NCBI GenBank assembly: GCA_017446095.1
Contig: JAFSRN010000006.1
Coordinates: 1 to 62,721, forward strand
DNA: 62,721 nucleotides
Direction of reading: 5' to 3'
DNA from: Eubacterium sp.
GTDB lineage: Bacteria > Bacillota > Clostridia > Oscillospirales > Acutalibacteraceae
Below the pieces are notes generated by a model that made no database searches, was not told the origin of the DNA, and was given only the letters and a program-made list of their open reading frames with translations. This document shows positions 1 to 62,721 of this stretch, piece by piece; position 1 is the first letter of the stretch, and the number at the start of each line of letters is the position of its first letter. A program made the position numbers and the translations under genes.

Positions 1-97
1 CTTACGGTGATTTTGTGCTTTGTTCTAACAAAAAATATGCTCATTTTTGGGTGCGAAGCAGTTTTGGCAAAGTAATTTTAGGTCATAAAGGGATTAC

Positions 98-135
98 AAA
101 ACCGCCTGCATACTCGCGTATTCAGGCGGTTTTTA
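98..135. terminator. Hairpin terminator
   Basis: A stem AAACCGCCTG / CAGGCGGTTTTT with a loop of about 14 nt and a T-run on the plus strand. It probably ends a plus-strand gene lying left of the window. Positions 1-97 hold no ORF I can support. Confidence 0.7.
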
Positions 136-177
136 ATGTCTTTAGGGGCAAAATGACAAAGCCAAAACCTAACCCTA

Positions 178-330
178 TTTATGTAGGGCGCCCCAAGGCT
201 CTTTTTTTGTAGGGAGTGGCGACCCCGACACTCCAAAAATGTAGGGAGTGGCGACGCCGACACTCCAAAAATGTAGGGAGTGGCGACCCCGACACTCCAA
301 AAAAGTATGGCGCGATGACCACATCACTCC
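178..330. repeat. Tandem array of GTAG-headed REP-like hairpins
   Basis: Three near-identical units (about 209-234, 240-266, 272-298) begin TGTAGGGAGTGG and end ACACTCC, at a 32-bp period. A degenerate unit follows at 304-330 and a related TGTAGGGCGCC unit precedes at 182. Each unit is a small imperfect palindrome headed by GTAG, like the dispersed family elsewhere in the window. The array fills the 3' side of ylmH. Confidence 0.75.
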
Positions 331-338
331 GTTTTTTA

Positions 339-1076
339 TTACACATATATTCCAACTGCAAGAACAATCCTGTCCTTCTTTGTGCTGCGCAAAATTTCGT
401 GTACTGCAAACTTGCCATAACCGCGCACGCTGACCGTGTCGCCGTCCTTGAGCATATGCGCGCCGCCTGCAATCAGCTTGTGATTTACAAACACCTTGTC
501 CTGCGCAAACAGCGACTTTGCATCGCTTCTCGACAGGTGGTATATCGCGGAAATCACCGCGTCCGCGCGCAGCGACGGCACTATTATCTCCTTGCCCTGC
601 GGCTCTTTCATCGCGCAGTGGGGCAGCGTTTCAACAACCCTGCAGCTCACCGTTGTGTGCTTTACGCGCGTAAGGCTTTCCGTTATGTACTCGCTGATTG
701 AATCAAGGCAAAACAGGTAGCCCACGTTGCTGCTAACTATTATGTCGCCGAGCGTGCCGCGGCTGATGCCAAGGTTCATCAGCGAACCGAGGAAGTCGCG
801 GTGGTTGAGTTTATCGGCAAACTTCTGCTGCAGCGGCGCAATTTCCACGCACACAATCGGGAAGTCGCTGTCGGCAACCTCGTCGCCAAACCCTGCCACG
901 CATCTCTCCGCACCGTCATATCCGCCGAATAAAACGTATTCTGTCGGCAGTTTAAGGCTTTGCAGCGCGCTTGCTTCCTCCAGATTCAGGAAGTCGGAAA
1001 ATGTGCAGTAATTGCGCTCGTACGCACGCCTCGCCAAATCCTCAAGCCTGCTTTTAAGCAGCTCATCACTGTTCAT
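339..1076 (-). CDS. ylmH: YlmH family RNA-binding protein (S4 domain)
   Basis: A 245-residue protein with the YlmH layout: an N-terminal RRM-like part starting MNSDELLKSRLEDLARRA, a central YlmH part (LGISRGTLGDI) and a C-terminal S4 RNA-binding domain from about residue 180 (SRSDAKSLFAQDKVFVN..GDTVSVRGYGKF). YlmH binds ribosome/tRNA complexes and acts in rescue of stalled 50S subunits; in most Firmicutes it sits in the division cluster. Here it follows trmO with an 11-bp overlap. The ATG at 1074-1076 has GGAGG six bases upstream, which fixes the start. Length is typical. Confidence 0.85.
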   Translation of the reverse strand: MNSDELLKSRLEDLARRAYERNYCTFSDFLNLEEASALQSLKLPTEYVLFGGYDGAERCVAGFGDEVADSDFPIVCVEIAPLQQKFADKLNHRDFLGSLMNLGISRGTLGDIIVSSNVGYLFCLDSISEYITESLTRVKHTTVSCRVVETLPHCAMKEPQGKEIIVPSLRADAVISAIYHLSRSDAKSLFAQDKVFVNHKLIAGGAHMLKDGDTVSVRGYGKFAVHEILRSTKKDRIVLAVGIYV

Positions 1077-1725
1077 CGCAAACCTCCAGAACCGTCAGAA
1101 TATCGCCTGTTACGCTGAATTTTACTTCCTTGTGTGCAAAGCTGAAGCCGTACACACGCCCATTATCCTCCTGGTACGCAGGGCGCGGATCGTTTTGCAG
1201 CACGGCTTTAAGTACGTCCCACTTGTCGCCGAGTTTGCTTATAATCTCATCGTCTGCGCAAACCGTCAGTTCGTTAAATTCGTTGTTATCGGTAAAGCCG
1301 CCTGCAGCCTCGGGGTGCGAATCGCTGTACGGCACATAAGGCTTGATGTCGTAAATCGGCGTGCCGTTCATCAAATCCGCGCCGCTTACGGTGATAACGC
1401 CGTTTTCAATCTTCTCTATCTTCACGCACGATAGCCCCAGGTTATTCGGTCTGAAAGGGGAACGCGTTGCAAAAACGCCCATCCTCACGTTGCCGCCGAG
1501 CCGCGGCGGTCGGACTGTGAGCGAGTGTTTATCGCGTATATTTTCGCTGAAACCCCATATCAGCCATATGTGCGTAAAATCCTCAAGTCCGCGCAAAGCG
1601 TTTTCGTCGCGGTAGTTATCTTCAAAAATAATTTCGCTTTTAATGTCGGCAAGTCCGCTCTGCCGCGGTATTCCGAATTTGCCGGTAAAGTCATTTTTTA
1701 TCGTTGCAATCGGCTGAATTTCCAT
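1066..1725 (-). CDS. trmO: tRNA (N6-threonylcarbamoyladenosine(37)-N6)-methyltransferase TrmO
   Basis: A 219-residue protein of the TsaA/YaeB (TrmO) family, which uses SAM to methylate t6A37 of tRNA-Thr. The N-terminal core shows the hallmark RSPFRPNNLGLS motif near residue 90, an N-terminal IATIKNDFTGKFGIPRQ segment and the GTPIYDIKPYVPYSDS motif. The last third is the smaller C-terminal subdomain of longer TrmO proteins. AAGGA lies about 10 nt before the ATG. A minus-strand TATAAT (complement of 1760-1765) lies upstream; its -35 is weak. It is co-transcribed with ylmH. Confidence 0.88.
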   Translation of the reverse strand: MEIQPIATIKNDFTGKFGIPRQSGLADIKSEIIFEDNYRDENALRGLEDFTHIWLIWGFSENIRDKHSLTVRPPRLGGNVRMGVFATRSPFRPNNLGLSCVKIEKIENGVITVSGADLMNGTPIYDIKPYVPYSDSHPEAAGGFTDNNEFNELTVCADDEIISKLGDKWDVLKAVLQNDPRPAYQEDNGRVYGFSFAHKEVKFSVTGDILTVLEVCDEQ

Positions 1726-1796
1726 TAGTTTTTTGTCCTTTTTATATGAATTTATATATATTATAGCATATATTTTGGTAAATTTAAAAAAAAATA

Positions 1797-1825
1797 TTGA
1801 AATTGCATTTGTTTTAATGTATTAT
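1797..1825 (+). promoter_or_regulatory. Promoter of the membrane-anchored protein gene
   Basis: TTGAAA at 1797-1802, a 17-bp spacer and TATTAT at 1820-1825, followed by AAGGAG and the ATG at 1870. Confidence 0.6.
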
Positions 1826-1869
1826 ATAGAAGTAATAATTTGTAGAAAACTTTGTAAGGAGAAATACTT

Positions 1870-2805
1870 ATGGCAAAGGTAAAACAAAAATCGGCGCTTT
1901 CAACGATTAATAAAATCTTATTTATTATCTTCATTGTGCTGCTTATCGGTACAATTCTTTACGTTGCGCTTTCATCTGCAAAAATGCCTGCTAAAGAGGA
2001 AACTGAATTTGTAGACGAAATTAAGATTGAAGAATTAAAGCCCGGCACCTACGGCGGCGTTGCGTTTAACTCAACGGAAGATGTAGTTAAGTATTACGTT
2101 GAATGTTTTAATTACAACAAAACCCTCACTGCGGATTATACCGAAAACGGCGAGGCTAAAAAGTACTACAAACTCCTCGGTGACGAAACTCTTGAGGTTC
2201 AGAATCTTCTTGTAGAAGGTCAGGAAAATGCTACTATCAACAAGCTCGTTCCTTCCATCCTCGGCGGTCTGTTCAAGGGCGCGCCAAAGGGACTTCCGCC
2301 GGCTGCAAACCGCGATCCTCAGTACGACGAGCGTGACGACGGTCCTAACGGCACAAAGATTTCACAGCTTGAATCTCACCTCACTGCTGACGACGTTCTT
2401 GCCTGCAACGTAGTTGATAATAAGGACGGCACAATCAGCATCACAATCCAGCCTAAAGCACAGCTGCTCTCAATGGCTGATCAGGATCCGCAGGGTCGCT
2501 ACTTCAACGTACTCGGCGATATCAGCGGCACGGTTGAATCAATCAGCGTTCTCTCCTTCTCCGAAGGCACTATTGAGGAAAACTTTGTAGTTAACTACGC
2601 AGGCGGTTCAGGTACCGTTAAGATTGACACAAAGACTAAGGAAATCGTTGAAGCTGATTACGAAATGGACGTACATATCGACGTTAAGCACGCAAACGTT
2701 GCAGTTCTCAAGAACAAGAGCGCATCGCTTGACATCGTGTACAAGAACCACTTCCCGGCGTCAGACCAGTTCCTCAAGGATTCAAGAAACATCACAAGAA
2801 AGTAA
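1870..2805 (+). CDS. Hypothetical membrane-anchored extracytoplasmic protein
   Basis: A 311-residue protein not assigned to a family. A lysine-rich N-terminus is followed by one hydrophobic segment (about residues 15-37, ILFIIFIVLLIGTILYVAL) and then a soluble, acidic domain predicted to lie outside the membrane. The middle contains a GLFKGAPKGLPP stretch and the C-terminal half is beta-rich with alternating charged residues. There is no lipobox cysteine, so a signal anchor is more likely than a lipoprotein. A strong ribosome site precedes the ATG and the gene has its own promoter. Function unknown. Confidence 0.7.
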   Translation: MAKVKQKSALSTINKILFIIFIVLLIGTILYVALSSAKMPAKEETEFVDEIKIEELKPGTYGGVAFNSTEDVVKYYVECFNYNKTLTADYTENGEAKKYYKLLGDETLEVQNLLVEGQENATINKLVPSILGGLFKGAPKGLPPAANRDPQYDERDDGPNGTKISQLESHLTADDVLACNVVDNKDGTISITIQPKAQLLSMADQDPQGRYFNVLGDISGTVESISVLSFSEGTIEENFVVNYAGGSGTVKIDTKTKEIVEADYEMDVHIDVKHANVAVLKNKSASLDIVYKNHFPASDQFLKDSRNITRK

Positions 2806-2851
2806 AATCACAGATTATGGGCGGTTTAACGACCGCCCTTATTTATTCACA

Positions 2852-3358
2852 ATGCAGCAATTACCAAACAGAAAAACACCGCGTTTAAAAAGCTTTGATT
2901 ACTCAACCAACGGCGCATATTTTGTAACAATCTGCACCAAGGATATGAAGTGTATTCTGTCTAATATTGTTACCACAAATAATGTAGGGGAGGGTTTCCC
3001 AACCCTCCCGTTAGTGCAGTTAACGGATATTGGAAAAATCGTTGATGAAACGATAGTTTACACAAGCAAAAACACACCGAATATCGAAATAATAAGCTAC
3101 ATAATTATGCCAAATCATGTGCATTTTTTGCTTCTTATTGAAAATGCAGATAATTCGGGAGGGTTGGGAAACCCTCCCCTACAAGAAATTGTGCGTAGAA
3201 TTAAAACTTATACTTCAAGAAAATCCGGTCACCATCTGTGGCAGCGTTCCTTCTTTGACCACGTTATCCGCAATGATGAGGATTATTTGATGCACCTGCA
3301 GTACATCGACGAAAACCCTAAAAAATGGGTGATGGGTAAGGACAAGTATTACACGTAA
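2852..3358 (+). CDS. REP-associated tyrosine transposase (RAYT, Y1/HUH family)
   Basis: A 168-residue protein with the single-stranded DNA transposase core: YFVTICTKD near residue 25, the HUH motif IMPNHVHFLL near residue 88 and the C-terminal LWQRSFFDHVIRNDEDYLMHLQYIDENPKKW signature split around the helix bearing the catalytic tyrosine. RAYTs are domesticated IS200/IS605-like enzymes that act on REP hairpins bearing a 5' GTAG. The ATG at 2852 is chosen because the reading frame further upstream overlaps the previous gene. Two in-frame copies of the GTAG repeat lie inside the gene (2983-3009 and 3157-3183), encoding VGEGFPTLP and GGLGNPPLQ in what look like surface loops; the frame stays open. 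Confidence 0.88.
   Translation: MQQLPNRKTPRLKSFDYSTNGAYFVTICTKDMKCILSNIVTTNNVGEGFPTLPLVQLTDIGKIVDETIVYTSKNTPNIEIISYIIMPNHVHFLLLIENADNSGGLGNPPLQEIVRRIKTYTSRKSGHHLWQRSFFDHVIRNDEDYLMHLQYIDENPKKWVMGKDKYYT
2983..3009 (+). repeat. GTAG-headed REP copy inside the RAYT gene (plus orientation)
   Basis: A 27-bp unit starting TGTAGGGGAGGG with an internal palindrome. It is the exact reverse complement of the unit at 3157-3183. Confidence 0.85.
3157..3183 (-). repeat. GTAG-headed REP copy inside the RAYT gene (minus orientation)
   Basis: A 27-bp unit ending CCCTCCCCTACA, perfectly inverted relative to 2983-3009. It is translated in frame. Confidence 0.85.
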
Positions 3359-3359
3359 A

Positions 3360-4277
3360 ATGAAGAATGAAAAATTGATTAAAAACAACTGCATAATATG
3401 GCTTGTTGCGGCGTTTTGCTGCTTGCTGTGGGGGTCGGCTTTTCCTGCGATACGCGCGGGGTACGCGGCGCTTGATATTGGTGGCGGCGACACATTTTCT
3501 ATTATCCTGTTTGCCGGCGTGCGCTTTTTCGGCGCAGGGGTGCTGACTCTGATTATCTTTTCCGCAATCGGCAAAAAACCGCTGCTGCCTAAAAAGCAGG
3601 ACTTGCCCAAAATCGGCGTGCTGTCTGTGTTCCAGACAATACTGCAGTACCTGTTTTTCTACCTCGGGCTTGCGTTCACCACAGGCAGCAGGGCGTCCAT
3701 AGTCAACGCAACAAGCGTGTTCTTTGCGCTATTGATTTCCGCGCTGCTGTTTAAGCAGGAAAAACTTACCGCTGCAAAAATCATCGGCTGCGCAGTCGGC
3801 TTTGCAGGCGTAATACTCGTTAGCCTTGACGCATTTCAAAGCGGCGGCTCACTTCTCGGCGAGGGCTTTATTCTGCTGTCGTCCGTGTCGTACGCGTTCT
3901 CGTCGGTGTTTATGAAAAAGTACAGCAAAAACGCCGACCCTGCAATGCTTTCCGGCTGCCAGTTTATGCTCGGCGGTGCGGTTATGATTGCAGTCGGTCT
4001 GCTCGCAGGCGGCACACTTTCGCATATCAGCGCAAAGGGCGTAATCATAACGGTCTACCTTATGCTTGTGTCCGCCCTCGCTTACTCGCTGTGGAGTATA
4101 CTTATCAAGCACAATGATGTGTCAAAAATCGCTGTGTGCGGCTTTATGACTCCTGTATTCGGCTTCGTACTGTCGCTGCTGTTTGACAGTTCGTCAACCG
4201 CGTCGGGCTTCATCGCAATACCTGCGCTCGTGCTTGCGGTGGCAGGAATAATTATTGTAAATCGCAGCAATAATTAA
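3360..4277 (+). CDS. DMT superfamily (EamA) transporter
   Basis: A 305-residue integral membrane protein with ten hydrophobic segments arranged as two EamA repeats of about 140 residues, the usual DMT exporter fold. The N-terminal repeat shows LWGSAFPAIRAGYA and the second starts at FILLSSVSYAFSSVFMKKYS. Members export small metabolites or amino acids; the substrate cannot be told. It begins one base after the RAYT stop with no clear ribosome site, so its expression may depend on upstream translation. Confidence 0.85.
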   Translation: MKNEKLIKNNCIIWLVAAFCCLLWGSAFPAIRAGYAALDIGGGDTFSIILFAGVRFFGAGVLTLIIFSAIGKKPLLPKKQDLPKIGVLSVFQTILQYLFFYLGLAFTTGSRASIVNATSVFFALLISALLFKQEKLTAAKIIGCAVGFAGVILVSLDAFQSGGSLLGEGFILLSSVSYAFSSVFMKKYSKNADPAMLSGCQFMLGGAVMIAVGLLAGGTLSHISAKGVIITVYLMLVSALAYSLWSILIKHNDVSKIAVCGFMTPVFGFVLSLLFDSSSTASGFIAIPALVLAVAGIIIVNRSNN

Positions 4278-4333
4278 TCTACATTTAATATTTGCATACT
4301 AAAATGCTCGTAAGACGAAAGGAATTTTGTTTT

Positions 4334-4942
4334 ATGAGCATTTACGGTTTATACGAAAACACACTTGAATACACGATGAATACGCTCGTCAGCAGCATTG
4401 AAGCGTATAACAAATCGCATTACGAAGCGAGCGGTCACCATGTGTACGAGCACCTGAACTACCGCATCAAAACAGACGCCAGTATGCGCGAAAAGTGCGA
4501 CAGAAAGTCGCTTTTGCAAAACGAAAAAAGCGCGCTGTGCGACATTAAGGATGCAATCGGTCTGCGCATAGTCACCCGCTTTGTTGACGATATTTTTGAA
4601 CTTGTCGGCTTCATCAAAACGCTTGATAACTGCACCGTTGTTAACGAGAAAGATTACGTCACAACGCCGAAGGAAAACGGCTACCGAAGTTACCACCTTA
4701 TCCTTGCAGTCACCGTGCCTTTTGAGGACGCGCTCGGCAACAACCCCGGCACTTTTTATGCCGAGATTCAGCTGCGCACCATCGCAATGGATTCGTGGGC
4801 AGCGCTTGAACATGAGATGACCTATAAGCGTGAAATCAAGTCGCGCGAGCTTATCAAATCGGAACTCAAGCGCTGCGCGGATGAACTTGCTTCCTGCGAT
4901 ATCACAATGCAGACAATACGCGATTTAATAAGGGAGGGATAG
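4334..4942 (+). CDS. GTP pyrophosphokinase (small alarmone synthetase)
   Basis: A 202-residue RelA/SpoT synthetase domain without HD, TGS or ACT domains, matching the RelQ/RelP (YjbM/YwaC) small alarmone synthetases that make (p)ppGpp. Motifs seen are KDAIGLRIVTRF, YRSYHLIL and the EIQLRTIAMDSWAALEHEM signature with the conserved catalytic Glu. The ATG at 4334 is preferred over 4292 because AAAGGA lies 10 nt upstream and the protein then starts at the usual position. The next gene (response regulator) starts 2 bp after its stop, so the three genes 4334-6838 look like one operon. Confidence 0.88.
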   Translation: MSIYGLYENTLEYTMNTLVSSIEAYNKSHYEASGHHVYEHLNYRIKTDASMREKCDRKSLLQNEKSALCDIKDAIGLRIVTRFVDDIFELVGFIKTLDNCTVVNEKDYVTTPKENGYRSYHLILAVTVPFEDALGNNPGTFYAEIQLRTIAMDSWAALEHEMTYKREIKSRELIKSELKRCADELASCDITMQTIRDLIREG

Positions 4943-4944
4943 CC

Positions 4945-5616
4945 GTGAAGATTTTATTTGCAGAGGACGAGCGCGATTTATCGCGCGCCGTAACCACAGT
5001 ACTTACAGCGCAGGGCTTTGACGTAACCCCTGTTTATAACGGAAAACAGGCGCTTGAAGCGGCTTTTCAAAGTGCGTTTGACTGCATAGTGCTTGACATA
5101 ATGATGCCTGAAATGGACGGCATAGAGGCGCTTACGCAAATCAGAGCGCGCGGCGACGTAACGCCCGTGATTATGCTTACCGCCAAGGCAGAGGTGGACG
5201 ACAGGGTAACGGGGCTTGACGCAGGCGCGGACGACTACCTTACAAAGCCGTTTGCGATGAAAGAACTTATCGCACGCATAAAGTCGCAGACAAGGCGCTT
5301 CGGCTCATTTAACGCAACGCAGCTCACGCTCGGCAATCTGACGCTCGACACCGCGCAGCTTGAACTGCTTGCAAAAAACTCAATCCGCCTTGCACGCAAG
5401 GAAGCACAGCTTATGGAACTGCTTATGCTCAATTCCGATAAGGAACTCACCACAAAGGAAATCTACCGCAAGGTGTGGCGCGAGGAGGAGAAGGAAAACC
5501 TTGCCCTTGTGTATATGTACATCTCCTACCTGCGGCAGAAGCTGCGCAGCGTAAACGCCGACATTGTCATTGAAGGCGAAAAGGATAAATCCTACAAACT
5601 GACCGTATCGAGGTAA
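4945..5616 (+). CDS. OmpR-family response regulator
   Basis: A 223-residue two-component regulator. The N-terminal receiver has the acidic pocket (AEDE, residues 6-9), the phosphoacceptor Asp in DCIVLDIMMPEMDG (about residue 52) and the Lys in YLTKPFAMKEL. The C-terminal winged-helix DNA-binding domain ends in TKEIYRKVW...YISYLRQKL. The start codon is GTG (4945-4947) with GGGAGG just upstream inside the previous stop region. It is paired with the kinase that begins 4 bp downstream. Confidence 0.92.
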   Translation: MKILFAEDERDLSRAVTTVLTAQGFDVTPVYNGKQALEAAFQSAFDCIVLDIMMPEMDGIEALTQIRARGDVTPVIMLTAKAEVDDRVTGLDAGADDYLTKPFAMKELIARIKSQTRRFGSFNATQLTLGNLTLDTAQLELLAKNSIRLARKEAQLMELLMLNSDKELTTKEIYRKVWREEEKENLALVYMYISYLRQKLRSVNADIVIEGEKDKSYKLTVSR

Positions 5617-5620
5617 GATT

Positions 5621-6838
5621 ATGATTGCTAAATTACGACTCAAATTTATTGCTATATCCACGGTTGCCGTCACTCTTGTTATTGTGGCGCTGCTCGGGCT
5701 TGTCAACAGCGTTATGTACCATAAAACGCTCGACAGTGTTTACCAGACTGCGGCGTTTATTGCGGAAAACGACGGCAAAATGCCCTCCGACCGCAAGAAG
5801 ATGAAGCAGGACTTTACAGATGACGATATGTACAGGGTGCGCTATTTTTCCGTGCAGCTTGACAGCGAAAACAAGACTGTTTCCTCAAACTTAGGCAGGA
5901 TTGCAGCGGTTGACGAAAACGAGCTTGAATTCTTTGTTAACGAGGTCTGCAGCCGCGATTTTAAACGCGGACACTTTACCTACGACAATTGCGAGTACGC
6001 GTACACGGTTAAGGATACCAACAGCGGCAGGGTTATCGTTTTCCTCGACTGCACTAACGAGGTTAAAACAACTGATGACTTCCGCGAGATGTCTATGCTG
6101 TTCGGCCTGGTCTGCCTGCTTGTGTTTGTGATAATTGTGTCCATCTACTCGCGCAGGGCGATTGCGCCTGTAATCCGTAATATGGAAAGTCAGAAGCAGT
6201 TCATCACCAACGCTTCGCACGAGCTTAAAACGCCGCTTGCGGTTATTTCCGCCAACACGGAAGTAATAGAAATGTCAAACGGCGAAAGCGAGTGGACGCG
6301 CAGTATTATAAGCCAGGTTAACCGCCTTAACACGCTTATCGGCGAGCTTATTACAATTTCAAAATTCGGCGAAAAGGATAAAAAAGAGTTAACGCAGGTC
6401 AATGCTTCAAAAATTGTGAGCGACTGCGCCGACGACTTCAAAACGGTTATCACGCAGCAGGGCAAAGAGTTTACCGCCGATATTGCGGAAAATGTAACCG
6501 TAAAGGCCGCCGACGAGGGTATCCGCCAGATTGCAGGCATACTGCTTGATAACGCCGCAAAATACTGCGACGATGGCGGCAAGGTAAGCCTTGCGCTCGC
6601 CCACAAAAGCGGCAGCAAGGGTATGAGGCTTACTGTGTCCAACACATACAGGGACGGCAAGGATATTGACGTTAACCGCTTTTTTGAGCGCTTTTACCGC
6701 AGCGACGAATCGCACAACAGCGAAAAGTCGGGCTACGGAATAGGTCTTGCGATGGCGCAGGGCTACGCAGAGGAGTTCGGCGGCAAAATCGCAGTAGCCT
6801 ACAAGGACAGCACAATTTCCTTCATTGTATCAATATAA
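5621..6838 (+). CDS. Two-component sensor histidine kinase
   Basis: A 405-residue kinase with two membrane segments (about residues 9-30 and 160-180) enclosing an extracytoplasmic sensor loop of about 130 residues. No clear HAMP domain is seen between the second segment and the H-box NASHELKTPLAVISANTEVIE (phosphoacceptor His near residue 199). The ATPase domain has an N-box LLDNAAKYCDD and a G-box GYGIGLAMAQGYAEE. It is the cognate partner of the upstream regulator. The signal is unknown; co-transcription with an alarmone synthetase suggests a stress role (inference). Confidence 0.9.
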   Translation: MIAKLRLKFIAISTVAVTLVIVALLGLVNSVMYHKTLDSVYQTAAFIAENDGKMPSDRKKMKQDFTDDDMYRVRYFSVQLDSENKTVSSNLGRIAAVDENELEFFVNEVCSRDFKRGHFTYDNCEYAYTVKDTNSGRVIVFLDCTNEVKTTDDFREMSMLFGLVCLLVFVIIVSIYSRRAIAPVIRNMESQKQFITNASHELKTPLAVISANTEVIEMSNGESEWTRSIISQVNRLNTLIGELITISKFGEKDKKELTQVNASKIVSDCADDFKTVITQQGKEFTADIAENVTVKAADEGIRQIAGILLDNAAKYCDDGGKVSLALAHKSGSKGMRLTVSNTYRDGKDIDVNRFFERFYRSDESHNSEKSGYGIGLAMAQGYAEEFGGKIAVAYKDSTISFIVSI

Positions 6839-6853
6839 CGTACACTGTCCACT

Positions 6854-6875
6854 GAATTTGCATTTATGCAAATTC
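6854..6875. repeat. Perfect 10-bp palindrome upstream of the SRP RNA promoter
   Basis: GAATTTGCAT and ATGCAAATTC separated by TT. It lies 16 bp after the kinase stop and just before the SRP RNA -35. It could be a weak terminator or an operator. Confidence 0.5.
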
Positions 6876-6879
6876 ACTA

Positions 6880-6908
6880 TTGATTTTATAATATTAATAT
6901 AGTATAAT
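6880..6908 (+). promoter_or_regulatory. Promoter of SRP RNA
   Basis: TTGATT (6880-6885), 17-bp spacer, TATAAT (6903-6908). Start is expected near 6915. Confidence 0.75.
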
Positions 6909-6928
6909 ACTTTACGAAAAGAGTGCTT

Positions 6929-7060
6929 TTGCGTCTTTTGCGTAGCGTATGGGCCCTGTGCGACGGGATGCTACGAACCTTGTCAGGCGGGGAACCGAGC
7001 AGCAATAAGTGGATTATTCTGTGTGCCTCAGACAAGTCTGTACGCTATGCAAAGGGCGTA
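6929..7060 (+). ncRNA. ffs: Signal recognition particle RNA (long Bacillus-type)
   Basis: The conserved domain IV core is present: GTCAGGCGGGGAACCGAGCAGC at 6982-7003 contains the GTCAG internal loop, a GGAA tetraloop and the AGCAGC strand. The 5' part (gcgtcttttgcgtagcgta, from 6931) pairs with the 3' part (tacgctatgcaaagggcg, to about 7058) as the closing stem, and GGGCCCTGTGCGACGGGATGCTACG supplies the Alu-like 5' domain in two segments. The gene lies directly before dnaX as in Bacillus. The RNA scaffolds Ffh for co-translational targeting. Confidence 0.9.
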
Positions 7061-7075
7061 GAAGCATTTATTGTT

Positions 7076-7102
7076 CGTAGGGGCGGGTTTCCCAACCCGC
7101 CC
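7076..7102 (+). repeat. GTAG-headed REP copy between SRP RNA and dnaX
   Basis: CGTAGGGGCGGGTTTCCC followed by the palindromic half ending CCCGCCC. It is the same architecture as the copies in the RAYT gene with a compensated stem. Confidence 0.8.
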
Positions 7103-7121
7103 GAATTCATAGAGGAGGAAA

Positions 7122-8816
7122 ATGATGTATCAGGTTTTATACAGAAAATACAGACCAAAGGTGTTTAGCGACGTCTACGGTCAGGACCATATAACCTCCA
7201 CACTTAAAAATGAGATTAAAAACGGCAGAGTTTCGCACGCGTATCTGTTCACCGGTTCGCGCGGCACAGGCAAAACCACCTGCGCAAAAATTCTTGCAAA
7301 AGCAGTTAACTGCTCAAACAGTGTTGACGGCGAGCCGTGCAACGAATGCGAAGTTTGCAAAGGGCTTGACAGCGGTGCGATTTATGACGTGGTTGAGATT
7401 GACGCTGCGTCAAACAACGGTGTTGATAACATCCGTAACCTGCGCGACGAGGCTAACTATACGCCGTCAAAGGGCAAGTACCGCGTGTACATTATTGACG
7501 AGGTGCATATGCTCTCAACAGGCGCGTTCAACGCCCTGCTCAAAACGCTGGAAGAGCCGCCTGCACACGTTATATTCATCCTTGCAACTACCGAGGTTCA
7601 CAAGCTGCCTGCAACAATTCTTTCGCGCTGCCAGCGCTTCGACTTCAAGCGCATCCAGCCGGAAACCATGGCGGTAAGGCTCAATCAGGTTGCAGAGCTT
7701 GAAGGGCTGGAACTCGACAGCGACGCCGCTATTCTGATTGCACGAATTGCGGACGGCGCGCTGCGCGACGGTTTGTCGATTCTCGACCAGTGTGCAGGCA
7801 GAAGCAAAAAGATTACAAGCACTCTCGTAAGCGAGGTTGCAGGGCTTGCAGGTAAAGAGGCTATGTTCCGCCTTGCCGATTGCATCGCAAAAAAGGACTC
7901 CAACGCCGCTATGTCCGAGATTTCGGAGCTTTACCAAAACAGCTTTGATATGGAACGCCTGTGCGTTGAGATGATTCACCACTTCAGGAACTATCTCATT
8001 GTCAAGACCGTTCGCAAGAGCAGGGAACTCATCATCTGCACCGACGACGAGTACAATAATATCCTTGAATCTGCAAAGAACTTTACTGTGGAAAATGTGC
8101 TGTTTGCGCTTGATTTGTTCCAGAACACGCTCGTTACAATCAAGGGCGGCGCAACTGCAAGAATAGAAGTTGAAATGGCGTTCATCAAACTCTGCGAGCC
8201 AAAGCTCGACGCGTCGCAGCAGTCGCTTGTTTCAAGATTATCCGACCTTGAGCGTGCAGTTAAAAGCGGCGTAACGGCAGCGCCTGCACCGCAGATAGCG
8301 CCAAAGGCGGAAGAGCCTGTTATCAAAACAGAGGAACCCGAGCCGCAGCCGGAACCCGTACAGCAGGTTCAGCCGCAGCCCGAACCGCAGCCTGAACCAG
8401 AACCCGAACCGCAGCCGGAGCCACAGCCTTCACCGCAGGAAAATCCACCTGCAGACGAGCCGGCAGACAGTGTAAACGATGTTGCCGCAGAAACGGAGTT
8501 TTTACAGTGGGGCGAGTTCCTTGACGTTATCCACCGCATTGATATTCCGCTGTTCGGCATACTCAACGGCTCGCGTGCGGTAGTCAGCGGCGACAAGTTT
8601 ATGATTGAGCCGAAGAATGAGGCTGTGCGCACGTTCATCAAAATTCCCACCCACGCACGCGCTATCAGAAAAGCGGTCTACGAAGTTACGGGCAAGCAGT
8701 ACAGAATCGGCTTGCGCAAATCTGACAATACTAATGCCGAAGCGCAGCAACGCGATCCGCTTGAGGACTTGATTGCAAAAGCGACCGGCAGCAACATAAA
8801 TTTTGAACTGAAATAA
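7122..8816 (+). CDS. dnaX: DNA polymerase III gamma/tau subunit
   Basis: The 564-residue clamp-loader ATPase. The N-terminus MMYQVLYRKYRPKVFSDV is typical; Walker A is GSRGTGKT (about residue 46), a zinc module CSNSVDGEPCNECEVC follows, and the Walker B region is YIIDEVHMLSTGAFNALLKTLEEPP. Residues about 390-450 are a Pro/Glu/Gln-rich linker of EPQPEP repeats, then a C-terminal tau-like domain. GAGGAGG lies 4-7 nt before tandem ATGs at 7122 and 7125. Neighbours ybaB and recR follow in the standard Firmicute order. I saw no convincing gamma frameshift site. Confidence 0.96.
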   Translation: MMYQVLYRKYRPKVFSDVYGQDHITSTLKNEIKNGRVSHAYLFTGSRGTGKTTCAKILAKAVNCSNSVDGEPCNECEVCKGLDSGAIYDVVEIDAASNNGVDNIRNLRDEANYTPSKGKYRVYIIDEVHMLSTGAFNALLKTLEEPPAHVIFILATTEVHKLPATILSRCQRFDFKRIQPETMAVRLNQVAELEGLELDSDAAILIARIADGALRDGLSILDQCAGRSKKITSTLVSEVAGLAGKEAMFRLADCIAKKDSNAAMSEISELYQNSFDMERLCVEMIHHFRNYLIVKTVRKSRELIICTDDEYNNILESAKNFTVENVLFALDLFQNTLVTIKGGATARIEVEMAFIKLCEPKLDASQQSLVSRLSDLERAVKSGVTAAPAPQIAPKAEEPVIKTEEPEPQPEPVQQVQPQPEPQPEPEPEPQPEPQPSPQENPPADEPADSVNDVAAETEFLQWGEFLDVIHRIDIPLFGILNGSRAVVSGDKFMIEPKNEAVRTFIKIPTHARAIRKAVYEVTGKQYRIGLRKSDNTNAEAQQRDPLEDLIAKATGSNINFELK

Positions 8817-8827
8817 AGGAGAACACT

Positions 8828-9172
8828 ATGAAAGCAAGACTTCCAAAAGGTATGGGCGGCGGCCCGCAGAATATGCAGCAGATGCTCAAGCAGGCACAGA
8901 AAATGCAAGAGCAGATTGAAGCAAAGCAGGAAGAACTTAAGGAAAAAGAGTACGTTGTATCATCGGGCGGCGGAATGGTAGAGGTTACTATCACAGGAGC
9001 GCACGAGGTTAAGGCAATCGGCATCAACCCCGAGGTCGTTGACCCCGAGGATGTAGAAATGCTTGAAGATATGCTTGTTGCCGCACTCAACGAGGCTAAC
9101 CGCCAGATTGACGAGGAAGCAGAGCGCGAAATGGACGCCGCAACCGGCGGACTTAATATCCCCGGACTTTAA
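8828..9172 (+). CDS. ybaB: Nucleoid-associated protein YbaB/EbfC family
   Basis: A 114-residue small basic/acidic DNA-binding protein with the family pattern GGGPQNMQQMLKQAQKMQEQ near the N-terminus, a central VEVTITGAHEVKAIGINPE beta hairpin and a C-terminal helix LEDMLVAALNEANRQID. It starts 11 bp after dnaX with a strong AAGGAG and precedes recR. Family members bind DNA as dimers and are usually co-expressed with dnaX and recR. Confidence 0.93.
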   Translation: MKARLPKGMGGGPQNMQQMLKQAQKMQEQIEAKQEELKEKEYVVSSGGGMVEVTITGAHEVKAIGINPEVVDPEDVEMLEDMLVAALNEANRQIDEEAEREMDAATGGLNIPGL

Positions 9173-9175
9173 TAA

Positions 9176-9281
9176 AATGGGTGTGGGCAAAGCCCACCTA
9201 TTAACCGAAAACTGAAAACCGAAAACTGAAAACCGAAAACTGAAAACGGAACGATGTGGTCATCGTTCCCTACAAAGAACT
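9176..9281. repeat. Composite repeat: GGTGTGGGC hairpin, heptamer run, GTAG REP
   Basis: A hairpin AATGGGTGTGGGC-AAA-GCCCACCT (9176-9199) is followed by degenerate heptamers alternating AAAACTG and AAAACCG (about 9203-9249), then a minus-strand GTAG REP (9248-9274, GGAACGATG...CATCGTTCCCTACA). The composite fills the ybaB-recR gap and leaves recR without a good Shine-Dalgarno sequence. Confidence 0.75.
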
Positions 9282-9878
9282 ATGCACAATTTACCACCAC
9301 TGCAAAACTTAATAGACCAGTTTGAGCGTATGCAGGGCATAGGTCACAAAACGGCGCAGCGCATGGCGTTTTACGTGCTCGGTCTGTCCGACGGCGAAGC
9401 GGAAGCTTTTGCTAAAGCGATTACTGACGCGCATACTAAAATAAAGCAGTGCAAGGTCTGCTGCGACCTTGCGGACGACGAGCTTTGCCCGATTTGCAAG
9501 GATGCTGCAAGGGATAAGAGCGTTATCTGCGTTGTCGGCGATCCGCGCGACGTTGTTGCTATTGAACGCACGCACGAGTACAACGGCACTTACCACGTGC
9601 TGCACGGTGTGATTTCGCCTATGGACAACATCGGTCCCGATCAGATTCGCATTAAGGAACTCCTTGCGCGCCTCGGCGACGGCACGGTTGAGGAGGTCAT
9701 TATGGCTACCAACCCCACGGTTGAGGGTGAGGCTACGGCTATGTACATCTCGCGCCTGCTAAAGCCTATGGGCATTACTGTCAGCCGCCTTGCGTACGGC
9801 GTGCCGGTCGGCGCAGACCTTGAGTACGCCGATGAAGTAACCCTCACGCGCGCAATCGAAGGCAGATCGTTAATTTAA
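9282..9878 (+). CDS. recR: Recombination mediator protein RecR
   Basis: A 198-residue protein with all RecR parts: an HhH segment ([18 protein letters not shown]), a C4 zinc finger [16 protein letters not shown] (about residues 54-70), a Toprim domain starting [17 protein letters not shown] and the C-terminal [24 protein letters not shown] Walker-B-like segment split around position 180. RecR works with RecO/RecF to load RecA at gaps. The ATG follows a repeat composite; only a weak AAAGAA precedes it. Confidence 0.95.
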
Positions 9879-9895
9879 TCAGGCTCAAGGTTCAA

Positions 9896-10015
9896 GTAGG
9901 GGAGTGCTTCCTAACACTCACGCGGGCGAACCTTGGGGCGGTCGCCAGACCCTTTTGTCACATATGGTGGCATTTCCCCTAATAGGGGAATCTCACGAAT
10001 CGCCCCTACAACTAA
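9896..10015. repeat. Cluster of GTAG-type REP hairpins before smpB
   Basis: AAGTAGGGGAGTG at 9896 opens a unit and a minus-orientation unit ends AATCGCCCCTACAA near 10010, with imperfect palindromes between. No coding potential was accepted here. Confidence 0.6.
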
Positions 10016-10038
10016 TAAATCAAAAAGGAGTGATAGGC

Positions 10039-10497
10039 TTGACTGATGAAATTAAAACCATAGCAAAAAACAAAAAAGCCTACCACGACTACTTTGTTCT
10101 TGAAAAGTACGAGGCAGGCATTGAGCTGTTTGGCACGGAGATTAAGTCAATCCGCGCAGGCAGGGTTAACCTTAAGGATTCCTTCTGCTCGGTTGACGAC
10201 GGCGAAATGTACGCCATAGGTATGCACATCTCGCCCTACGAGCAGGGCAACCGCTTTAACCGCGAACCCCTGCGCAAAAAGAAACTGCTGCTTCACAAAA
10301 AGGAGATTATGAAGCTTTTCGGCGAATCGCAGCAGCAGGGGCTGTCAATCATACCGCTTGAACTGTATATAAAAAACGGCAGAGCCAAGCTTGAAATCGG
10401 ACTCTGCAAAGGTAAAAAACTCTACGACAAGCGCGCCGACGCTGCCAAAAAAGCAGCCAACCGCACAATGGAACGTGAGTTTAAGGAACGCTATTAA
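10039..10497 (+). CDS. smpB: SsrA-binding protein SmpB
   Basis: A 152-residue protein with the SmpB OB-fold: [40 protein letters not shown], the HISPYEQGN motif and a basic C-terminal tail ending [13 protein letters not shown] that enters the ribosomal mRNA channel. The start is taken as TTG at 10039, eight bases after AAGGAG (10025-10030); the in-frame GTG at 10030 overlaps that ribosome site. tmRNA, its partner in trans-translation, is encoded 177 bp downstream. Confidence 0.94.
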
Positions 10498-10532
10498 TTA
10501 ATTCGGAATTCGGAGTTCGGAATTCGGAATTA
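10498..10532. repeat. GAATTCG heptamer run
   Basis: About five degenerate copies of GAATTCG directly after the smpB stop. Confidence 0.7.
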
Positions 10533-10674
10533 TACAAGCCAAAAAGCAGGCGAAGCCTGCATGCAGAGCAAAAAACAGCGATAGCGAAATTTTGCTCGGA
10601 GGATGAGTCGTGATGAAGTGATTATTAAGAGTTTGCAAGGCGAACTCTTTCAATCACGAAATCACTGCGAAGAC

Positions 10675-11023
10675 GGGGATGAAAGGCTTTCGACAGGGCT
10701 ATTGAACCTCGGTCAGCGGGTAGCGGAGTTGCACCGCTTTAAAAGTAACAACTTAAAATTAACTGACACTAATAAGACAGTTTTAAAGGCTGCGTAAGCG
10801 CCTTTCGTCCTGCATAAGACCGCCGCGGCTTATGTAAGGGCGTCGACTTAGCGGCGAACATGAACAGGGAAGCGTCCCGATCCCTGTCAGGTAACAGGGG
10901 CTACCGTAACCGATAGGCTGTTTGCTGCCGCTCGGCGAGGGGAATCACAAATAACAAACTACACCCGTAGAGCCCTTGGGAATCTGGTTTTGGACATGGG
11001 TTCGACTCCCATCATCTCCACCA
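10675..11023 (+). ncRNA. ssrA: Transfer-messenger RNA
   Basis: The tRNA-like ends pair (GGGGAT at 10675 with ATCTCC before ACCA at 11020-11023), and the T-arm GGGTTCGACTCCC is intact. The tag reading frame ends at 10795-10797 (TAA) and encodes up to NNLKLTDTNKTVLKAA from 10747; the stop lies in a hairpin AAGGC..GTAA..GCCTT. G/C-rich pseudoknot segments follow (10800-10930). The gene pairs with smpB upstream. The C-terminal LKAA differs from the common ALAA. Confidence 0.93.
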
Positions 11024-11025
11024 TG

Positions 11026-11055
11026 AAAAAAGACTTGCATCGGCAAGTCTTTTTT
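11026..11055 (+). terminator. tmRNA terminator
   Basis: AAAAAAGACTTGC-ATCG-GCAAGTCTTTTTT, three bases after the CCA end. Confidence 0.85.
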
Positions 11056-11056
11056 C

Positions 11057-11236
11057 AATGATGTTTGCTTTTTGCAAATGATGTTACTGCGTAATGATGT
11101 CGCTGCGCTTATGATGTGCGCTTCGCACATGGATTCTCTGGCAAACATCACATCATTTTTGAGCGGAGCGAAAATACATCATTTCGGCTTTGCCGATACA
11201 TCATTAGGCGTTTGCGCCGACATCATTGAAACATCA
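11057..11236. repeat. Branched palindromic element with ATGATGT/ACATCAT units
   Basis: Four ATGATGT units (11058, 11078, 11094, 11111) on the left are matched by four ACATCAT units (11150, 11176, 11198, 11220) on the right. ACATCAT is the exact reverse complement of ATGATGT. The spacers are themselves mostly small hairpins (TTGC-T5-GCAA; TAC-TGC-GTA; TCGGC-TTT-GCCGA; GGCG-TTTG-CGCC). The whole can fold as a multibranched cruciform or RNA. No ORF here. Confidence 0.8.
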
Positions 11237-11293
11237 ATCGAATTATGCTAAAAAATTAGAACAATCCGTTGTATCTATTATTATCACTAAACT

Positions 11294-11324
11294 AAAAACA
11301 GCAGTCAACTCGACTGCTGTTTTT
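11294..11324. terminator. Bidirectional terminator
   Basis: AAAAACAGCAGTC-AACTC-GACTGCTGTTTTT. It serves the leftward radical SAM operon and insulates the tmRNA side. Confidence 0.8.
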
Positions 11325-11375
11325 GCGTTTATTATGAATCAAACAGTTCAATATTTTCAAGAATATATCAAATAG

Positions 11376-12449
11376 TTAATCTTTGCAGCAATTTAAATCC
11401 GGCAGTCTGCAGCCACCATGGCAAATTTTAATATGTTCACAGCTTTTGCAGCGTTCGCTATGTGTTGCATTTCTAAACGCAACGATTTTTTCATTATTCA
11501 GCCAATCGTATTGTGTCATTGTTTCTGCATCAAAAAATGCTTCACCCCAGAACGAACAGGGTTTAACCATTCCGTCAACAGTTATTGCAATATATGCATT
11601 TCCTCCCTGACAGCCGTTTGTATCGAAATAATAGAGAAGCTTTTCTGATGCTTTTCCATAACCAATAAACTCCTGAACTGCAGAACAATCCGTCATAACT
11701 TTTATCTTGTATTTTTTTCCAAAGCGAAATATATCATTAAATACATAATAAAAGTTTTCGTCTATTGATAAATCTTTGATTTCTTTGTTCTTGTCAGTAT
11801 GTTTATATCTGAGGCATAAAACCCTTTTAAACCGCTGTTCCTTCGCCCATTTAAAAATGCTTTCGATATGGGGGATTGTGTCTGTTGACAGCAGCAGATT
11901 CAAGCCAATTTGTTTAATCCCTGCCTTTTTCAGCAAGCATACGGCTTTTTCAAGGTGGTTTTTATCCTTCATCGTATGAAGGCTCAAATGAACGTTCCCG
12001 AAAACCTTCATTTGATTTGCAAACTCGGCGGTCATATTTACTCCGTTTGTGGTGATATTCGGTAGCACGTTTTTGCTTCTTGCATATTCGGCGAGCTCAA
12101 AAAGCTTCGTATAAAGCGTTGGCTCTCCGCCACCGAAGGAAACCGAAAAAACCTTCATTTTAGAAAGATTATCAATTATCCTTTTTGCCTTTTCAAAATC
12201 CATATCGCTCTTTTCATCTGCTGCTGTTGTGGTATAGCAACCCCTGCAATACAGATTGCACCTTGTTGTAAGCGCGAAATGAGCGTCCATAGGATAACTG
12301 AAAATGCCCTCGGGCAATATGATATTGTCATCGTTTTTTATCCCCAACAGCCTTGCGGTTGTTTTATTTAGATATGCAACATATCCGGGCTTCTCACTAA
12401 ATACAAGACCGCCAAAGCTCTCGGGTCGAACTTTTCTTACAGTTTTCAT
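11376..12449 (-). CDS. Radical SAM/SPASM domain protein (peptide maturase-like)
   Basis: A 357-residue protein (from ATG 12449; an in-frame TTG lies at 12473) with the radical SAM cluster motif CNLYCRGC (TTRCNLYCRGCY, about residue 68-78), a GGGEPTL motif and a C-terminal SPASM-type cysteine set NGCQGG, KPCSFWGE, CKSCEHIKICHGGCR for auxiliary iron-sulfur clusters. The N-terminus (RPESFGGLVFSEKPGYVAYLN, in two parts) resembles the PqqD-like leader of RiPP maturases. It is last in the leftward operon and overlaps or abuts the membrane protein gene. No precursor peptide was found. A peptide-modifying or cofactor-maturing role is inferred. Confidence 0.8.
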   Translation of the reverse strand: MKTVRKVRPESFGGLVFSEKPGYVAYLNKTTARLLGIKNDDNIILPEGIFSYPMDAHFALTTRCNLYCRGCYTTTAADEKSDMDFEKAKRIIDNLSKMKVFSVSFGGGEPTLYTKLFELAEYARSKNVLPNITTNGVNMTAEFANQMKVFGNVHLSLHTMKDKNHLEKAVCLLKKAGIKQIGLNLLLSTDTIPHIESIFKWAKEQRFKRVLCLRYKHTDKNKEIKDLSIDENFYYVFNDIFRFGKKYKIKVMTDCSAVQEFIGYGKASEKLLYYFDTNGCQGGNAYIAITVDGMVKPCSFWGEAFFDAETMTQYDWLNNEKIVAFRNATHSERCKSCEHIKICHGGCRLPDLNCCKD

Positions 12450-12456
12450 ATTATTA

Positions 12457-12996
12457 TCACGACGTTGCTTCAACTAACAATGATAATATCAGGCAAATAC
12501 TAAAGCCTGCAAAGGTGTAGAGCAGTACAAACAGAAACGATACTGAAAAAACAAATAATCCTTTTACTCTCTCATCGCCGTTATCGTCAATTATGGTTTT
12601 ATCTTTGCTGTCTGCTACTTTTAAAGCGGTTATTATTGCGAAATATACTATTACAAACGGGCTTGCAGCACAAAAAGCATATGCGATAGTTGCAATAACT
12701 CCGTAGCTGTAGATGAACTCAAAGCGCAACATATAAACAAAGGTCAGCACTACGGACAAAACTATTGCAATTGGAACATAAACAAAATTAAGCCCTCTTT
12801 TGATGCTTCGCGTTTTAACCCAGCCCTGATTCTTTGAGAGCTTTGATGAAATAACCGTAAGCGGAATGTTCACCAAAACATTTAACAAATGTGTTCCGAG
12901 CATTAAAAATATATAATAAAAAACAAGATATCCCGACCCCGAAGAAAAGTTAGCCATATTAAACGGTCGAATTTTAAACGGTAACAATTTTTTCAT
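12457..12996 (-). CDS. Multi-pass membrane protein of unknown function
   Basis: A 179-residue protein with four hydrophobic segments (about residues 25-47, 75-100, 105-130 and 150-175). The N-terminus MKKLLPFKIRPFNMANFSSG is positively charged. No family is recognised. It lies between folA (25 bp downstream of its stop) and the radical SAM gene and is probably co-transcribed with both. ATG at 12996 is preferred; an in-frame GTG lies at 13005. It could be a transporter or anchor partner of the radical SAM product (inference). Confidence 0.6.
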   Translation of the reverse strand: MKKLLPFKIRPFNMANFSSGSGYLVFYYIFLMLGTHLLNVLVNIPLTVISSKLSKNQGWVKTRSIKRGLNFVYVPIAIVLSVVLTFVYMLRFEFIYSYGVIATIAYAFCAASPFVIVYFAIITALKVADSKDKTIIDDNGDERVKGLFVFSVSFLFVLLYTFAGFSICLILSLLVEATS

Positions 12997-13020
12997 AGTT
13001 TTCACTCGATAATATAATAC

Positions 13021-13497
13021 TTACTTATTTGTATACTTCACAAACGCAAAGTTTATTCCGTTTTCGGTTGAGGAGTTTATAACCTCACGCGAATAGGCGG
13101 TTTTGTCAAAGGTAGGGAAGTAGGTGTCCGCGTCGGGGCACTCGGCTTCGATTTCCGTAAGGTAGATTGCGTCTGCATAGGGGATAAACGCCTTGTAAAC
13201 CGACGCGCCGCCGATGATAAAAGCGTCCTGCCCTGCAGTCAGGTCAATAGCCTTTTGTATGCTGTCAACCACCTCTGCGCCGTCTGCACGGAAGTTTTTG
13301 TTTGATGAAATAACAATGTTTCGCCTGTTCGGCAAGGCTTTTGGCAGCGAGTCAAACGTTTTTCTGCCCATAATCACCGCAGAGCCTGTGGTGGTTTTTT
13401 TGAAAAACTGCATATCCTCCCTGATATGCCAGATCAAATCGCCATTCTTGCCAAGCTCGTTGTTTTTGCCAACGGCTGCAATAATTTTTATACTCAT
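13021..13497 (-). CDS. folA: Dihydrofolate reductase
   Basis: A 158-residue DHFR. N-terminal IKIIAAVGKNNELGKNGDLIWHI carries the substrate loop, followed by MGRKTFDSLPKALPNRRNIVIS (NADPH site) and FIIGGASVYKAFIPYADAIYLTEI. It reduces dihydrofolate formed by ThyA. ATG at 13497 has AGGTGG five bases upstream; the gene follows thyA with 9 bp between the stop and this start. The thyA-folA pairing is standard. Confidence 0.95.
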   Translation of the reverse strand: MSIKIIAAVGKNNELGKNGDLIWHIREDMQFFKKTTTGSAVIMGRKTFDSLPKALPNRRNIVISSNKNFRADGAEVVDSIQKAIDLTAGQDAFIIGGASVYKAFIPYADAIYLTEIEAECPDADTYFPTFDKTAYSREVINSSTENGINFAFVKYTNK

Positions 13498-13506
13498 ATC
13501 TGCCAC

Positions 13507-14409
13507 CTACTGCGCTATCGGGAACGCGATTTTGCCCATGTGCTCATAGCCGATAAGCTTAACGTCCTTGCAATCCTTTGAGTTGTCAAAGGCAAAGAAA
13601 TCGTCAACCTCAGGATTCAGCCAGAGCTGAGGTGCAGGCAGGTCGCCGTCCTCGTCAAAACGGCGTATCTGCTCTTTAATACCGTCAACCTGATTAACGT
13701 AAATATGCGCGTCCTTGATACTCCAGTCCATTGTGCCGGGCTCTAAACCGCAGACCTTTGCAAGCATACAGAGCAGCGTTGCGTACTGCGTTACGTTAAA
13801 CGGCAGACCGAGCGGCACATCGCAGGAACGCTGATGCACCCAGCAGTTGAGCTTGCCGTCGGTAACATCCCATTCGCTTGACCACACGCAGCTTGGCAGC
13901 ACCGCCGTAGCAAGGTAGTCGTTCTGCCACAGAGTCATCACCATACGTCTGTCCTCGGGGTGGTTTTTGATTTTGTCAATCAGTTCCTGCGTCATTTGGA
14001 ATTTGTTTACAATATAGCCGTAAGCCGTGCCGATTGTGTGCGCAAACTCTTTGGGGAACTGCTTGTGAATAACCTGCTTTTTGAGCGTGCCGTTTTCGTC
14101 GGGCAGCATTTGCGTTGCCGTCCAGATTCCGTTTTCGTCAATCTCCCACTCGTCCCAGATGTGAACATTCCTCTCCTGCAGCCAACGTACGTCGTTTGAC
14201 TGCGCCTGGTAAATCCACAGCATCTCCAGAACAGCCTGGCGGATGAACAGTTGCTTTGTTGTAAGAATAGGGAATTCCTTTGACAAATCAAAGTGGAAGT
14301 GGTGCGACGGCACTTTGATGGTGTTTACGCCCGTGCGATTTTCCACCTCGGTACCCTCTGCAATAATTTTTTTACACAGCGCCAGATAGTCTTTATCCCA
14401 TTGTGACAT
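13507..14409 (-). CDS. thyA: Thymidylate synthase
   Basis: A 300-residue folate-dependent thymidylate synthase that methylates dUMP to dTMP. The catalytic cysteine is in AVLPSCVWSSEWDV, the dUMP signature is HQRSCDVPLGLPFNVTQYA, and the C-terminus ends MGKIAFPIAQ rather than the common PVAV. The N-terminal loop with NRTGVNTIKVPSHHF contains the phosphate-binding Arg. It is 17 bp downstream of carB-dapF in the same operon. Confidence 0.95.
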   Translation of the reverse strand: MSQWDKDYLALCKKIIAEGTEVENRTGVNTIKVPSHHFHFDLSKEFPILTTKQLFIRQAVLEMLWIYQAQSNDVRWLQERNVHIWDEWEIDENGIWTATQMLPDENGTLKKQVIHKQFPKEFAHTIGTAYGYIVNKFQMTQELIDKIKNHPEDRRMVMTLWQNDYLATAVLPSCVWSSEWDVTDGKLNCWVHQRSCDVPLGLPFNVTQYATLLCMLAKVCGLEPGTMDWSIKDAHIYVNQVDGIKEQIRRFDEDGDLPAPQLWLNPEVDDFFAFDNSKDCKDVKLIGYEHMGKIAFPIAQ

Positions 14410-14426
14410 AATGTGCCTCCAATTGT

Positions 14427-17400
14427 TTAATACTCAATTTCGCCCTTGTATACAAGGCTTGCGTCGCCCGTAAGGGTAATGCCGTCGTCGGTATAGTTCA
14501 CCACAAGGTCGCCTCCGCGCACCTTAACCGTGATGTCCTCACCCTTTTTGCAGTAGCCGTTTTCTACCGCTGCAACAACTGCCGCGCACGCGCCCGTGCC
14601 GCAAGCCATAGTTTCGCCGTTGCCGCGCTCCCACACGCGCATTTTGATTGTAGAGGCGTTAACCACCCTAACAAATTCAGTGTTGACGCGCTCGGGGAAG
14701 ATGTCTGCATTTTCAAACTGCGGACCGATTTTTGCAATGTCAACCTTATCAACGTTGTCAACAAACACCACGCAGTGCGGGTTGCCGACTGATACGCAGT
14801 TGATGTGGTACTTGTCGCCCGCGATTTTTACCTTGCGGTCGATAACGCTGTCGCCGTCAAGGGCAACGGGAATATCTGCAGGCGTAAGCACAGCCTTGCC
14901 CATCTGCACGGTTGCGCTGCTGATCTTGCCTTCGCGCGTGAATACGCGAATGTGCCTGATGCCCGACGCGGTTTCAATGGACATCTTGTCCTTCTTAACC
15001 ATATCATTATCGTAAAGGAACTTGCCCACGCAGCGTATGCAGTTGCCCGCCATCTTGCCCTCAGAGCCGTCAAGGTTGAATATGCGCATCTTCGCGTCCG
15101 CAATGTCGCTGTTTTCAATCAGCACAATGCCGTCGCCGCCTATTGAGTAGTTGCGGTCGCAGAACTCAATGGCAAAGCTTTCGGGGCAGGTGATGATGCC
15201 GCATTGGTTGTTGAAGAATATGTAGTCGTCGCCCGTGCCCTGCATCTTTGAGAATTTAAGTATGCCCTTGTCGGTGCGCATATCGTTTATGTCCACAAGT
15301 TCGGTGTTATTTTCGTTATAACGCGAAGCGATGATGTCCGCAAGCGCGTTTGCCGTGTCAAGAGAAGTCAGCGTAGCGATGCCAAGCTGATTTGCGCGGT
15401 TGTGCAGTTTTATGTAGTCGGCAATCGACTTTTTGTCGCTCTTGCCGGTGTAAACAATGTAGTCAAGCTCGCCCGATTCCACAAGGTCCATAATCGAGTT
15501 ATCCTCGCGCAGCTTGTTGACTACGCTAACCTCAATGCCAAGCTTTTCAATCTCCTTAGCGGTTTCTGGCGTTGCCCAGATTTTTGCGCCGAGGTCGTCA
15601 AGCTTCTTTGCAAGATTTACAATTTCAAACCTGTCCTGCCTGGTTACGGTGATTAGCACGCCGTGGCCTTTTTTTGCGCCGTCAACGTTAAAGCCTGCGC
15701 TTACAAGACCTTTAAACAGCGCTTCCTTAAGGTTTTTACCAACGCCTAAAACCTCGCCCGTGGACTTCATTTCAGGTCCTAATTGTGAGTTGACGTCGTT
15801 TAACTTTTCAAAGCTGAAAACAGGCACTTTTACCGCAAAGTACGGCGGAACGTGATAGAGCCCTGTGCCGTAGCCGAGTTCTTTGAGCGTTGAGCCTACC
15901 ATAATTTTGGACGCAAGTTCAACCATCGGCACGCCCGTAACCTTGCTGATGTAGGGGATTGTGCGCGATGCACGCGGATTAACCTCAATAACATACAATT
16001 CGTTCTGGTAAATCAGGTACTGGATGTTAACAAGTCCCTTTGTGCCGAGGGAAAGCGCCAGCTTTTCGGAAATATCGCAAACCTTGTCAAGCATAAGGTC
16101 GTTGAGGTTGTACGGCGGATATACGGCAATTGAGTCGCCGCTGTGTACGCCTGCGCGCTCGATATGCTCCATAATACCGGGGATAAGCACGTCCTTGCCG
16201 TCGCTGATGCAGTCAACCTCAAGCTCGGTACCCATCATATACTTATCCACAAGCACAGGGTTTTCAATGTGCTGCGCAAGGATAAGTTCCATATACTGCT
16301 TTGTGTCGACGTCGGTGTAGGCGATAGTCATATTCTGACCGCCGATTACATAAGACGGGCGCAGCAGAACAGGGTAGCTGAGGTCGTTTGCCGCCGTTAG
16401 CGCGTCGTCAAGCGTCATAACGCTTGTGCCCTTCGGACGGAAGATGTCGAACTTTTCAAGCAGCGCGTCAAAGCGCTCTCTGTCCTCCGCAATGTCGATT
16501 GATTCAGCCGAAGTGCCGAGGATGGTAATTCCGTTTTCGTCAAGGAACTTTGTGAGCTTGATTGCAGTCTGACCGCCGAAGGCAACCACAACGCCAATCG
16601 GGTTTTCCGCCTTGATGATGTTCATCACATCTTCGTTAGTCAGCGGCTCAAAGTACAGCCTGTCACCCGTGTCAAAGTCGGTGGATACGGTTTCGGGGTT
16701 GTTGTTGACGAGTATAACCTCGTACCCAAGTTCTTTAAGCGTCCATACGCAGTGTACGGATGAATAGTCAAACTCAATGCCCTGACCTATGCGAATAGGA
16801 CCCGAGCCGAGTACAATAATCTTTTCTTTACCGCTTTGGGGCAGGGTGCGCGATTCGCAGTGCTCGTCGTAAGTAGAATAGAAGTACGGCGTCTGCGCGG
16901 CGAACTCTGCGGCGCAGGTGTCTACCATTTTGTAAACGCAGTCGCGGTGGTATGCAAGCGAGCTGCCGCTGATTTTTTCAAGCGCCTTGTCGGTGTAGCC
17001 GAGCTTTTTGCCCTTGATGTACATCTCTTTTGAAAGGGGCTCATTGGCGATTGCCTTTTCATACTCTGCAAGGTTTTTGAGTTTGTATAAAAACCACTCG
17101 TCAATAAGGGTAATCTTATGTATCTCGTCAACGCCTGTGCCGTTTTTTAGTGCGGTAAACACCGTAAACAGGCGCAGGTCGTCCTGACTGTGCAGTTTAG
17201 CGTTGATGTCCACGCCGTCAAGCGCAGGATTGTTAAGCGTGTCAAGCCCGATTTCCGCACCGCGAACAGCCTTCATAATCGCCGCTTCAAACGAGGGCGC
17301 AATGCTCATAACCTCGCCCGTTGCCTTCATCTGCGTGCCGAGCTTGCGCGAAGCCTGCACAAACTTGTCAAACGGCCACTTCGGTACCTTAACCACAACG

Positions 17401-18455
17401 TAGTCAAGAGTCGGCTCAAAGCAGGCACAGGTCTTGCCTGTAACGTCGTTTTTGATTTCGTCAAGCGTGTAGCCGAGCGCAATCTTTGTTGTAACCTTGG
17501 CAATCGGGTAGCCCGTCGCCTTGGAAGCAAGCGCGGACGAGCGGCTTACACGCGGATTAACCTCTATTACGCTGTATTCAAAGCTTTCGGGATTGAGCGC
17601 AAACTGGCAGTTGCAGCCGCCCTCAATGCCGAGTTCTGTAATAATATCAAGCGAAGCCGTGCGCAGCATCTGGTATTCCTTGTCGGCAAGTGTAACGGCA
17701 GGCGCAATTACAATGCTGTCGCCAGTGTGCACGCCCACAGGGTCAAAGTTTTCCATAGAGCAAACCGCAATAACGTTGCCCGCACTGTCGCGCATAACCT
17801 CAAACTCAATCTCCTTCCAGCCGGCGATGTATTTTTCAACAAGCACCTGCGTAATGGGGGAGAGCATAAGTCCGTTTTTGGCAATAACGGAGAGTTCCTT
17901 TTCGTTGTACGCAACGCCGCCGCCTGCACCGCCGAGCGTGAACGCAGGGCGGATAATAACAGGGTAGCCGATTTCGCTTGCAATGCGCTTTGCGTTTTCT
18001 AAATCGTTTGCGATTTCAGACGGCACAACAGGTTGGTTGAGTTTAACCATCGTGTCGCGGAACATCTGCCTGTCCTCAGCCTTGTCGATAGCTTCGGCGT
18101 TTGTGCCGAGCAGCTTAACGCCCATCTTTTCAAGGTAGCCGTTTTTTGCAAGCTGCATACCGATAGTAAGCCCCGTCTGTCCGCCAAGTCCGCAAAGGAT
18201 TGAGTCGGGGCGCTCTTTTTCTATAATTCTTTTAACCGTTTTTTCGGTAAGCGGTTCAAGGTAAATGCGGTCGGCAAGCGCCTTGTCCGTCATAATTGTT
18301 GCAGGGTTGGAGTTTACAAGCACAACCTCAATGCCCTCGTCCTTGAGCACGCGGCACGCCTGCGCGCCTGCGTAGTCAAACTCCGCCGCCTGACCTATAA
18401 CAATAGGTCCGGAACCGATTACAAGTACCTTTTTTATGTCTTTATTCAGAGGCAT
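14427..18455 (-). CDS. carB: Fusion of carbamoyl-phosphate synthase large subunit and diaminopimelate epimerase
   Basis: One uninterrupted 1342-codon frame. Residues 1 to about 1058 are a complete CarB: two ATP-grasp synthetase halves starting VLVIGSGPIVIGQAAEFDYAG and IIVLGSGPIRIGQGIEFDYSS, and a C-terminal MGS allosteric domain (GVLITVTRQDRFEIVNLA...NTELVDINDMR). Residues about 1063-1342 are a complete DapF: KFSKMQGTGDDYIFFNN, YSIGGDGIVLIE, the second catalytic cysteine in ETMACGTGACA, and HINCVSVGNPHCVVF. The junction near 15270 has a short linker. An internal Met (codon 1059) could also start a free DapF. At the first catalytic Cys position DapF reads MAGNCIRC instead of MCGNGIRC. CarB makes carbamoyl phosphate for ArgF; DapF makes meso-DAP for lysine and peptidoglycan. 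Confidence 0.93.
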   Translation of the reverse strand: MPLNKDIKKVLVIGSGPIVIGQAAEFDYAGAQACRVLKDEGIEVVLVNSNPATIMTDKALADRIYLEPLTEKTVKRIIEKERPDSILCGLGGQTGLTIGMQLAKNGYLEKMGVKLLGTNAEAIDKAEDRQMFRDTMVKLNQPVVPSEIANDLENAKRIASEIGYPVIIRPAFTLGGAGGGVAYNEKELSVIAKNGLMLSPITQVLVEKYIAGWKEIEFEVMRDSAGNVIAVCSMENFDPVGVHTGDSIVIAPAVTLADKEYQMLRTASLDIITELGIEGGCNCQFALNPESFEYSVIEVNPRVSRSSALASKATGYPIAKVTTKIALGYTLDEIKNDVTGKTCACFEPTLDYVVVKVPKWPFDKFVQASRKLGTQMKATGEVMSIAPSFEAAIMKAVRGAEIGLDTLNNPALDGVDINAKLHSQDDLRLFTVFTALKNGTGVDEIHKITLIDEWFLYKLKNLAEYEKAIANEPLSKEMYIKGKKLGYTDKALEKISGSSLAYHRDCVYKMVDTCAAEFAAQTPYFYSTYDEHCESRTLPQSGKEKIIVLGSGPIRIGQGIEFDYSSVHCVWTLKELGYEVILVNNNPETVSTDFDTGDRLYFEPLTNEDVMNIIKAENPIGVVVAFGGQTAIKLTKFLDENGITILGTSAESIDIAEDRERFDALLEKFDIFRPKGTSVMTLDDALTAANDLSYPVLLRPSYVIGGQNMTIAYTDVDTKQYMELILAQHIENPVLVDKYMMGTELEVDCISDGKDVLIPGIMEHIERAGVHSGDSIAVYPPYNLNDLMLDKVCDISEKLALSLGTKGLVNIQYLIYQNELYVIEVNPRASRTIPYISKVTGVPMVELASKIMVGSTLKELGYGTGLYHVPPYFAVKVPVFSFEKLNDVNSQLGPEMKSTGEVLGVGKNLKEALFKGLVSAGFNVDGAKKGHGVLITVTRQDRFEIVNLAKKLDDLGAKIWATPETAKEIEKLGIEVSVVNKLREDNSIMDLVESGELDYIVYTGKSDKKSIADYIKLHNRANQLGIATLTSLDTANALADIIASRYNENNTELVDINDMRTDKGILKFSKMQGTGDDYIFFNNQCGIITCPESFAIEFCDRNYSIGGDGIVLIENSDIADAKMRIFNLDGSEGKMAGNCIRCVGKFLYDNDMVKKDKMSIETASGIRHIRVFTREGKISSATVQMGKAVLTPADIPVALDGDSVIDRKVKIAGDKYHINCVSVGNPHCVVFVDNVDKVDIAKIGPQFENADIFPERVNTEFVRVVNASTIKMRVWERGNGETMACGTGACAAVVAAVENGYCKKGEDITVKVRGGDLVVNYTDDGITLTGDASLVYKGEIEY

Positions 18456-19527
18456 CGTCGCTACCTCCCATCATACCTATAAACTTGTCAAATATAAACC
18501 GCGTGTCGTGCGGACCGCTGCAGGCTTCCGGATGGAACTGCACGGAAAACGCCCTTTTATCGGGATAATCAACGCCCTCGCAGGTGCCGTCGTTTGCGTT
18601 GATGTACGACACAACGCCGCCCGCAGCCTCAACGCTTTCGTTAATAACAGCGTAGCCGTGGTTTTGCGAGGATATGTAAGTCCTGCCCGTTTCAAGGTTT
18701 TTAACAGGCTGGTTAACTCCGCGGTGACCGTATTTGAGTTTGGTCGTTTCGCCGCCCATGGCAAGCGCAAGCAGCTGATGACCAAGGCAGATGCCGAAAA
18801 TCGGCACGTTGCCCACAAGCTTTTTGATTTCCTCAATAATCTCCGTATTCTCGGCAGGGTCGCCGGGGCCGTTTGAGAGCATAATACCGTCCACGCCGAG
18901 GTTCAGAATATCCTCCGCCTTTGTGTCGTGCGGCATAACAGCCACGTTGCAGCCGCGCTTTTGCAGCTCACGCACAATGTTACCCTTCGCGCCGAAGTCA
19001 AGAAGAACGACGTTGTACTTGTGTTCTTCGCTCGGGTGCAGCTGCGCGCGAGTGTCGGAAACACTTTTAACCGCGTCAGTAACCCTGTACGCGGCAAGCT
19101 TTTCGTTATCTATATTCCTCGGGTCAGACGTGATAATAGCGTTCATAACGCCTGCTTCACGGATAATCTTTGTGATTTCGCGCGTGTCAACGCCGTACAC
19201 GCCCACAATGCCGTTGTTCTTAAGGAACTTGTCAAGCGTTTCTTCACATCTGAAGTTGCTTGGCTCATCGCATTTTTCGCGTACAACGTATGCGCTGACG
19301 TAGCTTTTTTTACTTTCCATATCCTCGGCAATAATTCCGTAGTTGCCGATGAGAGGGAAGGTCTGCATTACTATCTGACCGTAGTAGCTCGGGTCGGTCA
19401 GCGTTTCAATGTAGCCGCCCATACCTGTGGTAAACACAAGCTCGCCGAGCACATCGCCGTCCGCGCCGAATCTGTAGCCCTTAAAAACGTCGCCGTTTTC
19501 AAGGCAAATGTAAACTTCTTTATCCAT
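18442..19527 (-). CDS. carA: Carbamoyl-phosphate synthase small subunit
   Basis: A 361-residue glutamine amidotransferase subunit. The N-terminal CPSase domain includes LVFTTGMGGYIETLTDPSYYG; the class I GATase domain has the nucleophile Cys in FGICLGHQLLALAMGG and the catalytic His in AFSVQFHPEACSGP. It delivers ammonia to CarB and overlaps the start of carB-dapF by 14 bp. It lies downstream of argF after a short heptamer-repeat gap. Confidence 0.96.
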   Translation of the reverse strand: MDKEVYICLENGDVFKGYRFGADGDVLGELVFTTGMGGYIETLTDPSYYGQIVMQTFPLIGNYGIIAEDMESKKSYVSAYVVREKCDEPSNFRCEETLDKFLKNNGIVGVYGVDTREITKIIREAGVMNAIITSDPRNIDNEKLAAYRVTDAVKSVSDTRAQLHPSEEHKYNVVLLDFGAKGNIVRELQKRGCNVAVMPHDTKAEDILNLGVDGIMLSNGPGDPAENTEIIEEIKKLVGNVPIFGICLGHQLLALAMGGETTKLKYGHRGVNQPVKNLETGRTYISSQNHGYAVINESVEAAGGVVSYINANDGTCEGVDYPDKRAFSVQFHPEACSGPHDTRFIFDKFIGMMGGSDDASE

Positions 19528-19533
19528 AAAATC

Positions 19534-19566
19534 AATTCCTAATTCCGCATTCCGAATTCCGAATTA
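19534..19566. repeat. ATTCCGA heptamer run
   Basis: Degenerate ATTCCTA/ATTCCGC/ATTCCGA copies between carA and argF. Confidence 0.7.
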
Positions 19567-20466
19567 TCCAAGTAGTTTTACTAAAACCGCCTTCTGCGCA
19601 TGCAGTCTGTTTTCCGCCTCGTCAAAAATCTCATCTGCGTGTGCTTCAAACACCTTTGCAGTAATTTCCTCCTCACGGTGAGCAGGCAGGCAGTGCAGCA
19701 CCATTGCATCGGGCTTTGCCGCAGCCATAACTGCGTCGTTAATCTGGAAGTCCTTAAACACCTTTTCGCGCTCTGCCTTTTCCTCCTCCTGACCCATGGA
19801 AGCCCATACGTCTGTGTAGAGGATGTCCGCGTCCTTTACGCACGCCATAATGTCGTCAGACACGGTGAGTTTGCCGTTTTCCTCTGCCCACTTCATCAGA
19901 TCTGCATCAGGCTCATAGCCGTCGGGGCAGGCGATTGCGCACTCAATGCCCATTGTTACGCAGCCTGCAATAAGGCTGTTTGCCATGTTGTTGCCGTCGC
20001 CCACAAAGCAGAGCTTGAGCCCGTCAAAACTCTTTTTGTACTCACGGATTGTCATAAGGTCGGCAAGCACCTGGCATGGATGGCAGTAGTCTGTAAGTCC
20101 GTTGATAATCGGGATTGAGCCGTACTCTGCAAGCGCTTCAACTTCGCTCTGCTCAAAGGTGCGTATCATAATGCCGTCAAGGTAGCGCGAAAGAACTCTT
20201 GCCGTGTCCTCAACAGGTTCGCCCCTGCCGATTTGCAAGTCGCGGTTGGAGAGGAAAAGCGCCTGACCGCCAAGCTGATACATACCTGTTTCAAAGCTTA
20301 CGCGTGTGCGCGTTGAGCTTTTTTGAAAAATCATACCAAGCGTTTTGCCTGCAAGGTGATGATGCTCAATGCCGTTGTGGCTTTCGTATTTAAGCTGGTC
20401 GGCAAGGTTAAGTATTTCAAGAATTTCCTTTTTGCTTAAATCCTGTAACTTGAGTAAATGCTTCAT
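19564..20466 (-). CDS. argF: Ornithine carbamoyltransferase
   Basis: A 300-residue enzyme that converts ornithine and carbamoyl phosphate to citrulline. Signatures: FQKSSTRTRVSFETGMYQLGG (carbamoyl phosphate loop), NGLTDYCHPCQVLAD and the ornithine-binding HCLPAHREEEI. It overlaps the end of argD by 4 bp (ATGA) and sits before carA, so production of carbamoyl phosphate and its use are co-expressed. Confidence 0.96.
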   Translation of the reverse strand: MKHLLKLQDLSKKEILEILNLADQLKYESHNGIEHHHLAGKTLGMIFQKSSTRTRVSFETGMYQLGGQALFLSNRDLQIGRGEPVEDTARVLSRYLDGIMIRTFEQSEVEALAEYGSIPIINGLTDYCHPCQVLADLMTIREYKKSFDGLKLCFVGDGNNMANSLIAGCVTMGIECAIACPDGYEPDADLMKWAEENGKLTVSDDIMACVKDADILYTDVWASMGQEEEKAEREKVFKDFQINDAVMAAAKPDAMVLHCLPAHREEEITAKVFEAHADEIFDEAENRLHAQKAVLVKLLG

Positions 20467-21626
20467 TTTTCGATTGCCTCCTTGAGAATCTTAATACCTT
20501 CATCTATATCATCGTAATCAATAATCAGCGGCGGAAGAAGTCGCACCTTGTTGTGGTGCGCCGTCAGCACAAGCAGACCATTTTTAAGGCACTCTTTTGC
20601 AACATCCGCGGCGTTCTTGTCGGTTTCAATACCAATCATCAAGCCCAGACCTGTAACGTTTTTAACGCTGTCAATCTCATACAGCTTGGCTGTTATGTAT
20701 TCGCCCTTTTCGCTGACGGTTTTCATAAACTCATCGTCAATGCGCTTAACAATGTTAACCGCGCCTGCCGCTGCAATCGGGTTGCCGCCGAAGGTCGAAC
20801 CGTGGCTCGACGGCGTAACGCAGTCTGCAACCTTTTCGCCAAACAGCACCGCACCAATCGGCAGACCGCCGCCAAGTCCCTTTGCGGTAGTCACAATGTC
20901 GGGCGTGATGCCAAAGTTCTCGTACGCAAAGTATCTGCCTGTTCTGCCGTTGCCGGTCTGCACCTCATCGCAGATAAGCAGAATGTCCTTTTCCTTTGCA
21001 ATCTCATCAAGGGCATTAACAAAATCGTGGTTAAGGCAGTTTACGCCGCCTTCGCCCTGTATGCACTCAAACATAATCGCGCACACGTCGTCAGTTGCCA
21101 TCTTTCTAATCGCGTCAATGTCGTTAGCAGGGCAGTACTTAAAGCCCTCTGTAAACGGCGCAAAAATTGTGTGGAATTCATCCTGTCCTGTCGCAGCAAG
21201 AGTTGTAATCGTCCTGCCGTGGAACGAATCGCACAGTGTGATAATCGTCTTTCTGCCTTCGCCGTACTTGTCAAAACTGTACTTGCGCGCAAACTTGATT
21301 GCGCACTCGTTAGCCTCTGCACCCGAGTTGCCGAAGAATACCTTCTTCATCCCCGTTTTTTCGCACAGAAGCTGCGCAAGCTCAGCGCACGGACGCGTGT
21401 AGTAAAGGTTGCTTGTGTGCTGCACCTTGTCAAGCTGCTCAATAACAGCCGCTTTCCACTCGTCGTCAGCAATGCCAAGCGCGTTAACGCCGATGCCCGA
21501 TGTAAAATCTATGTATTTTTTACCGTCCTCATCGTACAGCGCGGCGCCCTTGCCCTTTGCAAGGCAAACGTCAAACCGCCCGTACGAATGTGCAACGTAT
21601 TCGTTGTCAAGTTGTTTAGTGTTCAT
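20463..21626 (-). CDS. argD: Acetylornithine aminotransferase
   Basis: A 387-residue class III PLP aminotransferase. The N-terminus has YVAHSYGRFDVCLAKGKGA, the cofactor region GNSGAEANECAIKFARKYSF, the PLP-linked Lys is in VTTAKGLGGGLPIGAVLFG and the aspartate contacting the pyridine N is in ICDEVQTGNGRTG. It transfers the amino group to N-acetylglutamate semialdehyde. It is the fourth gene of the arginine operon. Confidence 0.95.
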   Translation of the reverse strand: MNTKQLDNEYVAHSYGRFDVCLAKGKGAALYDEDGKKYIDFTSGIGVNALGIADDEWKAAVIEQLDKVQHTSNLYYTRPCAELAQLLCEKTGMKKVFFGNSGAEANECAIKFARKYSFDKYGEGRKTIITLCDSFHGRTITTLAATGQDEFHTIFAPFTEGFKYCPANDIDAIRKMATDDVCAIMFECIQGEGGVNCLNHDFVNALDEIAKEKDILLICDEVQTGNGRTGRYFAYENFGITPDIVTTAKGLGGGLPIGAVLFGEKVADCVTPSSHGSTFGGNPIAAAGAVNIVKRIDDEFMKTVSEKGEYITAKLYEIDSVKNVTGLGLMIGIETDKNAADVAKECLKNGLLVLTAHHNKVRLLPPLIIDYDDIDEGIKILKEAIEK

Positions 21627-21644
21627 ATATAATCTCCGATTTTT

Positions 21645-21737
21645 GTGTTAAGTGTTAAGTATTAAGTGTTAAGCTATCGGGTGCTGCGCACAGCTATTAT
21701 AATAGGTGTGGACAAAGTCCACCAAACAGCTTAAAAC
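21645..21737. repeat. Heptamer-flanked GGTGTGGAC hairpin element
   Basis: The left arm is four GTGTTAA-type heptamers (21645-21673), the core a hairpin AATAGGTGTGGAC-AAA-GTCCACC (21701-21723) and the right arm CTTAAAACTTAAAGC. The stem uses A-T where other copies use G-C (GTGGAC/GTCCAC versus GTGGGC/GCCCAC). Confidence 0.75.
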
Positions 21738-21755
21738 TTAAAGCATAAAACCAAT

Positions 21756-22616
21756 CTATTTTGTAATGCGGAACATCGTACCCATACCTTCATCTGTAAG
21801 CATTTCCATAAGTATGGAGTGGGGTACACGTCCGTCGATAATAAACGCTTTTCTGCAGCCCTGGCGCAGCGCCTTGGTCATACCGTCAATCTTCGGTATC
21901 ATACCGCCGCTGATAATGCCCTCTGCAATCAGCGCAGGCGTGTCGGAAACGTAAACGCGATGAATCAGCGTGCTCGGGTCGTCCTTATCCCTGCAAAGAC
22001 CAACCGTGTCGGTCATAGAGATAAGCGCTTCCGCCTTCAGCGCGCCTGCAATTGCCGCTGCAACTGTGTCCGCATTGATGTTGTAGCATTCGCCGTTTTC
22101 GCCGTATCCGATGGTCGAAATTACGGGAATCCAGCCGTTGTTCAGTATTTCCGTAACGGCTTCCATATCGGTTTCAACAATCTCGCCCACAAAGCCGTGC
22201 GTGTCGTCGTACGGCTCACATTTAATCATATTTGCGTCCATGCCGGAAAGACCGAGCGCGTGTCCGCCGAGGTTGCCGATTTTGCAAACAAGATCCTTGT
22301 TAACCTTGCCAGCAAGCACCATCTGCACCACGTCAACCGTGTCCTTATCTGTAACGCGCAGACCGTCCTCAAACTTGCTCTCAATGTTCATCTTGTCAAG
22401 CGTTTTGTTGATTTCCGGTCCGCCGCCGTGCACAAGCACAACCTTGATGCCGATAGTCGTCAGCAGCACCAAATCACGCATAACAGCCTCTTTAAGTTCT
22501 TCGTTAATCATAGCGTTACCGCCGTACTTAACAACAATAACCTTGTCGCGGTACAGCTGAATATTCGGCAGCGCCTCCGCGAGTATATGTGCCTTTTGCA
22601 TATTGTCAATATTCAT
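21756..22616 (-). CDS. argB: Acetylglutamate kinase
   Basis: A 286-residue amino acid kinase fold enzyme: VIVVKYGGNAMINEELK (ATP loop), VLVHGGGPEINKTLDKM, GLSGMDANMIKCE and the C-terminal GGMIPKIDGMTKALRQG. It phosphorylates N-acetylglutamate. Acetylglutamate kinases of operons that recycle acetyl through ArgJ are often arginine-inhibited; whether this one is cannot be read here. It is separated from argJ by a repeat-filled gap of 143 bp. Confidence 0.95.
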   Translation of the reverse strand: MNIDNMQKAHILAEALPNIQLYRDKVIVVKYGGNAMINEELKEAVMRDLVLLTTIGIKVVLVHGGGPEINKTLDKMNIESKFEDGLRVTDKDTVDVVQMVLAGKVNKDLVCKIGNLGGHALGLSGMDANMIKCEPYDDTHGFVGEIVETDMEAVTEILNNGWIPVISTIGYGENGECYNINADTVAAAIAGALKAEALISMTDTVGLCRDKDDPSTLIHRVYVSDTPALIAEGIISGGMIPKIDGMTKALRQGCRKAFIIDGRVPHSILMEMLTDEGMGTMFRITK

Positions 22617-22638
22617 ATAAAATCTCCTACACCTTATT

Positions 22639-22752
22639 GCCTCCCTTGTGTAAAGGGAGGTGGCTGCCGTCAGGCAGTCGGAGGGATTGTTTCAACCCCT
22701 GTAGGGGCGATTTATAAATCACCCGCGGGTCAATCGTGATAGACCCCTACAA
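22639..22752. repeat. Composite repeat in the argJ-argB gap
   Basis: Contains CCTCCCTTGTGTAAAGGGAGG followed by GTGGCTGCC-GTCA-GGCAGTC (22640-22682) and then facing GTAG units: TGTAGGGGCGATTTATAAATC from 22703 and a minus copy ending ATAGACCCCTACA near 22752. Confidence 0.7.
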
Positions 22753-22759
22753 ATTATCA

Positions 22760-24013
22760 TTAAGTGCGATAATCTCCATTTATCTTAACATAATCATACG
22801 TCAAATCGCAGCCCCATGCGGTTGCGCAGCGCTCACCCTCGTTGAGGTAAACGTTAACCGCAATCTCATCGCTCTTCAGTATTTCAGCCGCCTTTTCTTC
22901 GGAAAAGTCAACGCCTGCGCCGTTTTCGCAAACCTTGATTGTGCCGAATTCGCTTGTAATATCAACGTCAACTTTATTGATGTCAAACTCCGCGTCAGCG
23001 TAGCCTACAGCGCAGAGAATCCTGCCCCAGTTAGCGTCCTCGCCGAAAATCGCGCATTTAAGCAGATTTGAGCAAACCACGCTCTTTGCAACCGTCCTTG
23101 CAGCTTCAACATCCTTTGCGCCCCAGCAGGTGCAGACGAGCAGCTTTGTTGCGCCCTCGCCGTCCTTGGCAAGCATCTTTGTAAGGTTAGCCATAACCTC
23201 GCACAGCGCGCTCTTAAATATTTCGTACGCCTCGCCATCGCAGGTGATTTCATCATTGCACGCAAGTCCGTTTGCCATCAGCAGCACCATATCGTTTGTT
23301 GATGTGTCGCCGTCGATTGAAAGGCAGTTGTAAGTAATCTGAACAATGTCCGAAAGCGCTTTTTGCAGCATCTCGGCAGATATCGCGCAGTCGGTGGTGA
23401 TAAAGTTCAGCGTGGTCGCCATATTCGGGTGAATCATGCCCGAGCCCTTTGCCATACCGCCGATTCTGCAGGTAGTGCCGCCGATTTTGAATTCAACGGC
23501 AAATTCCTTCTTTACCGTGTCGGTCGTCATAATCGCAGTTGCCGCCTCAAGATTCTTGCCGTAGTCAAGCGACTTTACAAGACCTGGCACAGCAGCCTCA
23601 ATCGGCTCAATCGGAAGCACCTGACCAATAACGCCCGTAGACGCAACAAGTACGTCCTCCGTATTAATGCCCATCTCGTCAGCTACAAGCTCGCACATTC
23701 TTTCCGCCTTTTCAACACCGTCCGCGTTGCAGGTGTTCGCGTTCTTTGAGTTCGCAATTACCGCAAGCGCCTTGTTGCCCGACTTTTCAAGATTAGCCTT
23801 TGTAACAAGCAGGGGCGCGCCCTTAACCTTGTTTTGCGTGTAAACCGCAGCCGTGTTAGCAGGCACGTCGGATGTAAAAAGGCATATGTCATTTTTATGC
23901 TTAATGTCGGGGCTGTCGTTTGCAGGCTTTTTGATGCCGCAGTAAGTGCCGCTTGCCTTGTAGCCCTGCGCGGCACAGATGCCGCCGTCGATATAAGTAA
24001 AATCCAGCTTCAT
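22760..24013 (-). CDS. argJ: Bifunctional ornithine acetyltransferase/N-acetylglutamate synthase
   Basis: A 417-residue ArgJ. The self-cleavage site is in KGSGMIHPNMATTLNF (between Ala and Thr), giving alpha and beta chains. The N-terminal part GGICAAQGYKASGTYCGIKK and DVPANTAAVYTQNKVKGAPL are typical; the C-terminus has ANWGRILCAVGYADAEFD. It regenerates N-acetylglutamate by transferring acetyl from N-acetylornithine, which fits the absence of argA and argE in this operon. Confidence 0.95.
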   Translation of the reverse strand: MKLDFTYIDGGICAAQGYKASGTYCGIKKPANDSPDIKHKNDICLFTSDVPANTAAVYTQNKVKGAPLLVTKANLEKSGNKALAVIANSKNANTCNADGVEKAERMCELVADEMGINTEDVLVASTGVIGQVLPIEPIEAAVPGLVKSLDYGKNLEAATAIMTTDTVKKEFAVEFKIGGTTCRIGGMAKGSGMIHPNMATTLNFITTDCAISAEMLQKALSDIVQITYNCLSIDGDTSTNDMVLLMANGLACNDEITCDGEAYEIFKSALCEVMANLTKMLAKDGEGATKLLVCTCWGAKDVEAARTVAKSVVCSNLLKCAIFGEDANWGRILCAVGYADAEFDINKVDVDITSEFGTIKVCENGAGVDFSEEKAAEILKSDEIAVNVYLNEGERCATAWGCDLTYDYVKINGDYRT

Positions 24014-24070
24014 ATCATTCTCCTAAATTAATTATGAATTATGGTGACTCGCTACGCTCGGACAATAAAT

Positions 24071-24097
24071 CGGGACGTCGAGGACGCCGTCCCCTAC
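24071..24097 (-). repeat. GTAG REP, minus orientation
   Basis: GGGACGTCGAGGACGCCGTC ending CCCTACG, facing the plus copy at 24119-24147. Confidence 0.8.
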
Positions 24098-24118
24098 GAT
24101 TGCTTGTTCGTGAGTGTT

Positions 24119-24147
24119 TGTAGGGGCTGGCGTCCTCGACAGCCCGC
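24119..24147 (+). repeat. GTAG REP, plus orientation
   Basis: TGTAGGGGCTGGCGTCCTCG followed by the closing half ACAGCCCGC. Confidence 0.8.
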
Positions 24148-24152
24148 TATAC

Positions 24153-24212
24153 AATGGGTGTGGGCGAAGCCCACCCTCAATTCTCAATTCTCCATTCTCA
24201 ATTTTCAATTCT
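24153..24212. repeat. GGTGTGGGC hairpin and AATTCTC heptamer run
   Basis: AATGGGTGTGGGC-GAA-GCCCACCC (24153-24176) followed by degenerate AATTCTC heptamers reaching into the argC stop region. Confidence 0.75.
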
Positions 24213-25139
24213 TAATCCCGTAGTTTCGTCAACGCCCAGCGCGATGTTCATGCACTGTATTGCAGCGCCGCTTGCGCCCTTGCCGAGATTGTCAAAGCGA
24301 GAGGTGATGAGTATTCTCTCATCGTTGCCGTTTACTTCAATTTCCATATCGTCGCGCCCTGCAAAGTTGTTTGCGCCAATCATACTTTCGCTGTAGCCGA
24401 GGTCGCGCACCTTCACAAACGGCTCGCCGTCGTAATGCTCTGCAAATAACTTTTGCAAATCCGCTTTAGTCATTTTCTTGTTGAGCATATCGGTGAACAG
24501 CGGAATCGATACAACCATGCCCTGCGGATAGTCGCATATGTGCGGCGCAAAGAACGGCACTCTTGTCAGTCCGCTGATTGCCTTCATCTCTTTAAGGTGC
24601 TTGTGCTCCTGCGTCAGCGCGTACTGCCTTGGTGAGTCAAGCTCGCAATCTCTGCCCTCATCCTCATACTGCGCAATGCCTTTTTTGCCCGCGCCCGTGT
24701 AACCGCTTACAGCATAGCAGGTAAGGGGATAATCGGCAGCGATTACACCGTGCTTTACAAGCGGATACACAATCGAGTTAAAACCGCTTGCGTAGCAGCC
24801 CGGTACCGCAATTCTGTTGCTGCTCTTAATCTTATCTCTGAAACTGCTGTCGAGTTCCGCAAAGCCGTACGCCCAGTCTGCATTGGTTCTGTGCGCTGTT
24901 GATGTGTCAATAATTTTAACGCTGTCGTTTTTAACAAGCGATACCGCCTCAATGCTCGCTGCGTCGGGCAGGCAGAGGAAAGTTATGTCCGATTCGTTAA
25001 TCAGTCTTGCTCTCTCATCTGCATCCTTGCGCCTGTCGCTGTTAATTTTCAGCAGCTCAATATCGCTTCGATTTTCAAGGCGTTCGTATATTTTTAAACC
25101 GGTTGTGCCTTGCGAACCGTCAATGAATATTTTCGTCAT
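24198..25139 (-). CDS. argC: N-acetyl-gamma-glutamyl-phosphate reductase
   Basis: A 313-residue enzyme of the short ArgC type. N-terminal IFIDGSQGTTGLKIYERL is the NADP Rossmann loop, the catalytic Cys is in VPGCYASGFNSIVYPLV and the C-terminal domain has MVVSIPLFTDML. It reduces acetylglutamyl phosphate to the semialdehyde. First gene of the leftward operon, with a strong promoter 33-60 bp upstream. Heptamer repeat sequence runs into its last codons, so the extreme C-terminus is partly repeat-derived. Confidence 0.94.
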   Translation of the reverse strand: MTKIFIDGSQGTTGLKIYERLENRSDIELLKINSDRRKDADERARLINESDITFLCLPDAASIEAVSLVKNDSVKIIDTSTAHRTNADWAYGFAELDSSFRDKIKSSNRIAVPGCYASGFNSIVYPLVKHGVIAADYPLTCYAVSGYTGAGKKGIAQYEDEGRDCELDSPRQYALTQEHKHLKEMKAISGLTRVPFFAPHICDYPQGMVVSIPLFTDMLNKKMTKADLQKLFAEHYDGEPFVKVRDLGYSESMIGANNFAGRDDMEIEVNGNDERILITSRFDNLGKGASGAAIQCMNIALGVDETTGLRIEN

Positions 25140-25171
25140 TTTTATACATTACCTCGCTAAATATTAATTAT

Positions 25172-25199
25172 ATTATACGCAAAAGAATGTTCGTGTCAA
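25172..25199 (-). promoter_or_regulatory. Promoter of the arginine operon
   Basis: On the minus strand TTGACA (complement of 25194-25199), 16-bp spacer, TATAAT (complement of 25172-25177). Upstream AT-rich repeats of TTGCATATTCTTGCATAA type (complement of about 25235-25255) could be ARG-box-like ArgR sites, but this is uncertain. Confidence 0.7.
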
Positions 25200-25324
25200 T
25201 ACATTTATTTCAAAATGTTATAAATATACAAAGATTATGCAAGAATATGCAATAATTTCGGCTACAATTATGTTTGTTATACACTAATAATGTATTTATA
25301 CAATCCTATTTATTGTACGTCGCA

Positions 25325-25352
25325 TTGACATTTTCGCCTGCATCTCTAAGGT
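25325..25352 (+). promoter_or_regulatory. Possible promoter of the lysis cassette
   Basis: TTGACA (25325-25330), 16-bp spacer, TAAGGT (25347-25352), then AGGAGG at about 25378-25383. The -10 is poor. Confidence 0.4.
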
Positions 25353-25389
25353 AGAAACCGTGCCTGAATTTTTTACAAGGAGGATTAAT

Positions 25390-25617
25390 TTGGATAATGA
25401 AATTATGATTGCGCTGCTGGCGCTTGTGGGCACGCTTTCGGGCACTTTCGGCGGCATTGTTACGTCGTCAAAACTCACGGCATACAGGATTCAGCAGCTT
25501 GAACAGAAGGTGGACACGCACAATAATTTCGCCGAGCGCATACCTATAATAGAGGAGAAAGTTAAGGTGCTGAGCCACCGTACCGACAATATAGAACAGG
25601 AGTTGTTAAAGCGATGA
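25390..25617 (+). CDS. XhlA-like small membrane/coiled-coil protein (phage lysis type)
   Basis: A 75-residue protein: an N-terminal hydrophobic segment (IMIALLALVGTLSGTFGGIV) followed by a helical, heptad-like region (RIQQLEQKVDTHNNFAERI, VKVLSHRTDNIEQEL). This layout matches haemolysin XhlA/holin-associated proteins of prophage lysis modules. TTG at 25390 is chosen because AGGAGG lies six to seven bases upstream. The stop overlaps the next gene's start by 4 bp (ATGA). Confidence 0.65.
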   Translation: MDNEIMIALLALVGTLSGTFGGIVTSSKLTAYRIQQLEQKVDTHNNFAERIPIIEEKVKVLSHRTDNIEQELLKR

Positions 25618-25808
25618 AATTTACTAAAGAAACACTTCGCCGCGCAGCTCGCACATTCCTGCAGGCGGCGCTTTCCTACATGGTTGTAAACTTCACAACA
25701 GTTGATTATATGCAGGAAACGGACGCCCTCAAATCAGTGTTTATCGGGCTGCTTGTTGCCTCTGCAGCGGCAGGATTTGCGGCGGTTATGAATCTTGAAC
25801 AGAAGTAG
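25614..25808 (+). CDS. Holin-like protein
   Basis: A 64-residue protein with a basic N-terminus (MKFTKETLRRAARTF) and two hydrophobic helices (about residues 14-28 and 41-59, SVFIGLLVASAAAGFAAVM). Size, topology and position between an XhlA-like gene and an endolysin-like gene fit a phage holin. Translationally coupled to the previous gene. Confidence 0.65.
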   Translation: MKFTKETLRRAARTFLQAALSYMVVNFTTVDYMQETDALKSVFIGLLVASAAAGFAAVMNLEQK

Positions 25809-25816
25809 GTGAGAAT

Positions 25817-26605
25817 ATGGCTGAAAAACTATTCTACTATAATCAGAACGATTACGACAACCTGTCCTACAACAAGCCCGACGGCTCGTCTGCAACAATT
25901 GCTTCGGGCGGCTGCGGCGTGGTTTCCGCCTGCATTGCGATTAACACTCTGGCGCAGAAAACCGTGTTTACCGTCAGGCAGATGCGCGACTTCGCAAAGG
26001 CGTGCGGCGCAAGGGTTTACGACGGCACTGACGAAAGCACGCTGCTCACTGCGTTTTGCAAAAAGCACACTGCATTTTCATACAAAACAAGCAACAACGT
26101 AAACGAGCTTGTTAAGCACCTTAAAAGCGGCGGCGTTGCCATTTGCAATCAGGGCGACGCGTTCAACGTGTTTTCCACCGCAGGGCACTTTGTCTGCGCC
26201 TGGCGTATGGTTGGCAGCAATATCGAGGTCGCAGACCCGTCAATGTACAGCGGCAAGTACGATAAGTCGCCGAGACCAAACCGCATTGTCAAAAAGACAG
26301 CCACGGGCTGCGTTGTAACGCCCTCTATGATGGCAAAAGCAACGCAGGACAGAAATCCGGCGTACTACCTGATCTCATACAAAAAGCCGGATGAGAAAAA
26401 GTACTTTGTGCCCGATGCAACCGTCAAAACCGCGTGCAAGGTGTACTCGGATAACAAGCTCACCTCGGCAGTCGGCTCTGTCACCAAGGGCGAAAGAGTC
26501 AAGGTGCGTATGAAGGGCAAGGTGCTTGCGATTATTCAGTACAATATTACCGGCGGCTACAAGGTCGGGCTTATAAAACTCGCCAACCTTAAAACCGACA
26601 GATAG
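25817..26605 (+). CDS. Endolysin-like C39/papain-fold cysteine peptidase
   Basis: A 262-residue protein without a signal peptide. The N-terminal about 180 residues match the C39-type papain-like fold: Cys in ASGGCGVVSACIAINTLAQ, His in AGHFVCAWRMV, and Asp in NIEVADPSMYSG. The C-terminal about 65 residues (VKTACKVYSDNKLTSAVGSV, KVGLIKLANL) look like an SH3-type wall-binding domain. Release through the upstream holin is implied. RBS GTAGGTGAG precedes the ATG. Together these form a complete three-gene lysis module with no other phage genes around. Confidence 0.75.
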   Translation: MAEKLFYYNQNDYDNLSYNKPDGSSATIASGGCGVVSACIAINTLAQKTVFTVRQMRDFAKACGARVYDGTDESTLLTAFCKKHTAFSYKTSNNVNELVKHLKSGGVAICNQGDAFNVFSTAGHFVCAWRMVGSNIEVADPSMYSGKYDKSPRPNRIVKKTATGCVVTPSMMAKATQDRNPAYYLISYKKPDEKKYFVPDATVKTACKVYSDNKLTSAVGSVTKGERVKVRMKGKVLAIIQYNITGGYKVGLIKLANLKTDR

Positions 26606-26635
26606 CACGGAACGGCAACGCAAAGTTCCGCAAAA

Positions 26636-26664
26636 ACAAAAAAAGCACCGCAAGGTGCTTTTTT

Positions 26665-26665
<1 letters not shown>
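26636..26665. terminator. Bidirectional terminator
   Basis: AAAAAAAGCACC-GCAA-GGTGCTTTTTTT between the endolysin-like gene and tRNA-Thr. Confidence 0.85.
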
Positions 26666-26740
<75 letters not shown>

Positions 26741-26746
26741 AAAAAA

Positions 26747-26823
26747 TGGCGACCCGGAACGGGCTCGAACCGTCGACCTCCAGCGTGACAGGCTGGCGTT
26801 CTAACCAACTGAACTACCGGGCC
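26747..26823 (-). tRNA. tRNA-Asp (GUC)
   Basis: 77 nt with encoded CCA. Acceptor GGCCCGG/CCGGGTC, anticodon loop CTGTCAC (GTC), T-loop GGTTCGAGCCC. First gene of the Asp-Thr unit. Confidence 0.95.
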
Positions 26824-26854
26824 ACTTTCAAAGTGCTTTTTGTAGTGCCTTTGT

Positions 26855-26883
26855 ATTATAACTAATGATAATGCGATTGTCAA
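26855..26883 (-). promoter_or_regulatory. Promoter of tRNA-Asp/tRNA-Thr
   Basis: Minus-strand TTGACA (complement of 26878-26883), 17-bp spacer, TATAAT (complement of 26855-26860): full consensus. Confidence 0.85.
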
Positions 26884-26891
26884 GATTTTTA

Positions 26892-26920
26892 TTGAAAAAG
26901 GTTGCCACATTGTTTATAAT
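26892..26920 (+). promoter_or_regulatory. Promoter of the PHP phosphatase gene
   Basis: TTGAAA (26892-26897), 17-bp spacer, TATAAT (26915-26920), 18 bp before the ATG. It is back to back with the tRNA-Asp promoter. Confidence 0.65.
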
Positions 26921-26937
26921 AATTCTGAGGTGCTGAT

Positions 26938-27696
26938 ATGAAGGACTTACATATTCACATTGAGCGCGGCGAGTACAAAAAAGAGTGGATTGACCGCTTT
27001 GTCGCGCAGGCAGTAAAAATGAATATTGACGAGATTAATCTGCTTGAGCACACCATCCGCATACGCGATTTTCACCCTGCATTTAAAGAGGCAAGGGAGT
27101 ATAACCTTTACCAGAAACGCTGGTTTGACGGCAAGGAAAAGCAGGCGCACACGCTTGACGAATACAAGGCGCTGATTCAGCAAATCAGAAGCGAAGATTA
27201 CCCAGTAAAAGTCAACTTCGGGCTTGAAGTCTGCTGGTTTGAGCAGCACGAGAATTTTTTGCGCGATATGCTGTCCGACGGCTATTTTGACTATGTGCTC
27301 GGCTCTGTTCACTGGGTTGACAACTGGACTTTTAATCAGCGCAAATACCAGTGGCGCGGCAGGGATGTAAACGAGATTTACCGTCGCTACTACGAGATGT
27401 CCGAAACGTTGATTGAAAGCGGAATATTCGATATTATCGCGCACCCCGATCTGATTCGCTGCCACGGAATTTACCCCGACTACGACCTTGCGGATACGTA
27501 CGAATCGCTTTGCAAAAAGGCTGTGCAGCACGGCGTGGCAATAGAAATGAACACGTCAAAGGGGCTCGGCATTAATGAGCAGTTTTTGCACATAGCAAAA
27601 GCGCAGGGCGTAACGTTTACCTGCGGTTCCGACGCTCACCGCCCCGAGGACGTCGGCAGGGGAATAAAAGAAGTATATGATTTAATAAATATGTAG
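26938..27696 (+). CDS. PHP-domain phosphatase, HisJ-like
   Basis: A 252-residue PHP-superfamily metallohydrolase. Metal-binding motifs are DLHIHIE at the start, EHT near residue 37, GLEVCW near residue 96, VLGSVHWVD near residue 120, IIAHPDL near residue 164 and CGSDAHRPEDVG near the C-terminus. The best match by motif is histidinol-phosphatase (HisJ), though other small PHP phosphoesterases share these motifs and no his genes are near. The stop TAG is the start of a GTAG repeat: the gene ends ATG TAG GGG. Confidence 0.85.
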   Translation: MKDLHIHIERGEYKKEWIDRFVAQAVKMNIDEINLLEHTIRIRDFHPAFKEAREYNLYQKRWFDGKEKQAHTLDEYKALIQQIRSEDYPVKVNFGLEVCWFEQHENFLRDMLSDGYFDYVLGSVHWVDNWTFNQRKYQWRGRDVNEIYRRYYEMSETLIESGIFDIIAHPDLIRCHGIYPDYDLADTYESLCKKAVQHGVAIEMNTSKGLGINEQFLHIAKAQGVTFTCGSDAHRPEDVGRGIKEVYDLINM

Positions 27697-27720
27697 GGGA
27701 CGGCGTCCTCGACGTCCCGC
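27692..27720 (+). repeat. GTAG REP at the end of the PHP gene
   Basis: TGTAGGGGACGGCGTCCTCG continuing ACGTCCCGC. Its TAG serves as the gene's stop codon (27694-27696). Confidence 0.85.
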
Positions 27721-27739
27721 GTGACGAACTATAAATATG

Positions 27740-27770
27740 AAAAGACACACCGCAAAGCGATGTGTCTTTT
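27740..27770 (-). terminator. Distal terminator of the tRNA-Ser-associated element
   Basis: AAAAGACACACCGC-AAA-GCGATGTGTCTTTT, just beyond the duplicated tRNA 3' end at 27772-27792. Confidence 0.7.
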
Positions 27771-27771
27771 C

Positions 27772-27983
27772 TTGGCGCAGAGGGTGGGATTCTGCAATTT
27801 TAATGAAATTGCGTGGCTCATCACCCCAGCCTTTGGCAGCGGTACCGATTTCGCCACCTCTCGCTACAAAACAGTTCACTGAACTGTTTTGCTTAACGCT
27901 CAAGCCTACGGGTTCGAATCCGTATCAAAAGGAAAGAACCACCTTGTCGGTGGTTCTTTCTTTTGGCGCAGAGGGTGGGATTC
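27772..27983 (-). mobile_element. tRNA-Ser-associated element bounded by a 21-bp tRNA 3'-end duplication
   Basis: Reading leftward: tRNA-Ser(UGA), its terminator, a core (about 27926 down to 27793), then a second copy of the tRNA 3' end. The direct repeats are 27963-27983 (inside the tRNA) and 27772-27792, identical over 21 bp (TTGGCGCAGAGGGTGGGATTC is the plus strand, one base longer than can be varied). The core shares TGAGCGTTAA, a hairpin AAAACAGTTC-AGT-GAACTGTTTT, AGCGA-GAG-GG and GGTACCG in the same order with the element at 49820-50069. No ORF is credible. Confidence 0.7.
27927..27964 (-). terminator. tRNA-Ser (UGA) terminator
   Basis: On the minus strand GAAAGAACCACC-GACAA-GGTGGTTCTTTCCTTTT, directly after the CCA. 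Confidence 0.85.
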
Positions 27984-28052
27984 GAACCCACGTGGGCGTG
28001 AACCCAAACGGTTTTCAAGACCGCCTCGTTATGACCTCTTCGATACCTCTGC
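27964..28052 (-). tRNA. tRNA-Ser (UGA)
   Basis: 89 nt class II tRNA with encoded CCA. Acceptor GCAGAGG/CCTCTGC, anticodon loop CTTGAAA (TGA), long variable arm TTGGGTTCACGCCCA, T-arm GTGGGTTCGAATCCCAC. Confidence 0.95.
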
Positions 28053-28071
28053 AAATATTTAATGCTTTGAT

Positions 28072-28100
28072 ATATTAACATATGTTTTATTGCTTGTCAA
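28072..28100 (-). promoter_or_regulatory. Promoter of tRNA-Ser (UGA)
   Basis: Minus-strand TTGACA (complement of 28095-28100), 17-bp spacer, TAATAT (complement of 28072-28077). Confidence 0.75.
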
Positions 28101-28132
28101 GAAAAAATTTAAGGGTATATACAAGTTTACGC

Positions 28133-28161
28133 TTGACATTTTTTACTGTTTATGATAAAGT
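28133..28161 (+). promoter_or_regulatory. Promoter of tRNA-Ser (GCU)
   Basis: TTGACA (28133-28138), 17-bp spacer, TAAAGT (28156-28161); divergent from the tRNA-Ser (UGA) promoter. Confidence 0.7.
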
Positions 28162-28213
28162 AATTTAGCACTGATAAGTGCATACAACTTGACAGGATTA
28201 ACGCAAGTTACAC

Positions 28214-28304
28214 GCAGAAGTACTCAAGCTGGTGACGAGGCGCCCCTGCTAAGGGCGTAGGGTGGGCAACCGCCGCGAGAGTTCGAATCTCTCCTTCTGC
28301 GCCA
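28214..28304 (+). tRNA. tRNA-Ser (GCU)
   Basis: 91 nt class II tRNA with encoded CCA. Acceptor GCAGAAG/CTTCTGC, anticodon loop CTGCTAA (GCT), long variable arm, T-arm GAGAGTTCGAATCTCTC. Confidence 0.95.
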
Positions 28305-28310
28305 AAACAA

Positions 28311-28336
28311 CCACCGTTAAGGTGGTTGCTTTTTTT
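28311..28336 (+). terminator. tRNA-Ser (GCU) terminator
   Basis: AACCACC-GTTAA-GGTGGTT followed by GCTTTTTTT. Confidence 0.85.
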
Positions 28337-28361
28337 GTAGCGGCGATTCACGAATCGCCCA
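28336..28361 (+). repeat. GTAG REP (degenerate)
   Basis: TGTAGCGGCGATTC-ACGAATCGCC. GTAG is kept; the fifth base differs from the usual G-run. Confidence 0.65.
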
Positions 28362-28382
28362 CAATACCTATATAAAAGAATA

Positions 28383-28403
28383 GCACCGCCGTTAAGGCGG
28401 TGT
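28383..28403 (-). terminator. Terminator of the zinc-ribbon gene
   Basis: CACCGCC-TTAA-GGCGGTG on the minus strand followed by a T-rich stretch. Confidence 0.7.
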
Positions 28404-28408
28404 TTGAT

Positions 28409-28720
28409 TTATTCTTCGGTGGATTCTTCAGTTTGTTCTGCCTGTTCAGCTTCCTGAATCTTTGCAAAACATTCACTGCAGTAAACCGGTCGATCTTCCT
28501 TTGGCTCAAAAGGAACCTGACATGCTTTTCCGCATTGAGCACATACAGCATCGTGCATTTCTCTGGGGGCTTTTGCAGCAGCTTTTCTCTTATCTCTGCA
28601 AGCCTTGCAACGCTGTGGTTCATTAACAAAGCCCTTTTCAGCGTAGAACTCCTGCTCACCTGCAGTGAAAACAAATTCGTTGTTGCATTCCTTGCAAACT
28701 AAAACTTTGTCTTCGTACAT
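28409..28720 (-). CDS. Zinc-ribbon protein (CxxC-x17-CxxC type)
   Basis: A 103-residue small protein with two zinc-ribbon modules: CKECNNEFVFTAGEQEFYAE followed by CKACRDKRK, and CAQCGKACQVPFEPKEDRPV followed by CSECFAK. The tail is acidic (EAEQAEQTEESTEE). Such proteins are common in Clostridia next to RNA-metabolism genes; a nucleic acid role is inferred only from the fold. It follows sigH on the same strand at a distance of 95 bp. Confidence 0.75.
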   Translation of the reverse strand: MYEDKVLVCKECNNEFVFTAGEQEFYAEKGFVNEPQRCKACRDKRKAAAKAPREMHDAVCAQCGKACQVPFEPKEDRPVYCSECFAKIQEAEQAEQTEESTEE

Positions 28721-28815
28721 TTCACATTTCTACCTCTCTAAAGATTTGCCTGGGGAAAAGGGTTGTGAGCAGATTTACCGTATTTCTGCCGCAAACCGAG
28801 ATGCTGGGGAAATAT

Positions 28816-29385
28816 TCAAAAAGTAACTCTATCGAGTTTCTTACGAATACGTTGAATAGCGTTATCAATAGATTTTGGATTTTTGCCTAATTTTTCGGCA
28901 ATTTCGGTATAAGAGCAGCCGACTATGTGCAGCCTTAATACCTCGTTTTCAAAACTCGATAACCCTTCGTACAAAACTTCTGTCAAAGTCGAAACGCTTT
29001 CTTTTGCAAGATATTCGTCCTCTGCGCTCAAGACCGTGCGCCCTTCAAAAAAGTCCTCGTCAAGAGTGACTATATTTGCCTGGGGTATGTCTTTAAGCCT
29101 GGAAAATTTGCGCAGTGCTGTTTGAACAGAGTTATTTATGCACCGAGATGCGTATGTAACAAATTCAGTGCCTTTTTTGCTGTTGTAAGATTTTATGGCG
29201 GCAAGCAAGCCAATCATGCCTTCCTGCACAAGGTCGTCCTTCTCAAGCGGGGAGCCTACGTACTTCTGGGCGATTGTTTCAACCGTGCCTCTGTATCTTA
29301 CTATAAGTTCGTTAATTGCGGTTGTGTCATTATTACTGATTTCTTCAAGGAGTTCAATATCTGTTTTTTGCTTGTTGTCAGACAT
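28816..29385 (-). CDS. sigH: Sigma-70 family factor, SigH-like
   Basis: A 189-residue sigma factor. Region 2 contains LVQEGMIGLLAAIKSYNSKKGTEF split around the core-binding helix and TYASRCINNSVQTALRK (-10 recognition); region 4 contains LSSFENEVLRLHIVGCSYTE and LGKNPKSIDNAIQRIRKKL. This is the arrangement of sporulation-stage sigma-H; other members of the same subfamily are possible. Starts at ATG after GGGGGATT. Confidence 0.85.
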   Translation of the reverse strand: MSDNKQKTDIELLEEISNNDTTAINELIVRYRGTVETIAQKYVGSPLEKDDLVQEGMIGLLAAIKSYNSKKGTEFVTYASRCINNSVQTALRKFSRLKDIPQANIVTLDEDFFEGRTVLSAEDEYLAKESVSTLTEVLYEGLSSFENEVLRLHIVGCSYTEIAEKLGKNPKSIDNAIQRIRKKLDRVTF

Positions 29386-29416
29386 ATAATCCCCCGAAAC
29401 CCTGTTTATCTGTTTT

Positions 29417-29445
29417 ATCTTACTTCAAAACAACCAATTAGTCAA
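29417..29445 (-). promoter_or_regulatory. Promoter of sigH
   Basis: Minus-strand TTGACT (complement of 29440-29445), 17-bp spacer, TAAGAT (complement of 29417-29422). Confidence 0.65.
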
Positions 29446-29510
29446 CAGTTTTTAATAGAAATAGACAAAGATTTATAAACTGACTGATAAAACAGCCGAA
29501 ATTTCAAAAT

Positions 29511-30605
29511 TTATACATTAAAGCGGAAAAGTACAATATCTCCGTCCTTCATAACGTACTCTTTTCCTTCGCTCCTTACAAGACCTTTTTCCTTTGCAGC
29601 AGCCATTGTGCCGCACGCCATAAGGTCGTCAAAGGCGATAACCTCCGCACGGATGAAGCCGCGCTCAAAATCGGTGTGAATTTTGCCTGCAGCCTGCGGT
29701 GCCTTTGTGCCTTTTTTGATTGTCCACGCGCGAACTTCGGGCTTGCCTGCGGTGAGGTAGCTGATGAGTCCGAGCAGTGCATAGCTCTTCTTGATAAGCC
29801 TGTCAAGACCCGATGTTTCAAGCCCCATATCGGCAAGGAACATCTCTTTTTCCTCGGGGTCAAGCTCGGCGATTTCTGCTTCCATTTCAGCGCAGATAGG
29901 GAAGGTTTCGGCGCCTTCAGCCTCTGCAATCTCTTTAACCTGATTGTAATATTTGTTGCCGTCAATGCCATCGTTAAAGTCGTTTTCGCCCATATTGCAG
30001 GCGTAAATTACGGGCTTGATTGTAAGCAGCGCAACCTCTTTAAGGTATTCAAGCTCGTCCTCGCTCATCTCAACGGAACGTGCAGTTTTGCCCTGTTCCA
30101 TTTCGGACACAAGTCGCTCTAAAAATGCAACCTCTGCAGCAAGCGTTTTGTCGCCCTTCATAGCCTTTTTACGGCTGTCCACGCGGCGCGAGAGTATGTC
30201 AAGGTCGGACAGTACAAGCTCAAGGTTGATTGTATCAATATCCCTTGCAGGGTCAATGCTGCCGTCAACGTGCGTGATGTCATCGTTTTCAAAGCAGCGC
30301 ACAACGTGGATAATCGCATCAACTTCGCGGATGTGGGACAGGAATTTGTTGCCAAGTCCTTCGCCCTTGCTTGCACCTTTAACAAGACCTGCAATGTCCA
30401 CAAACTCAATTGTAGCAGGGGTGAACTTGTCGGGATTATACATCTCTGCAAGCTTATCAAGCCTCTCGTCGGGAACGCTTACCATACCCACATTAGGCTC
30501 AATTGTGCAAAACGGGTAGTTTGCGCTCTGCGCGCCTGCATTAGTAATAGCATTAAACAGTGTGCTCTTGCCGACATTCGGCAGACCAACCATACCTAAT
30601 TTCAT
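29511..30605 (-). CDS. ychF: Redox-regulated ATPase YchF (Obg family)
   Basis: A 364-residue P-loop ATPase: G1 MVGLPNVGKSTLFNAITNAG, the FVDIAGLVKGASKGEGLGNKF G3 region split around residue 80, a coiled-coil insert and a C-terminal TGS domain (FLTAGKPEVRAWTIKKGT, MACGTMAAAKEKGLVRSEGK). YchF prefers ATP over GTP and associates with ribosomes. It has its own promoter and is divergent from ilvB. Confidence 0.95.
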   Translation of the reverse strand: MKLGMVGLPNVGKSTLFNAITNAGAQSANYPFCTIEPNVGMVSVPDERLDKLAEMYNPDKFTPATIEFVDIAGLVKGASKGEGLGNKFLSHIREVDAIIHVVRCFENDDITHVDGSIDPARDIDTINLELVLSDLDILSRRVDSRKKAMKGDKTLAAEVAFLERLVSEMEQGKTARSVEMSEDELEYLKEVALLTIKPVIYACNMGENDFNDGIDGNKYYNQVKEIAEAEGAETFPICAEMEAEIAELDPEEKEMFLADMGLETSGLDRLIKKSYALLGLISYLTAGKPEVRAWTIKKGTKAPQAAGKIHTDFERGFIRAEVIAFDDLMACGTMAAAKEKGLVRSEGKEYVMKDGDIVLFRFNV

Positions 30606-30637
30606 AACCGTGTTACCTCATTTCGTTTTGTCACTAC

Positions 30638-30666
30638 ATTATATACCATTACAAAAATAATTACAA
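30638..30666 (-). promoter_or_regulatory. Promoter of ychF
   Basis: Minus-strand TTGTAA (complement of 30661-30666), 17-bp spacer, TATAAT (complement of 30638-30643). Confidence 0.65.
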
Positions 30667-30679
30667 GTGCAAATAATTC

Positions 30680-30708
30680 TTGACAACTGCTACTAAATAA
30701 ACTAAAAT
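30680..30708 (+). promoter_or_regulatory. Promoter of ilvBN
   Basis: TTGACA (30680-30685), 17-bp spacer, TAAAAT (30703-30708). Only about 45 bp separate the -10 from the ATG, too short for a T-box or attenuator leader. Confidence 0.8.
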
Positions 30709-30754
30709 ATTATTCAATTCTGTTAATAAATACTTACGAAAAGGAGAGGATTAT

Positions 30755-32416
30755 ATGGAACTTAACGGTTCACAAATTGTTCTTGAAACGCTGAAAGAAC
30801 AGGGCGTGGATACCATTTTCGGTTATCCGGGCGGCACAATTCTCAATATTTTTGATGAGCTGTATAAATACGGCGATACATTCAAACATGTCCTCACTTC
30901 GCACGAGCAACACGCTGCTCACGCTGCAGATGGATATGCGCGCGCAACGGGCAAGGTCGGCGTCTGCTTTGCAACTTCGGGTCCCGGCGCGACTAACCTT
31001 GTAACAGGTATTGCAACTGCATACCTTGATTCAATTCCGATTGTTGCGGTTACGGTTAACGTTGCAAATCCGCTTATAGGTCGCGACACCTTCCAGGAGG
31101 TTGACGTTTGCGGTATCACAATGCCGATTACAAAGCACAATTTCTTTGTTAAGCATATTGAAGACCTTGCACCCACTATTCGTCGCGCGTTCAAGATTGC
31201 ACAGAGCGGCAGACCGGGTCCCGTTCTTATTGATATTCCAAAGGATGTTACTGCGGCAACTTATGAGTATACGGCGGAGCCTGCACAGGTTCCCGAACCG
31301 TCACCGCGTCCGACAGGCGACACGTTTGAAAGAGCGATTGAGCTTATCCGCAGCGCGAAAAAGCCGCTTATTTACGTCGGCGGCGGCACTGTGCTTTCAG
31401 ACCTCGGCGACGATTTAATCACTTTTGCCGAGAAGATTGACGCGCCTGTTGTATCTACCCTTATGGGTCTCGGCGCGTTCCCGAACGGTCATCCGCTTCA
31501 CCTCGGTCTTATCGGTATGCACGGTCACTTTGAGTGTAACAAAGCCGCTCACGACTGCGACGTTCTTATCACCTGCGGCGCGCGTTTTTCCGACCGTGTT
31601 GCAGGTAACAGACGCAAGTTTGCACCTAATGCGGAGATTCTGCATATTGATATTGACGCTGCTGAGATGGATAAAAACATCAACTCAAACTACCACCTTC
31701 GCGGCAACCTTAAAGAGCTTGTTCCCGAGCTTACGCGCGCTGTTGAGCAGCTTGACCACAGCGAGTGGAAAGCGGAGATTGAAACCTTCCGCCGTCCGTT
31801 CAACCAGACTCAGATCGGCGACTATGTAAATCCGCAGAAGCTTATTGAAAAGGTTGACGAACTCACACCCGAGGATACCCTTGTTGTAACCGACGTAGGT
31901 CAGCATCAGCTCTGGGCTGCACAGTTCTATAAGTTCAAGCACCCGAGAACCTTCCTTTCATCAGGCGGTCTTGGCACTATGGGCTATTCCATGGGCGCGT
32001 CCATCGGCGGACAGCTCGGCAAGCCGGACAGAACCGTTGTTCTTTTTGCAGGCGACGGCTGCTTCCATATGAACCTTGCAGAGCTTGCAACAATGGCTTC
32101 ATACAATGTTCCTGTTAAGATGTTCATCTTCAACAACACAGTGCTCGGTATGGTACGCCAGTGGCAGAAGCTGTTTTACGATAACCGCTTTGCAGATACC
32201 GATCCGCACAGAAAAACCGATTTCGTCAAGGTTGCAGAAGCTTTTGGCGTAAAAGGTCTGCGCGTTAATACGAACGACGATATTGATTCCGTTGTTAAAG
32301 AAGCGATTGAATATAACGGTCCTGTTCTTGTTGACTGCAGAATCAGCCCCGATTCGAACGTACTTCCTATGATTCCGCCCGGCGGCGCTCATACGGATAT
32401 TATTGAAGTATTTTAG
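30755..32416 (+). CDS. ilvB: Acetolactate synthase large subunit
   Basis: A 553-residue ThDP enzyme for the first common step of valine/leucine/isoleucine synthesis. The catalytic Glu is in VLTSHEQHAAHAADGYARA, followed by GVCFATSGPGATNLVTGIA; the ThDP/Mg motif is AGDGCFHMNLAELATMASY ... NNTVLGMVRQW. The FAD domain is central. It is followed 12 bp later by its regulatory subunit ilvN. RBS AAAGGAGAGG precedes the ATG. Confidence 0.96.
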   Translation: MELNGSQIVLETLKEQGVDTIFGYPGGTILNIFDELYKYGDTFKHVLTSHEQHAAHAADGYARATGKVGVCFATSGPGATNLVTGIATAYLDSIPIVAVTVNVANPLIGRDTFQEVDVCGITMPITKHNFFVKHIEDLAPTIRRAFKIAQSGRPGPVLIDIPKDVTAATYEYTAEPAQVPEPSPRPTGDTFERAIELIRSAKKPLIYVGGGTVLSDLGDDLITFAEKIDAPVVSTLMGLGAFPNGHPLHLGLIGMHGHFECNKAAHDCDVLITCGARFSDRVAGNRRKFAPNAEILHIDIDAAEMDKNINSNYHLRGNLKELVPELTRAVEQLDHSEWKAEIETFRRPFNQTQIGDYVNPQKLIEKVDELTPEDTLVVTDVGQHQLWAAQFYKFKHPRTFLSSGGLGTMGYSMGASIGGQLGKPDRTVVLFAGDGCFHMNLAELATMASYNVPVKMFIFNNTVLGMVRQWQKLFYDNRFADTDPHRKTDFVKVAEAFGVKGLRVNTNDDIDSVVKEAIEYNGPVLVDCRISPDSNVLPMIPPGGAHTDIIEVF

Positions 32417-32428
32417 GAGGTAAGCGAG

Positions 32429-32944
32429 ATGAAAGAAAAATTGATTTTATCAGTTCTCGTTGATAACGAGAGCGGTGTTCTTCAGCGTGTTGCAAGCCTC
32501 TTTTCAAGGCGCGGATATAACATCTCGTCACTTACAGTTAGTGAAACGGAGGACAGTGCATTTTCGCGTATGACGATTGAAACGTATACCGAGCCGGAGA
32601 ACTTTCGCCAGATTAAGCGCCAGCTCGCAAAGCTCGAAATCGTTAAAAAGGTAAGCGAACTCACAGAGGAAAACGCCGTTTCGTCGGAGCTTCTTCTGAT
32701 TAAGGTTAAGGCGCAGGGCGTGGATAACAAAAACGCCATCCTTGCGTATAACCTCAAATTCGGTGCGCGTGTGCTTGACGTATCGCTCACCACAATCACG
32801 CTTGAGTTCACAGGCTCGGGCGACACTATTGACGAGTTTATCGGCTATCTTGACGAAAACTTCGGCATAGTTGAACTTGCAAGAACGGGTATCACCTCGC
32901 TCCAGAGAGGCGAAGGCTCGTTTACGGATGATGTAAACGCATAG
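32429..32944 (+). CDS. ilvN: Acetolactate synthase small regulatory subunit
   Basis: A 171-residue protein with an N-terminal ACT domain (LSVLVDNESGVLQRVASLFS, GYNISSLTVSETED) and the C-terminal ALS_ss domain. It binds branched-chain amino acids and controls IlvB. It lies in an operon with ilvB; no ilvC follows, and leuC is next after a 92-bp gap. Confidence 0.94.
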   Translation: MKEKLILSVLVDNESGVLQRVASLFSRRGYNISSLTVSETEDSAFSRMTIETYTEPENFRQIKRQLAKLEIVKKVSELTEENAVSSELLLIKVKAQGVDNKNAILAYNLKFGARVLDVSLTTITLEFTGSGDTIDEFIGYLDENFGIVELARTGITSLQRGEGSFTDDVNA

Positions 32945-33012
32945 TGTTGACATCGTCAGTTAGCAGTTTGCAACCTTAAAACAGTCTGCTAACGGCTTAC
33001 TGCTAACGGCAA
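32945..33012. repeat. Degenerate 7/14-nt repeat in the ilvN-leuC gap
   Basis: GTTAGCAGTTTGCAAC and then CTGCTAACGGC repeated (CTGCTAACGGCTTACTGCTA and following), with partly inverted orientation. It fills the gap before the leuC ribosome site. Confidence 0.55.
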
Positions 33013-33036
33013 ACTTAAATCAAAGGAATATTAATT

Positions 33037-34308
33037 ATGGGAATGACAATGACACAAAAAATCCTTGCCGCTCATGCTGGTCTTGACAGCGTGGAGGCAG
33101 GGCAGCTCATTGAAGCTAACCTTGATATGGTGCTTGGTAACGACGTTACCTCGCCGGTTGCCATCAATGAGATGAATAAATTCAACAAAAATTCGGTGTT
33201 CGACAAAACAAGAATTTCGCTTGTTATGGATCACTTTACACCGAATAAGGACATCCAGTCTGCCGAAAACTGCAAGCAGGTTCGCACCTTTGCAAAGCAG
33301 CACGGCATCACGCACTACTTCGATGTGGGCAATATGGGCATTGAGCACGCACTGCTGCCCGAGCAGGGTATTGTTACCTGCGGCGACTGCATTATCGGCG
33401 CAGACTCTCACACCTGCACATACGGCGCGCTCGGCGCATTTTCAACAGGCGTCGGCTCCACCGATATGGCGTCGGGTATGGTTACAGGCAAGGCGTGGTT
33501 TAAAGTGCCTTCCGCTATAAAGGTGGTTGTAAAAGGCAAGAAAAGCGCTTATATTTCCGGCAAGGACGTTATCCTGCATATTATCGGCGAAATCGGCGTT
33601 GACGGCGCGCTTTACAAGTCGCTTGAATTCACGGGCGACGGCATTAAGGAACTGTCTATGGATGACAGACTTTGCATTGCTAATATGGCAATTGAGTGCG
33701 GCGCAAAGAACGGCATTTTCCCGGTTGACGATGTGACTCTTGAATATGTAAAAGGCCGCAGTGAACGCGAATACAAGGTGTTTGAGGCTGATGCTGACGC
33801 TGAATACGACAGCGTTATCACCGTCGATTTAAGCACACTCCGCCCGACGGTTGCGTTTCCGCACCTGCCGGAAAACACAAAGACAATCGACGACATCGCA
33901 CCCGGCAGCATTAAGATTGACCAGGTGGTTATCGGTTCCTGCACAAACGGCAGAATGGAAGATATGCGCACTGCAGCGGCTATCCTCAAGGGCAAAAAGG
34001 TTGCAGACGGCGTGCGAGTTATCGTAATCCCTGCAACTCAGAAGATTTACCTTAACTGCATTAAGGAAGGTCTTGCAGAGATATTTGTTAACGCAGGCGC
34101 AATAGTTTCCACACCGACTTGCGGCCCCTGCCTCGGCGGTCATATGGGTATTCTTGCAGCAGGCGAAAAGGCTGTTTCCACCTCAAATCGCAATTTTGTA
34201 GGCAGAATGGGTCACGTTGAATCGGAAATCTATCTTGCTTCACCTGCAGTAGCGGCAGCGTCTGCAGTTAAGGGCTATATCGCAAATCCAGAGGAGGTGT
34301 CAGAATGA
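33037..34308 (+). CDS. leuC: 3-isopropylmalate dehydratase large subunit
   Basis: A 423-residue aconitase-family enzyme of the shorter LeuC type. The iron-sulfur cluster cysteines are in [14 protein letters not shown] and [14 protein letters not shown]; also [20 protein letters not shown]. With LeuD it isomerises 2- to 3-isopropylmalate. leuC and leuD overlap by 4 bp. No leuA or leuB is in the window. Confidence 0.95.
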
Positions 34309-34784
34309 TAGCAAAGGGCAAAGTACACAAGTTCGGCGACAATGTTGACACCGACGTTATTATCCCTGCAAGGTATCTCAACCGCAGCGACGAGGCGTGG
34401 CTCGCTTCACACTGTATGGAGGATATTGACGCAGATTTTGCAACCAACGTTAAAGCAGGCGACATTATGGTTGCCGAGGCTAACTTTGGCTGCGGCTCAT
34501 CGCGCGAGCACGCGCCGATTGCTATTAAGGCTTCGGGCATTAGCTGCGTAATCGCGTCCACATTTGCGCGTATTTTCTACCGCAACGCAATCAATATCGG
34601 CCTTGCTATCCTCGAATGTGACGAGGCGGCAAAGGATATCAAAAACGGCGACGAGGTCGAGGTTGACTTCGATTCGGGCATTATTACAAATATTACCACC
34701 GGCAAAACTTATCAGGCGCAGCCATTCCCACCGTTTATCCAGAGCATTATCAAAAACGGCGGTCTGATGAAATCTATTGATTAA
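34305..34784 (+). CDS. leuD: 3-isopropylmalate dehydratase small subunit
   Basis: A 159-residue swivel-domain subunit: [35 protein letters not shown] and [16 protein letters not shown] are signatures. It completes the LeuCD heterodimer. It is coupled to leuC by ATGA overlap and followed 16 bp later by an uncharacterised gene. Confidence 0.96.
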
Positions 34785-34800
34785 GAGGTGCTATGTTTTA

Positions 34801-35214
34801 ATGGATACACTGGAGTTTGATGAAGTATCACTGCGAAAGGGCTGGGGCAGCGTAGGCGAGTACTGGTTTTCACTTCGTACTTTTAACATAAAATCGGACG
34901 CGCAGCTGTCTGAACTGGATTGTCCCGAGGGTATGTCGCAAAGCGAATACCTTGTTTCAATCGGTTATATTCCGTATTTTTCCGTCACGAGCGAGGAGGT
35001 TATCCGCGCTTTTGTTCCCACAATTGAGCGCAAAAAGCTGCGTGACAAGATTGCTGATTACACGGGCAGCGACTATGTGGAAAACTTCTGGAAGTACTTC
35101 CACATCTATCCCGAAATCAGCGACCCGTACATAAAGTTTGAGGTGTCTTACATCAAGAACAAGGCAGTCAAATGGTGCGAGGAAAACAACATAAAATACG
35201 AATTCAAAGTGTAA
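34801..35214 (+). CDS. Hypothetical protein
   Basis: A 137-residue soluble, acidic protein (MDTLEFDEVSLRKGWGSVGE...). It has no signal peptide, no membrane segment and no motif I recognise; the C-terminal half is helical with aromatic residues (DYVENFWKYFHIYPEISDPY). AAGAGGTG lies about 10 nt before the ATG at 34801, which is preferred over an upstream in-frame TTG at 34777 inside leuD. Probably co-transcribed with leuCD. Confidence 0.6.
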   Translation: MDTLEFDEVSLRKGWGSVGEYWFSLRTFNIKSDAQLSELDCPEGMSQSEYLVSIGYIPYFSVTSEEVIRAFVPTIERKKLRDKIADYTGSDYVENFWKYFHIYPEISDPYIKFEVSYIKNKAVKWCEENNIKYEFKV

Positions 35215-35263
35215 TTGCTCGGGCGGATACCATCCGCCCGCTGCTGTTGTTTGGAGTATTCCT

Positions 35264-35812
35264 ATGGAAAAACTACTTATCATTAACGCATCCCCGCGTG
35301 AAAACGGCGTGTGTGCCGAAGTTATAAAGCAGGTTATGCCGTACTTTGCGGACTGCCAGATCAAGCAGTACGATGTGTATAAGCTCGCGCCTGCGCCGTG
35401 TATTGCGTGCAACTACTGCGAACAGCACGACGGCTGCTCAAACAAGGATTTAGACATCTTTTTTGAGGATTTTGAGGACGCGGACTACATCGCATTCTTC
35501 ACGCCTGTTTACAACAACTTTTTCCCTGCGCCGCTCAAAGCGCTTATTGACCGCTTTCAGCGTTACTACTCGGCGCGCTTCTGCAGAGGGGCAAATCCGC
35601 CCATTGCAAAGCCTAAAAAGGTCGGCGCGGTAATAGTCAGCGGCTCAAATTCGCGGCAGAATGCGGACTATATGGCAAACACACTTAAGCAATGCTTTGC
35701 CGTGCTCAACGGCGATTTTAGAGCGCGTTACTATATACCCGACACGGATTCCGGCGCGTACACGTTCAACATAACGGAACTTGAAAAATTTGCACATCAG
35801 TTAAAAAGATAA
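35264..35812 (+). CDS. Flavodoxin-like NAD(P)H-dependent FMN oxidoreductase
   Basis: A 182-residue flavodoxin-fold protein of the NADPH-dependent FMN reductase/iron-sulfur flavoprotein group. The FMN phosphate loop is INASPRENGVCAEVIKQV, then CIACNYCEQHDGCSNKD, a cysteine-rich stretch typical of this family, and AFFTPVYNNFFPAPLKALID. The substrate is unknown. GGAG precedes the ATG and a terminator follows. Confidence 0.82.
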   Translation: MEKLLIINASPRENGVCAEVIKQVMPYFADCQIKQYDVYKLAPAPCIACNYCEQHDGCSNKDLDIFFEDFEDADYIAFFTPVYNNFFPAPLKALIDRFQRYYSARFCRGANPPIAKPKKVGAVIVSGSNSRQNADYMANTLKQCFAVLNGDFRARYYIPDTDSGAYTFNITELEKFAHQLKR

Positions 35813-35835
35813 CCGGCTCACCGAGTCGGTTTTAA
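35811..35835 (+). terminator. Terminator after the flavodoxin-like gene
   Basis: AACCGGCTC-ACC-GAGTCGGTTTT. Confidence 0.7.
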
Positions 35836-35874
35836 TAATATGATAAAAAGCCTATAATTTATTATATTATAATA

Positions 35875-35903
35875 TTGCAAAAGCAATTCATATGTGGTAT
35901 AAT
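35875..35903 (+). promoter_or_regulatory. Promoter of ruvCAB
   Basis: TTGCAA (35875-35880), 17-bp spacer, TATAAT (35898-35903). The apparent upstream in-frame start at 35875 is this -35 element, so the CDS starts at 35935. Confidence 0.75.
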
Positions 35904-35934
35904 GTATAGAAAATATTATGGGGAAGTATACATT

Positions 35935-36435
35935 ATGGTGGTTTTAGGCATTGACCCGGGCTACGCTATAGTAGGTTGGGGCGCAGTTGAATATCAGCAC
36001 GGCAAGTTCCGTGTGCTCGGTTACGGCGCTATTACTACTGAGGCGAACACGCCGTTCCCCGAGCGGTTGCAGATTATCTACAACGATATGTCGTATTTGT
36101 TTGAAAAGTATAAGCCCGACGCTATGAGTATGGAAAAACTGTTCTACAACTCAAACCAGAAGACGGTTATCGATGTTGCGCAGGCAAGGGGAGTTATCAC
36201 TCTCGCGGCGCAGATGTACGGCAAGGATATTTTTGAGTACACGCCGCTGCAGGTCAAGCAGTCCGTAACGGGCTACGGCAGGGCGGAGAAAAAGCAGGTG
36301 CAGGAGATGACGAAGAGCATCCTCAATTTAGCATCTGTCCCCAAGCCTGACGACACGGCGGACGCGCTCGCTATGGCAATCTGCCACGCACACGCAAGCG
36401 GCTCTGCAATCGGCAGACTCAATCAAATAATGTAG
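35935..36435 (+). CDS. ruvC: Holliday junction resolvase RuvC
   Basis: A 166-residue resolvase with the four acidic catalytic residues in context: GIDPGYAIVGWG, SMEKLFYNSNQKTVI, and KPDDTADALAMAICHAH. ATG at 35935 follows GGGGAAG at eight bases and gives the standard N-terminus MVVLGIDPG. The last codons are ATG TAG, with the TAG provided by a GTAG repeat. RuvC cuts junctions processed by RuvAB, encoded next. Confidence 0.95.
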   Translation: MVVLGIDPGYAIVGWGAVEYQHGKFRVLGYGAITTEANTPFPERLQIIYNDMSYLFEKYKPDAMSMEKLFYNSNQKTVIDVAQARGVITLAAQMYGKDIFEYTPLQVKQSVTGYGRAEKKQVQEMTKSILNLASVPKPDDTADALAMAICHAHASGSAIGRLNQIM

Positions 36436-36459
36436 GGGTCGGCGTCCTCGACGACCCGT
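36431..36459 (+). repeat. GTAG REP at the ruvC stop
   Basis: TGTAGGGGTCGGCGTCCTCG continuing ACGACCCG. TAG at 36433-36435 is the ruvC stop. Confidence 0.85.
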
Positions 36460-36471
36460 TAAGGAGAAAAA

Positions 36472-37074
36472 ATGATTTATAATGTTAAAGGAACACTTAC
36501 ATACGCAGAGCCCACCTTCGCTGTGGTTGAGTGCGGCGGAGTCGGCTTCAAGTGCTATGTAAGTATGACCACGCTTAAAGAATTGCCCTCGCCTAATCAA
36601 GAGGTGAATCTTTACACATATATGTCAGTGCGTGAGGACGCAATTGACTTGTTCGGGTTTTACACAGTCGACGAGCTTGAAGCGTTTAAGCTGCTGATTT
36701 CCGTCAGCGGCATCGGACCTAAAGCGGCAATCGCAATTTTAAGCGTGCTCACGCCGTCAAAGCTGTCAATCGCAATTTCAAGCGGCGACGTGCGCTCAAT
36801 CCAGATGGCGCAGGGCGTAGGCAAAAAAACGGCAGAAAGGGTTGTGCTTGAACTTAAGGATAAGATGGTCGGCATCGGCTCAGCTGCAGCGGCAGACGTA
36901 CAGAGCGTGCAGTCGGTTGCTTCGTCAAGCGACGCGCAGGAGGCTGTGGAAGTGCTTGTTTCCCTCGGCTTCAGCCAGAGCGACGCTGCTACCGTAGTCG
37001 GCGCGATGGACAAATCAATGTCTGTCGACGATATGGTGCGCAAGGGCTTGCGCCAGCTTTCATCACAATTATAA
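36472..37074 (+). CDS. ruvA: Holliday junction DNA helicase subunit RuvA
   Basis: A 200-residue protein: N-terminal OB domain (MIYNVKGTLTYAEPTFAVVE), two HhH motifs (LISVSGIGPKAAIAILSVL, AQGVGKKTAERVVLELKD) and a C-terminal UBA-like domain (AVEVLVSLGFSQSDAATVV) that contacts RuvB. RBS AAGGAG. Part of ruvC-ruvA-ruvB. Confidence 0.96.
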   Translation: MIYNVKGTLTYAEPTFAVVECGGVGFKCYVSMTTLKELPSPNQEVNLYTYMSVREDAIDLFGFYTVDELEAFKLLISVSGIGPKAAIAILSVLTPSKLSIAISSGDVRSIQMAQGVGKKTAERVVLELKDKMVGIGSAAAADVQSVQSVASSSDAQEAVEVLVSLGFSQSDAATVVGAMDKSMSVDDMVRKGLRQLSSQL

Positions 37075-37088
37075 ATATATACACTTTG

Positions 37089-37116
37089 ACCTTTGGCTTT
37101 TGGTCTTTGGTCTTGA
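37089..37116. repeat. CTTTGGT heptamer run
   Basis: Degenerate CTTTGAC/CTTTGGC/TTTTGGT/CTTTGGT units just before the ruvB ribosome site. Confidence 0.6.
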
Positions 37117-37131
37117 ACAAAGGTGAAAAAC

Positions 37132-38193
37132 ATGATTGAAAACGAAATGGACTTTGAGGGCAGACTTGCTGCCCCCGAATACACCCCCGAAGATACGGAA
37201 ATTGAAAATTCGCTTCGCCCCAAGCAGTTAACTGACTACATCGGTCAGACAAAGGCGAAGGAAAATCTTTCTATATATATCGAAGCCGCAAAACGCCGCG
37301 GCGACGCGCTTGACCACGTGCTTCTTTACGGTCCTCCCGGTCTTGGCAAAACCACGCTCGCGGGCATCGTTGCAAACGAGATGGGCGTTAACATCCGTGT
37401 TACTTCGGGGCCTGCTATTGAAAAGCAGGGCGACCTGGTGGCAATTCTCTCTAATCTTGAGAGCGGCGACGTGCTGTTTATTGACGAAATCCACCGCCTT
37501 AACAGAACGGTTGAGGAAATCCTGTACCCTGCAATGGAGGACGGCAAGATTGATATCATCATCGGCAAAGGACCGTCTGCAAGAAGCTTCCAGCTTTCGC
37601 TGCCGCGCTTTACGCTTATCGGTGCAACAACGCGCGCAGGTCAGATTTCCGCACCGCTGCGCGACCGCTTCGGCGTAATCTTAAGGCTTGAGATGTATAC
37701 TAATGAGGAACTTGCGCAGATAGTGCACCGCTCGTCAAAGATACTCGATATCCCTGTTGATACAGACGGTGCGCTGCAGATTGCAAGCCGTTCACGCGGT
37801 ACGCCGCGTATTGCAAACCGCCTGCTCAAGCGCTCGCGCGACTTTGCGGAGGTACGCTATGACGGTGTGATTACCAGAGAAGCCGCAGAGGAAGCGCTTG
37901 CAAGTATGGATATTGACGAACTCGGGCTTGACGCAATTGACCGCCGTATGCTTAAAACGATGATTAAAAACTACAACGGCGGACCTGTCGGACTGGAAAC
38001 TATTGCAGCGGCAATCGGTGAGGAAAGCGTGACTATTGAGGACGTTTACGAGCCGTATCTTATGCAGATCGGCTTCCTTGCGCGCACACCTCGCGGCAGA
38101 TGCGTAACGCCTGCAGGCTATGCGCACCTCGGTATAGAGTTCAACCCGAACGGCAACGGCGCAGGTTCAGCACAAACTAAACTCGAAATATGA
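37132..38193 (+). CDS. ruvB: Holliday junction DNA helicase RuvB
   Basis: A 353-residue AAA+ motor. N-terminal [20 protein letters not shown]-type segment, Walker [21 protein letters not shown], Walker [41 protein letters not shown] (sensor I/arginine finger region) and a C-terminal winged helix. ATG at 37132 has AAAGGTG 6-7 nt upstream; GTG at 37123 is less likely. Confidence 0.96.
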
Positions 38194-38303
38194 ATTGAGA
38201 ATGTAGAATGGAGAATATCGGGTCGCTTCGCTCCGATTATAATAAGGTGTGGACGGAGTCCACCATTAATTCTCAATTCTCAACTCTCAATTCTCAATTT
38301 CAC
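38194..38303. repeat. Heptamer-flanked GGTGTGGAC hairpin element
   Basis: Left arm GAATTGA/GAATGTA/GAATGGA (38194-38216), core AATAAGGTGTGGAC-GGA-GTCCACC (38241-38264), right arm AATTCTC/AATTCTC/AACTCTC/AATTCTC/AATTTC (38269-38300). The arms are inverted copies, so the whole 110 bp can fold on itself. Confidence 0.8.
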
Positions 38304-38318
38304 AGAAAGGAATAAATT

Positions 38319-39671
38319 ATGGGTAGATTATTCGGTACAGACGGCGTAAGAGGCGTCGCAAACAAGGACTTAACAAACGAGCTTGCTATGCAAATCGGCT
38401 CTGCTGCCGCAACTGTTTTGTTAAAAGAGGCGCACGGCACAAAGCCGACTGTGCTTATTGGTAAGGACACACGCGCTTCCGGCGATATGCTTGAAGCGGC
38501 GCTCACAGCAGGACTTTGTTCCGTTGGTTGCAACGTGCTTTCCGTTGGCGTTGTGCCAACCCCTGCAGTGGCTTACCTTGTGGGCAAGTATGAGTGCGAG
38601 GCTGGTATTATGATTTCCGCTTCCCACAACCCTTGCGAATACAACGGCATCAAGATTTTTCAGAAAACGGGCTACAAGCTTGACGACGCTATTGAGGAAG
38701 AAATTGAGGCTATTATCCTCGACGGCGCAGAGCAGCCTGCGCTTAAAATCGGCGGCGAGGTCGGCAACAGAATGTCGTCCAAAAAGGCTATAAACGATTA
38801 CATCGACCACGTTGTAAGCACTACAGATGTACGCTTTGACGGACTCCGCATCGCGCTCGACTGTGCAAACGGCTCGGCTTCCGTCTGCGCTAAAGAGATT
38901 TTTACAGCGCTCGGCGCAAAGTGCATTATGCTGTCCGACACACCCGACGGCACAAATATCAACGACAATTGCGGCTCAACGCATCCCGAAGAGCTTATGG
39001 CGTTTGTTAAGGACGCAGGTCTTGACCTCGGTCTTGCTTTTGACGGCGACGCAGACAGAATGCTTGCTGTTGATGAAAACGGCGTGCTTGTGGACGGCGA
39101 CAAGGTTATTGCTATCTGCTCAAAGCGCATGAAGGAAGAGGGTACACTCAAGCAGAACACCGCTGTTGTAACGGTTATGAGTAATATGGGCTTCTTCAAG
39201 TTCTGCGATGATCACGGCATCCACTGCGCAAGGACGGCTGTCGGCGACCGCTATGTGCTTGAAAGAATGTTGAAGGACGGCTACAACATCGGCGGCGAAC
39301 AGTCGGGACACGTTATTTTCCTTGACTACGCTACCACGGGCGACGGCGAACTCACCGGCGTTAAGCTTGTTGAAACTGTTGTTAAATCGGGCAAAAAGCT
39401 GTCCGAACTCGCTTCGATTATGGAAGTTTACCCGCAGGTGCTTATCAACGTAAAGGTATCACCCGAGGGCAAAAAGAAGTACAACAACGACGAATATATT
39501 ATCGCCGCAACGCAGAAAGCGGAGATGGAACTTATGGGCGACGGACGTGTGCTTGTGCGCGTATCCGGCACAGAGCCGCTTGTGCGTGTAATGCTTGAGG
39601 GCAAGGATATCGACCACATCACCGCACTCGGCAACGACATCGCGGCAGTTGTAAAAGAACGCTTAAGTTAA
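38319..39671 (+). CDS. glmM: Phosphoglucosamine mutase
   Basis: A 450-residue alpha-phosphohexomutase. The N-terminus RLFGTDGVRGVANKDLT is the GlmM signature, the phosphoserine loop is ISASHNPCEYNGIKIF, the metal-binding loop AFDGDADRMLAVDENG, the sugar loop GGEQSGHVIF and the phosphate loop RVSGTEPLVRVM. It makes glucosamine-1-phosphate for UDP-GlcNAc and peptidoglycan. Confidence 0.96.
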   Translation: MGRLFGTDGVRGVANKDLTNELAMQIGSAAATVLLKEAHGTKPTVLIGKDTRASGDMLEAALTAGLCSVGCNVLSVGVVPTPAVAYLVGKYECEAGIMISASHNPCEYNGIKIFQKTGYKLDDAIEEEIEAIILDGAEQPALKIGGEVGNRMSSKKAINDYIDHVVSTTDVRFDGLRIALDCANGSASVCAKEIFTALGAKCIMLSDTPDGTNINDNCGSTHPEELMAFVKDAGLDLGLAFDGDADRMLAVDENGVLVDGDKVIAICSKRMKEEGTLKQNTAVVTVMSNMGFFKFCDDHGIHCARTAVGDRYVLERMLKDGYNIGGEQSGHVIFLDYATTGDGELTGVKLVETVVKSGKKLSELASIMEVYPQVLINVKVSPEGKKKYNNDEYIIAATQKAEMELMGDGRVLVRVSGTEPLVRVMLEGKDIDHITALGNDIAAVVKERLS

Positions 39672-39703
39672 TTCGGAATTCGGAACTCGGAATTAGGAAT
39701 TAT
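39668..39703. repeat. GAATTCG heptamer run after glmM
   Basis: Degenerate ATTCGGA/ACTCGGA/ATTAGGA units beginning at the glmM stop. Confidence 0.7.
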
Positions 39704-39710
39704 TTGAGAT

Positions 39711-40604
39711 ATGAGATACACAAAAGATTGGAAAGACTATGAGCTTATCGACTGCTCGACGGGCGAAAAGCTTGAACGCTGGAACAGGGAAATACTGATT
39801 CGTCCCGACCCGCAGGTCATCTGGAAAAGTGAAAAAAATCACCGTATGTGGGCGCAGCCATCGGCGCAGTATTTCCGTTCGCGCAGCGGCGGCGGCAAGT
39901 GGAACGTCTACAAGCGTATGCCGTCGGCGTGGCAGGTAAGGTACAAAGACCTCACCTTTAACGTCAAGACTATGGGCTTCAAGCACACGGGGCTTTTCCC
40001 CGAGCAGGCTGTTAACTGGGACTTTGTGCGCAGCGTTATCAAAAACAGCGGCAGGGAAGAGGTCAAGGTGCTCAACCTCTTTGCCTACACGGGCGCTGCA
40101 ACCGTTGCCTGCCTTAAAGAAGGCGCTTCTGTAGTCCACGTTGACGCGTCAAAGGGCATGACCTCCTGGGCAAAGGAAAATGCGGAAGCAAGCGGCGTGA
40201 GCGAAGGCGATGTCCGCTGGATTGTGGACGACTGCATCAAGTTTGTTCAGCGCGAAATCAGGCGCGAAAACAAGTACGATATAATTATCCTCGATCCGCC
40301 GTCATACGGCAGGGGTCCGCGCGGTGAGGTGTGGCACCTGGAGGACAGCATTTACGATTTTATGAAGATTGCCGAGCAGGTGCTGTCCGATGAACCGCTG
40401 TGCGTAATACTCAATTCGTACACAACGGGGCTTTCCGCCTCCGTAATGAAATATATACTCGATGATGTTATCACTCAAAAGCGCGGCGGCAAATCAACCG
40501 CTGACGAAATCGGGCTTCCCGTAACTGCAAGCGGCGGCGTTCTGCCGTGCGGCACTACAGCCGTTTGGCTCGGTTGCGAACGCTCGCAGTGCGAGATGAA
40601 GTGA
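39711..40604 (+). CDS. Class I SAM-dependent methyltransferase (RlmI/RlmK-like)
   Basis: A 297-residue protein with a class I methyltransferase core: motif I VLNLFAYTGAATVACLKEGA, VVHVDASKGMTSWAKENAE, and the cytosine-methyltransferase-like IILDPPSYGRGPRGEVW. The N-terminal part has GFKHTGLFPEQAVNWDF, seen in rRNA C5-cytosine methyltransferases of the RlmI family, but the PUA domain is absent. An rRNA target is likely but unproven. Confidence 0.8.
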   Translation: MRYTKDWKDYELIDCSTGEKLERWNREILIRPDPQVIWKSEKNHRMWAQPSAQYFRSRSGGGKWNVYKRMPSAWQVRYKDLTFNVKTMGFKHTGLFPEQAVNWDFVRSVIKNSGREEVKVLNLFAYTGAATVACLKEGASVVHVDASKGMTSWAKENAEASGVSEGDVRWIVDDCIKFVQREIRRENKYDIIILDPPSYGRGPRGEVWHLEDSIYDFMKIAEQVLSDEPLCVILNSYTTGLSASVMKYILDDVITQKRGGKSTADEIGLPVTASGGVLPCGTTAVWLGCERSQCEMK

Positions 40605-40626
40605 GCAATAAGAGCTCAGTAGCGGT

Positions 40627-40663
40627 CTGAATTTTTTGCCGCTCCAAGGCTTAAAAAATTCAG
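40627..40663. repeat. Perfect 11-bp inverted repeat
   Basis: CTGAATTTTTT (40627-40637) and AAAAAATTCAG (40653-40663) with a 15-nt loop containing GCC..GGC. It may terminate transcription before ecfA1. Confidence 0.6.
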
Positions 40664-40722
40664 GGCACCGCCCTGCGTGCTGCAGTATCGGTGTGATAAT
40701 AAGTGTTAGAAATGAAAAGATT

Positions 40723-41574
40723 ATGGACTTAATAAAATTTGAAAACGTTGACTTTTCGTACTTCGTTGAGGACGATAATAACCCCGAGATAAGGCACGAG
40801 GTCAAGGTGCTTAAAAATTTTAATATCGCTGTTGAGGAAGGCAGTTTTACCGCAATACTCGGTCACAACGGCTCAGGCAAGTCGACTATTGCAAAACTGA
40901 CTAACGGCATTCTGTTTCCGCAAAAGGGCAGCGTTACCGTCGACGGTATGCAGACAAAGCCCGACGACTCTATCTTCGATATCCGCAGGAAAATCGGTAT
41001 GGTTTTTCAGAATCCCGACAACCAGATTGTTTCCTCCGTTGTTGAAGAGGATGTCGCTTTCGGTGTGGAAAATCTCGGCGTACCGAGCGAAGAGTGCCGC
41101 GTGCGCGTTGACGAAGCGCTCAAAACCGTGGGTATGTACGAATACCGCGAAAAGTCGCCGGCAAAGCTTTCAGGCGGGCAGAAGCAGCGCGTAGCCGTTG
41201 CAGGCATCATCGCAATGCGCCCCAAGTGCATTGTGCTTGACGAACCCACCGCAATGCTTGACCCGAGCGGCAGGCGAGAAGTAATTGACACCGTGCTTAA
41301 ACTCAACAAAGAGGAAGGCATAACAATCCTTCTGATTACCCACAATATGGACGAGGCTGTGCGCGCAGACAGAGTTATCGTTGTTGATAACGGCGTTATA
41401 AAGCTCGACGGCACGCCGCGCGAGGTATTTGCAGACGTCAGCGCAGTTGAAGCACTGCAGCTCGACGCACCGCAGTCAACCAAACTTATCACGGAAATCG
41501 GATTAAAAACCGAACAAACAGTTTTAAATTCAAAGGAGTGTGCAGAGGCGATTTACAAAACACTTACTGCATAA
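40723..41574 (+). CDS. ecfA1: ECF transporter ATPase A1
   Basis: A 283-residue ABC ATPase: Walker A GHNGSGKSTIAKLTNG, Q-loop VFQNPDNQIVSSVVEEDVAFG, signature LSGGQKQRVAVAG, Walker B CIVLDEPTAML and switch His in LLITHNMDEA. With EcfA2 and EcfT it forms the shared energising module for vitamin/cofactor S-components; no S-component gene is adjacent, so a group II (shared) module is implied. Start ATG 40723; the longer upstream frame lacks support. Confidence 0.94.
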   Translation: MDLIKFENVDFSYFVEDDNNPEIRHEVKVLKNFNIAVEEGSFTAILGHNGSGKSTIAKLTNGILFPQKGSVTVDGMQTKPDDSIFDIRRKIGMVFQNPDNQIVSSVVEEDVAFGVENLGVPSEECRVRVDEALKTVGMYEYREKSPAKLSGGQKQRVAVAGIIAMRPKCIVLDEPTAMLDPSGRREVIDTVLKLNKEEGITILLITHNMDEAVRADRVIVVDNGVIKLDGTPREVFADVSAVEALQLDAPQSTKLITEIGLKTEQTVLNSKECAEAIYKTLTA

Positions 41575-41582
41575 CAACCGCT

Positions 41583-42446
41583 ATGGCGTTACTTAACTGT
41601 GAAAACTTAACATATTTGTATTCCGTTGGCACGCCGTTTGAAACTGCCGCTATCGAAGATGTGTCCTTTTCTGCCGAAAAGGGCGAAATCATCGGTGTTA
41701 TCGGTCACACGGGTTCGGGTAAATCCACGCTTATTCAGCACCTTAACGGACTTCTTGAGCCGCACAAGGGCGTTGTTATGTTTGATAATAAAAACATCTG
41801 GGCAAAGGAAAACCGCAAGAGCATACGCAACATCCGCTTTGCTGTGGGGCTATGCTTCCAGTACCCCGAATACCAGATTTTTGAGGAAACCGTGTTTAAA
41901 GAAATAGCTTACGGTCCCACGCAGATGGGGCTTGACGAGGACGAAATCGCACGCTGCGTGTACGAGAGTATGGATTTTGTAGGCGTGTCAAAAGACCTTG
42001 AAAAATCTTCTCCGTTTGATTTGTCAGGCGGGCAGAAAAGGCGCGTTGCGATTGCCTCAATTATCGCGATGAAGCCGCAGGTGCTTATCCTTGACGAACC
42101 CTGCGCAGGTCTTGACCCGAAGGGCAGGGAGGTTATCCTTGAACTCATCAGGAACTATCAGAAGGCGGAGGGCAACACGGTTATCTTTGTTTCGCACTCA
42201 ATGGAGGACGTTGCAAAAATCGCCAAAAAGGTGCTTGTTATGAACAAGGGCGGCGTTTATATGTACGGCGATGTAAGCGAGGTGTATTCCCACGGCAAAG
42301 AGCTAAAGGGAATGGGACTTAACGTACCCGAGGTTACAGACGTTTTCCTGAAGCTGCACGATATGGGCATCCCGTGCAGAACAGATATATTTACACTTGA
42401 ACAGGCTAAAGCCGAGTACTCAAGGCTGCGGGAGGTGACTGTATGA
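41583..42446 (+). CDS. ecfA2: ECF transporter ATPase A2
   Basis: A 287-residue ABC ATPase partner: Walker A GHTGSGKSTLIQHLNGLLEP, Q-loop LCFQYPEYQIFEETVFKEIA, signature LSGGQKRRVAIAS, Walker B VLILDEPCAGLDP and HSMEDVAKIA. It starts 9 bp after ecfA1, without a clear ribosome site, and overlaps ecfT by 4 bp. Confidence 0.94.
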   Translation: MALLNCENLTYLYSVGTPFETAAIEDVSFSAEKGEIIGVIGHTGSGKSTLIQHLNGLLEPHKGVVMFDNKNIWAKENRKSIRNIRFAVGLCFQYPEYQIFEETVFKEIAYGPTQMGLDEDEIARCVYESMDFVGVSKDLEKSSPFDLSGGQKRRVAIASIIAMKPQVLILDEPCAGLDPKGREVILELIRNYQKAEGNTVIFVSHSMEDVAKIAKKVLVMNKGGVYMYGDVSEVYSHGKELKGMGLNVPEVTDVFLKLHDMGIPCRTDIFTLEQAKAEYSRLREVTV

Positions 42447-43255
42447 TAGGCGACATCACCATCGGTCAGTATTTCCCCGGTAATTCGCTCATTCACCGCC
42501 TTGACCCGCGGATGAAAACGGTGCTCGTTTTTGTGCTTATGCTTGCAGTTTTTTTCTGCCAGAACTATATTTCAATGGGCGTGGCAGTGCTTGTAACGCT
42601 TGTAATCGTGCTGATTTCAAGGATTAAAATATCGGTTATCTTAAAGGGAATGAAGCCGATTCTGTTTATTGTAATATTCACCACGCTGCTCAATCTGCTG
42701 TACGGCACGGGCGACCCGTTATTCAGAATCGGATTTATCAGAATAACGCAAAACGGCATAAACAACGCTGTATTTATGGCACTTCGCATACTGATACTTG
42801 TAACCACTGGTCTGATGCTGACGTATACAACCACGCCAAACCAGCTTACAGACGCCATAGAATCGCTGCTGAAGCCGCTTAAGGCGTTTAAGGTAGACAT
42901 ACATTCCCTCGCTATGACAATGACCATTGCGCTGCGTTTTATCCCGATTCTCGTTGAGGAAGTGGAAAAAATTATGGCTGCGCAGAAGTCGCGCGGCGCG
43001 GATATGGAATCAGGCGGACTTATCAAACGCGCAAAGGCGATTGTGCCTGTGCTGATACCGCTGTTTATATCGTCGTTCAGGCGTGCAAACGAACTTGCCG
43101 ACGCTATGGAATGCCGCTGTTACCGCGGCGGCGAAGGCAGAACCAAGATGAAGGTTAACCACCTTGCGGCGCTTGATTACATCGCAATGGTGCTGGTTAT
43201 CGCATACTTTGCAGGTATAATCCTGCTTAAGATTTATACACAAAGTGTGATTTAA
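42443..43255 (+). CDS. ecfT: ECF transporter transmembrane subunit
   Basis: A 270-residue membrane protein with about six hydrophobic segments. The coupling-helix motifs are AAQKSRGADMES and the second A-R-[GN]-like ADAMECRCYRGG near the C-terminus. The N-terminus IGQYFPGNSLIHRLDPRMK is characteristic of EcfT. Its stop and the truA start share the TAATG sequence. Confidence 0.94.
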   Translation: MIGDITIGQYFPGNSLIHRLDPRMKTVLVFVLMLAVFFCQNYISMGVAVLVTLVIVLISRIKISVILKGMKPILFIVIFTTLLNLLYGTGDPLFRIGFIRITQNGINNAVFMALRILILVTTGLMLTYTTTPNQLTDAIESLLKPLKAFKVDIHSLAMTMTIALRFIPILVEEVEKIMAAQKSRGADMESGGLIKRAKAIVPVLIPLFISSFRRANELADAMECRCYRGGEGRTKMKVNHLAALDYIAMVLVIAYFAGIILLKIYTQSVI

Positions 43256-43989
43256 TGAAAAGACTTTTAATCACAATCAAATACGACGGCACTTCTTACC
43301 ACGGTTGGCAGGTGCAGCAAAATGCGCTGTCCGTTCAGGAGGAGTTCCAAAACGCGGTGGAAAAGGTGTTTTTAAAACGCCTTGACGTTAAGGGTTGCTC
43401 ACGCACAGACAGCGGCGTACACGCAAATATGTACTGCCTGACGCTCGACACGGATATGAACATAACCGACGAGGGCGTTGTGCTTGCACTTAACACAAAA
43501 CTGCCGCCTGACATCAGCGCCGTTGACTGCAGGGAAGTGCCTCTTGACTTCCATCCGCGCTACAGCTGCGTATCAAAAGAGTACGTTTATAAAATCTACA
43601 ACGGCAAATTCAGGGACCCGTTTCTTGAAAAATATGCCTATCACTACCGCTATAACCTTGACGCAGAGTACCTTAACCGCGAGGCAAAGCATTTCCTTGG
43701 CACTCACGATTTTGCCGGCTTCTGCTCTGTTAACAGCGATGTGGAGGACACGCGCCGCACAATCACAAAGGCGGAGGTTACGCGCGACGGCGATATGGTA
43801 ACTTTCACCTTTGAGGGCGACGGCTTTCTGTATAATATGGTGCGTATAATGGTCGGCACTCTGCTGTTTGTAAACGAGGGTAAAATCAAAGAGGGCGAGC
43901 TTGCAGATGTTATTGCCTCCGCTTCACGCAAGCGTGCCGGCAGAACCGCCCCGCCGCAGGGATTATATTTAAATAAGGTAAATTATTAA
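43255..43989 (+). CDS. truA: tRNA pseudouridine(38-40) synthase TruA
   Basis: A 244-residue enzyme with the catalytic Asp in VKGCSRTDSGVHANMYCL, the N-terminal ITIKYDGTSYHGWQVQQNAL signature and the C-terminal EGDGFLYNMVRIMVGTLLFV. The ecfA1-ecfA2-ecfT-truA order is common in Firmicutes. Translation is coupled to ecfT. Confidence 0.96.
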   Translation: MKRLLITIKYDGTSYHGWQVQQNALSVQEEFQNAVEKVFLKRLDVKGCSRTDSGVHANMYCLTLDTDMNITDEGVVLALNTKLPPDISAVDCREVPLDFHPRYSCVSKEYVYKIYNGKFRDPFLEKYAYHYRYNLDAEYLNREAKHFLGTHDFAGFCSVNSDVEDTRRTITKAEVTRDGDMVTFTFEGDGFLYNMVRIMVGTLLFVNEGKIKEGELADVIASASRKRAGRTAPPQGLYLNKVNY

Positions 43990-44108
43990 TTGAGAATTGA
44001 GAGTTGAGAATTGAGAATTAATTAGCAGCACAGCCGCACCGAATTACATAATGGGTGTGGGCAACGCCCACCCGAAATTCTCCATTCTCCATTCTACATT
44101 CTCAATTT
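43986..44108. repeat. Heptamer-flanked GGTGTGGGC hairpin element
   Basis: Left arm GAATTGA/GAGTTGA/GAATTGA heptamers (43988-44023), core AATGGGTGTGGGC-AAC-GCCCACCC (44050-44073), right arm ATTCTCC/ATTCTCC/ATTCTAC/ATTCTCA (44078-44106). Same design as 38194-38303. Confidence 0.8.
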
Positions 44109-44122
44109 CCAAGGAGATTTAT

Positions 44123-45298
44123 ATGGCTTCAAATCAGCGTGAAAACGCCAGAAAAGAAAAGCAACTTAATAAAGAGCGTAAAGTCCGCATAATTATCTGG
44201 GCAGCGCTTATAATCATCGTAGTAGTGCTTGCAATAATGCGCGTGGCGGAAATCGATTTTTCGTCGGTTAAAAGCCGCATTTCGGGCGCAGGGCTTGCAG
44301 TCGGTGCAAATGCAGATGTGTATCCGTACGAGCTCGATTCATCCTCTGGCGTAGAGATGTCTTTTGTAAACGATAAAATCGTTGCGCTTACGGATTCCTC
44401 CTGCAAGGTTATCAATCCGCCGGACGCAAAAGAGCTTTACTCATTTTCCTGCGGTTACGCCAATCCGGTTATGACCTCGGCAGGCAAATTCCTGTTCACT
44501 ATCGACCAGGGCGGCACGCGCTTTCGCCTTGACAATACGGCGGAAAATGTGTATGAGTCAGCAACGGAAGAACGTATCCTCTGCGGCGATGTTTCCAAAA
44601 ACGGCAACGTAATCTACGCCACACGCAGCTCAAACAACAAGATTAAGTTAATCGTTATGAACAACTCGCTCAAAAAGCTTGTTGAGTTTCGCGTTAAAGA
44701 CGGCTATCTGCTCGCAGTTGCCATAGACGCTTCGGGCAAGCGCTTTGCTTATGCAACCGTAACTTCGGAAAAGGCAAAGCCTGTCACCACGCTGCATACC
44801 TATAATATCGGCGACACAAAGCCGAAGGCGACCTTTAAGTATAGCGAGAGTAACGTAATCGATCTGCAGTACACAAGCTCGGGCGAGCTGTACTACGTCG
44901 GCGACGAGTCGGTGCATCTTATCAAATCGCAGAAAAAGGATGTTGAGGTTTTTGCTCACGACAAGGCGCACACTGTTACGTTTAACTACACAAACGACGG
45001 CGAACTGATTTACGTTTATTCAAAGTACACAGACGCTAACGAAAATTTTGTTACCTACATAAACTCAAACGGCAAGGTTAAAACCACAATTGAGGTTTCC
45101 CAAAAGCCAAAGTATGTTTCCGCAACAAATGATATATGCGTGCTGTTTACGGATAAAATCGTAACTTACTCAATGACAAAGGGCACCGAAAAGCAGCGCT
45201 TTAAGTGCGACGACAGTGTATCAAGCGCAAGCAAGCTGTCCTCAAAAATATTCGTCACACGCAATCAGCTTATTGATGTGCTGGACGACGAGGATTGA
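44123..45298 (+). CDS. Membrane-anchored protein, DUF5711-like (beta-propeller-like)
   Basis: A 391-residue protein with a charged N-terminus (QRENARKEKQLNKERKVRI), one membrane helix (IIWAALIIIVVVLAIM, about residues 27-44) and an extracytoplasmic domain rich in repeating beta strands (for example GDVSKNGNVIYATRSSNNKI, AIDASGKRFAYATV), suggesting a WD/PQQ-like propeller. The family name DUF5711 is my best recollection. AAGGAG precedes the ATG at 44123. It precedes cvpA with a 2-bp gap. Confidence 0.6.
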   Translation: MASNQRENARKEKQLNKERKVRIIIWAALIIIVVVLAIMRVAEIDFSSVKSRISGAGLAVGANADVYPYELDSSSGVEMSFVNDKIVALTDSSCKVINPPDAKELYSFSCGYANPVMTSAGKFLFTIDQGGTRFRLDNTAENVYESATEERILCGDVSKNGNVIYATRSSNNKIKLIVMNNSLKKLVEFRVKDGYLLAVAIDASGKRFAYATVTSEKAKPVTTLHTYNIGDTKPKATFKYSESNVIDLQYTSSGELYYVGDESVHLIKSQKKDVEVFAHDKAHTVTFNYTNDGELIYVYSKYTDANENFVTYINSNGKVKTTIEVSQKPKYVSATNDICVLFTDKIVTYSMTKGTEKQRFKCDDSVSSASKLSSKIFVTRNQLIDVLDDED

Positions 45299-45300
45299 TT

Positions 45301-46020
45301 ATGACAGTCTTTAACTACACTGTAAACTACGTTGATTTAGCGATTGCCGCGGTTATCCTGCTCGCTGTTATCAGCGGCTTTCGCAGGGGTATGCTGATTA
45401 CCGTTTTGCGCTTTTTAAGGTGGACGGCGTGCGTTGCGCTTTGCTGGCTTGCAGACAGTAAACTCAGCCCCATTGTGTACGAAAGTTTTGTTAGACCACG
45501 CGCACTTGAGTCAATAAAAGAGCAAATCGCAAACTCAAAGAATATCGACGTTGTGATAGAAAATCTTAACAAAACCGTGGCGCAGCTGCCAAAACCGATA
45601 GCCTCAATGGTTGACACCTCGGCAATAAAAATATCGGGCGACGACATCGCCGCTTCGGTGCTGGACAGCGTGTTCCAACCGGTGCTTACGGCAATCACGC
45701 GCTTTTTCGTAGTTGCAGCGGTATTCGTGGTTTTCTTCACAGTAACAACGCTTATCTTCTGCCTGATAAAACGGCACCAGAAAAGGAAGGACGAGGAAGG
45801 CAAATCCTTACTTCGCAAGACGGACAGATTGCTCGGCGGCGTACTCGGCTTTGCAAAGGGGGCAGTGGTTGTGCTGCTCGTATGCTCGGTACTTTCCTTT
45901 GCCGCACAGACAGCGCAGCAAAGCGGCTACACAAACGGATTTTTTGACACGCTTAACAGCAGTTCGGTTTACCAACTGATAAATAACACAAACCCATTCA
46001 GTAACGGAGGAGAAAAATGA
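45301..46020 (+). CDS. CvpA family membrane protein
   Basis: A 239-residue protein with four hydrophobic segments. The N-terminal NYVDLAIAAVILLAVISGFR and GMLITVLRFLRWTACVALCW match the colicin V production (CvpA) family, and the second half has LLRKTDRLLGGVLGFAKGAV, its conserved loop. The exact role is not settled. Its stop overlaps the pgsA start by 4 bp. Confidence 0.8.
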   Translation: MTVFNYTVNYVDLAIAAVILLAVISGFRRGMLITVLRFLRWTACVALCWLADSKLSPIVYESFVRPRALESIKEQIANSKNIDVVIENLNKTVAQLPKPIASMVDTSAIKISGDDIAASVLDSVFQPVLTAITRFFVVAAVFVVFFTVTTLIFCLIKRHQKRKDEEGKSLLRKTDRLLGGVLGFAKGAVVVLLVCSVLSFAAQTAQQSGYTNGFFDTLNSSSVYQLINNTNPFSNGGEK

Positions 46021-46658
46021 GTAATATTTTAAAAGACAATGTGGGCGATTTATTTGAAAACTGGAACACTATACCCAACTGGCTCAGCTTTTTCAGGATT
46101 GCAATGATTCCCGTGTTCTCGGTACTCTTTATTAAAGAGATGTACATACCCGCATTCATAGTTATGATAGTTGCGGCTGTCACCGATTTGCTTGACGGCA
46201 AAATTGCGCGCAAGTACAATCTTGTGTCAAACCTCGGCAAAATTCTTGACCCCGTTGCTGATAAACTCTCACAGATGGCGATTGTAATTATCCTCATCGT
46301 CAAGTTCTGGAACAACGGCATTAAGTACCTTCTGTTCCTGTTTATTGCAAAGGAACTCATTATGATTATCGGCGGTCTGTTTTTGCTGTCAAAGGGACTT
46401 CGCCCCTCCGCTGCGGAAATCTGGGGCAAGGTTGCCACAACAGTATTCTACATTTTTATGATTGCAATTATCGCAATCGGCGGCGAGGGCAGCGCTCTTG
46501 CTAATGTGGAATTCTTTAAGCCGATTATCCTTTCAGACACAGTAATTACCGTGATGGTTGTAATCGCAGCAATCCTCACGTTTGTATCACTTTTCAGCTA
46601 CGTTCCCGGCTTCTTTAAGCAGATTAAAGAAAACGGCGAAGATAGCGCAAACAAATAA
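46017..46658 (+). CDS. pgsA: CDP-diacylglycerol-glycerol-3-phosphate 3-phosphatidyltransferase
   Basis: A 213-residue membrane enzyme of the CDP-alcohol phosphatidyltransferase family with the full metal-site motif in DLLDGKIARKYN...GKILDPVADK, and NWLSFFRIAMIPVFSVLF near the N-terminus. It makes phosphatidylglycerophosphate. There are about five membrane helices. The N-terminus is slightly longer than usual. Confidence 0.92.
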   Translation: MSNILKDNVGDLFENWNTIPNWLSFFRIAMIPVFSVLFIKEMYIPAFIVMIVAAVTDLLDGKIARKYNLVSNLGKILDPVADKLSQMAIVIILIVKFWNNGIKYLLFLFIAKELIMIIGGLFLLSKGLRPSAAEIWGKVATTVFYIFMIAIIAIGGEGSALANVEFFKPIILSDTVITVMVVIAAILTFVSLFSYVPGFFKQIKENGEDSANK

Positions 46659-46676
46659 TAGGAGAACATTTATTTT

Positions 46677-48989
46677 ATGAAACAAAATCTCTGCGCACGC
46701 TGCGGCAAACGTCCCGCAGTTGTGTTTATTCAAAGAGTTGAGGGCGACGAAGTAAAGCCTGAAGGACTTTGCATCAACTGCGCCCGCGACCTTAACATCG
46801 GACCTATCCGCCAGATGATTGAAAAGCTCGGCATCAGCGACGAGGATCTCGAAGCTGCGTCCGAGCAGATGAATATGTTTATGGAAAATATGGACGATTT
46901 CAACTTCGACGACCTTGGCGAATTGTTTAATCCCGACAATGCCGACGGCGCACAGACAATGCCGTTCCAGAACCTTTTCGGCAGTGAAGGAAGCGTTGCA
47001 GGCGGCGAAAATTCCGACGGCAAGGAAACCAAGCAGAAACGCGGCAAAAAGCGCAAAAACAAAGCGCCGGACGATTCTAAAAAGTTCCTTAATCAGTACT
47101 GCAACAACCTTACCGAACGCGCTAAAAACGGCGATTTAGATAATATTATCGGCAGGGAAAACGAGATTTCGCGCACGGTGCAGATTCTCTGCCGCCGCAC
47201 AAAGAACAACCCCTGCCTCATCGGTGAGCCGGGCGTCGGCAAAACCGCTATTGCAGAGGGGCTTGCAATCAAAATCGCAAACGGCGAAGTTCCTGCAAGG
47301 CTTGCCGATAAAGAGATTTACCTGCTCGACCTCACCGCGCTTGTTGCAGGCACGCAGTTCCGCGGTCAGTTTGAGGGCAGAATCAAAGGGCTTGTTGACG
47401 AGGTTGTACACGAGGGTAATATTATCCTGTTTATCGACGAGGTTCACAACCTTGTCGGCACGGGCGACAGCGAAGGCACAATGAACGCGGCAAACATCCT
47501 CAAGCCTGCGCTTTCACGCGGTGAAATTCAGGTAATCGGCGCGACCACCTTCAACGAGTACCGCAAGTATATCGAAAAGGACGCTGCGCTTGAACGCCGT
47601 TTCCAGCCCGTTAAAATTGAAGAACCGTCAATTGACGACGCTTATCAGATGCTCCTCGGTATCAAGGGCTACTACGAGGATTACCACAAGGTGCAGATTA
47701 ACGACACGCTTGTTTACAAGGCTGTCACAATGTCCGAGCGCTTTGTTACAGACCGATACCTGCCCGACAAGGCAATCGACCTGCTTGACGAGGCATGCAC
47801 AGGTGCAAACCTGCGTAATCCCGCTATTTCACAGTTCCAGATGCTTGTTGAGGAAAAAGATAATCTTGAGGAAAATATTGAGCGTCTTTCCAACCCCGAG
47901 GACGATGAGGAAATCGACTACGAGCTTATCTCAAAGCTGAAGTCCAAGCTCATTAACATCGGCAATCAGCTTCCCGAACTTGAGGAAAAGGCAAAGGATA
48001 ATCAGGTGCTTGAAGCCGACCTCGCGCGCGTGATTTCGCTGTGGACGGGTATTCCTGCCGCAAAGATTGAGCAGGGCGACGTTAAAAAGCTCGCCGCGCT
48101 TGATGACGAACTCAAGGCGCACATCATCGGTCAGGACACCGCGATTGAAAAGGTTGCCAACGCAGTACGCCGCGGCAGAATCCAGATCAGCCCCAAAAAG
48201 CGCCCGCAGTCATTCATCTTTGTAGGTCCTACAGGCGTGGGTAAAACCGAGCTTGTTAAGCAGCTTGCAAACGCGCTGTTTGATTCGCCCGATAACCTCA
48301 TAAGGCTTGATATGAGCGAGTTTATGGAAAAATTCAGCGTATCGCGCATCATCGGCTCGCCTCCGGGTTACATCGGCTACGACGACGCAGGTCAGCTTAC
48401 GGAAAAGGTACGCCGCAAGCCGTACAGCGTTATCCTGTTTGACGAGATTGAAAAGGCTCATAAGGACGTCCTCAACATTCTGCTTCAGATTCTCGACGAG
48501 GGCAGAATCACGGACGCGCAGGGCAGGGTAGTAAACTTTGAAAATACGGTTATCATTATGACCTCTAACGCAGGCTCGACAGACCAGAACACAATGGGCT
48601 TCGGCAAGAGCGATAAGGACATCACCGAAGAGGTTACAATGAAGGCGCTTGAGCGCTTTTTGCGCCCCGAATTCCTTGGCAGAGTTGACGAGATTGTTAT
48701 CTTCAACAACCTTACCGTTGAGGATTTTGAAAAGATTGCGTCCCTTATGCTCGACGAGCTTGTTGAAAGCCTTAAGGACAAGGGGATCACCCTCACTTAC
48801 GACAGCAGCGTAAATGCTTATCTTGCCAAAAATGCCTTTGGCTCAAAGAAAAATGCACGCGCCCTGCGCGACGCTGTTCGCCGTGAGGTTGAGGAAATTC
48901 TTGCAAACGCAATTGTTTTCAACGAGGGGGCGGAAATCAAATCAATTTCGCTCACCGCAGGCGACAGAATAGATATAAAAATAAACTAA
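46677..48989 (+). CDS. clpE: ClpE-type AAA+ Clp ATPase
   Basis: A 770-residue double-AAA+ unfoldase. The N-terminal C4 zinc finger (Cys 6, 9, 32, 35; CARCGKRP...CINC) replaces the double Clp-N domain of ClpC, as in ClpE. Walker A1 is GEPGVGKT (183-190), Walker B1 ILFIDEVHN (250), a middle UVR-like coiled segment spans about 390-450, and Walker A2 GPTGVGKT (517-524). It works with ClpP in protein quality control. RBS AATAGGAG. In Bacillus clpE is CtsR-controlled; I saw no clear CtsR box. Confidence 0.9.
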   Translation: MKQNLCARCGKRPAVVFIQRVEGDEVKPEGLCINCARDLNIGPIRQMIEKLGISDEDLEAASEQMNMFMENMDDFNFDDLGELFNPDNADGAQTMPFQNLFGSEGSVAGGENSDGKETKQKRGKKRKNKAPDDSKKFLNQYCNNLTERAKNGDLDNIIGRENEISRTVQILCRRTKNNPCLIGEPGVGKTAIAEGLAIKIANGEVPARLADKEIYLLDLTALVAGTQFRGQFEGRIKGLVDEVVHEGNIILFIDEVHNLVGTGDSEGTMNAANILKPALSRGEIQVIGATTFNEYRKYIEKDAALERRFQPVKIEEPSIDDAYQMLLGIKGYYEDYHKVQINDTLVYKAVTMSERFVTDRYLPDKAIDLLDEACTGANLRNPAISQFQMLVEEKDNLEENIERLSNPEDDEEIDYELISKLKSKLINIGNQLPELEEKAKDNQVLEADLARVISLWTGIPAAKIEQGDVKKLAALDDELKAHIIGQDTAIEKVANAVRRGRIQISPKKRPQSFIFVGPTGVGKTELVKQLANALFDSPDNLIRLDMSEFMEKFSVSRIIGSPPGYIGYDDAGQLTEKVRRKPYSVILFDEIEKAHKDVLNILLQILDEGRITDAQGRVVNFENTVIIMTSNAGSTDQNTMGFGKSDKDITEEVTMKALERFLRPEFLGRVDEIVIFNNLTVEDFEKIASLMLDELVESLKDKGITLTYDSSVNAYLAKNAFGSKKNARALRDAVRREVEEILANAIVFNEGAEIKSISLTAGDRIDIKIN

Positions 48990-48996
48990 AAAACTC

Positions 48997-49025
48997 TTGA
49001 CATTTCGGCGGATATTAGATATAAT
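48997..49025 (+). promoter_or_regulatory. Promoter of the tRNA Gly-Arg-His-Gln operon
   Basis: TTGACA (48997-49002), 17-bp spacer, TATAAT (49020-49025): exact consensus, 16 bp before tRNA-Gly. Confidence 0.9.
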
Positions 49026-49040
49026 AATGTCCGCTGATAT

Positions 49041-49114
49041 GCGGGTGTAGTTCAATGGTAGAATCTCAGCCTTCCAAGCTGATTGCGTGGGTTCGATTCC
49101 CATCACCCGCTCCA
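49041..49114 (+). tRNA. tRNA-Gly (UCC)
   Basis: 74 nt with encoded CCA; acceptor GCGGGTG/CACCCGC; anticodon loop CTTCCAA. Confidence 0.95.
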
Positions 49115-49140
49115 CGGGGGAACAAGTTCCCCTCGACTAT

Positions 49141-49217
<77 letters not shown>

Positions 49218-49224
49218 TACATAC

Positions 49225-49302
49225 GGTGGGATTGGCCTAGTTGGTTAGGGCGCCAGTTTGTGGCACTGGAGGTCATCAGTTCGACTCTGATATCCCACCC
49301 CA
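49225..49302 (+). tRNA. tRNA-His (GUG)
   Basis: 78 nt counting the encoded G(-1) at 49225 paired with C73; acceptor GTGGGAT/ATCCCAC; anticodon loop TTGTGGC; encoded CCA. Confidence 0.95.
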
Positions 49303-49334
49303 TTTTTTTATATTATCCCATTTATGGGGAACGG

Positions 49335-49409
49335 TGGGGAGTAGCCAAGCGGTAAGGCAACGGACTTTGACTCCGTCATGCGTGGGTTCGAATCCCGCCT
49401 CCCCAGCCA
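49335..49409 (+). tRNA. tRNA-Gln (UUG)
   Basis: 75 nt with encoded CCA; acceptor TGGGGAG/CTCCCCA; anticodon loop CTTTGAC. Confidence 0.95.
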
Positions 49410-49434
49410 GTATTTTGATTATATGGGTTTTGCA

Positions 49435-49460
49435 GCAAGGACGATGTCCTTGCTTTTTTA
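49435..49460 (+). terminator. Terminator of the tRNA operon
   Basis: GCAAGGAC-GAT-GTCCTTGC followed by a T-run. Confidence 0.8.
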
Positions 49461-49471
49461 CGGCGGAAAAA

Positions 49472-49585
49472 AGCTCGCAGCAGGATTTGGAAGGCAAGGG
49501 CGAAATGATTATTACCAACCCCTGCAGCGCATTCCTTGACATTGCCGAAGTAACAGGACTTGACGATGTGCTGAATATAGTTTAA
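49472..49585 (+). pseudogene. Remnant of a STAS-domain protein (C-terminal end only)
   Basis: An open stretch of about 37 codons ending in TAA reads ...LEGKGEMIITNPCSAFLD IAEVTGLDDVLNIV. This resembles the last helix-strand-helix of STAS/anti-sigma-factor-antagonist domains (G-E-M-I-I-T-N-P then a VTGLDDVLNI helix). There is no start codon or ribosome site in a sensible place and the N-terminal two thirds are missing, so a decayed copy is likely. It lies just after the tRNA terminator and has its own downstream hairpin at 49606-49636. Confidence 0.55.
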
Positions 49586-49605
49586 TCAAAAATATGGGCA
49601 AGATT

Positions 49606-49636
49606 AAGGCTTTGGATAAACCGAAGCCTTATCTTT
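49606..49636 (+). terminator. Hairpin terminator after the STAS remnant
   Basis: AAGGCTTTGG-ATAAA-CCGAAGCCTT then ATCTTT. Confidence 0.65.
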
Positions 49637-49679
49637 GCCTGTTAAATAATAAATCGTAATAATATGTTTAATAATTATC

Positions 49680-49708
49680 TTGACAAATAGGTAACGGTGG
49701 TATATAAT
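49680..49708 (+). promoter_or_regulatory. Promoter of tRNA-Lys
   Basis: TTGACA (49680-49685), 17-bp spacer, TATAAT (49703-49708): exact consensus. Confidence 0.9.
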
Positions 49709-49760
49709 TATCAAAGTCGCTGATTTGAAACGCATAGTTCACAGCAAAAAACATTAATAT

Positions 49761-49836
49761 GATCCACTAGCTCAGGCGGCAGAGCACTTGACTTTTAATC
49801 AAGGTGTCCGGGGTTCGATTCCCCGGTGGATCACCA
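49761..49836 (+). tRNA. tRNA-Lys (UUU)
   Basis: 76 nt with encoded CCA; acceptor GATCCAC/GTGGATC; anticodon loop CTTTTAA. Its 3' end lies in a 53-bp direct repeat. Confidence 0.95.
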
Positions 49837-50069
49837 AAACAAAGCAGTCCATCAGGGCTGCTTTTGTTTTGCGCCGGAGAATCGAACCCTGAGAGGGTCT
49901 GAGCGTTAATAAAACAGTCCTGTGGACTGTTTTTAGCGAAGAGCGGTGAAGGCGGGTACCGAAGGCGAAGCCTTGGGTCGCCAAGCCAAAAATACAAGGC
50001 GCAGCCGCAGGATTTATCCCCGGTGGATCACCAAAACAAAGCAGTCCATCAGGGCTGCTTTTGTTTTGC
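49820..50069 (+). mobile_element. tRNA-Lys-associated element bounded by a 53-bp tRNA 3'-end duplication
   Basis: A perfect 53-bp direct repeat (49820-49872 and 50017-50069) covers the last 17 bases of tRNA-Lys plus its terminator hairpin (AAAACAAAGCAGTCC-ATCA-GGGCTGCTTTTGTTTT). Between the repeats lies a 144-bp core with TGAGCGTTAA, the hairpin AAAACAGTCC-TGT-GGACTGTTTT (49911-49933), AGCGAAGAGCGG and GGTACCG. The same motifs in the same order occur in the element beside tRNA-Ser at 27772-27983, including a compensated base pair in the hairpin. No credible ORF. Confidence 0.75.
49837..49871 (+). terminator. tRNA-Lys terminator
   Basis: AAAACAAAGCAGTCC-ATCA-GGGCTGCTTTTGTTTT; duplicated at 50034-50068. 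Confidence 0.8.
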
Positions 50070-50083
50070 TGCATTGCCGTTAC

Positions 50084-50112
50084 TTGACGTTATATATTAG
50101 TTATGTTAAAAT
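50084..50112 (+). promoter_or_regulatory. Promoter of the Clp/FtsH-CARF operon
   Basis: TTGACG (50084-50089), 17-bp spacer, TAAAAT (50107-50112), then GGGGGTG and the first gene. Confidence 0.65.
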
Positions 50113-50138
50113 AAAATAATGTACCATGGGGGTGTTTT

Positions 50139-51113
50139 TTGTTGGGAATTGTTGATTATTCGGATTTTGATGTTTTTCAGACCGTCTGCGATTACTTCAG
50201 CCGCAAGGATGAAAGATTTAATGCAGATGAAGAAAAATTGACAGTTGAATTAAAAATGTATCAGTACAGTTTCCCTGTAACTATCCGCTGTTCTGTTATC
50301 CCGCAGAAGAAGCGCCTGATTATTGAATCGCCTATGATTTATAAGGCGGAGAATAAAACTGTTAACGACACCTGCAGGGCGCTGATGCAGTTAAACTACA
50401 ACCTTGAATTAGGCTATTACACCATCGATATACGCAGCGGATTACTGTCGTATAAAGCGTCTGTTGACTACACCTGCTGTGAGGTTGATAACTTCCTGTG
50501 CGATTATATTTTTGTACACATTTTCAATATTATTGAGCGCAATAATGAAACGCTGTTTTACATTGCCACAGGGCAAAAAACGTATCAGGAATGTTATGAC
50601 GCAAATTCTTTTGCAGATACAATTCGTGAGTATATCCCTGAATCTTTCAGCAAGAGTGCTTTAAGTATTTACGATGCTGCAAAGGAATTCTTTTCAGGCG
50701 GCTTTGACTGCGAATGTGATGAAAGTATGCTGCTGCTTCATATCAATTCAAACGAAAACTGGAAATACCCGTCTGCTAATTTGAGAGTTCGCGACAGTCT
50801 GTTTACCGTTGATTTTGACAATGAGTACGACATAGAAATAACCGATAATAACCGTGATTTCCTTTACACGGTTGCAGCAGGCTACACCTACACATCAAAG
50901 GACAGCGCGCTTATTTTTGACAGCGCAACAGACAGGTTTATTCTGCTGCAGTCGAAGCTTTTTGCTGATGAATTCAAAGATGCGGACGGCGTGTTTGTTT
51001 CATTTTTACACAAAGCCTCATATCTTGGGGACTTTCTTAAAGAACTGTTTGCCAAGCTTGACAACAGAGAAATCGGAATGTACGACCTGATTAAGATTTT
51101 ATATAAGGATTAA
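50139..51113 (+). CDS. YbjN-like protein of the Clp/FtsH-CARF operon
   Basis: A 324-residue cytosolic protein. The N-terminal half has the pattern of the YbjN/type III secretion chaperone-like fold (FQTVCDYFSRKDERFNADE, CRALMQLNYNLELGYYTIDI, SGLLSYKASVDYT). The C-terminal half may be a second, diverged alpha-beta domain (CDESMLLLHINSNENW ... FVSFLHKASYLGDFLKELFA). YbjN-type proteins bind other proteins, so an adaptor for the AAA+ product encoded 3 bp downstream is a reasonable inference. The start is TTG at 50139 (or 50142) after GGGGGTG. Family assignment is tentative. Confidence 0.65.
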   Translation: MLGIVDYSDFDVFQTVCDYFSRKDERFNADEEKLTVELKMYQYSFPVTIRCSVIPQKKRLIIESPMIYKAENKTVNDTCRALMQLNYNLELGYYTIDIRSGLLSYKASVDYTCCEVDNFLCDYIFVHIFNIIERNNETLFYIATGQKTYQECYDANSFADTIREYIPESFSKSALSIYDAAKEFFSGGFDCECDESMLLLHINSNENWKYPSANLRVRDSLFTVDFDNEYDIEITDNNRDFLYTVAAGYTYTSKDSALIFDSATDRFILLQSKLFADEFKDADGVFVSFLHKASYLGDFLKELFAKLDNREIGMYDLIKILYKD

Positions 51114-51116
51114 AAT

Positions 51117-54100
51117 ATGGCTTCTATTAAATACGGTGAAATACTTGAATATCTGATTGAAAAAGCTTCATCAGTTTACCCTTCAAAGCCCGGCGTTACG
51201 GCGGAAAGGGTGCTGCTTGCGATGATTTATGAGTCGAACAAAGGTGAGTTCAAGGATGCGGTTGAGTTAACAGACGCTTTGGATTACTTAATTAAAAAGT
51301 CGGTAGATATCAAACGTCTGACTTATGCTGTTATCGACTACCTTAAGATGTCCAATTTCAATATGATGAAGGACAGACAATACTACAGAAACTTAATCAG
51401 CGCTATGGAAGAGCACGTGCAGAAGGAAGAGCGAGGCGAAGCGTTTTTACTCGATTTTGTTACTGTGTATTATGAGCATCCAAACAAGTTCTTAAAGGAT
51501 TTTATGGAAAACAAGGAAGAGCCTTCGTGCGAAGAACTTATGGAAAAGTATCTTGAGGTTATGAACAAAACCGACAGCGAAGACAAAATTGCTATATCCG
51601 AACCTCAGTCTGTGTCCAACAGTCTGGCTAACACGGCAAAGAGTTCAAAAACAGTGCGCGACCGGCTGCTTGAAATTGTATTCGGTCAGAACCACGCGGT
51701 TGACGTGGTTACTTCGGCGATATTCAGTTCCGAAGTTGCAAGACGCCTTCCGGGCAGACCGCACAAGCCAAAGGGCGTGTTCCTTTTTGCAGGTCCTCCG
51801 GGCGTCGGTAAAACCTACCTTTCCGAATCTCTTGCAAAAATACTTAAACTGCCGTGCAAACGCTTTGATATGAGCGAATACAACGAGAAGGAAGACAGCG
51901 TATTACGCCTTATCGGTCTTGATAATGCGTGGAGAAATTCGCATCCCGGCACGCTTACTTCTTTTGTAAAGGATAACCCCGACTGCGTTTTGATTTTTGA
52001 TGAGATAGAAAAAGCTCACACAGACGTAATCCATCTTTTCCTTCAGATGCTTGACGGCGGTGTTCTTCAGGACGCGTGTACGGAAAAGAAGGTGTTCTTC
52101 TACAACACTTATATCATTATGACCACAAACGCCGGCAGACAGCTTTACGACAATGGCGAAACTGATTTTTCAAACGTTTCCGGCAAGGTTATCATTGACG
52201 CACTTCAAAAGGATATCAATCCGCAGACGTTAAGACCGTATTTTCCTGCGGCTATTTGCTCAAGACTCGGCACGGGCAACGTGGTTATGTTCAACCATAT
52301 TAAGGTTGACAGTATTTACAACATCATCAGGAAAGAACTTGAAAAACGCTGCAACGACTTCAAAATCGCTTACGGCATTGATATCAAAGCGGCGGACAGC
52401 AACATAATTTCCGCAATAATGTTTGCGCAGGGTACGCTTTGCGACGCAAGAACTGCGTGCGCTAAAGCGGACAGCTTTATTAATACCGAACTATACGACC
52501 TGTTCCGTCTGGAAACGTTTTCCGAAAATAACGAAGTCATTGACAATGTGCATTTCTCAGTCGAAATACCCGATGACAAAAAGGTCAGAAAACTCTTTGT
52601 GCGTGAAGATAAGCCCAACGTTATTATCTGCGCAGATGATTCCGTAAAGAAAAAGATAACAAAGCATAAATCACATAAAGAGATTAACTTCATTTTCGCA
52701 AAAGATGAAAATGAAATCCGCAGAGCATATGTTAACGACGATATTGATTTTGTTATACTCGACATCTGCTACGGTATGGACGAAGCAAAAAGCAGGTATA
52801 TGAGCATTGAGGATATCGATTCCGCGTTCAGGCACAACTTCAGCTATATCAAGAGCAATCTTTCCTCGCTGCCTGTTTACCTGATTAACAGCGAAAACTA
52901 TAAAATCAGCAAGGAAGAATACCGCTCGCTTGAATCAAGCGGCGTTGTAAGTATGTTTGATATCAGCGACTGCGATACATTCATCAGCGAGGTTGCAAAA
53001 TCCTGCGTAATTTCACACCGTCAGCGCTGCTTTGACGAACTTGCAAGGGCGAACAAGGTGCTTGAATTTGAGTCCGCCCAGACATATAACAGCGAAGATA
53101 AGAGTGTGGAAATCAGCCTGATTGACCTTAAACTGTCTACAGCTGTTGACGCGGAGGATTCAAACCGCGTGCTTAGCAATGTTATGCGCCCTGACGTCAA
53201 ATTCAGCGACGTGCTCGGACTTGACTCCGTTAAAAAGGAACTTGAATTCTTTAAGCAGTACTTCCTCAAACCGCGTGAATACTTAAGAAAAGGCTTCAAT
53301 CCGCCAAAGGGACTTCTGCTATACGGTCCTCCCGGCACAGGTAAAACAATGATTGCAAAAGCGCTTGCCGGCGAAAGCGATGTAACGTTTTTACAGACTA
53401 CCGGCAACGATTTCCAAAAAGGCAATTATTCAGAGTCCGTGGATGAGGTTAAGCGCGTTTTCCGCACAGCACGCAAGTATGCGCCTTCGGTAATCTTTAT
53501 TGACGAAATCGACGCTGTTGCGCGTAACCGTATGAATAATTCAAGCACTTCCGACGCGCAGCTGCTCAATGCGTTCCTCACAGAGATGGACGGCTTTTCA
53601 AAGGACCCGTCAAAGCCTGTGCTTGTGCTCGGCGCAACGAACTTTGATGTATACAACGGCTCGCTTGACCCTGCGCTTATGAGAAGGTTTGACAGAAAGA
53701 TTTATATCTCTCTGCCCGTTTTAAGCGACAGGCGCAAGTACCTCACCGATAAAACACAAAAGGAAATCTTTGACGTCAGCGAGGATATTATTGAAAACAT
53801 TGCCATCCGCTCTGTTGATATGAGCCTTGCGGAACTTGAGGGCGTTGTTGACCTTGCTATGAGAACGGCAGGCTTTGAGGGCTCGGATAAGGTAACGGAC
53901 GAGATTTTTGAAAATGCGTTTGAAACATTTAATATCGGCGAAAAGCGTTCAACCGACGTAACCAATATCAAGCGTATCGCCTGCCACGAATCGGGTCACG
54001 CACTTATGTGCTGCCTCGGCGGCAATACGCCTGTGTATGTAACAATCGTTTCACGCGGTGATGCCGGCGGTTACGTTATGCCTGAAATTAATGAGGAATC

Positions 54101-54485
54101 GCATGTTTTAACTCGCAGCGAAATGCTTAACAAAATCAGAATTTCGCTTGGCGGCAGAGCAGCGGAAATTGTTTGCTATGGCGAAGAGGACGGTCTTTCC
54201 ATAGGCGCAAGTTCCGACCTTAACAAAGCAACAAGAATCGCAAAGGCGATTATTATGGCATACGGCATGTACGATGACTTCGGTATGTCAACCGATATCA
54301 GCCTTGTTTCACCTGAAAAGCTTAAGGAAAAGATTGACTCAATCCTTAAAACCGAGTTGAATAATGCAATAGAACTTATTAAACAGAATAGGGATAAGCT
54401 TGACGCACTCTGCGATGAGTTAATAAAGAAAAACCGCCTTATGTCAAAAGAAATTGAAAGCATTGTTAATATAAAAGGGGAATAG
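51117..54485 (+). CDS. Hybrid Clp-type AAA+ / FtsH-type AAA+ M41 metalloprotease
   Basis: A 1122-residue soluble protein. Residues 1-170 are helical and Clp-N-like (GVTAERVLLAMIYES). Residues about 185-460 are a ClpA/B D2-type AAA+ module: IVFGQNHAVDVV, Walker A GPPGVGKT (226-233), DMSEYNEKEDSVLRLIG, Walker B VLIFDEIEKAHTDV (291-304), sensor MTTNAG. Residues about 495-635 look like a degenerate response-regulator receiver (NVIICADDS; DFVILDICYGMDE, Asp 549). Residues about 690-935 are an FtsH-type AAA+: FSDVLGLDSVKKELEFFKQY, Walker A GPPGTGKT (737-744), SVIFIDEIDAVARNR, LDPALMRRFDR. The M41 protease has HESGH (957-961) and a third-ligand Asp in SSDLNKATRIAKAI (Asp 1034). No membrane helix is present, unlike FtsH. 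It is second in its operon. Confidence 0.88.
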   Translation: MASIKYGEILEYLIEKASSVYPSKPGVTAERVLLAMIYESNKGEFKDAVELTDALDYLIKKSVDIKRLTYAVIDYLKMSNFNMMKDRQYYRNLISAMEEHVQKEERGEAFLLDFVTVYYEHPNKFLKDFMENKEEPSCEELMEKYLEVMNKTDSEDKIAISEPQSVSNSLANTAKSSKTVRDRLLEIVFGQNHAVDVVTSAIFSSEVARRLPGRPHKPKGVFLFAGPPGVGKTYLSESLAKILKLPCKRFDMSEYNEKEDSVLRLIGLDNAWRNSHPGTLTSFVKDNPDCVLIFDEIEKAHTDVIHLFLQMLDGGVLQDACTEKKVFFYNTYIIMTTNAGRQLYDNGETDFSNVSGKVIIDALQKDINPQTLRPYFPAAICSRLGTGNVVMFNHIKVDSIYNIIRKELEKRCNDFKIAYGIDIKAADSNIISAIMFAQGTLCDARTACAKADSFINTELYDLFRLETFSENNEVIDNVHFSVEIPDDKKVRKLFVREDKPNVIICADDSVKKKITKHKSHKEINFIFAKDENEIRRAYVNDDIDFVILDICYGMDEAKSRYMSIEDIDSAFRHNFSYIKSNLSSLPVYLINSENYKISKEEYRSLESSGVVSMFDISDCDTFISEVAKSCVISHRQRCFDELARANKVLEFESAQTYNSEDKSVEISLIDLKLSTAVDAEDSNRVLSNVMRPDVKFSDVLGLDSVKKELEFFKQYFLKPREYLRKGFNPPKGLLLYGPPGTGKTMIAKALAGESDVTFLQTTGNDFQKGNYSESVDEVKRVFRTARKYAPSVIFIDEIDAVARNRMNNSSTSDAQLLNAFLTEMDGFSKDPSKPVLVLGATNFDVYNGSLDPALMRRFDRKIYISLPVLSDRRKYLTDKTQKEIFDVSEDIIENIAIRSVDMSLAELEGVVDLAMRTAGFEGSDKVTDEIFENAFETFNIGEKRSTDVTNIKRIACHESGHALMCCLGGNTPVYVTIVSRGDAGGYVMPEINEESHVLTRSEMLNKIRISLGGRAAEIVCYGEEDGLSIGASSDLNKATRIAKAIIMAYGMYDDFGMSTDISLVSPEKLKEKIDSILKTELNNAIELIKQNRDKLDALCDELIKKNRLMSKEIESIVNIKGE

Positions 54486-54487
54486 CT

Positions 54488-54717
54488 TTGCAGGATAAAC
54501 ACCAGAAACCTCTGGACGCTTTAAATGAATTCGGCTTCGGATATATCGATAATCAGATTGGCGAAAGGCTGCCGACGTTGATGAAGAAGCAAGAGAAGAC
54601 TTAATGCTTTTTGTCGCCACCTGGTACAGATTATCAGCCGCATCAGAAGGTTTATTGAGATTTTCGATTCATTGGTTTAGCAGAAGGGGAGTATATGACC
54701 TACATAGAATTTTTTGA
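54488..54717 (+). other. Two tiny overlapping ORFs or a frameshifted small gene
   Basis: After the protease stop, a TTG at 54488 with AAGGGG seven bases upstream opens a 38-codon frame (MQDKHQKPLDALNEFGFGYI...) ending at 54602-54604. Its TAA overlaps an ATG (54604) that opens a 37-codon frame ending at 54717. The second frame remains open back to about 54552 and reads DWRKAADVDEEAREDLMLFV, with protein-like composition. One ancestral gene of about 75 codons with a frameshift is the simplest reading; two coupled microproteins are possible. Confidence 0.35.
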
Positions 54718-55915
54718 TAAAAGCGTTACCGAAAATATTTATACCACTCTTGCCAATCCGCCTGAAAAGCTGATTCTTGTCGGCTCGGATAAGGAGTGGC
54801 TCAAAGAGCATAAAAAGCGCTATTCTGCTTTGTTTAAATCAAAGAGCATCAGCACTAACGTCAGCTTTAAGGTTATCAACCACAACAACCTTAACGCTTG
54901 TGTTGACGAGATTTCGCGCATTGTTGAAGATGACGACGAGTGTGTTTTCGACCTCACGGGCGGCAATGATCTTTATCTTGTAGCGGTAGGCATTGTTTAC
55001 GAAAAATACAAGAATAAAAAAGTCAAAATGCATCGCGTTGATATTGCAACCGATACGGTTTACGACTGCGATTTTGACGGCGTAAATGTAATTGGCGGCA
55101 ACGTACCGGGCATCACTGTCAAGGATATGATTAACATCTGCGGCGGCAAGGTAATACCGTATGCCGACGATGCGTCAAAAGGTACATATGAGTGGAATAT
55201 GACGCCTGATTTCAAGGATGACATCAAAAAAATGTGGTCAATCAGCAAACTCGGTTTTAAAGACTGGAATAAGCTTATCAGGGCTTTTGCCAAGGGTGTT
55301 CAGGATGATACCAAACTTACCGCTACCTGCAGCAGTAACGCCATCGACAATCTGAAAACTAATAGAACAATAAACAGTATTATTAAAGATCTGGAAGACT
55401 CCGCTTTTATAAAAATCAAAAGGGTAGCGAATGATTACGAAATCGCTTTCAAAGATAAGCAGGTGAAAAGGTGCCTTACTAAAGAGGGTCAGATCCTTGA
55501 AATGATTGTTTACATCTATGCCTGCGAGTCGGGTTACAACAGTGTTATGAACGGCGTTTATATTGACTGGGACGGCGTGCTGCACACCTACGACACAGAC
55601 GTTTTTAACGAAATCGACGTTATTTGTATGCACAACATGGTGCCTGTGTTCATATCCTGCAAAAACGGCAACATCGAAAGCGACGAGCTGTTTAAGTTGA
55701 AAACCGTTGCAAAAAGGTTCGGCGGTAAGTACAGCAAAAAGGTTATTATCTCAACTTCACTGGAATCGACGGACAGCAAAAATGCACTCCGCGAGCGCGC
55801 GAAGGAAATGGATATAGCGATTATTGAAATCAGGAGGTCTACTCGCGACAGCGACTTCCGCGTGGAAATCGGCAACCTCTGGCACACCGCAGAAAGCAAA
55901 AAACTCTATATTTAA
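54695..55915 (+). CDS. Card1/Can2-like CARF-domain nuclease (DUF1887-like)
   Basis: A 406-residue protein. Residues 1 to about 150 form a CARF-like Rossmann domain: KLILVGSDKEWLKEHKKRY and the ligand-loop motif CVFDLTGGNDLYLVAVG (Gly-Gly-Asn-Asp at 89-92). Residues about 180-260 are winged-helix-like. Residues about 262-380 are a PD-(D/E)xK nuclease of the Card1 type: GQILEMIVYIYA (Glu 269), NEIDVICMHNMVPVFISCK (Glu 306, Asp 308, Lys 323), KVIISTSLES. The acidic residue normally two before the Lys is Ser 321. Characterised relatives are cyclic-oligoadenylate-activated DNases/RNases of type III CRISPR loci; no CRISPR array or cas10 is present here. ATG at 54695 follows AAGGGGAG. Confidence 0.82.
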   Translation: MTYIEFFDKSVTENIYTTLANPPEKLILVGSDKEWLKEHKKRYSALFKSKSISTNVSFKVINHNNLNACVDEISRIVEDDDECVFDLTGGNDLYLVAVGIVYEKYKNKKVKMHRVDIATDTVYDCDFDGVNVIGGNVPGITVKDMINICGGKVIPYADDASKGTYEWNMTPDFKDDIKKMWSISKLGFKDWNKLIRAFAKGVQDDTKLTATCSSNAIDNLKTNRTINSIIKDLEDSAFIKIKRVANDYEIAFKDKQVKRCLTKEGQILEMIVYIYACESGYNSVMNGVYIDWDGVLHTYDTDVFNEIDVICMHNMVPVFISCKNGNIESDELFKLKTVAKRFGGKYSKKVIISTSLESTDSKNALRERAKEMDIAIIEIRRSTRDSDFRVEIGNLWHTAESKKLYI

Positions 55916-55926
55916 CAGCAAAAAAC

Positions 55927-55968
55927 AGGGCTGCACCCCAAAATTACGGAGTGCAGCCCTTTATTTTA
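55927..55968 (+). terminator. Terminator of the Clp/FtsH-CARF operon
   Basis: AGGGCTGCAC ... GTGCAGCCCT followed by TTATTTTAT, 12 bp after the nuclease stop. Confidence 0.8.
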
Positions 55969-56050
55969 TACAATTATATATATTGTCCCAAATGTAAAAG
56001 ATAATAGACACTTCCGCAAAACGCCGCGCCGAAGCCCCCATAAAAACACA

Positions 56051-56078
56051 AAAATCCGCCGAAATTCGGCGGATTTTT
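56051..56078. terminator. Bidirectional hairpin terminator
   Basis: AAAATCCGCCGAA-ATT-CGGCGGATTTTT. It insulates the downstream surface-protein gene. Confidence 0.8.
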
Positions 56079-56080
56079 AT

Positions 56081-56419
56081 TCATATATTAGATACATATA
56101 TGAGATTTGTATATTTTTATGGATTTTATATTATTATCCACTATAAGTGATTATAGCACAAGCGATTTTAAATTTCAATAGTAAAAATACAAAAAATTCA
56201 AAATTTATTAACAACTTATTAGACGTTAGTTGATTATATTGCAATCATATACAAACACATTTTCGTGTACAAAACACGGTCTAACAGTATAAAAGAATTG
56301 ATATACATACAGATACAGTTTAATCGATCCAATTTTAATAGACATCGCAAACGCAGTGATAGCACGGCTTTGCGCCGGAGTGCGCATATTTTAGCACCAT
56401 ATATGTATCTAATATATGA
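56081..56419. repeat. 22-bp perfect inverted repeat bracketing about 295 bp
   Basis: Left arm 56081-56102 starts TCATATATTAGATAC; right arm 56398-56419 is its exact reverse complement and ends GTATCTAATATATGA. The AT-rich interior (56103-56397) has no accepted ORF; it contains several weak promoter-like hexamers (for example TATAAA near 56293) but none I can assign. The element lies 95 bp upstream of a large secreted protein gene, so an invertible regulatory segment or a MITE are both possible. Confidence 0.65.
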
Positions 56420-56514
56420 AATTCAGTCGTATTTCCTGCAGTTGTCGGGTAGCGTAGTCAGTAAGCAATCCGACGATATGCTCGAGGTATGTCATTTATA
56501 AGGAGGAAATAACT

Positions 56515-59500
56515 ATGAAAAAAATGACTAAAAGAATGTTATCGCTTGTATTGTCCGCCGTGATGGTGATCACAATGCTGCCGACATTCTCACTAACTGC
56601 GTTTGCGAGCCCGTCCAATATCAGCAACCACCTTGTGGGTAGATATCTTGTTGATGGTGTAAGTAACTTTCTTGATAACGGTTATGATTTGATTACGTCT
56701 GATAGTGGAGTTACTTGGGAATCTGCAGAAAACACTCGCTTAGGTGCTGCAGCAGCAGTATTTTCAACAAGCGGTAACGGATTGATGATAAGCAAGTCGA
56801 ATGTCCAGGCTATGCTTGCTGATGCATCCAAAGATACAGGATTCACTATTGCTTTTAAAGGTTCGCGTGGCTCAAACGGTGCTGACGGTGGGTATAACTG
56901 GGCAAGATTTTTAGATTTTGATAACGGCGCAAGCGGTCGTTATGGTGCTGGTCCAACTAATTCATTGGAATTCGCCTCTAATGCGACAGTTAGAATAAAA
57001 TCAAGCAATACAAACCTTACTGATATTAGTGTAAACGGAGATACTTGGGGAAACCACAACTGGGTTATCTCTGTAAAAGAAGGTTATTTTGCCGTTTATT
57101 GTGATGGCGTAGTTTCTGGTACACCTGTTTCTGATAGCCGTATTAACGCTGCTTGGTTTACTGATCTTCTTGGCGGTAACGGTCAACTTCTGATTGGATC
57201 TTCACCATGGCCGGGAGACACTTTGTTTAACGGTCAAATCCGTGATTTCCGTATTTATGATAAAGCTGCGTCCGATACAGAGGCTGCTGCTATCAGTTCT
57301 GATATTACCGCAAAGGTTAACGAAACTACACCTACACCACCTGCTACAAGCGACTATTGGCAGATTCTCGCTTCAACCGACTTTACAACATCGGTGTGGT
57401 CTAAAAACAGCACATATAACTGGCGTACCTCAACAGCTCACAGGACTGCTGCAGGCGGCGTTGGTATGGGCTGGGGTATTCAGTTCAGAGATGAAGAGCC
57501 GACTGTTACTGTGGATGACGGTGTTAAGTTCTGGTATAATTCCGGCTCTGACCATAACCAGGGTGTTATGTATATGACGAGTTATAACAGCAACACTACA
57601 AACAATATGTTTAGTGCTGCTGCTAACGGCGGTACGGCGGTTACAAGTTTTAAGATTGACCTTAAATTCTCGCTTTTCGGTCAGACTAAGGCTAACTCCG
57701 GTAATGCTTTGAGTGAGCGCCGCGGCGAAAACGTATTCTTCAAGCTTTGCGAAAATGATACAAAATATGGATTTGAATCCCGTTATTCCTATAACTATGT
57801 TTACTATGCACAGGAATCCTACGGCAGAAGGCATATGAAGAATAATAGTGATATTTACGCTGTAAGCGGTACGAGGGACGGCGGCAATTACGTTCTTTCA
57901 ACAGATAAGAGCTATATTGACGCAGATGTTGACTATCACTATATTCTGACCGTTGCTGACGGCTGGCTCTGCTCTTACATTGCAGATTCGTCAGGTAATG
58001 TTGTAATCAGCTACGATCCTATTGATATTTCAAACTATTCGCTCAGTCCGTCTGATATTACAGGTATGTTCATTAACGGTTCAGAATTCAACTTCCTCGG
58101 TTATGAGGATTTTGAAAACGTTAGATATAAGAGCATCGAGATTTATAAGGGTGTTGATACAAGCAGTTACGACAGCACTAAAGACCACTACCTGTTAACA
58201 TACTTTACAGGCAACAGCGCTGCCGGGGAAACACTGCACTATGCAGTATCCGAGGACGGTTACGACTACGAAGCAGTCAACCTTGGTAACAAGGTATGGA
58301 ATGAAGCTGATTACAATGCATCAAAAATCGCAATCTGGCCAAAGAGCTCGGAAAGAGGCATTGCAACCTCACTTCACGTTCGCGACCCGTATGTATTAAG
58401 AGCGCAGGACGGTTCGTTCTACATCCTTGCAACCGACCTTAATACGCATCCTAACGGCGAAGGTGCGGCTGCCGTTTACAGTAACACATCAAAGGTACTG
58501 GTTTGGCATGTAGATAAATTAACGGATATTCCTGACACGGAACCATGGGTAATCGACGGTACACCGTGGAAGAGCGTTATTGCTAAAAACGCTGCCGTTA
58601 AACGTATGTGGGCGCCGCAGGCAATATGGGATCCGACTGTCGGCAAGTATATGTTCTACTTCTCTGCCGGCACGGGTAGTGTTGGCGATGCCGACGGCAC
58701 ATTTGTTTACTATACTTATACGTCAGACTTCAAATCCTTTACCACACCCAAGCGTTTATTTGCGGACGACAGAAGCGTAGTCAAAGATGGCGCTTCCTAC
58801 AACAATACAATTGACGCGGATATCACATACCACAACGGACTTTGGTATATGTGGTATAAAAACGAGGATAACGATAAACTTCGCTATGCTATTGCGAACA
58901 AAGCAAGCGGTCCTTATCAGGGATTCTTCTCATTTGACGACAATACGTATGCAATGGAAGGTCCATCCGTATTCCAGACAGGCGCAAACAGCTATGCAAT
59001 GCTGTCAGACGCTTACGATAACGGCTTGGCATATGTTTTTACTGCTTCATCGCCAAGGGGATTTAAATCCTCAACTACACACTCAACAAACGTAGTATCC
59101 GATCACAATTACCGCCACGGCTGCGTAACGCCTATTACAGAGGCAGAGTATAACGAAATCCGTAATCTTAAAACAAGCGGTATCGTATATAAGTGGCGCG
59201 GCGTTAATCAGCAAAGATATACTTGGAACGGCAATCATAATTTAATTGATAACGGCGCCGACACAATGACTTATACCGCAAGGGAGAGCCGCGGTTCCTT
59301 AACTGCAAATGACGGTACGTTAAAACTTGAGGCATTAGAATCGTCACACTATACCGATACCTATTGGTATGACGCTGCAGGCGGCGGTGTAACTTTAACA
59401 AATAGTGATATACCTGCTGCTATTTCTAATACCGAATATACAGTCGATTTCAGCTTTAAACGAAGTGTTCTTGACGTTAAGTACGATCAGTTCCCGTATT

Positions 59501-62500
59501 CCGATAATACAATTTTTGCGATTTTTGAAGGCTCAACTAATTATGTAAGGTTGGCAGCTGACGGAACATTCTATGTTAAAGGCGATGCTTGTTCACCTAA
59601 AGCAAATGTTTCAAGTACAGATTTTGTAAGATATACAGTTGTGCATAATGATTATTCAACATCGCTGTTGGTAGATGGCAAATATGTTTGCGGTGCAATT
59701 AACACAGACACAATTCCAAACACGGCAACAGTTGCGCTTGGCTGGTATGCAACAAGCAACAATTACCGTATAACAGGTGAATACGGCACGTTAAGTATCT
59801 CGCCGTCTGCTATTGATACAAACGATGATCAGCTGCTCTATGATTACATAGATGATTTTGAGGCTGCGTATATCGCAAAAATGACCAATAACAATGGTGA
59901 CGTATACAGAAATATGTTGCCTGCATACAAGGCATATGTTGACTACAACGAAGCTCTTGATGCTTATAAATACGGCAACGAAAGCAGCGATGCAAAGCTT
60001 GTTGCTGCAGCTATAGAACTTGGCTCAAAAACAGACGCAATGACTTCTGTTTGGAGTGCAAACACCCCACTTGCAGCAAGTGCAACAACCGGATATAGTG
60101 GCGCTTTATATGACGCGCCATTATACTACCCTTCAACATCTGTTAATACTGGCGGATTACTAGACTTTAAGATTAGTGGTTTTGGTGGTAGCAATGGATC
60201 TGATAATAGAATTTATGAACCGAATGCAGTATTGTTATACGATGGTTCGACAGCAATGACTTATCCTGTTTCTTTTTGGCTACACCCAAAAAAATCTGGT
60301 ACGTGGGGTTATAATCTCTATTGTAATTATATTTATCCAAACGCCGATACCATTTCGTTGTCGCAAAATTGGATTGGAGATTGGTATTCAATTGACAAAC
60401 AACCATCGGGTCAAAAGGATTATTCGAATATTTATGGAGCTAATAAGCAAACCATCGGTTATGCCTCTAATCATTCAAATTTAAATGGCAACAAAGATAA
60501 AGAATTAATGGTAGCTAATAAGTTAACAGTAAATTCCAATCAATTGAGTTTTTCTAATGGATTAAGTACGATTAGTTCAACTCAATGGATAATAAATATC
60601 GGTAATAACGATGGACAATCCGATCAATCATTTACTAGTACGGGGTCAATATATGTTGTTGATTACCGTGGCGTTGAAACTGCAGTAAATAACAATAAGG
60701 CAACGCTTGCAACTGTTGAGCAGTATAAAGAGGGCGGATTGCTTGATTTTATCACTGCTATGGATGAATTAACTGTTGATGCCAGCAATTCAACACAAAA
60801 TTATTCAACCAACACATCCACAAAGGCGGCTAATGTAGCAAAAAGTTATTCGGATGGTAAAACTCATATGGCAACTGCTTCAGTTGCAGCTACTCTCAAC
60901 AGTAATAAAGATGCTTATGCAACAGACGGTAACGGCTACATTGCACTCCGTGCTGCTATTGATAAAAACACAAGACCAACCGCAATTGACAGCGGCAACG
61001 GATTCTATGGTGCTTCGTTTAGCGTACGCGACATTGTTAAGAATAACGGTTATGTAACTTATAATGGACACACCGTTCTGCTTAAGAATTACGCCGCATT
61101 TAAGACCGCATATGACGCTGCTGTTGCTAAAATGGCTGCACTTGGTGCAGGCGAAAACACAACAAGTAAAACATCAAATTACGTTAATCCGTCAGGTCCT
61201 AACACAACAGCAGGCACACCTGCAAAAGCGGCTAAAGACCTTGAAGACGCATACAATGCACTTGACGCTTTGTATAATATCACATATTCATACAAAGGCG
61301 GCGTATTGGATGCAAGTGCCGAGGTAAAGGCTGGTGCTTCTGTTACAACCGCACCTGAAAATCAAGAGCCGGAATATTACGATAATGAAACTCACGTTGT
61401 TTACACCTGGCCGAATGAGGTATCAGACGGTCACGCAGTATGGACTAACGAAGCTTATTCAGAGATAAATAATATTTTGGCTTGTAACCATAACACAGCG
61501 CAGGCGCATGTTGCTGCTGTTGACGATGTTAACGGTTACACCGACTATGCTTGCTCTGTTTGCGGTCATGTAGAAACAGAAGCCGGAGTCGGCAAGTACA
61601 GAGAGTGGGACGAACACGAAACCGAGTGGGATGACTATAGCGAATACGTTGAAAAGGCTGATGATACCACAGGCTACACAAATACATCCCGCGGTGTATA
61701 CGCTTCGCAGATTTCTTCAATTATTAGCGGCGTTACAGCCGGCGACGAAACGAAGTCTAAATCCTTCATCGACGGCAAAAATGACGCTCTTGAAACTGCA
61801 GCCAACACTTACCTCAACCCGCTTGCAGAGTACAGCACGCTCAGCACCGCACTTTCCGGCAGAAGCACGGAAAGAAGTTCTAATAACTACAGCGGCGCAA
61901 CACAGCTGTATACTTACGATTCGTGGATTAACTTTGCTGCAAAGTACGATGCCGGCAACACGCTGCTTAACATTACTTATACCGCAGAACAAAAAGCAGA
62001 ACAGGGTAAGTTTACAGTCGGCGCAGGTAATGTTGTAAACAACGGCAAAGGCGGAACAACACCAACCAAATCCAGCTATCAGAACGCGATTGAAACTAAT
62101 ATTTCCAACATTACCGGCGCAACGCTTACATCGGTAGCAGTTGCAGATAAGTACACCACATTTGACAACGCGAGAGATGTTGTTGCTGCGATGGATCGCG
62201 ACAAGTACACAGCTACAGGTTTAGCGTACATCGACGGTGTTAAGGATGCTCAGGAACACGGCACAGGCGGTGTTTACCACAAGCTTTCTGCTGCAGAAGC
62301 AACTGCTTATAACAGCACCACAGGTCAGTCGCTTGCAGAAAACGCTTTGGTTAAAAACAGCACAAACCCGGATGCAAATACTGCTACACTTCTTAGTGCG
62401 GTTACAACACTTGATGCAGATGCAGGCGGTACATATATCAAGCGCTTCTGGGTAACGCTTACTGTAGAAGATGACGGCGTGGCATCCTCACCTACTTCTG

Positions 62501-62721
62501 CAACTGTTAAATACGGCGACGCACATACCTTTGCGCCTTCTGTAGCAAGCGGCAAGAGCATCACAAGCTGGAGTATAACAAACTACGATTACAGTGTTGC
62601 TATCGGAGATGTCGACAGTAATAATCCGATTGGTTCAAGCAAAGCAACGGGTTACGGCAACAATTCGCTCACAAAGACTGTTACCAATAACCTTGCTGTT
62701 ACCGCAATTGTTGACAGCGAC
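56515..62721 (+). CDS. Large secreted multidomain protein with LamG-like and GH43-like domains (partial)
   Basis: An open frame of 2069 codons runs off the right edge. A signal peptide ends near residue 31 (MLPTFSLTAFA). Residues about 43-262 form a LamG/concanavalin-like domain (GNHNWVISVKEGYFAVYCDG, GQIRDFRIYDKA), about 283-560 a second lectin-like domain, and about 565-880 a GH43-type beta-propeller: base Asp in HVRDPYVL (Asp 624), DADITYHNGLWYMWYK (Asp 767/769) and acid Glu in YAMEGPSV (Glu 815). A further lectin-like domain spans about 890-1100, followed by helical FIVAR-like stretches. An arabinan/xylan or related glycan target is inferred. ATG 56515 has AGGAGG eight bases upstream. The missing 3' end may carry a wall anchor. 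Confidence 0.85.
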   Translation, partial: MKKMTKRMLSLVLSAVMVITMLPTFSLTAFASPSNISNHLVGRYLVDGVSNFLDNGYDLITSDSGVTWESAENTRLGAAAAVFSTSGNGLMISKSNVQAMLADASKDTGFTIAFKGSRGSNGADGGYNWARFLDFDNGASGRYGAGPTNSLEFASNATVRIKSSNTNLTDISVNGDTWGNHNWVISVKEGYFAVYCDGVVSGTPVSDSRINAAWFTDLLGGNGQLLIGSSPWPGDTLFNGQIRDFRIYDKAASDTEAAAISSDITAKVNETTPTPPATSDYWQILASTDFTTSVWSKNSTYNWRTSTAHRTAAGGVGMGWGIQFRDEEPTVTVDDGVKFWYNSGSDHNQGVMYMTSYNSNTTNNMFSAAANGGTAVTSFKIDLKFSLFGQTKANSGNALSERRGENVFFKLCENDTKYGFESRYSYNYVYYAQESYGRRHMKNNSDIYAVSGTRDGGNYVLSTDKSYIDADVDYHYILTVADGWLCSYIADSSGNVVISYDPIDISNYSLSPSDITGMFINGSEFNFLGYEDFENVRYKSIEIYKGVDTSSYDSTKDHYLLTYFTGNSAAGETLHYAVSEDGYDYEAVNLGNKVWNEADYNASKIAIWPKSSERGIATSLHVRDPYVLRAQDGSFYILATDLNTHPNGEGAAAVYSNTSKVLVWHVDKLTDIPDTEPWVIDGTPWKSVIAKNAAVKRMWAPQAIWDPTVGKYMFYFSAGTGSVGDADGTFVYYTYTSDFKSFTTPKRLFADDRSVVKDGASYNNTIDADITYHNGLWYMWYKNEDNDKLRYAIANKASGPYQGFFSFDDNTYAMEGPSVFQTGANSYAMLSDAYDNGLAYVFTASSPRGFKSSTTHSTNVVSDHNYRHGCVTPITEAEYNEIRNLKTSGIVYKWRGVNQQRYTWNGNHNLIDNGADTMTYTARESRGSLTANDGTLKLEALESSHYTDTYWYDAAGGGVTLTNSDIPAAISNTEYTVDFSFKRSVLDVKYDQFPYSDNTIFAIFEGSTNYVRLAADGTFYVKGDACSPKANVSSTDFVRYTVVHNDYSTSLLVDGKYVCGAINTDTIPNTATVALGWYATSNNYRITGEYGTLSISPSAIDTNDDQLLYDYIDDFEAAYIAKMTNNNGDVYRNMLPAYKAYVDYNEALDAYKYGNESSDAKLVAAAIELGSKTDAMTSVWSANTPLAASATTGYSGALYDAPLYYPSTSVNTGGLLDFKISGFGGSNGSDNRIYEPNAVLLYDGSTAMTYPVSFWLHPKKSGTWGYNLYCNYIYPNADTISLSQNWIGDWYSIDKQPSGQKDYSNIYGANKQTIGYASNHSNLNGNKDKELMVANKLTVNSNQLSFSNGLSTISSTQWIINIGNNDGQSDQSFTSTGSIYVVDYRGVETAVNNNKATLATVEQYKEGGLLDFITAMDELTVDASNSTQNYSTNTSTKAANVAKSYSDGKTHMATASVAATLNSNKDAYATDGNGYIALRAAIDKNTRPTAIDSGNGFYGASFSVRDIVKNNGYVTYNGHTVLLKNYAAFKTAYDAAVAKMAALGAGENTTSKTSNYVNPSGPNTTAGTPAKAAKDLEDAYNALDALYNITYSYKGGVLDASAEVKAGASVTTAPENQEPEYYDNETHVVYTWPNEVSDGHAVWTNEAYSEINNILACNHNTAQAHVAAVDDVNGYTDYACSVCGHVETEAGVGKYREWDEHETEWDDYSEYVEKADDTTGYTNTSRGVYASQISSIISGVTAGDETKSKSFIDGKNDALETAANTYLNPLAEYSTLSTALSGRSTERSSNNYSGATQLYTYDSWINFAAKYDAGNTLLNITYTAEQKAEQGKFTVGAGNVVNNGKGGTTPTKSSYQNAIETNISNITGATLTSVAVADKYTTFDNARDVVAAMDRDKYTATGLAYIDGVKDAQEHGTGGVYHKLSAAEATAYNSTTGQSLAENALVKNSTNPDANTATLLSAVTTLDADAGGTYIKRFWVTLTVEDDGVASSPTSATVKYGDAHTFAPSVASGKSITSWSITNYDYSVAIGDVDSNNPIGSSKATGYGNNSLTKTVTNNLAVTAIVDSD

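Follow-up and report, generated by a model that had tools for sequence, protein, structure and literature searches.

A recurrent locus of Clostridia combining a Clp-FtsH hybrid protease, a YbjN-type protein and an optional CARF nuclease

A single-chain, membrane-free protease and its YbjN-type partner form the core of a gene set that we analyzed in a 62,721-nucleotide stretch of Eubacterium sp. DNA (contig JAFSRN010000006.1, hereafter the window). This core is established by sequence and fold; the effectors that accompany it, here a CARF nuclease, are assigned by linkage. Recurrence of the set in Clostridia, mostly without type III CRISPR, suggests a stress or immunity module centred on a protease and so far undescribed. 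We see an evenly balanced case for an accessory module in which the YbjN/hybrid-protease core controls optional ligand-gated effectors. A preliminary description of the window had reported three co-directional genes (g1, g2 and g3; Table 1) encoding a YbjN-like protein, a Clp-AAA/FtsH-M41 hybrid and a protein with CARF and PD-(D/E)xK nuclease domains. The three genes are real and their folds and domains were all borne out; the interpretation then offered, a self-contained CRISPR-less stress or anti-phage unit, is partly supported.

Table 1. Features of the g1-g2-g3 locus, in window coordinates.
Feature	Position	Strand	Remarks
tRNA-Lys	49761..49836	+	last of the clpC-tRNA cluster
53-bp perfect direct repeat, copy 1	49820..49872	+	tRNA-Lys 3' end and terminator
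53-bp perfect direct repeat, copy 2	50017..50069	+	
Promoter-like site 5' of g1	50084..50112	+	TTGACG-17-TAAAAT, TG ahead of second hexamer
g1	50139..51113	+	324 aa, YbjN-type domain
YbjN-type domain of g1	50169..50591	+	aa 11-151
g2	51117..54485	+	1122 aa, hybrid AAA+ metalloprotease
Clp-type AAA module of g2	51765..52166	+	aa 217-350
Receiver-fold domain of g2	52605..53030	+	aa ~497-638
FtsH-type AAA module of g2	53313..53711	+	aa 733-865
M41 zinc metalloprotease domain of g2	53964..54464	+	aa 950-1116; HESGH at 53985-53999
g3	54695..55915	+	406 aa, CARF and PD-(D/E)xK fold, VC1899/Can2/Card1 group
CARF loop T-G-G-N-D of g3	54956..54970	+	aa 88-92
Nuclease motif of g3	55607..55663	+	NEID (305-308) to SCK (321-323)
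Terminator-like hairpin 3' of g3	55927..55960	.	listed on the - strand; T-rich stretch on the + side too

The g2 protein carries, in this order, a ClpN-like domain, a Clp-type AAA module, a pseudo-receiver, an FtsH-type AAA module and an M41 domain. The Walker A Lys-Thr and Walker B Asp-Glu residues of the Clp-type module, the same residues of the FtsH-type module, the HExGH protease motif and Asp549 of the receiver are each present in 78/78 long relatives. The middle domain has the receiver fold; a full phosphorylation site (acid pair, Asp, Ser/Thr and Lys) was not recovered, the non-Asp positions, as read from the model, being unconserved. Like FtsH, g2 combines an AAA module with an M41 domain containing HExxH. 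Unlike FtsH, it has no hydrophobic N-terminal anchor (no membrane segment was found anywhere in the protein, the maximal 19-residue hydropathy being 1.1), it scores 310 bits against the FtsH model TIGR01241, whose cut-off is 600, and its FtsH part is preceded by the Clp module and the pseudo-receiver. With ClpA and ClpC it shares the ClpN-like domain and one AAA module, which aligns to the second half of ClpA, but its second AAA is FtsH-type instead of a second Clp AAA and an M41 protease in the same chain takes the place of ClpP. The joining of Clp and FtsH parts through a receiver-like middle domain is unusual among AAA+ proteins and raises the question of how two AAA types work in one chain. 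Among the literature matches listed, which cover the literature in part, none describes a fusion of Clp with FtsH, a YbjN+FtsH system or a RyR+CARF system; papers on CARF and nucleotide-centred systems reportedly treat RyR and CARF proteins outside CRISPR. The FtsH ternary systems of PMC7159879 also place an FtsH-type AAA in a predicted conflict system. Their partners are MoxR and vWA proteins and their first FtsH-type AAA is inactive, whereas the first AAA of g2 is Clp-type with intact Walker motifs, and its partners are YbjN and CARF/RyR proteins.

A single YbjN domain is recognisable in g1. The YbjN family PF10722 was matched at E <= 0.01 by 34 of the 51 proteins scanned, g1 itself not being among the matches. 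In many relatives two distinct YbjN genes follow one another, and fused pairs were found in two loci (L088 and L041); because relatives carry such pairs, the C half of g1 is possibly a second, strongly diverged YbjN copy. At two loci (L048 and L049) a YbjN gene lies beside another AAA protein (665-671 aa) that weakly matches the FtsH AAA of g2, with a sigma-like gene nearby; the AAA partners of YbjN may thus be of several types.

The g3 protein displays the complete VC1899/Can2/Card1 fold, CARF plus PD-(D/E)xK, across its full length. It scored 25.9 bits against PF09002 (DUF1887), for a gathering score of 26.4, and a relative (L140) reached 31.8 bits. It shares with VC1899, Can2 and Card1 the whole fold, the domain order, the NE-x-D acids and the Lys of the ExK motif, these Glu, Asp and Lys residues, like the Asn of NE-x-D, being conserved in 30/30 aligned proteins. 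It differs from them by a Ser in place of the ExK Glu, again in 30/30 proteins, where Can2 and VC1899 read ECK. SthCan2 is inactivated by changing both NE-x-D acids (PMC7969007). Since g3 lacks the ExK Glu, its nuclease activity is a prediction.

The Card1-like ligand gating first proposed for g3 became doubtful on closer comparison, two contact residues being replaced by acids. Ser19 and Lys99 of Can2 are two of the four cA4-contact residues common to Can1 and Can2 in PMC7969007, where VC1899 is given as not regulated by cA4. Our comparison covers these two residues, Thr42 and Tyr118 being left aside. In a profile alignment to Can2, Asp8 of g3 (conserved at 90% or more) falls at the Ser19 position, where VC1899 also has Asp, and residue 92, at the Lys99 position, is Asp or Glu in 29/30 aligned proteins. 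Because of these acids, gating of g3 by cA4 in the manner of Can2 seems unlikely from its sequence, and g3 probably responds to a ligand other than cA4 bound Can2-style. However, a nuclease of the same clade, 39% identical to g3, carries the same substitutions and lies directly after the last cmr gene of a type III-B CRISPR locus (L040; G272:C9, 856-9380), between the cmr genes, which come with a 511-aa GGDD Cas10, and a 12-repeat array, the Cmr5 match being below its cut-off. The substitutions are therefore no proof of independence from cyclic oligoadenylates.

The surroundings of hybrid-protease genes were surveyed in 86 loci. An alignment of five hybrids was searched against genome contigs and the best 80 of 156 relatives were kept; their titles indicate Clostridia or subgroups, with many from rabbit, goat, deer, sheep and rumen samples. 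Three without a passing ORF (L106, L127 and L135) and seven repeat contigs were removed, and the window and 15 others were added. L110 and L154 count as two loci although they are near-identical places of a single MAG. In these loci, which stem from the best 80 of 156 relatives, YbjN genes are present within 6 kb of the hybrid in 35/86, TM-TrkA-RyR proteins in 32/86, a CARF nuclease in 24/86 (one being a 1503-aa fusion, L137) and solo RyR genes in 14/86; sigma-like proteins, assigned by eye and without a Pfam match, occur in 8/86. YbjN and CARF nuclease are found together in nine loci, including the window and L137. The co-occurrence with YbjN and with the nuclease anticipated by the preliminary description is thus supported, and the linkage of protease and YbjN extends further than could be known from the window. 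Beyond 5 kb from the hybrids the partner families are nearly absent: with L154 left out, near and far densities differ strongly, by about 15-fold for the CARF nuclease. An order sample gave 14 hybrid matches in 13 of 394 genomes, our own included, with at least one partner at 8/14 loci and a nuclease at 3/14. The L137 fusion (L137:259-4767) joins a protein kinase to a TrkA/RyR-like region and to a nuclease region of Card1 type; this last region retains, as judged by eye, an E-x-K motif (VEAK).

N-terminal hydrophobic segments were found in all eight TrkA-RyR proteins checked. Pfam matches were few in this family (TrkA_N in 5/31, RyR in 1/31); its profile picks up RyR repeats of known structure (best E 4e-5) and also aligns to the solo RyR genes (hhalign 92%), two of which were checked and matched PF02026 at 5e-34 and 4e-37. 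We rejected the idea that CARF and TrkA-RyR effectors are interchangeable in the sense of mutually exclusive, as both occur in 13 loci (L110 and L154 each counted). Neither do the three genes of the window make up a fixed unit: the nuclease is optional, the hybrid being found with YbjN or with TrkA-RyR proteins without it, and close nucleases occur without a hybrid.

If the core controls such effectors, the YbjN, ClpN-like and pseudo-receiver domains would pick and dock substrates, which the Clp ring would unfold and the FtsH/M41 ring would cut. The protease would thereby determine how much of a ligand-gated effector there is, or in what state, either by destroying an inhibitor when the cell is stressed or infected, or by removing the activated effector later on. 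That effector could be a CARF nuclease, as in the window, or a TrkA-N/RyR protein of the membrane, or the two together. Several observations speak against this proposal. None of the five neighbour families was found within 6 kb in 23/86 loci, some of them on short contigs; five divergent hybrids (L077-L081), of which two lie at contig ends, lack such partners; only two of seven close nucleases stand beside a hybrid, the other five genomes having none; and the ExK Glu is absent from the active site. More tentatively, the Clp/FtsH-pseudo-receiver protease and its YbjN partners might switch CARF nucleases and RyR/TrkA effectors as a new signalling or immune module that answers to a non-CRISPR ligand and not to cA4 in the Can2 style.

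The genes g1 to g3 follow a clpC-like gene and a tRNA Gly-Arg-His-Gln-Lys cluster. Six clpC-tRNA loci were fetched from relatives of the same genus; in five of them (L175-L179) other genes come after the cluster, L179 reaching only a few hundred bases past it, and L180 ends before the cluster. The suggestion of a typical tRNA island site holds insofar as the site is variable in relatives; it fails in that the three genes are not enclosed by the tRNA repeat. We therefore rejected a repeat-bounded island in its stated form, both 53-bp copies lying upstream of g1. Inspection by eye revealed no integrase among the window ORFs. Hybrids were found in two of 16 same-genus genomes searched, on other contigs and after a YbjN pair, with 42% identity to g2; no CARF nuclease is near one of them (L183), and the other contig (L184) ends just past the hybrid. 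The g1-g2-g3 set is thus accessory in its behaviour, by transfer or by repeated loss. Promoter-like sites such as the one 5' of g1 show no clear excess over shuffled sequence. Two frames in the gap between g2 and g3 (54486-54694) resemble a broken small ORF, which was not counted as a fourth gene; in 127 loci it matched only the window's own copy and sequences at or adjoining the g3 start, and its own genome has no second copy. The ClpC-like gene (46677-48989), upstream of the tRNA cluster, has by eye a cysteine-rich, McsA-like start, and a 2069-aa ORF, again by eye, with a signal-peptide-like start, open at the window end (56515-62721), perhaps encodes a secreted carbohydrate-active protein.

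Control by the core has two versions, which the data do not separate, and their likelihoods consequently overlap with that given to control in general. In the first, YbjN and the hybrid would act as a substrate-selective stress protease serving protein quality, with CARF and RyR proteins as ligand-sensing regulators and not as weapons. This version is a serious possibility, if short of probable. It agrees with the 18/86 loci where YbjN and the hybrid stand without the other four families, with the sigma-like genes of eight loci and with the lack of enrichment in known defence genes described below, and a role in sensing ions or the envelope would suit the TrkA-N/RyR membrane proteins. Patchy spread, low identity within the genus and effector-type partners nevertheless fit conflict systems better than housekeeping.

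In the second version, which we consider rather doubtful, a nucleotide signal would fire the CARF nuclease and the hybrid protease would execute or license an abortive arrest of phage-infected cells. Conflict systems typically contain CARF nucleases, RyR proteins and proteases. Sporadic spread, a variable site and the type III-B neighbourhood of the L040 nuclease point the same way, and analogous systems act much likewise. CRISPR-Lon is a Lon-SAVED fusion (PMC9704534) and nuclease-protease pairs reportedly have a trypsin-like protease (PMC12799240); both tie a protease to a ligand-gated or nuclease effector, whereas here a separate CARF nuclease accompanies an AAA+ metalloprotease. Against this version, PADLOC (1e-10) shows no enrichment around hybrids: the 100 proteins near them gave two families and the 95 far ones gave 11, always with a single member per family, in sets that exclude the core partners, with ORFs called mechanically and PADLOC lacking undescribed systems. 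This absence of enrichment speaks against a classical defence island. No relative was found in viral contigs (A1 patterns) or in plasmids and phages (query g2 aa 425-690, 1e-5), which argues against a phage, plasmid or viral origin. The anti-phage role initially suggested as one option for the locus is weakened by both results.

A source for the CARF ligand was also sought in the hybrid carriers. A search for Cas10 (PF22335) drew a blank in 27 of the 29 carrier genomes and succeeded in two; 17 of the 29 were reached through loci, with completeness not given. Our own genome (2.09 Mb, 22 contigs, 97% complete), with a single match to g3, is among those where none was detected, a difference from Card1 and Can2. 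SMODS cyclases likewise occur in 2/29 carriers, our own being one. These searches for Cas10 and SMODS thus revealed no general source of a CARF ligand among the carriers, and an abortive response triggered by such a signal loses ground accordingly. Most carriers, having no Cas10 match, support a module outside type III CRISPR, as had been proposed; this does not extend to the nuclease clade as a whole, which has a member in the type III-B locus. Similarly, no nucleotide cyclase lies in the window, but another contig of the genome (L189, G000:C2:196000-209000) bears a type II CBASS with a DncV-like cyclase, an E2-E1 fusion, a JAB protein and a Cap15 effector side by side.

It is improbable that g3 merely strayed from a type III CRISPR system, or moved as a free gene, to a place next to a protease operon with which it has nothing to do. 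The L040 nuclease, between cmr genes and a repeat array, and the five of seven close relatives without an adjoining hybrid would suit such an origin, but a nuclease within 6 kb in 24/86 loci compares with fewer than one expected, estimated for one nuclease per 2-Mb genome at random, and the near/far difference in density and the deep divergence of the linked rows also oppose it. The count of close relatives comes from an unbiased family-level genome sample searched with g3, with any match in 24 of 150 genomes and the window set apart. The hybrid was found in 0/15 of the other CARF-bearing genomes searched, which include the five just mentioned, and Cas10 in 2/15. A single clade for all hybrid-linked nucleases is contradicted by five changes on the tree, whose sample is biased, most linked rows having been found via the hybrid. 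The data indicate that CARF nucleases of the Can2/VC1899 fold occur both in type III CRISPR and in a module centred on a protease, which offers VC1899 and other orphan CARF proteins a testable partner logic. Macro-domain, Sir2-like and radical-SAM-like genes, recognised by eye, adjoin one hybrid locus (L047:3090-5621).
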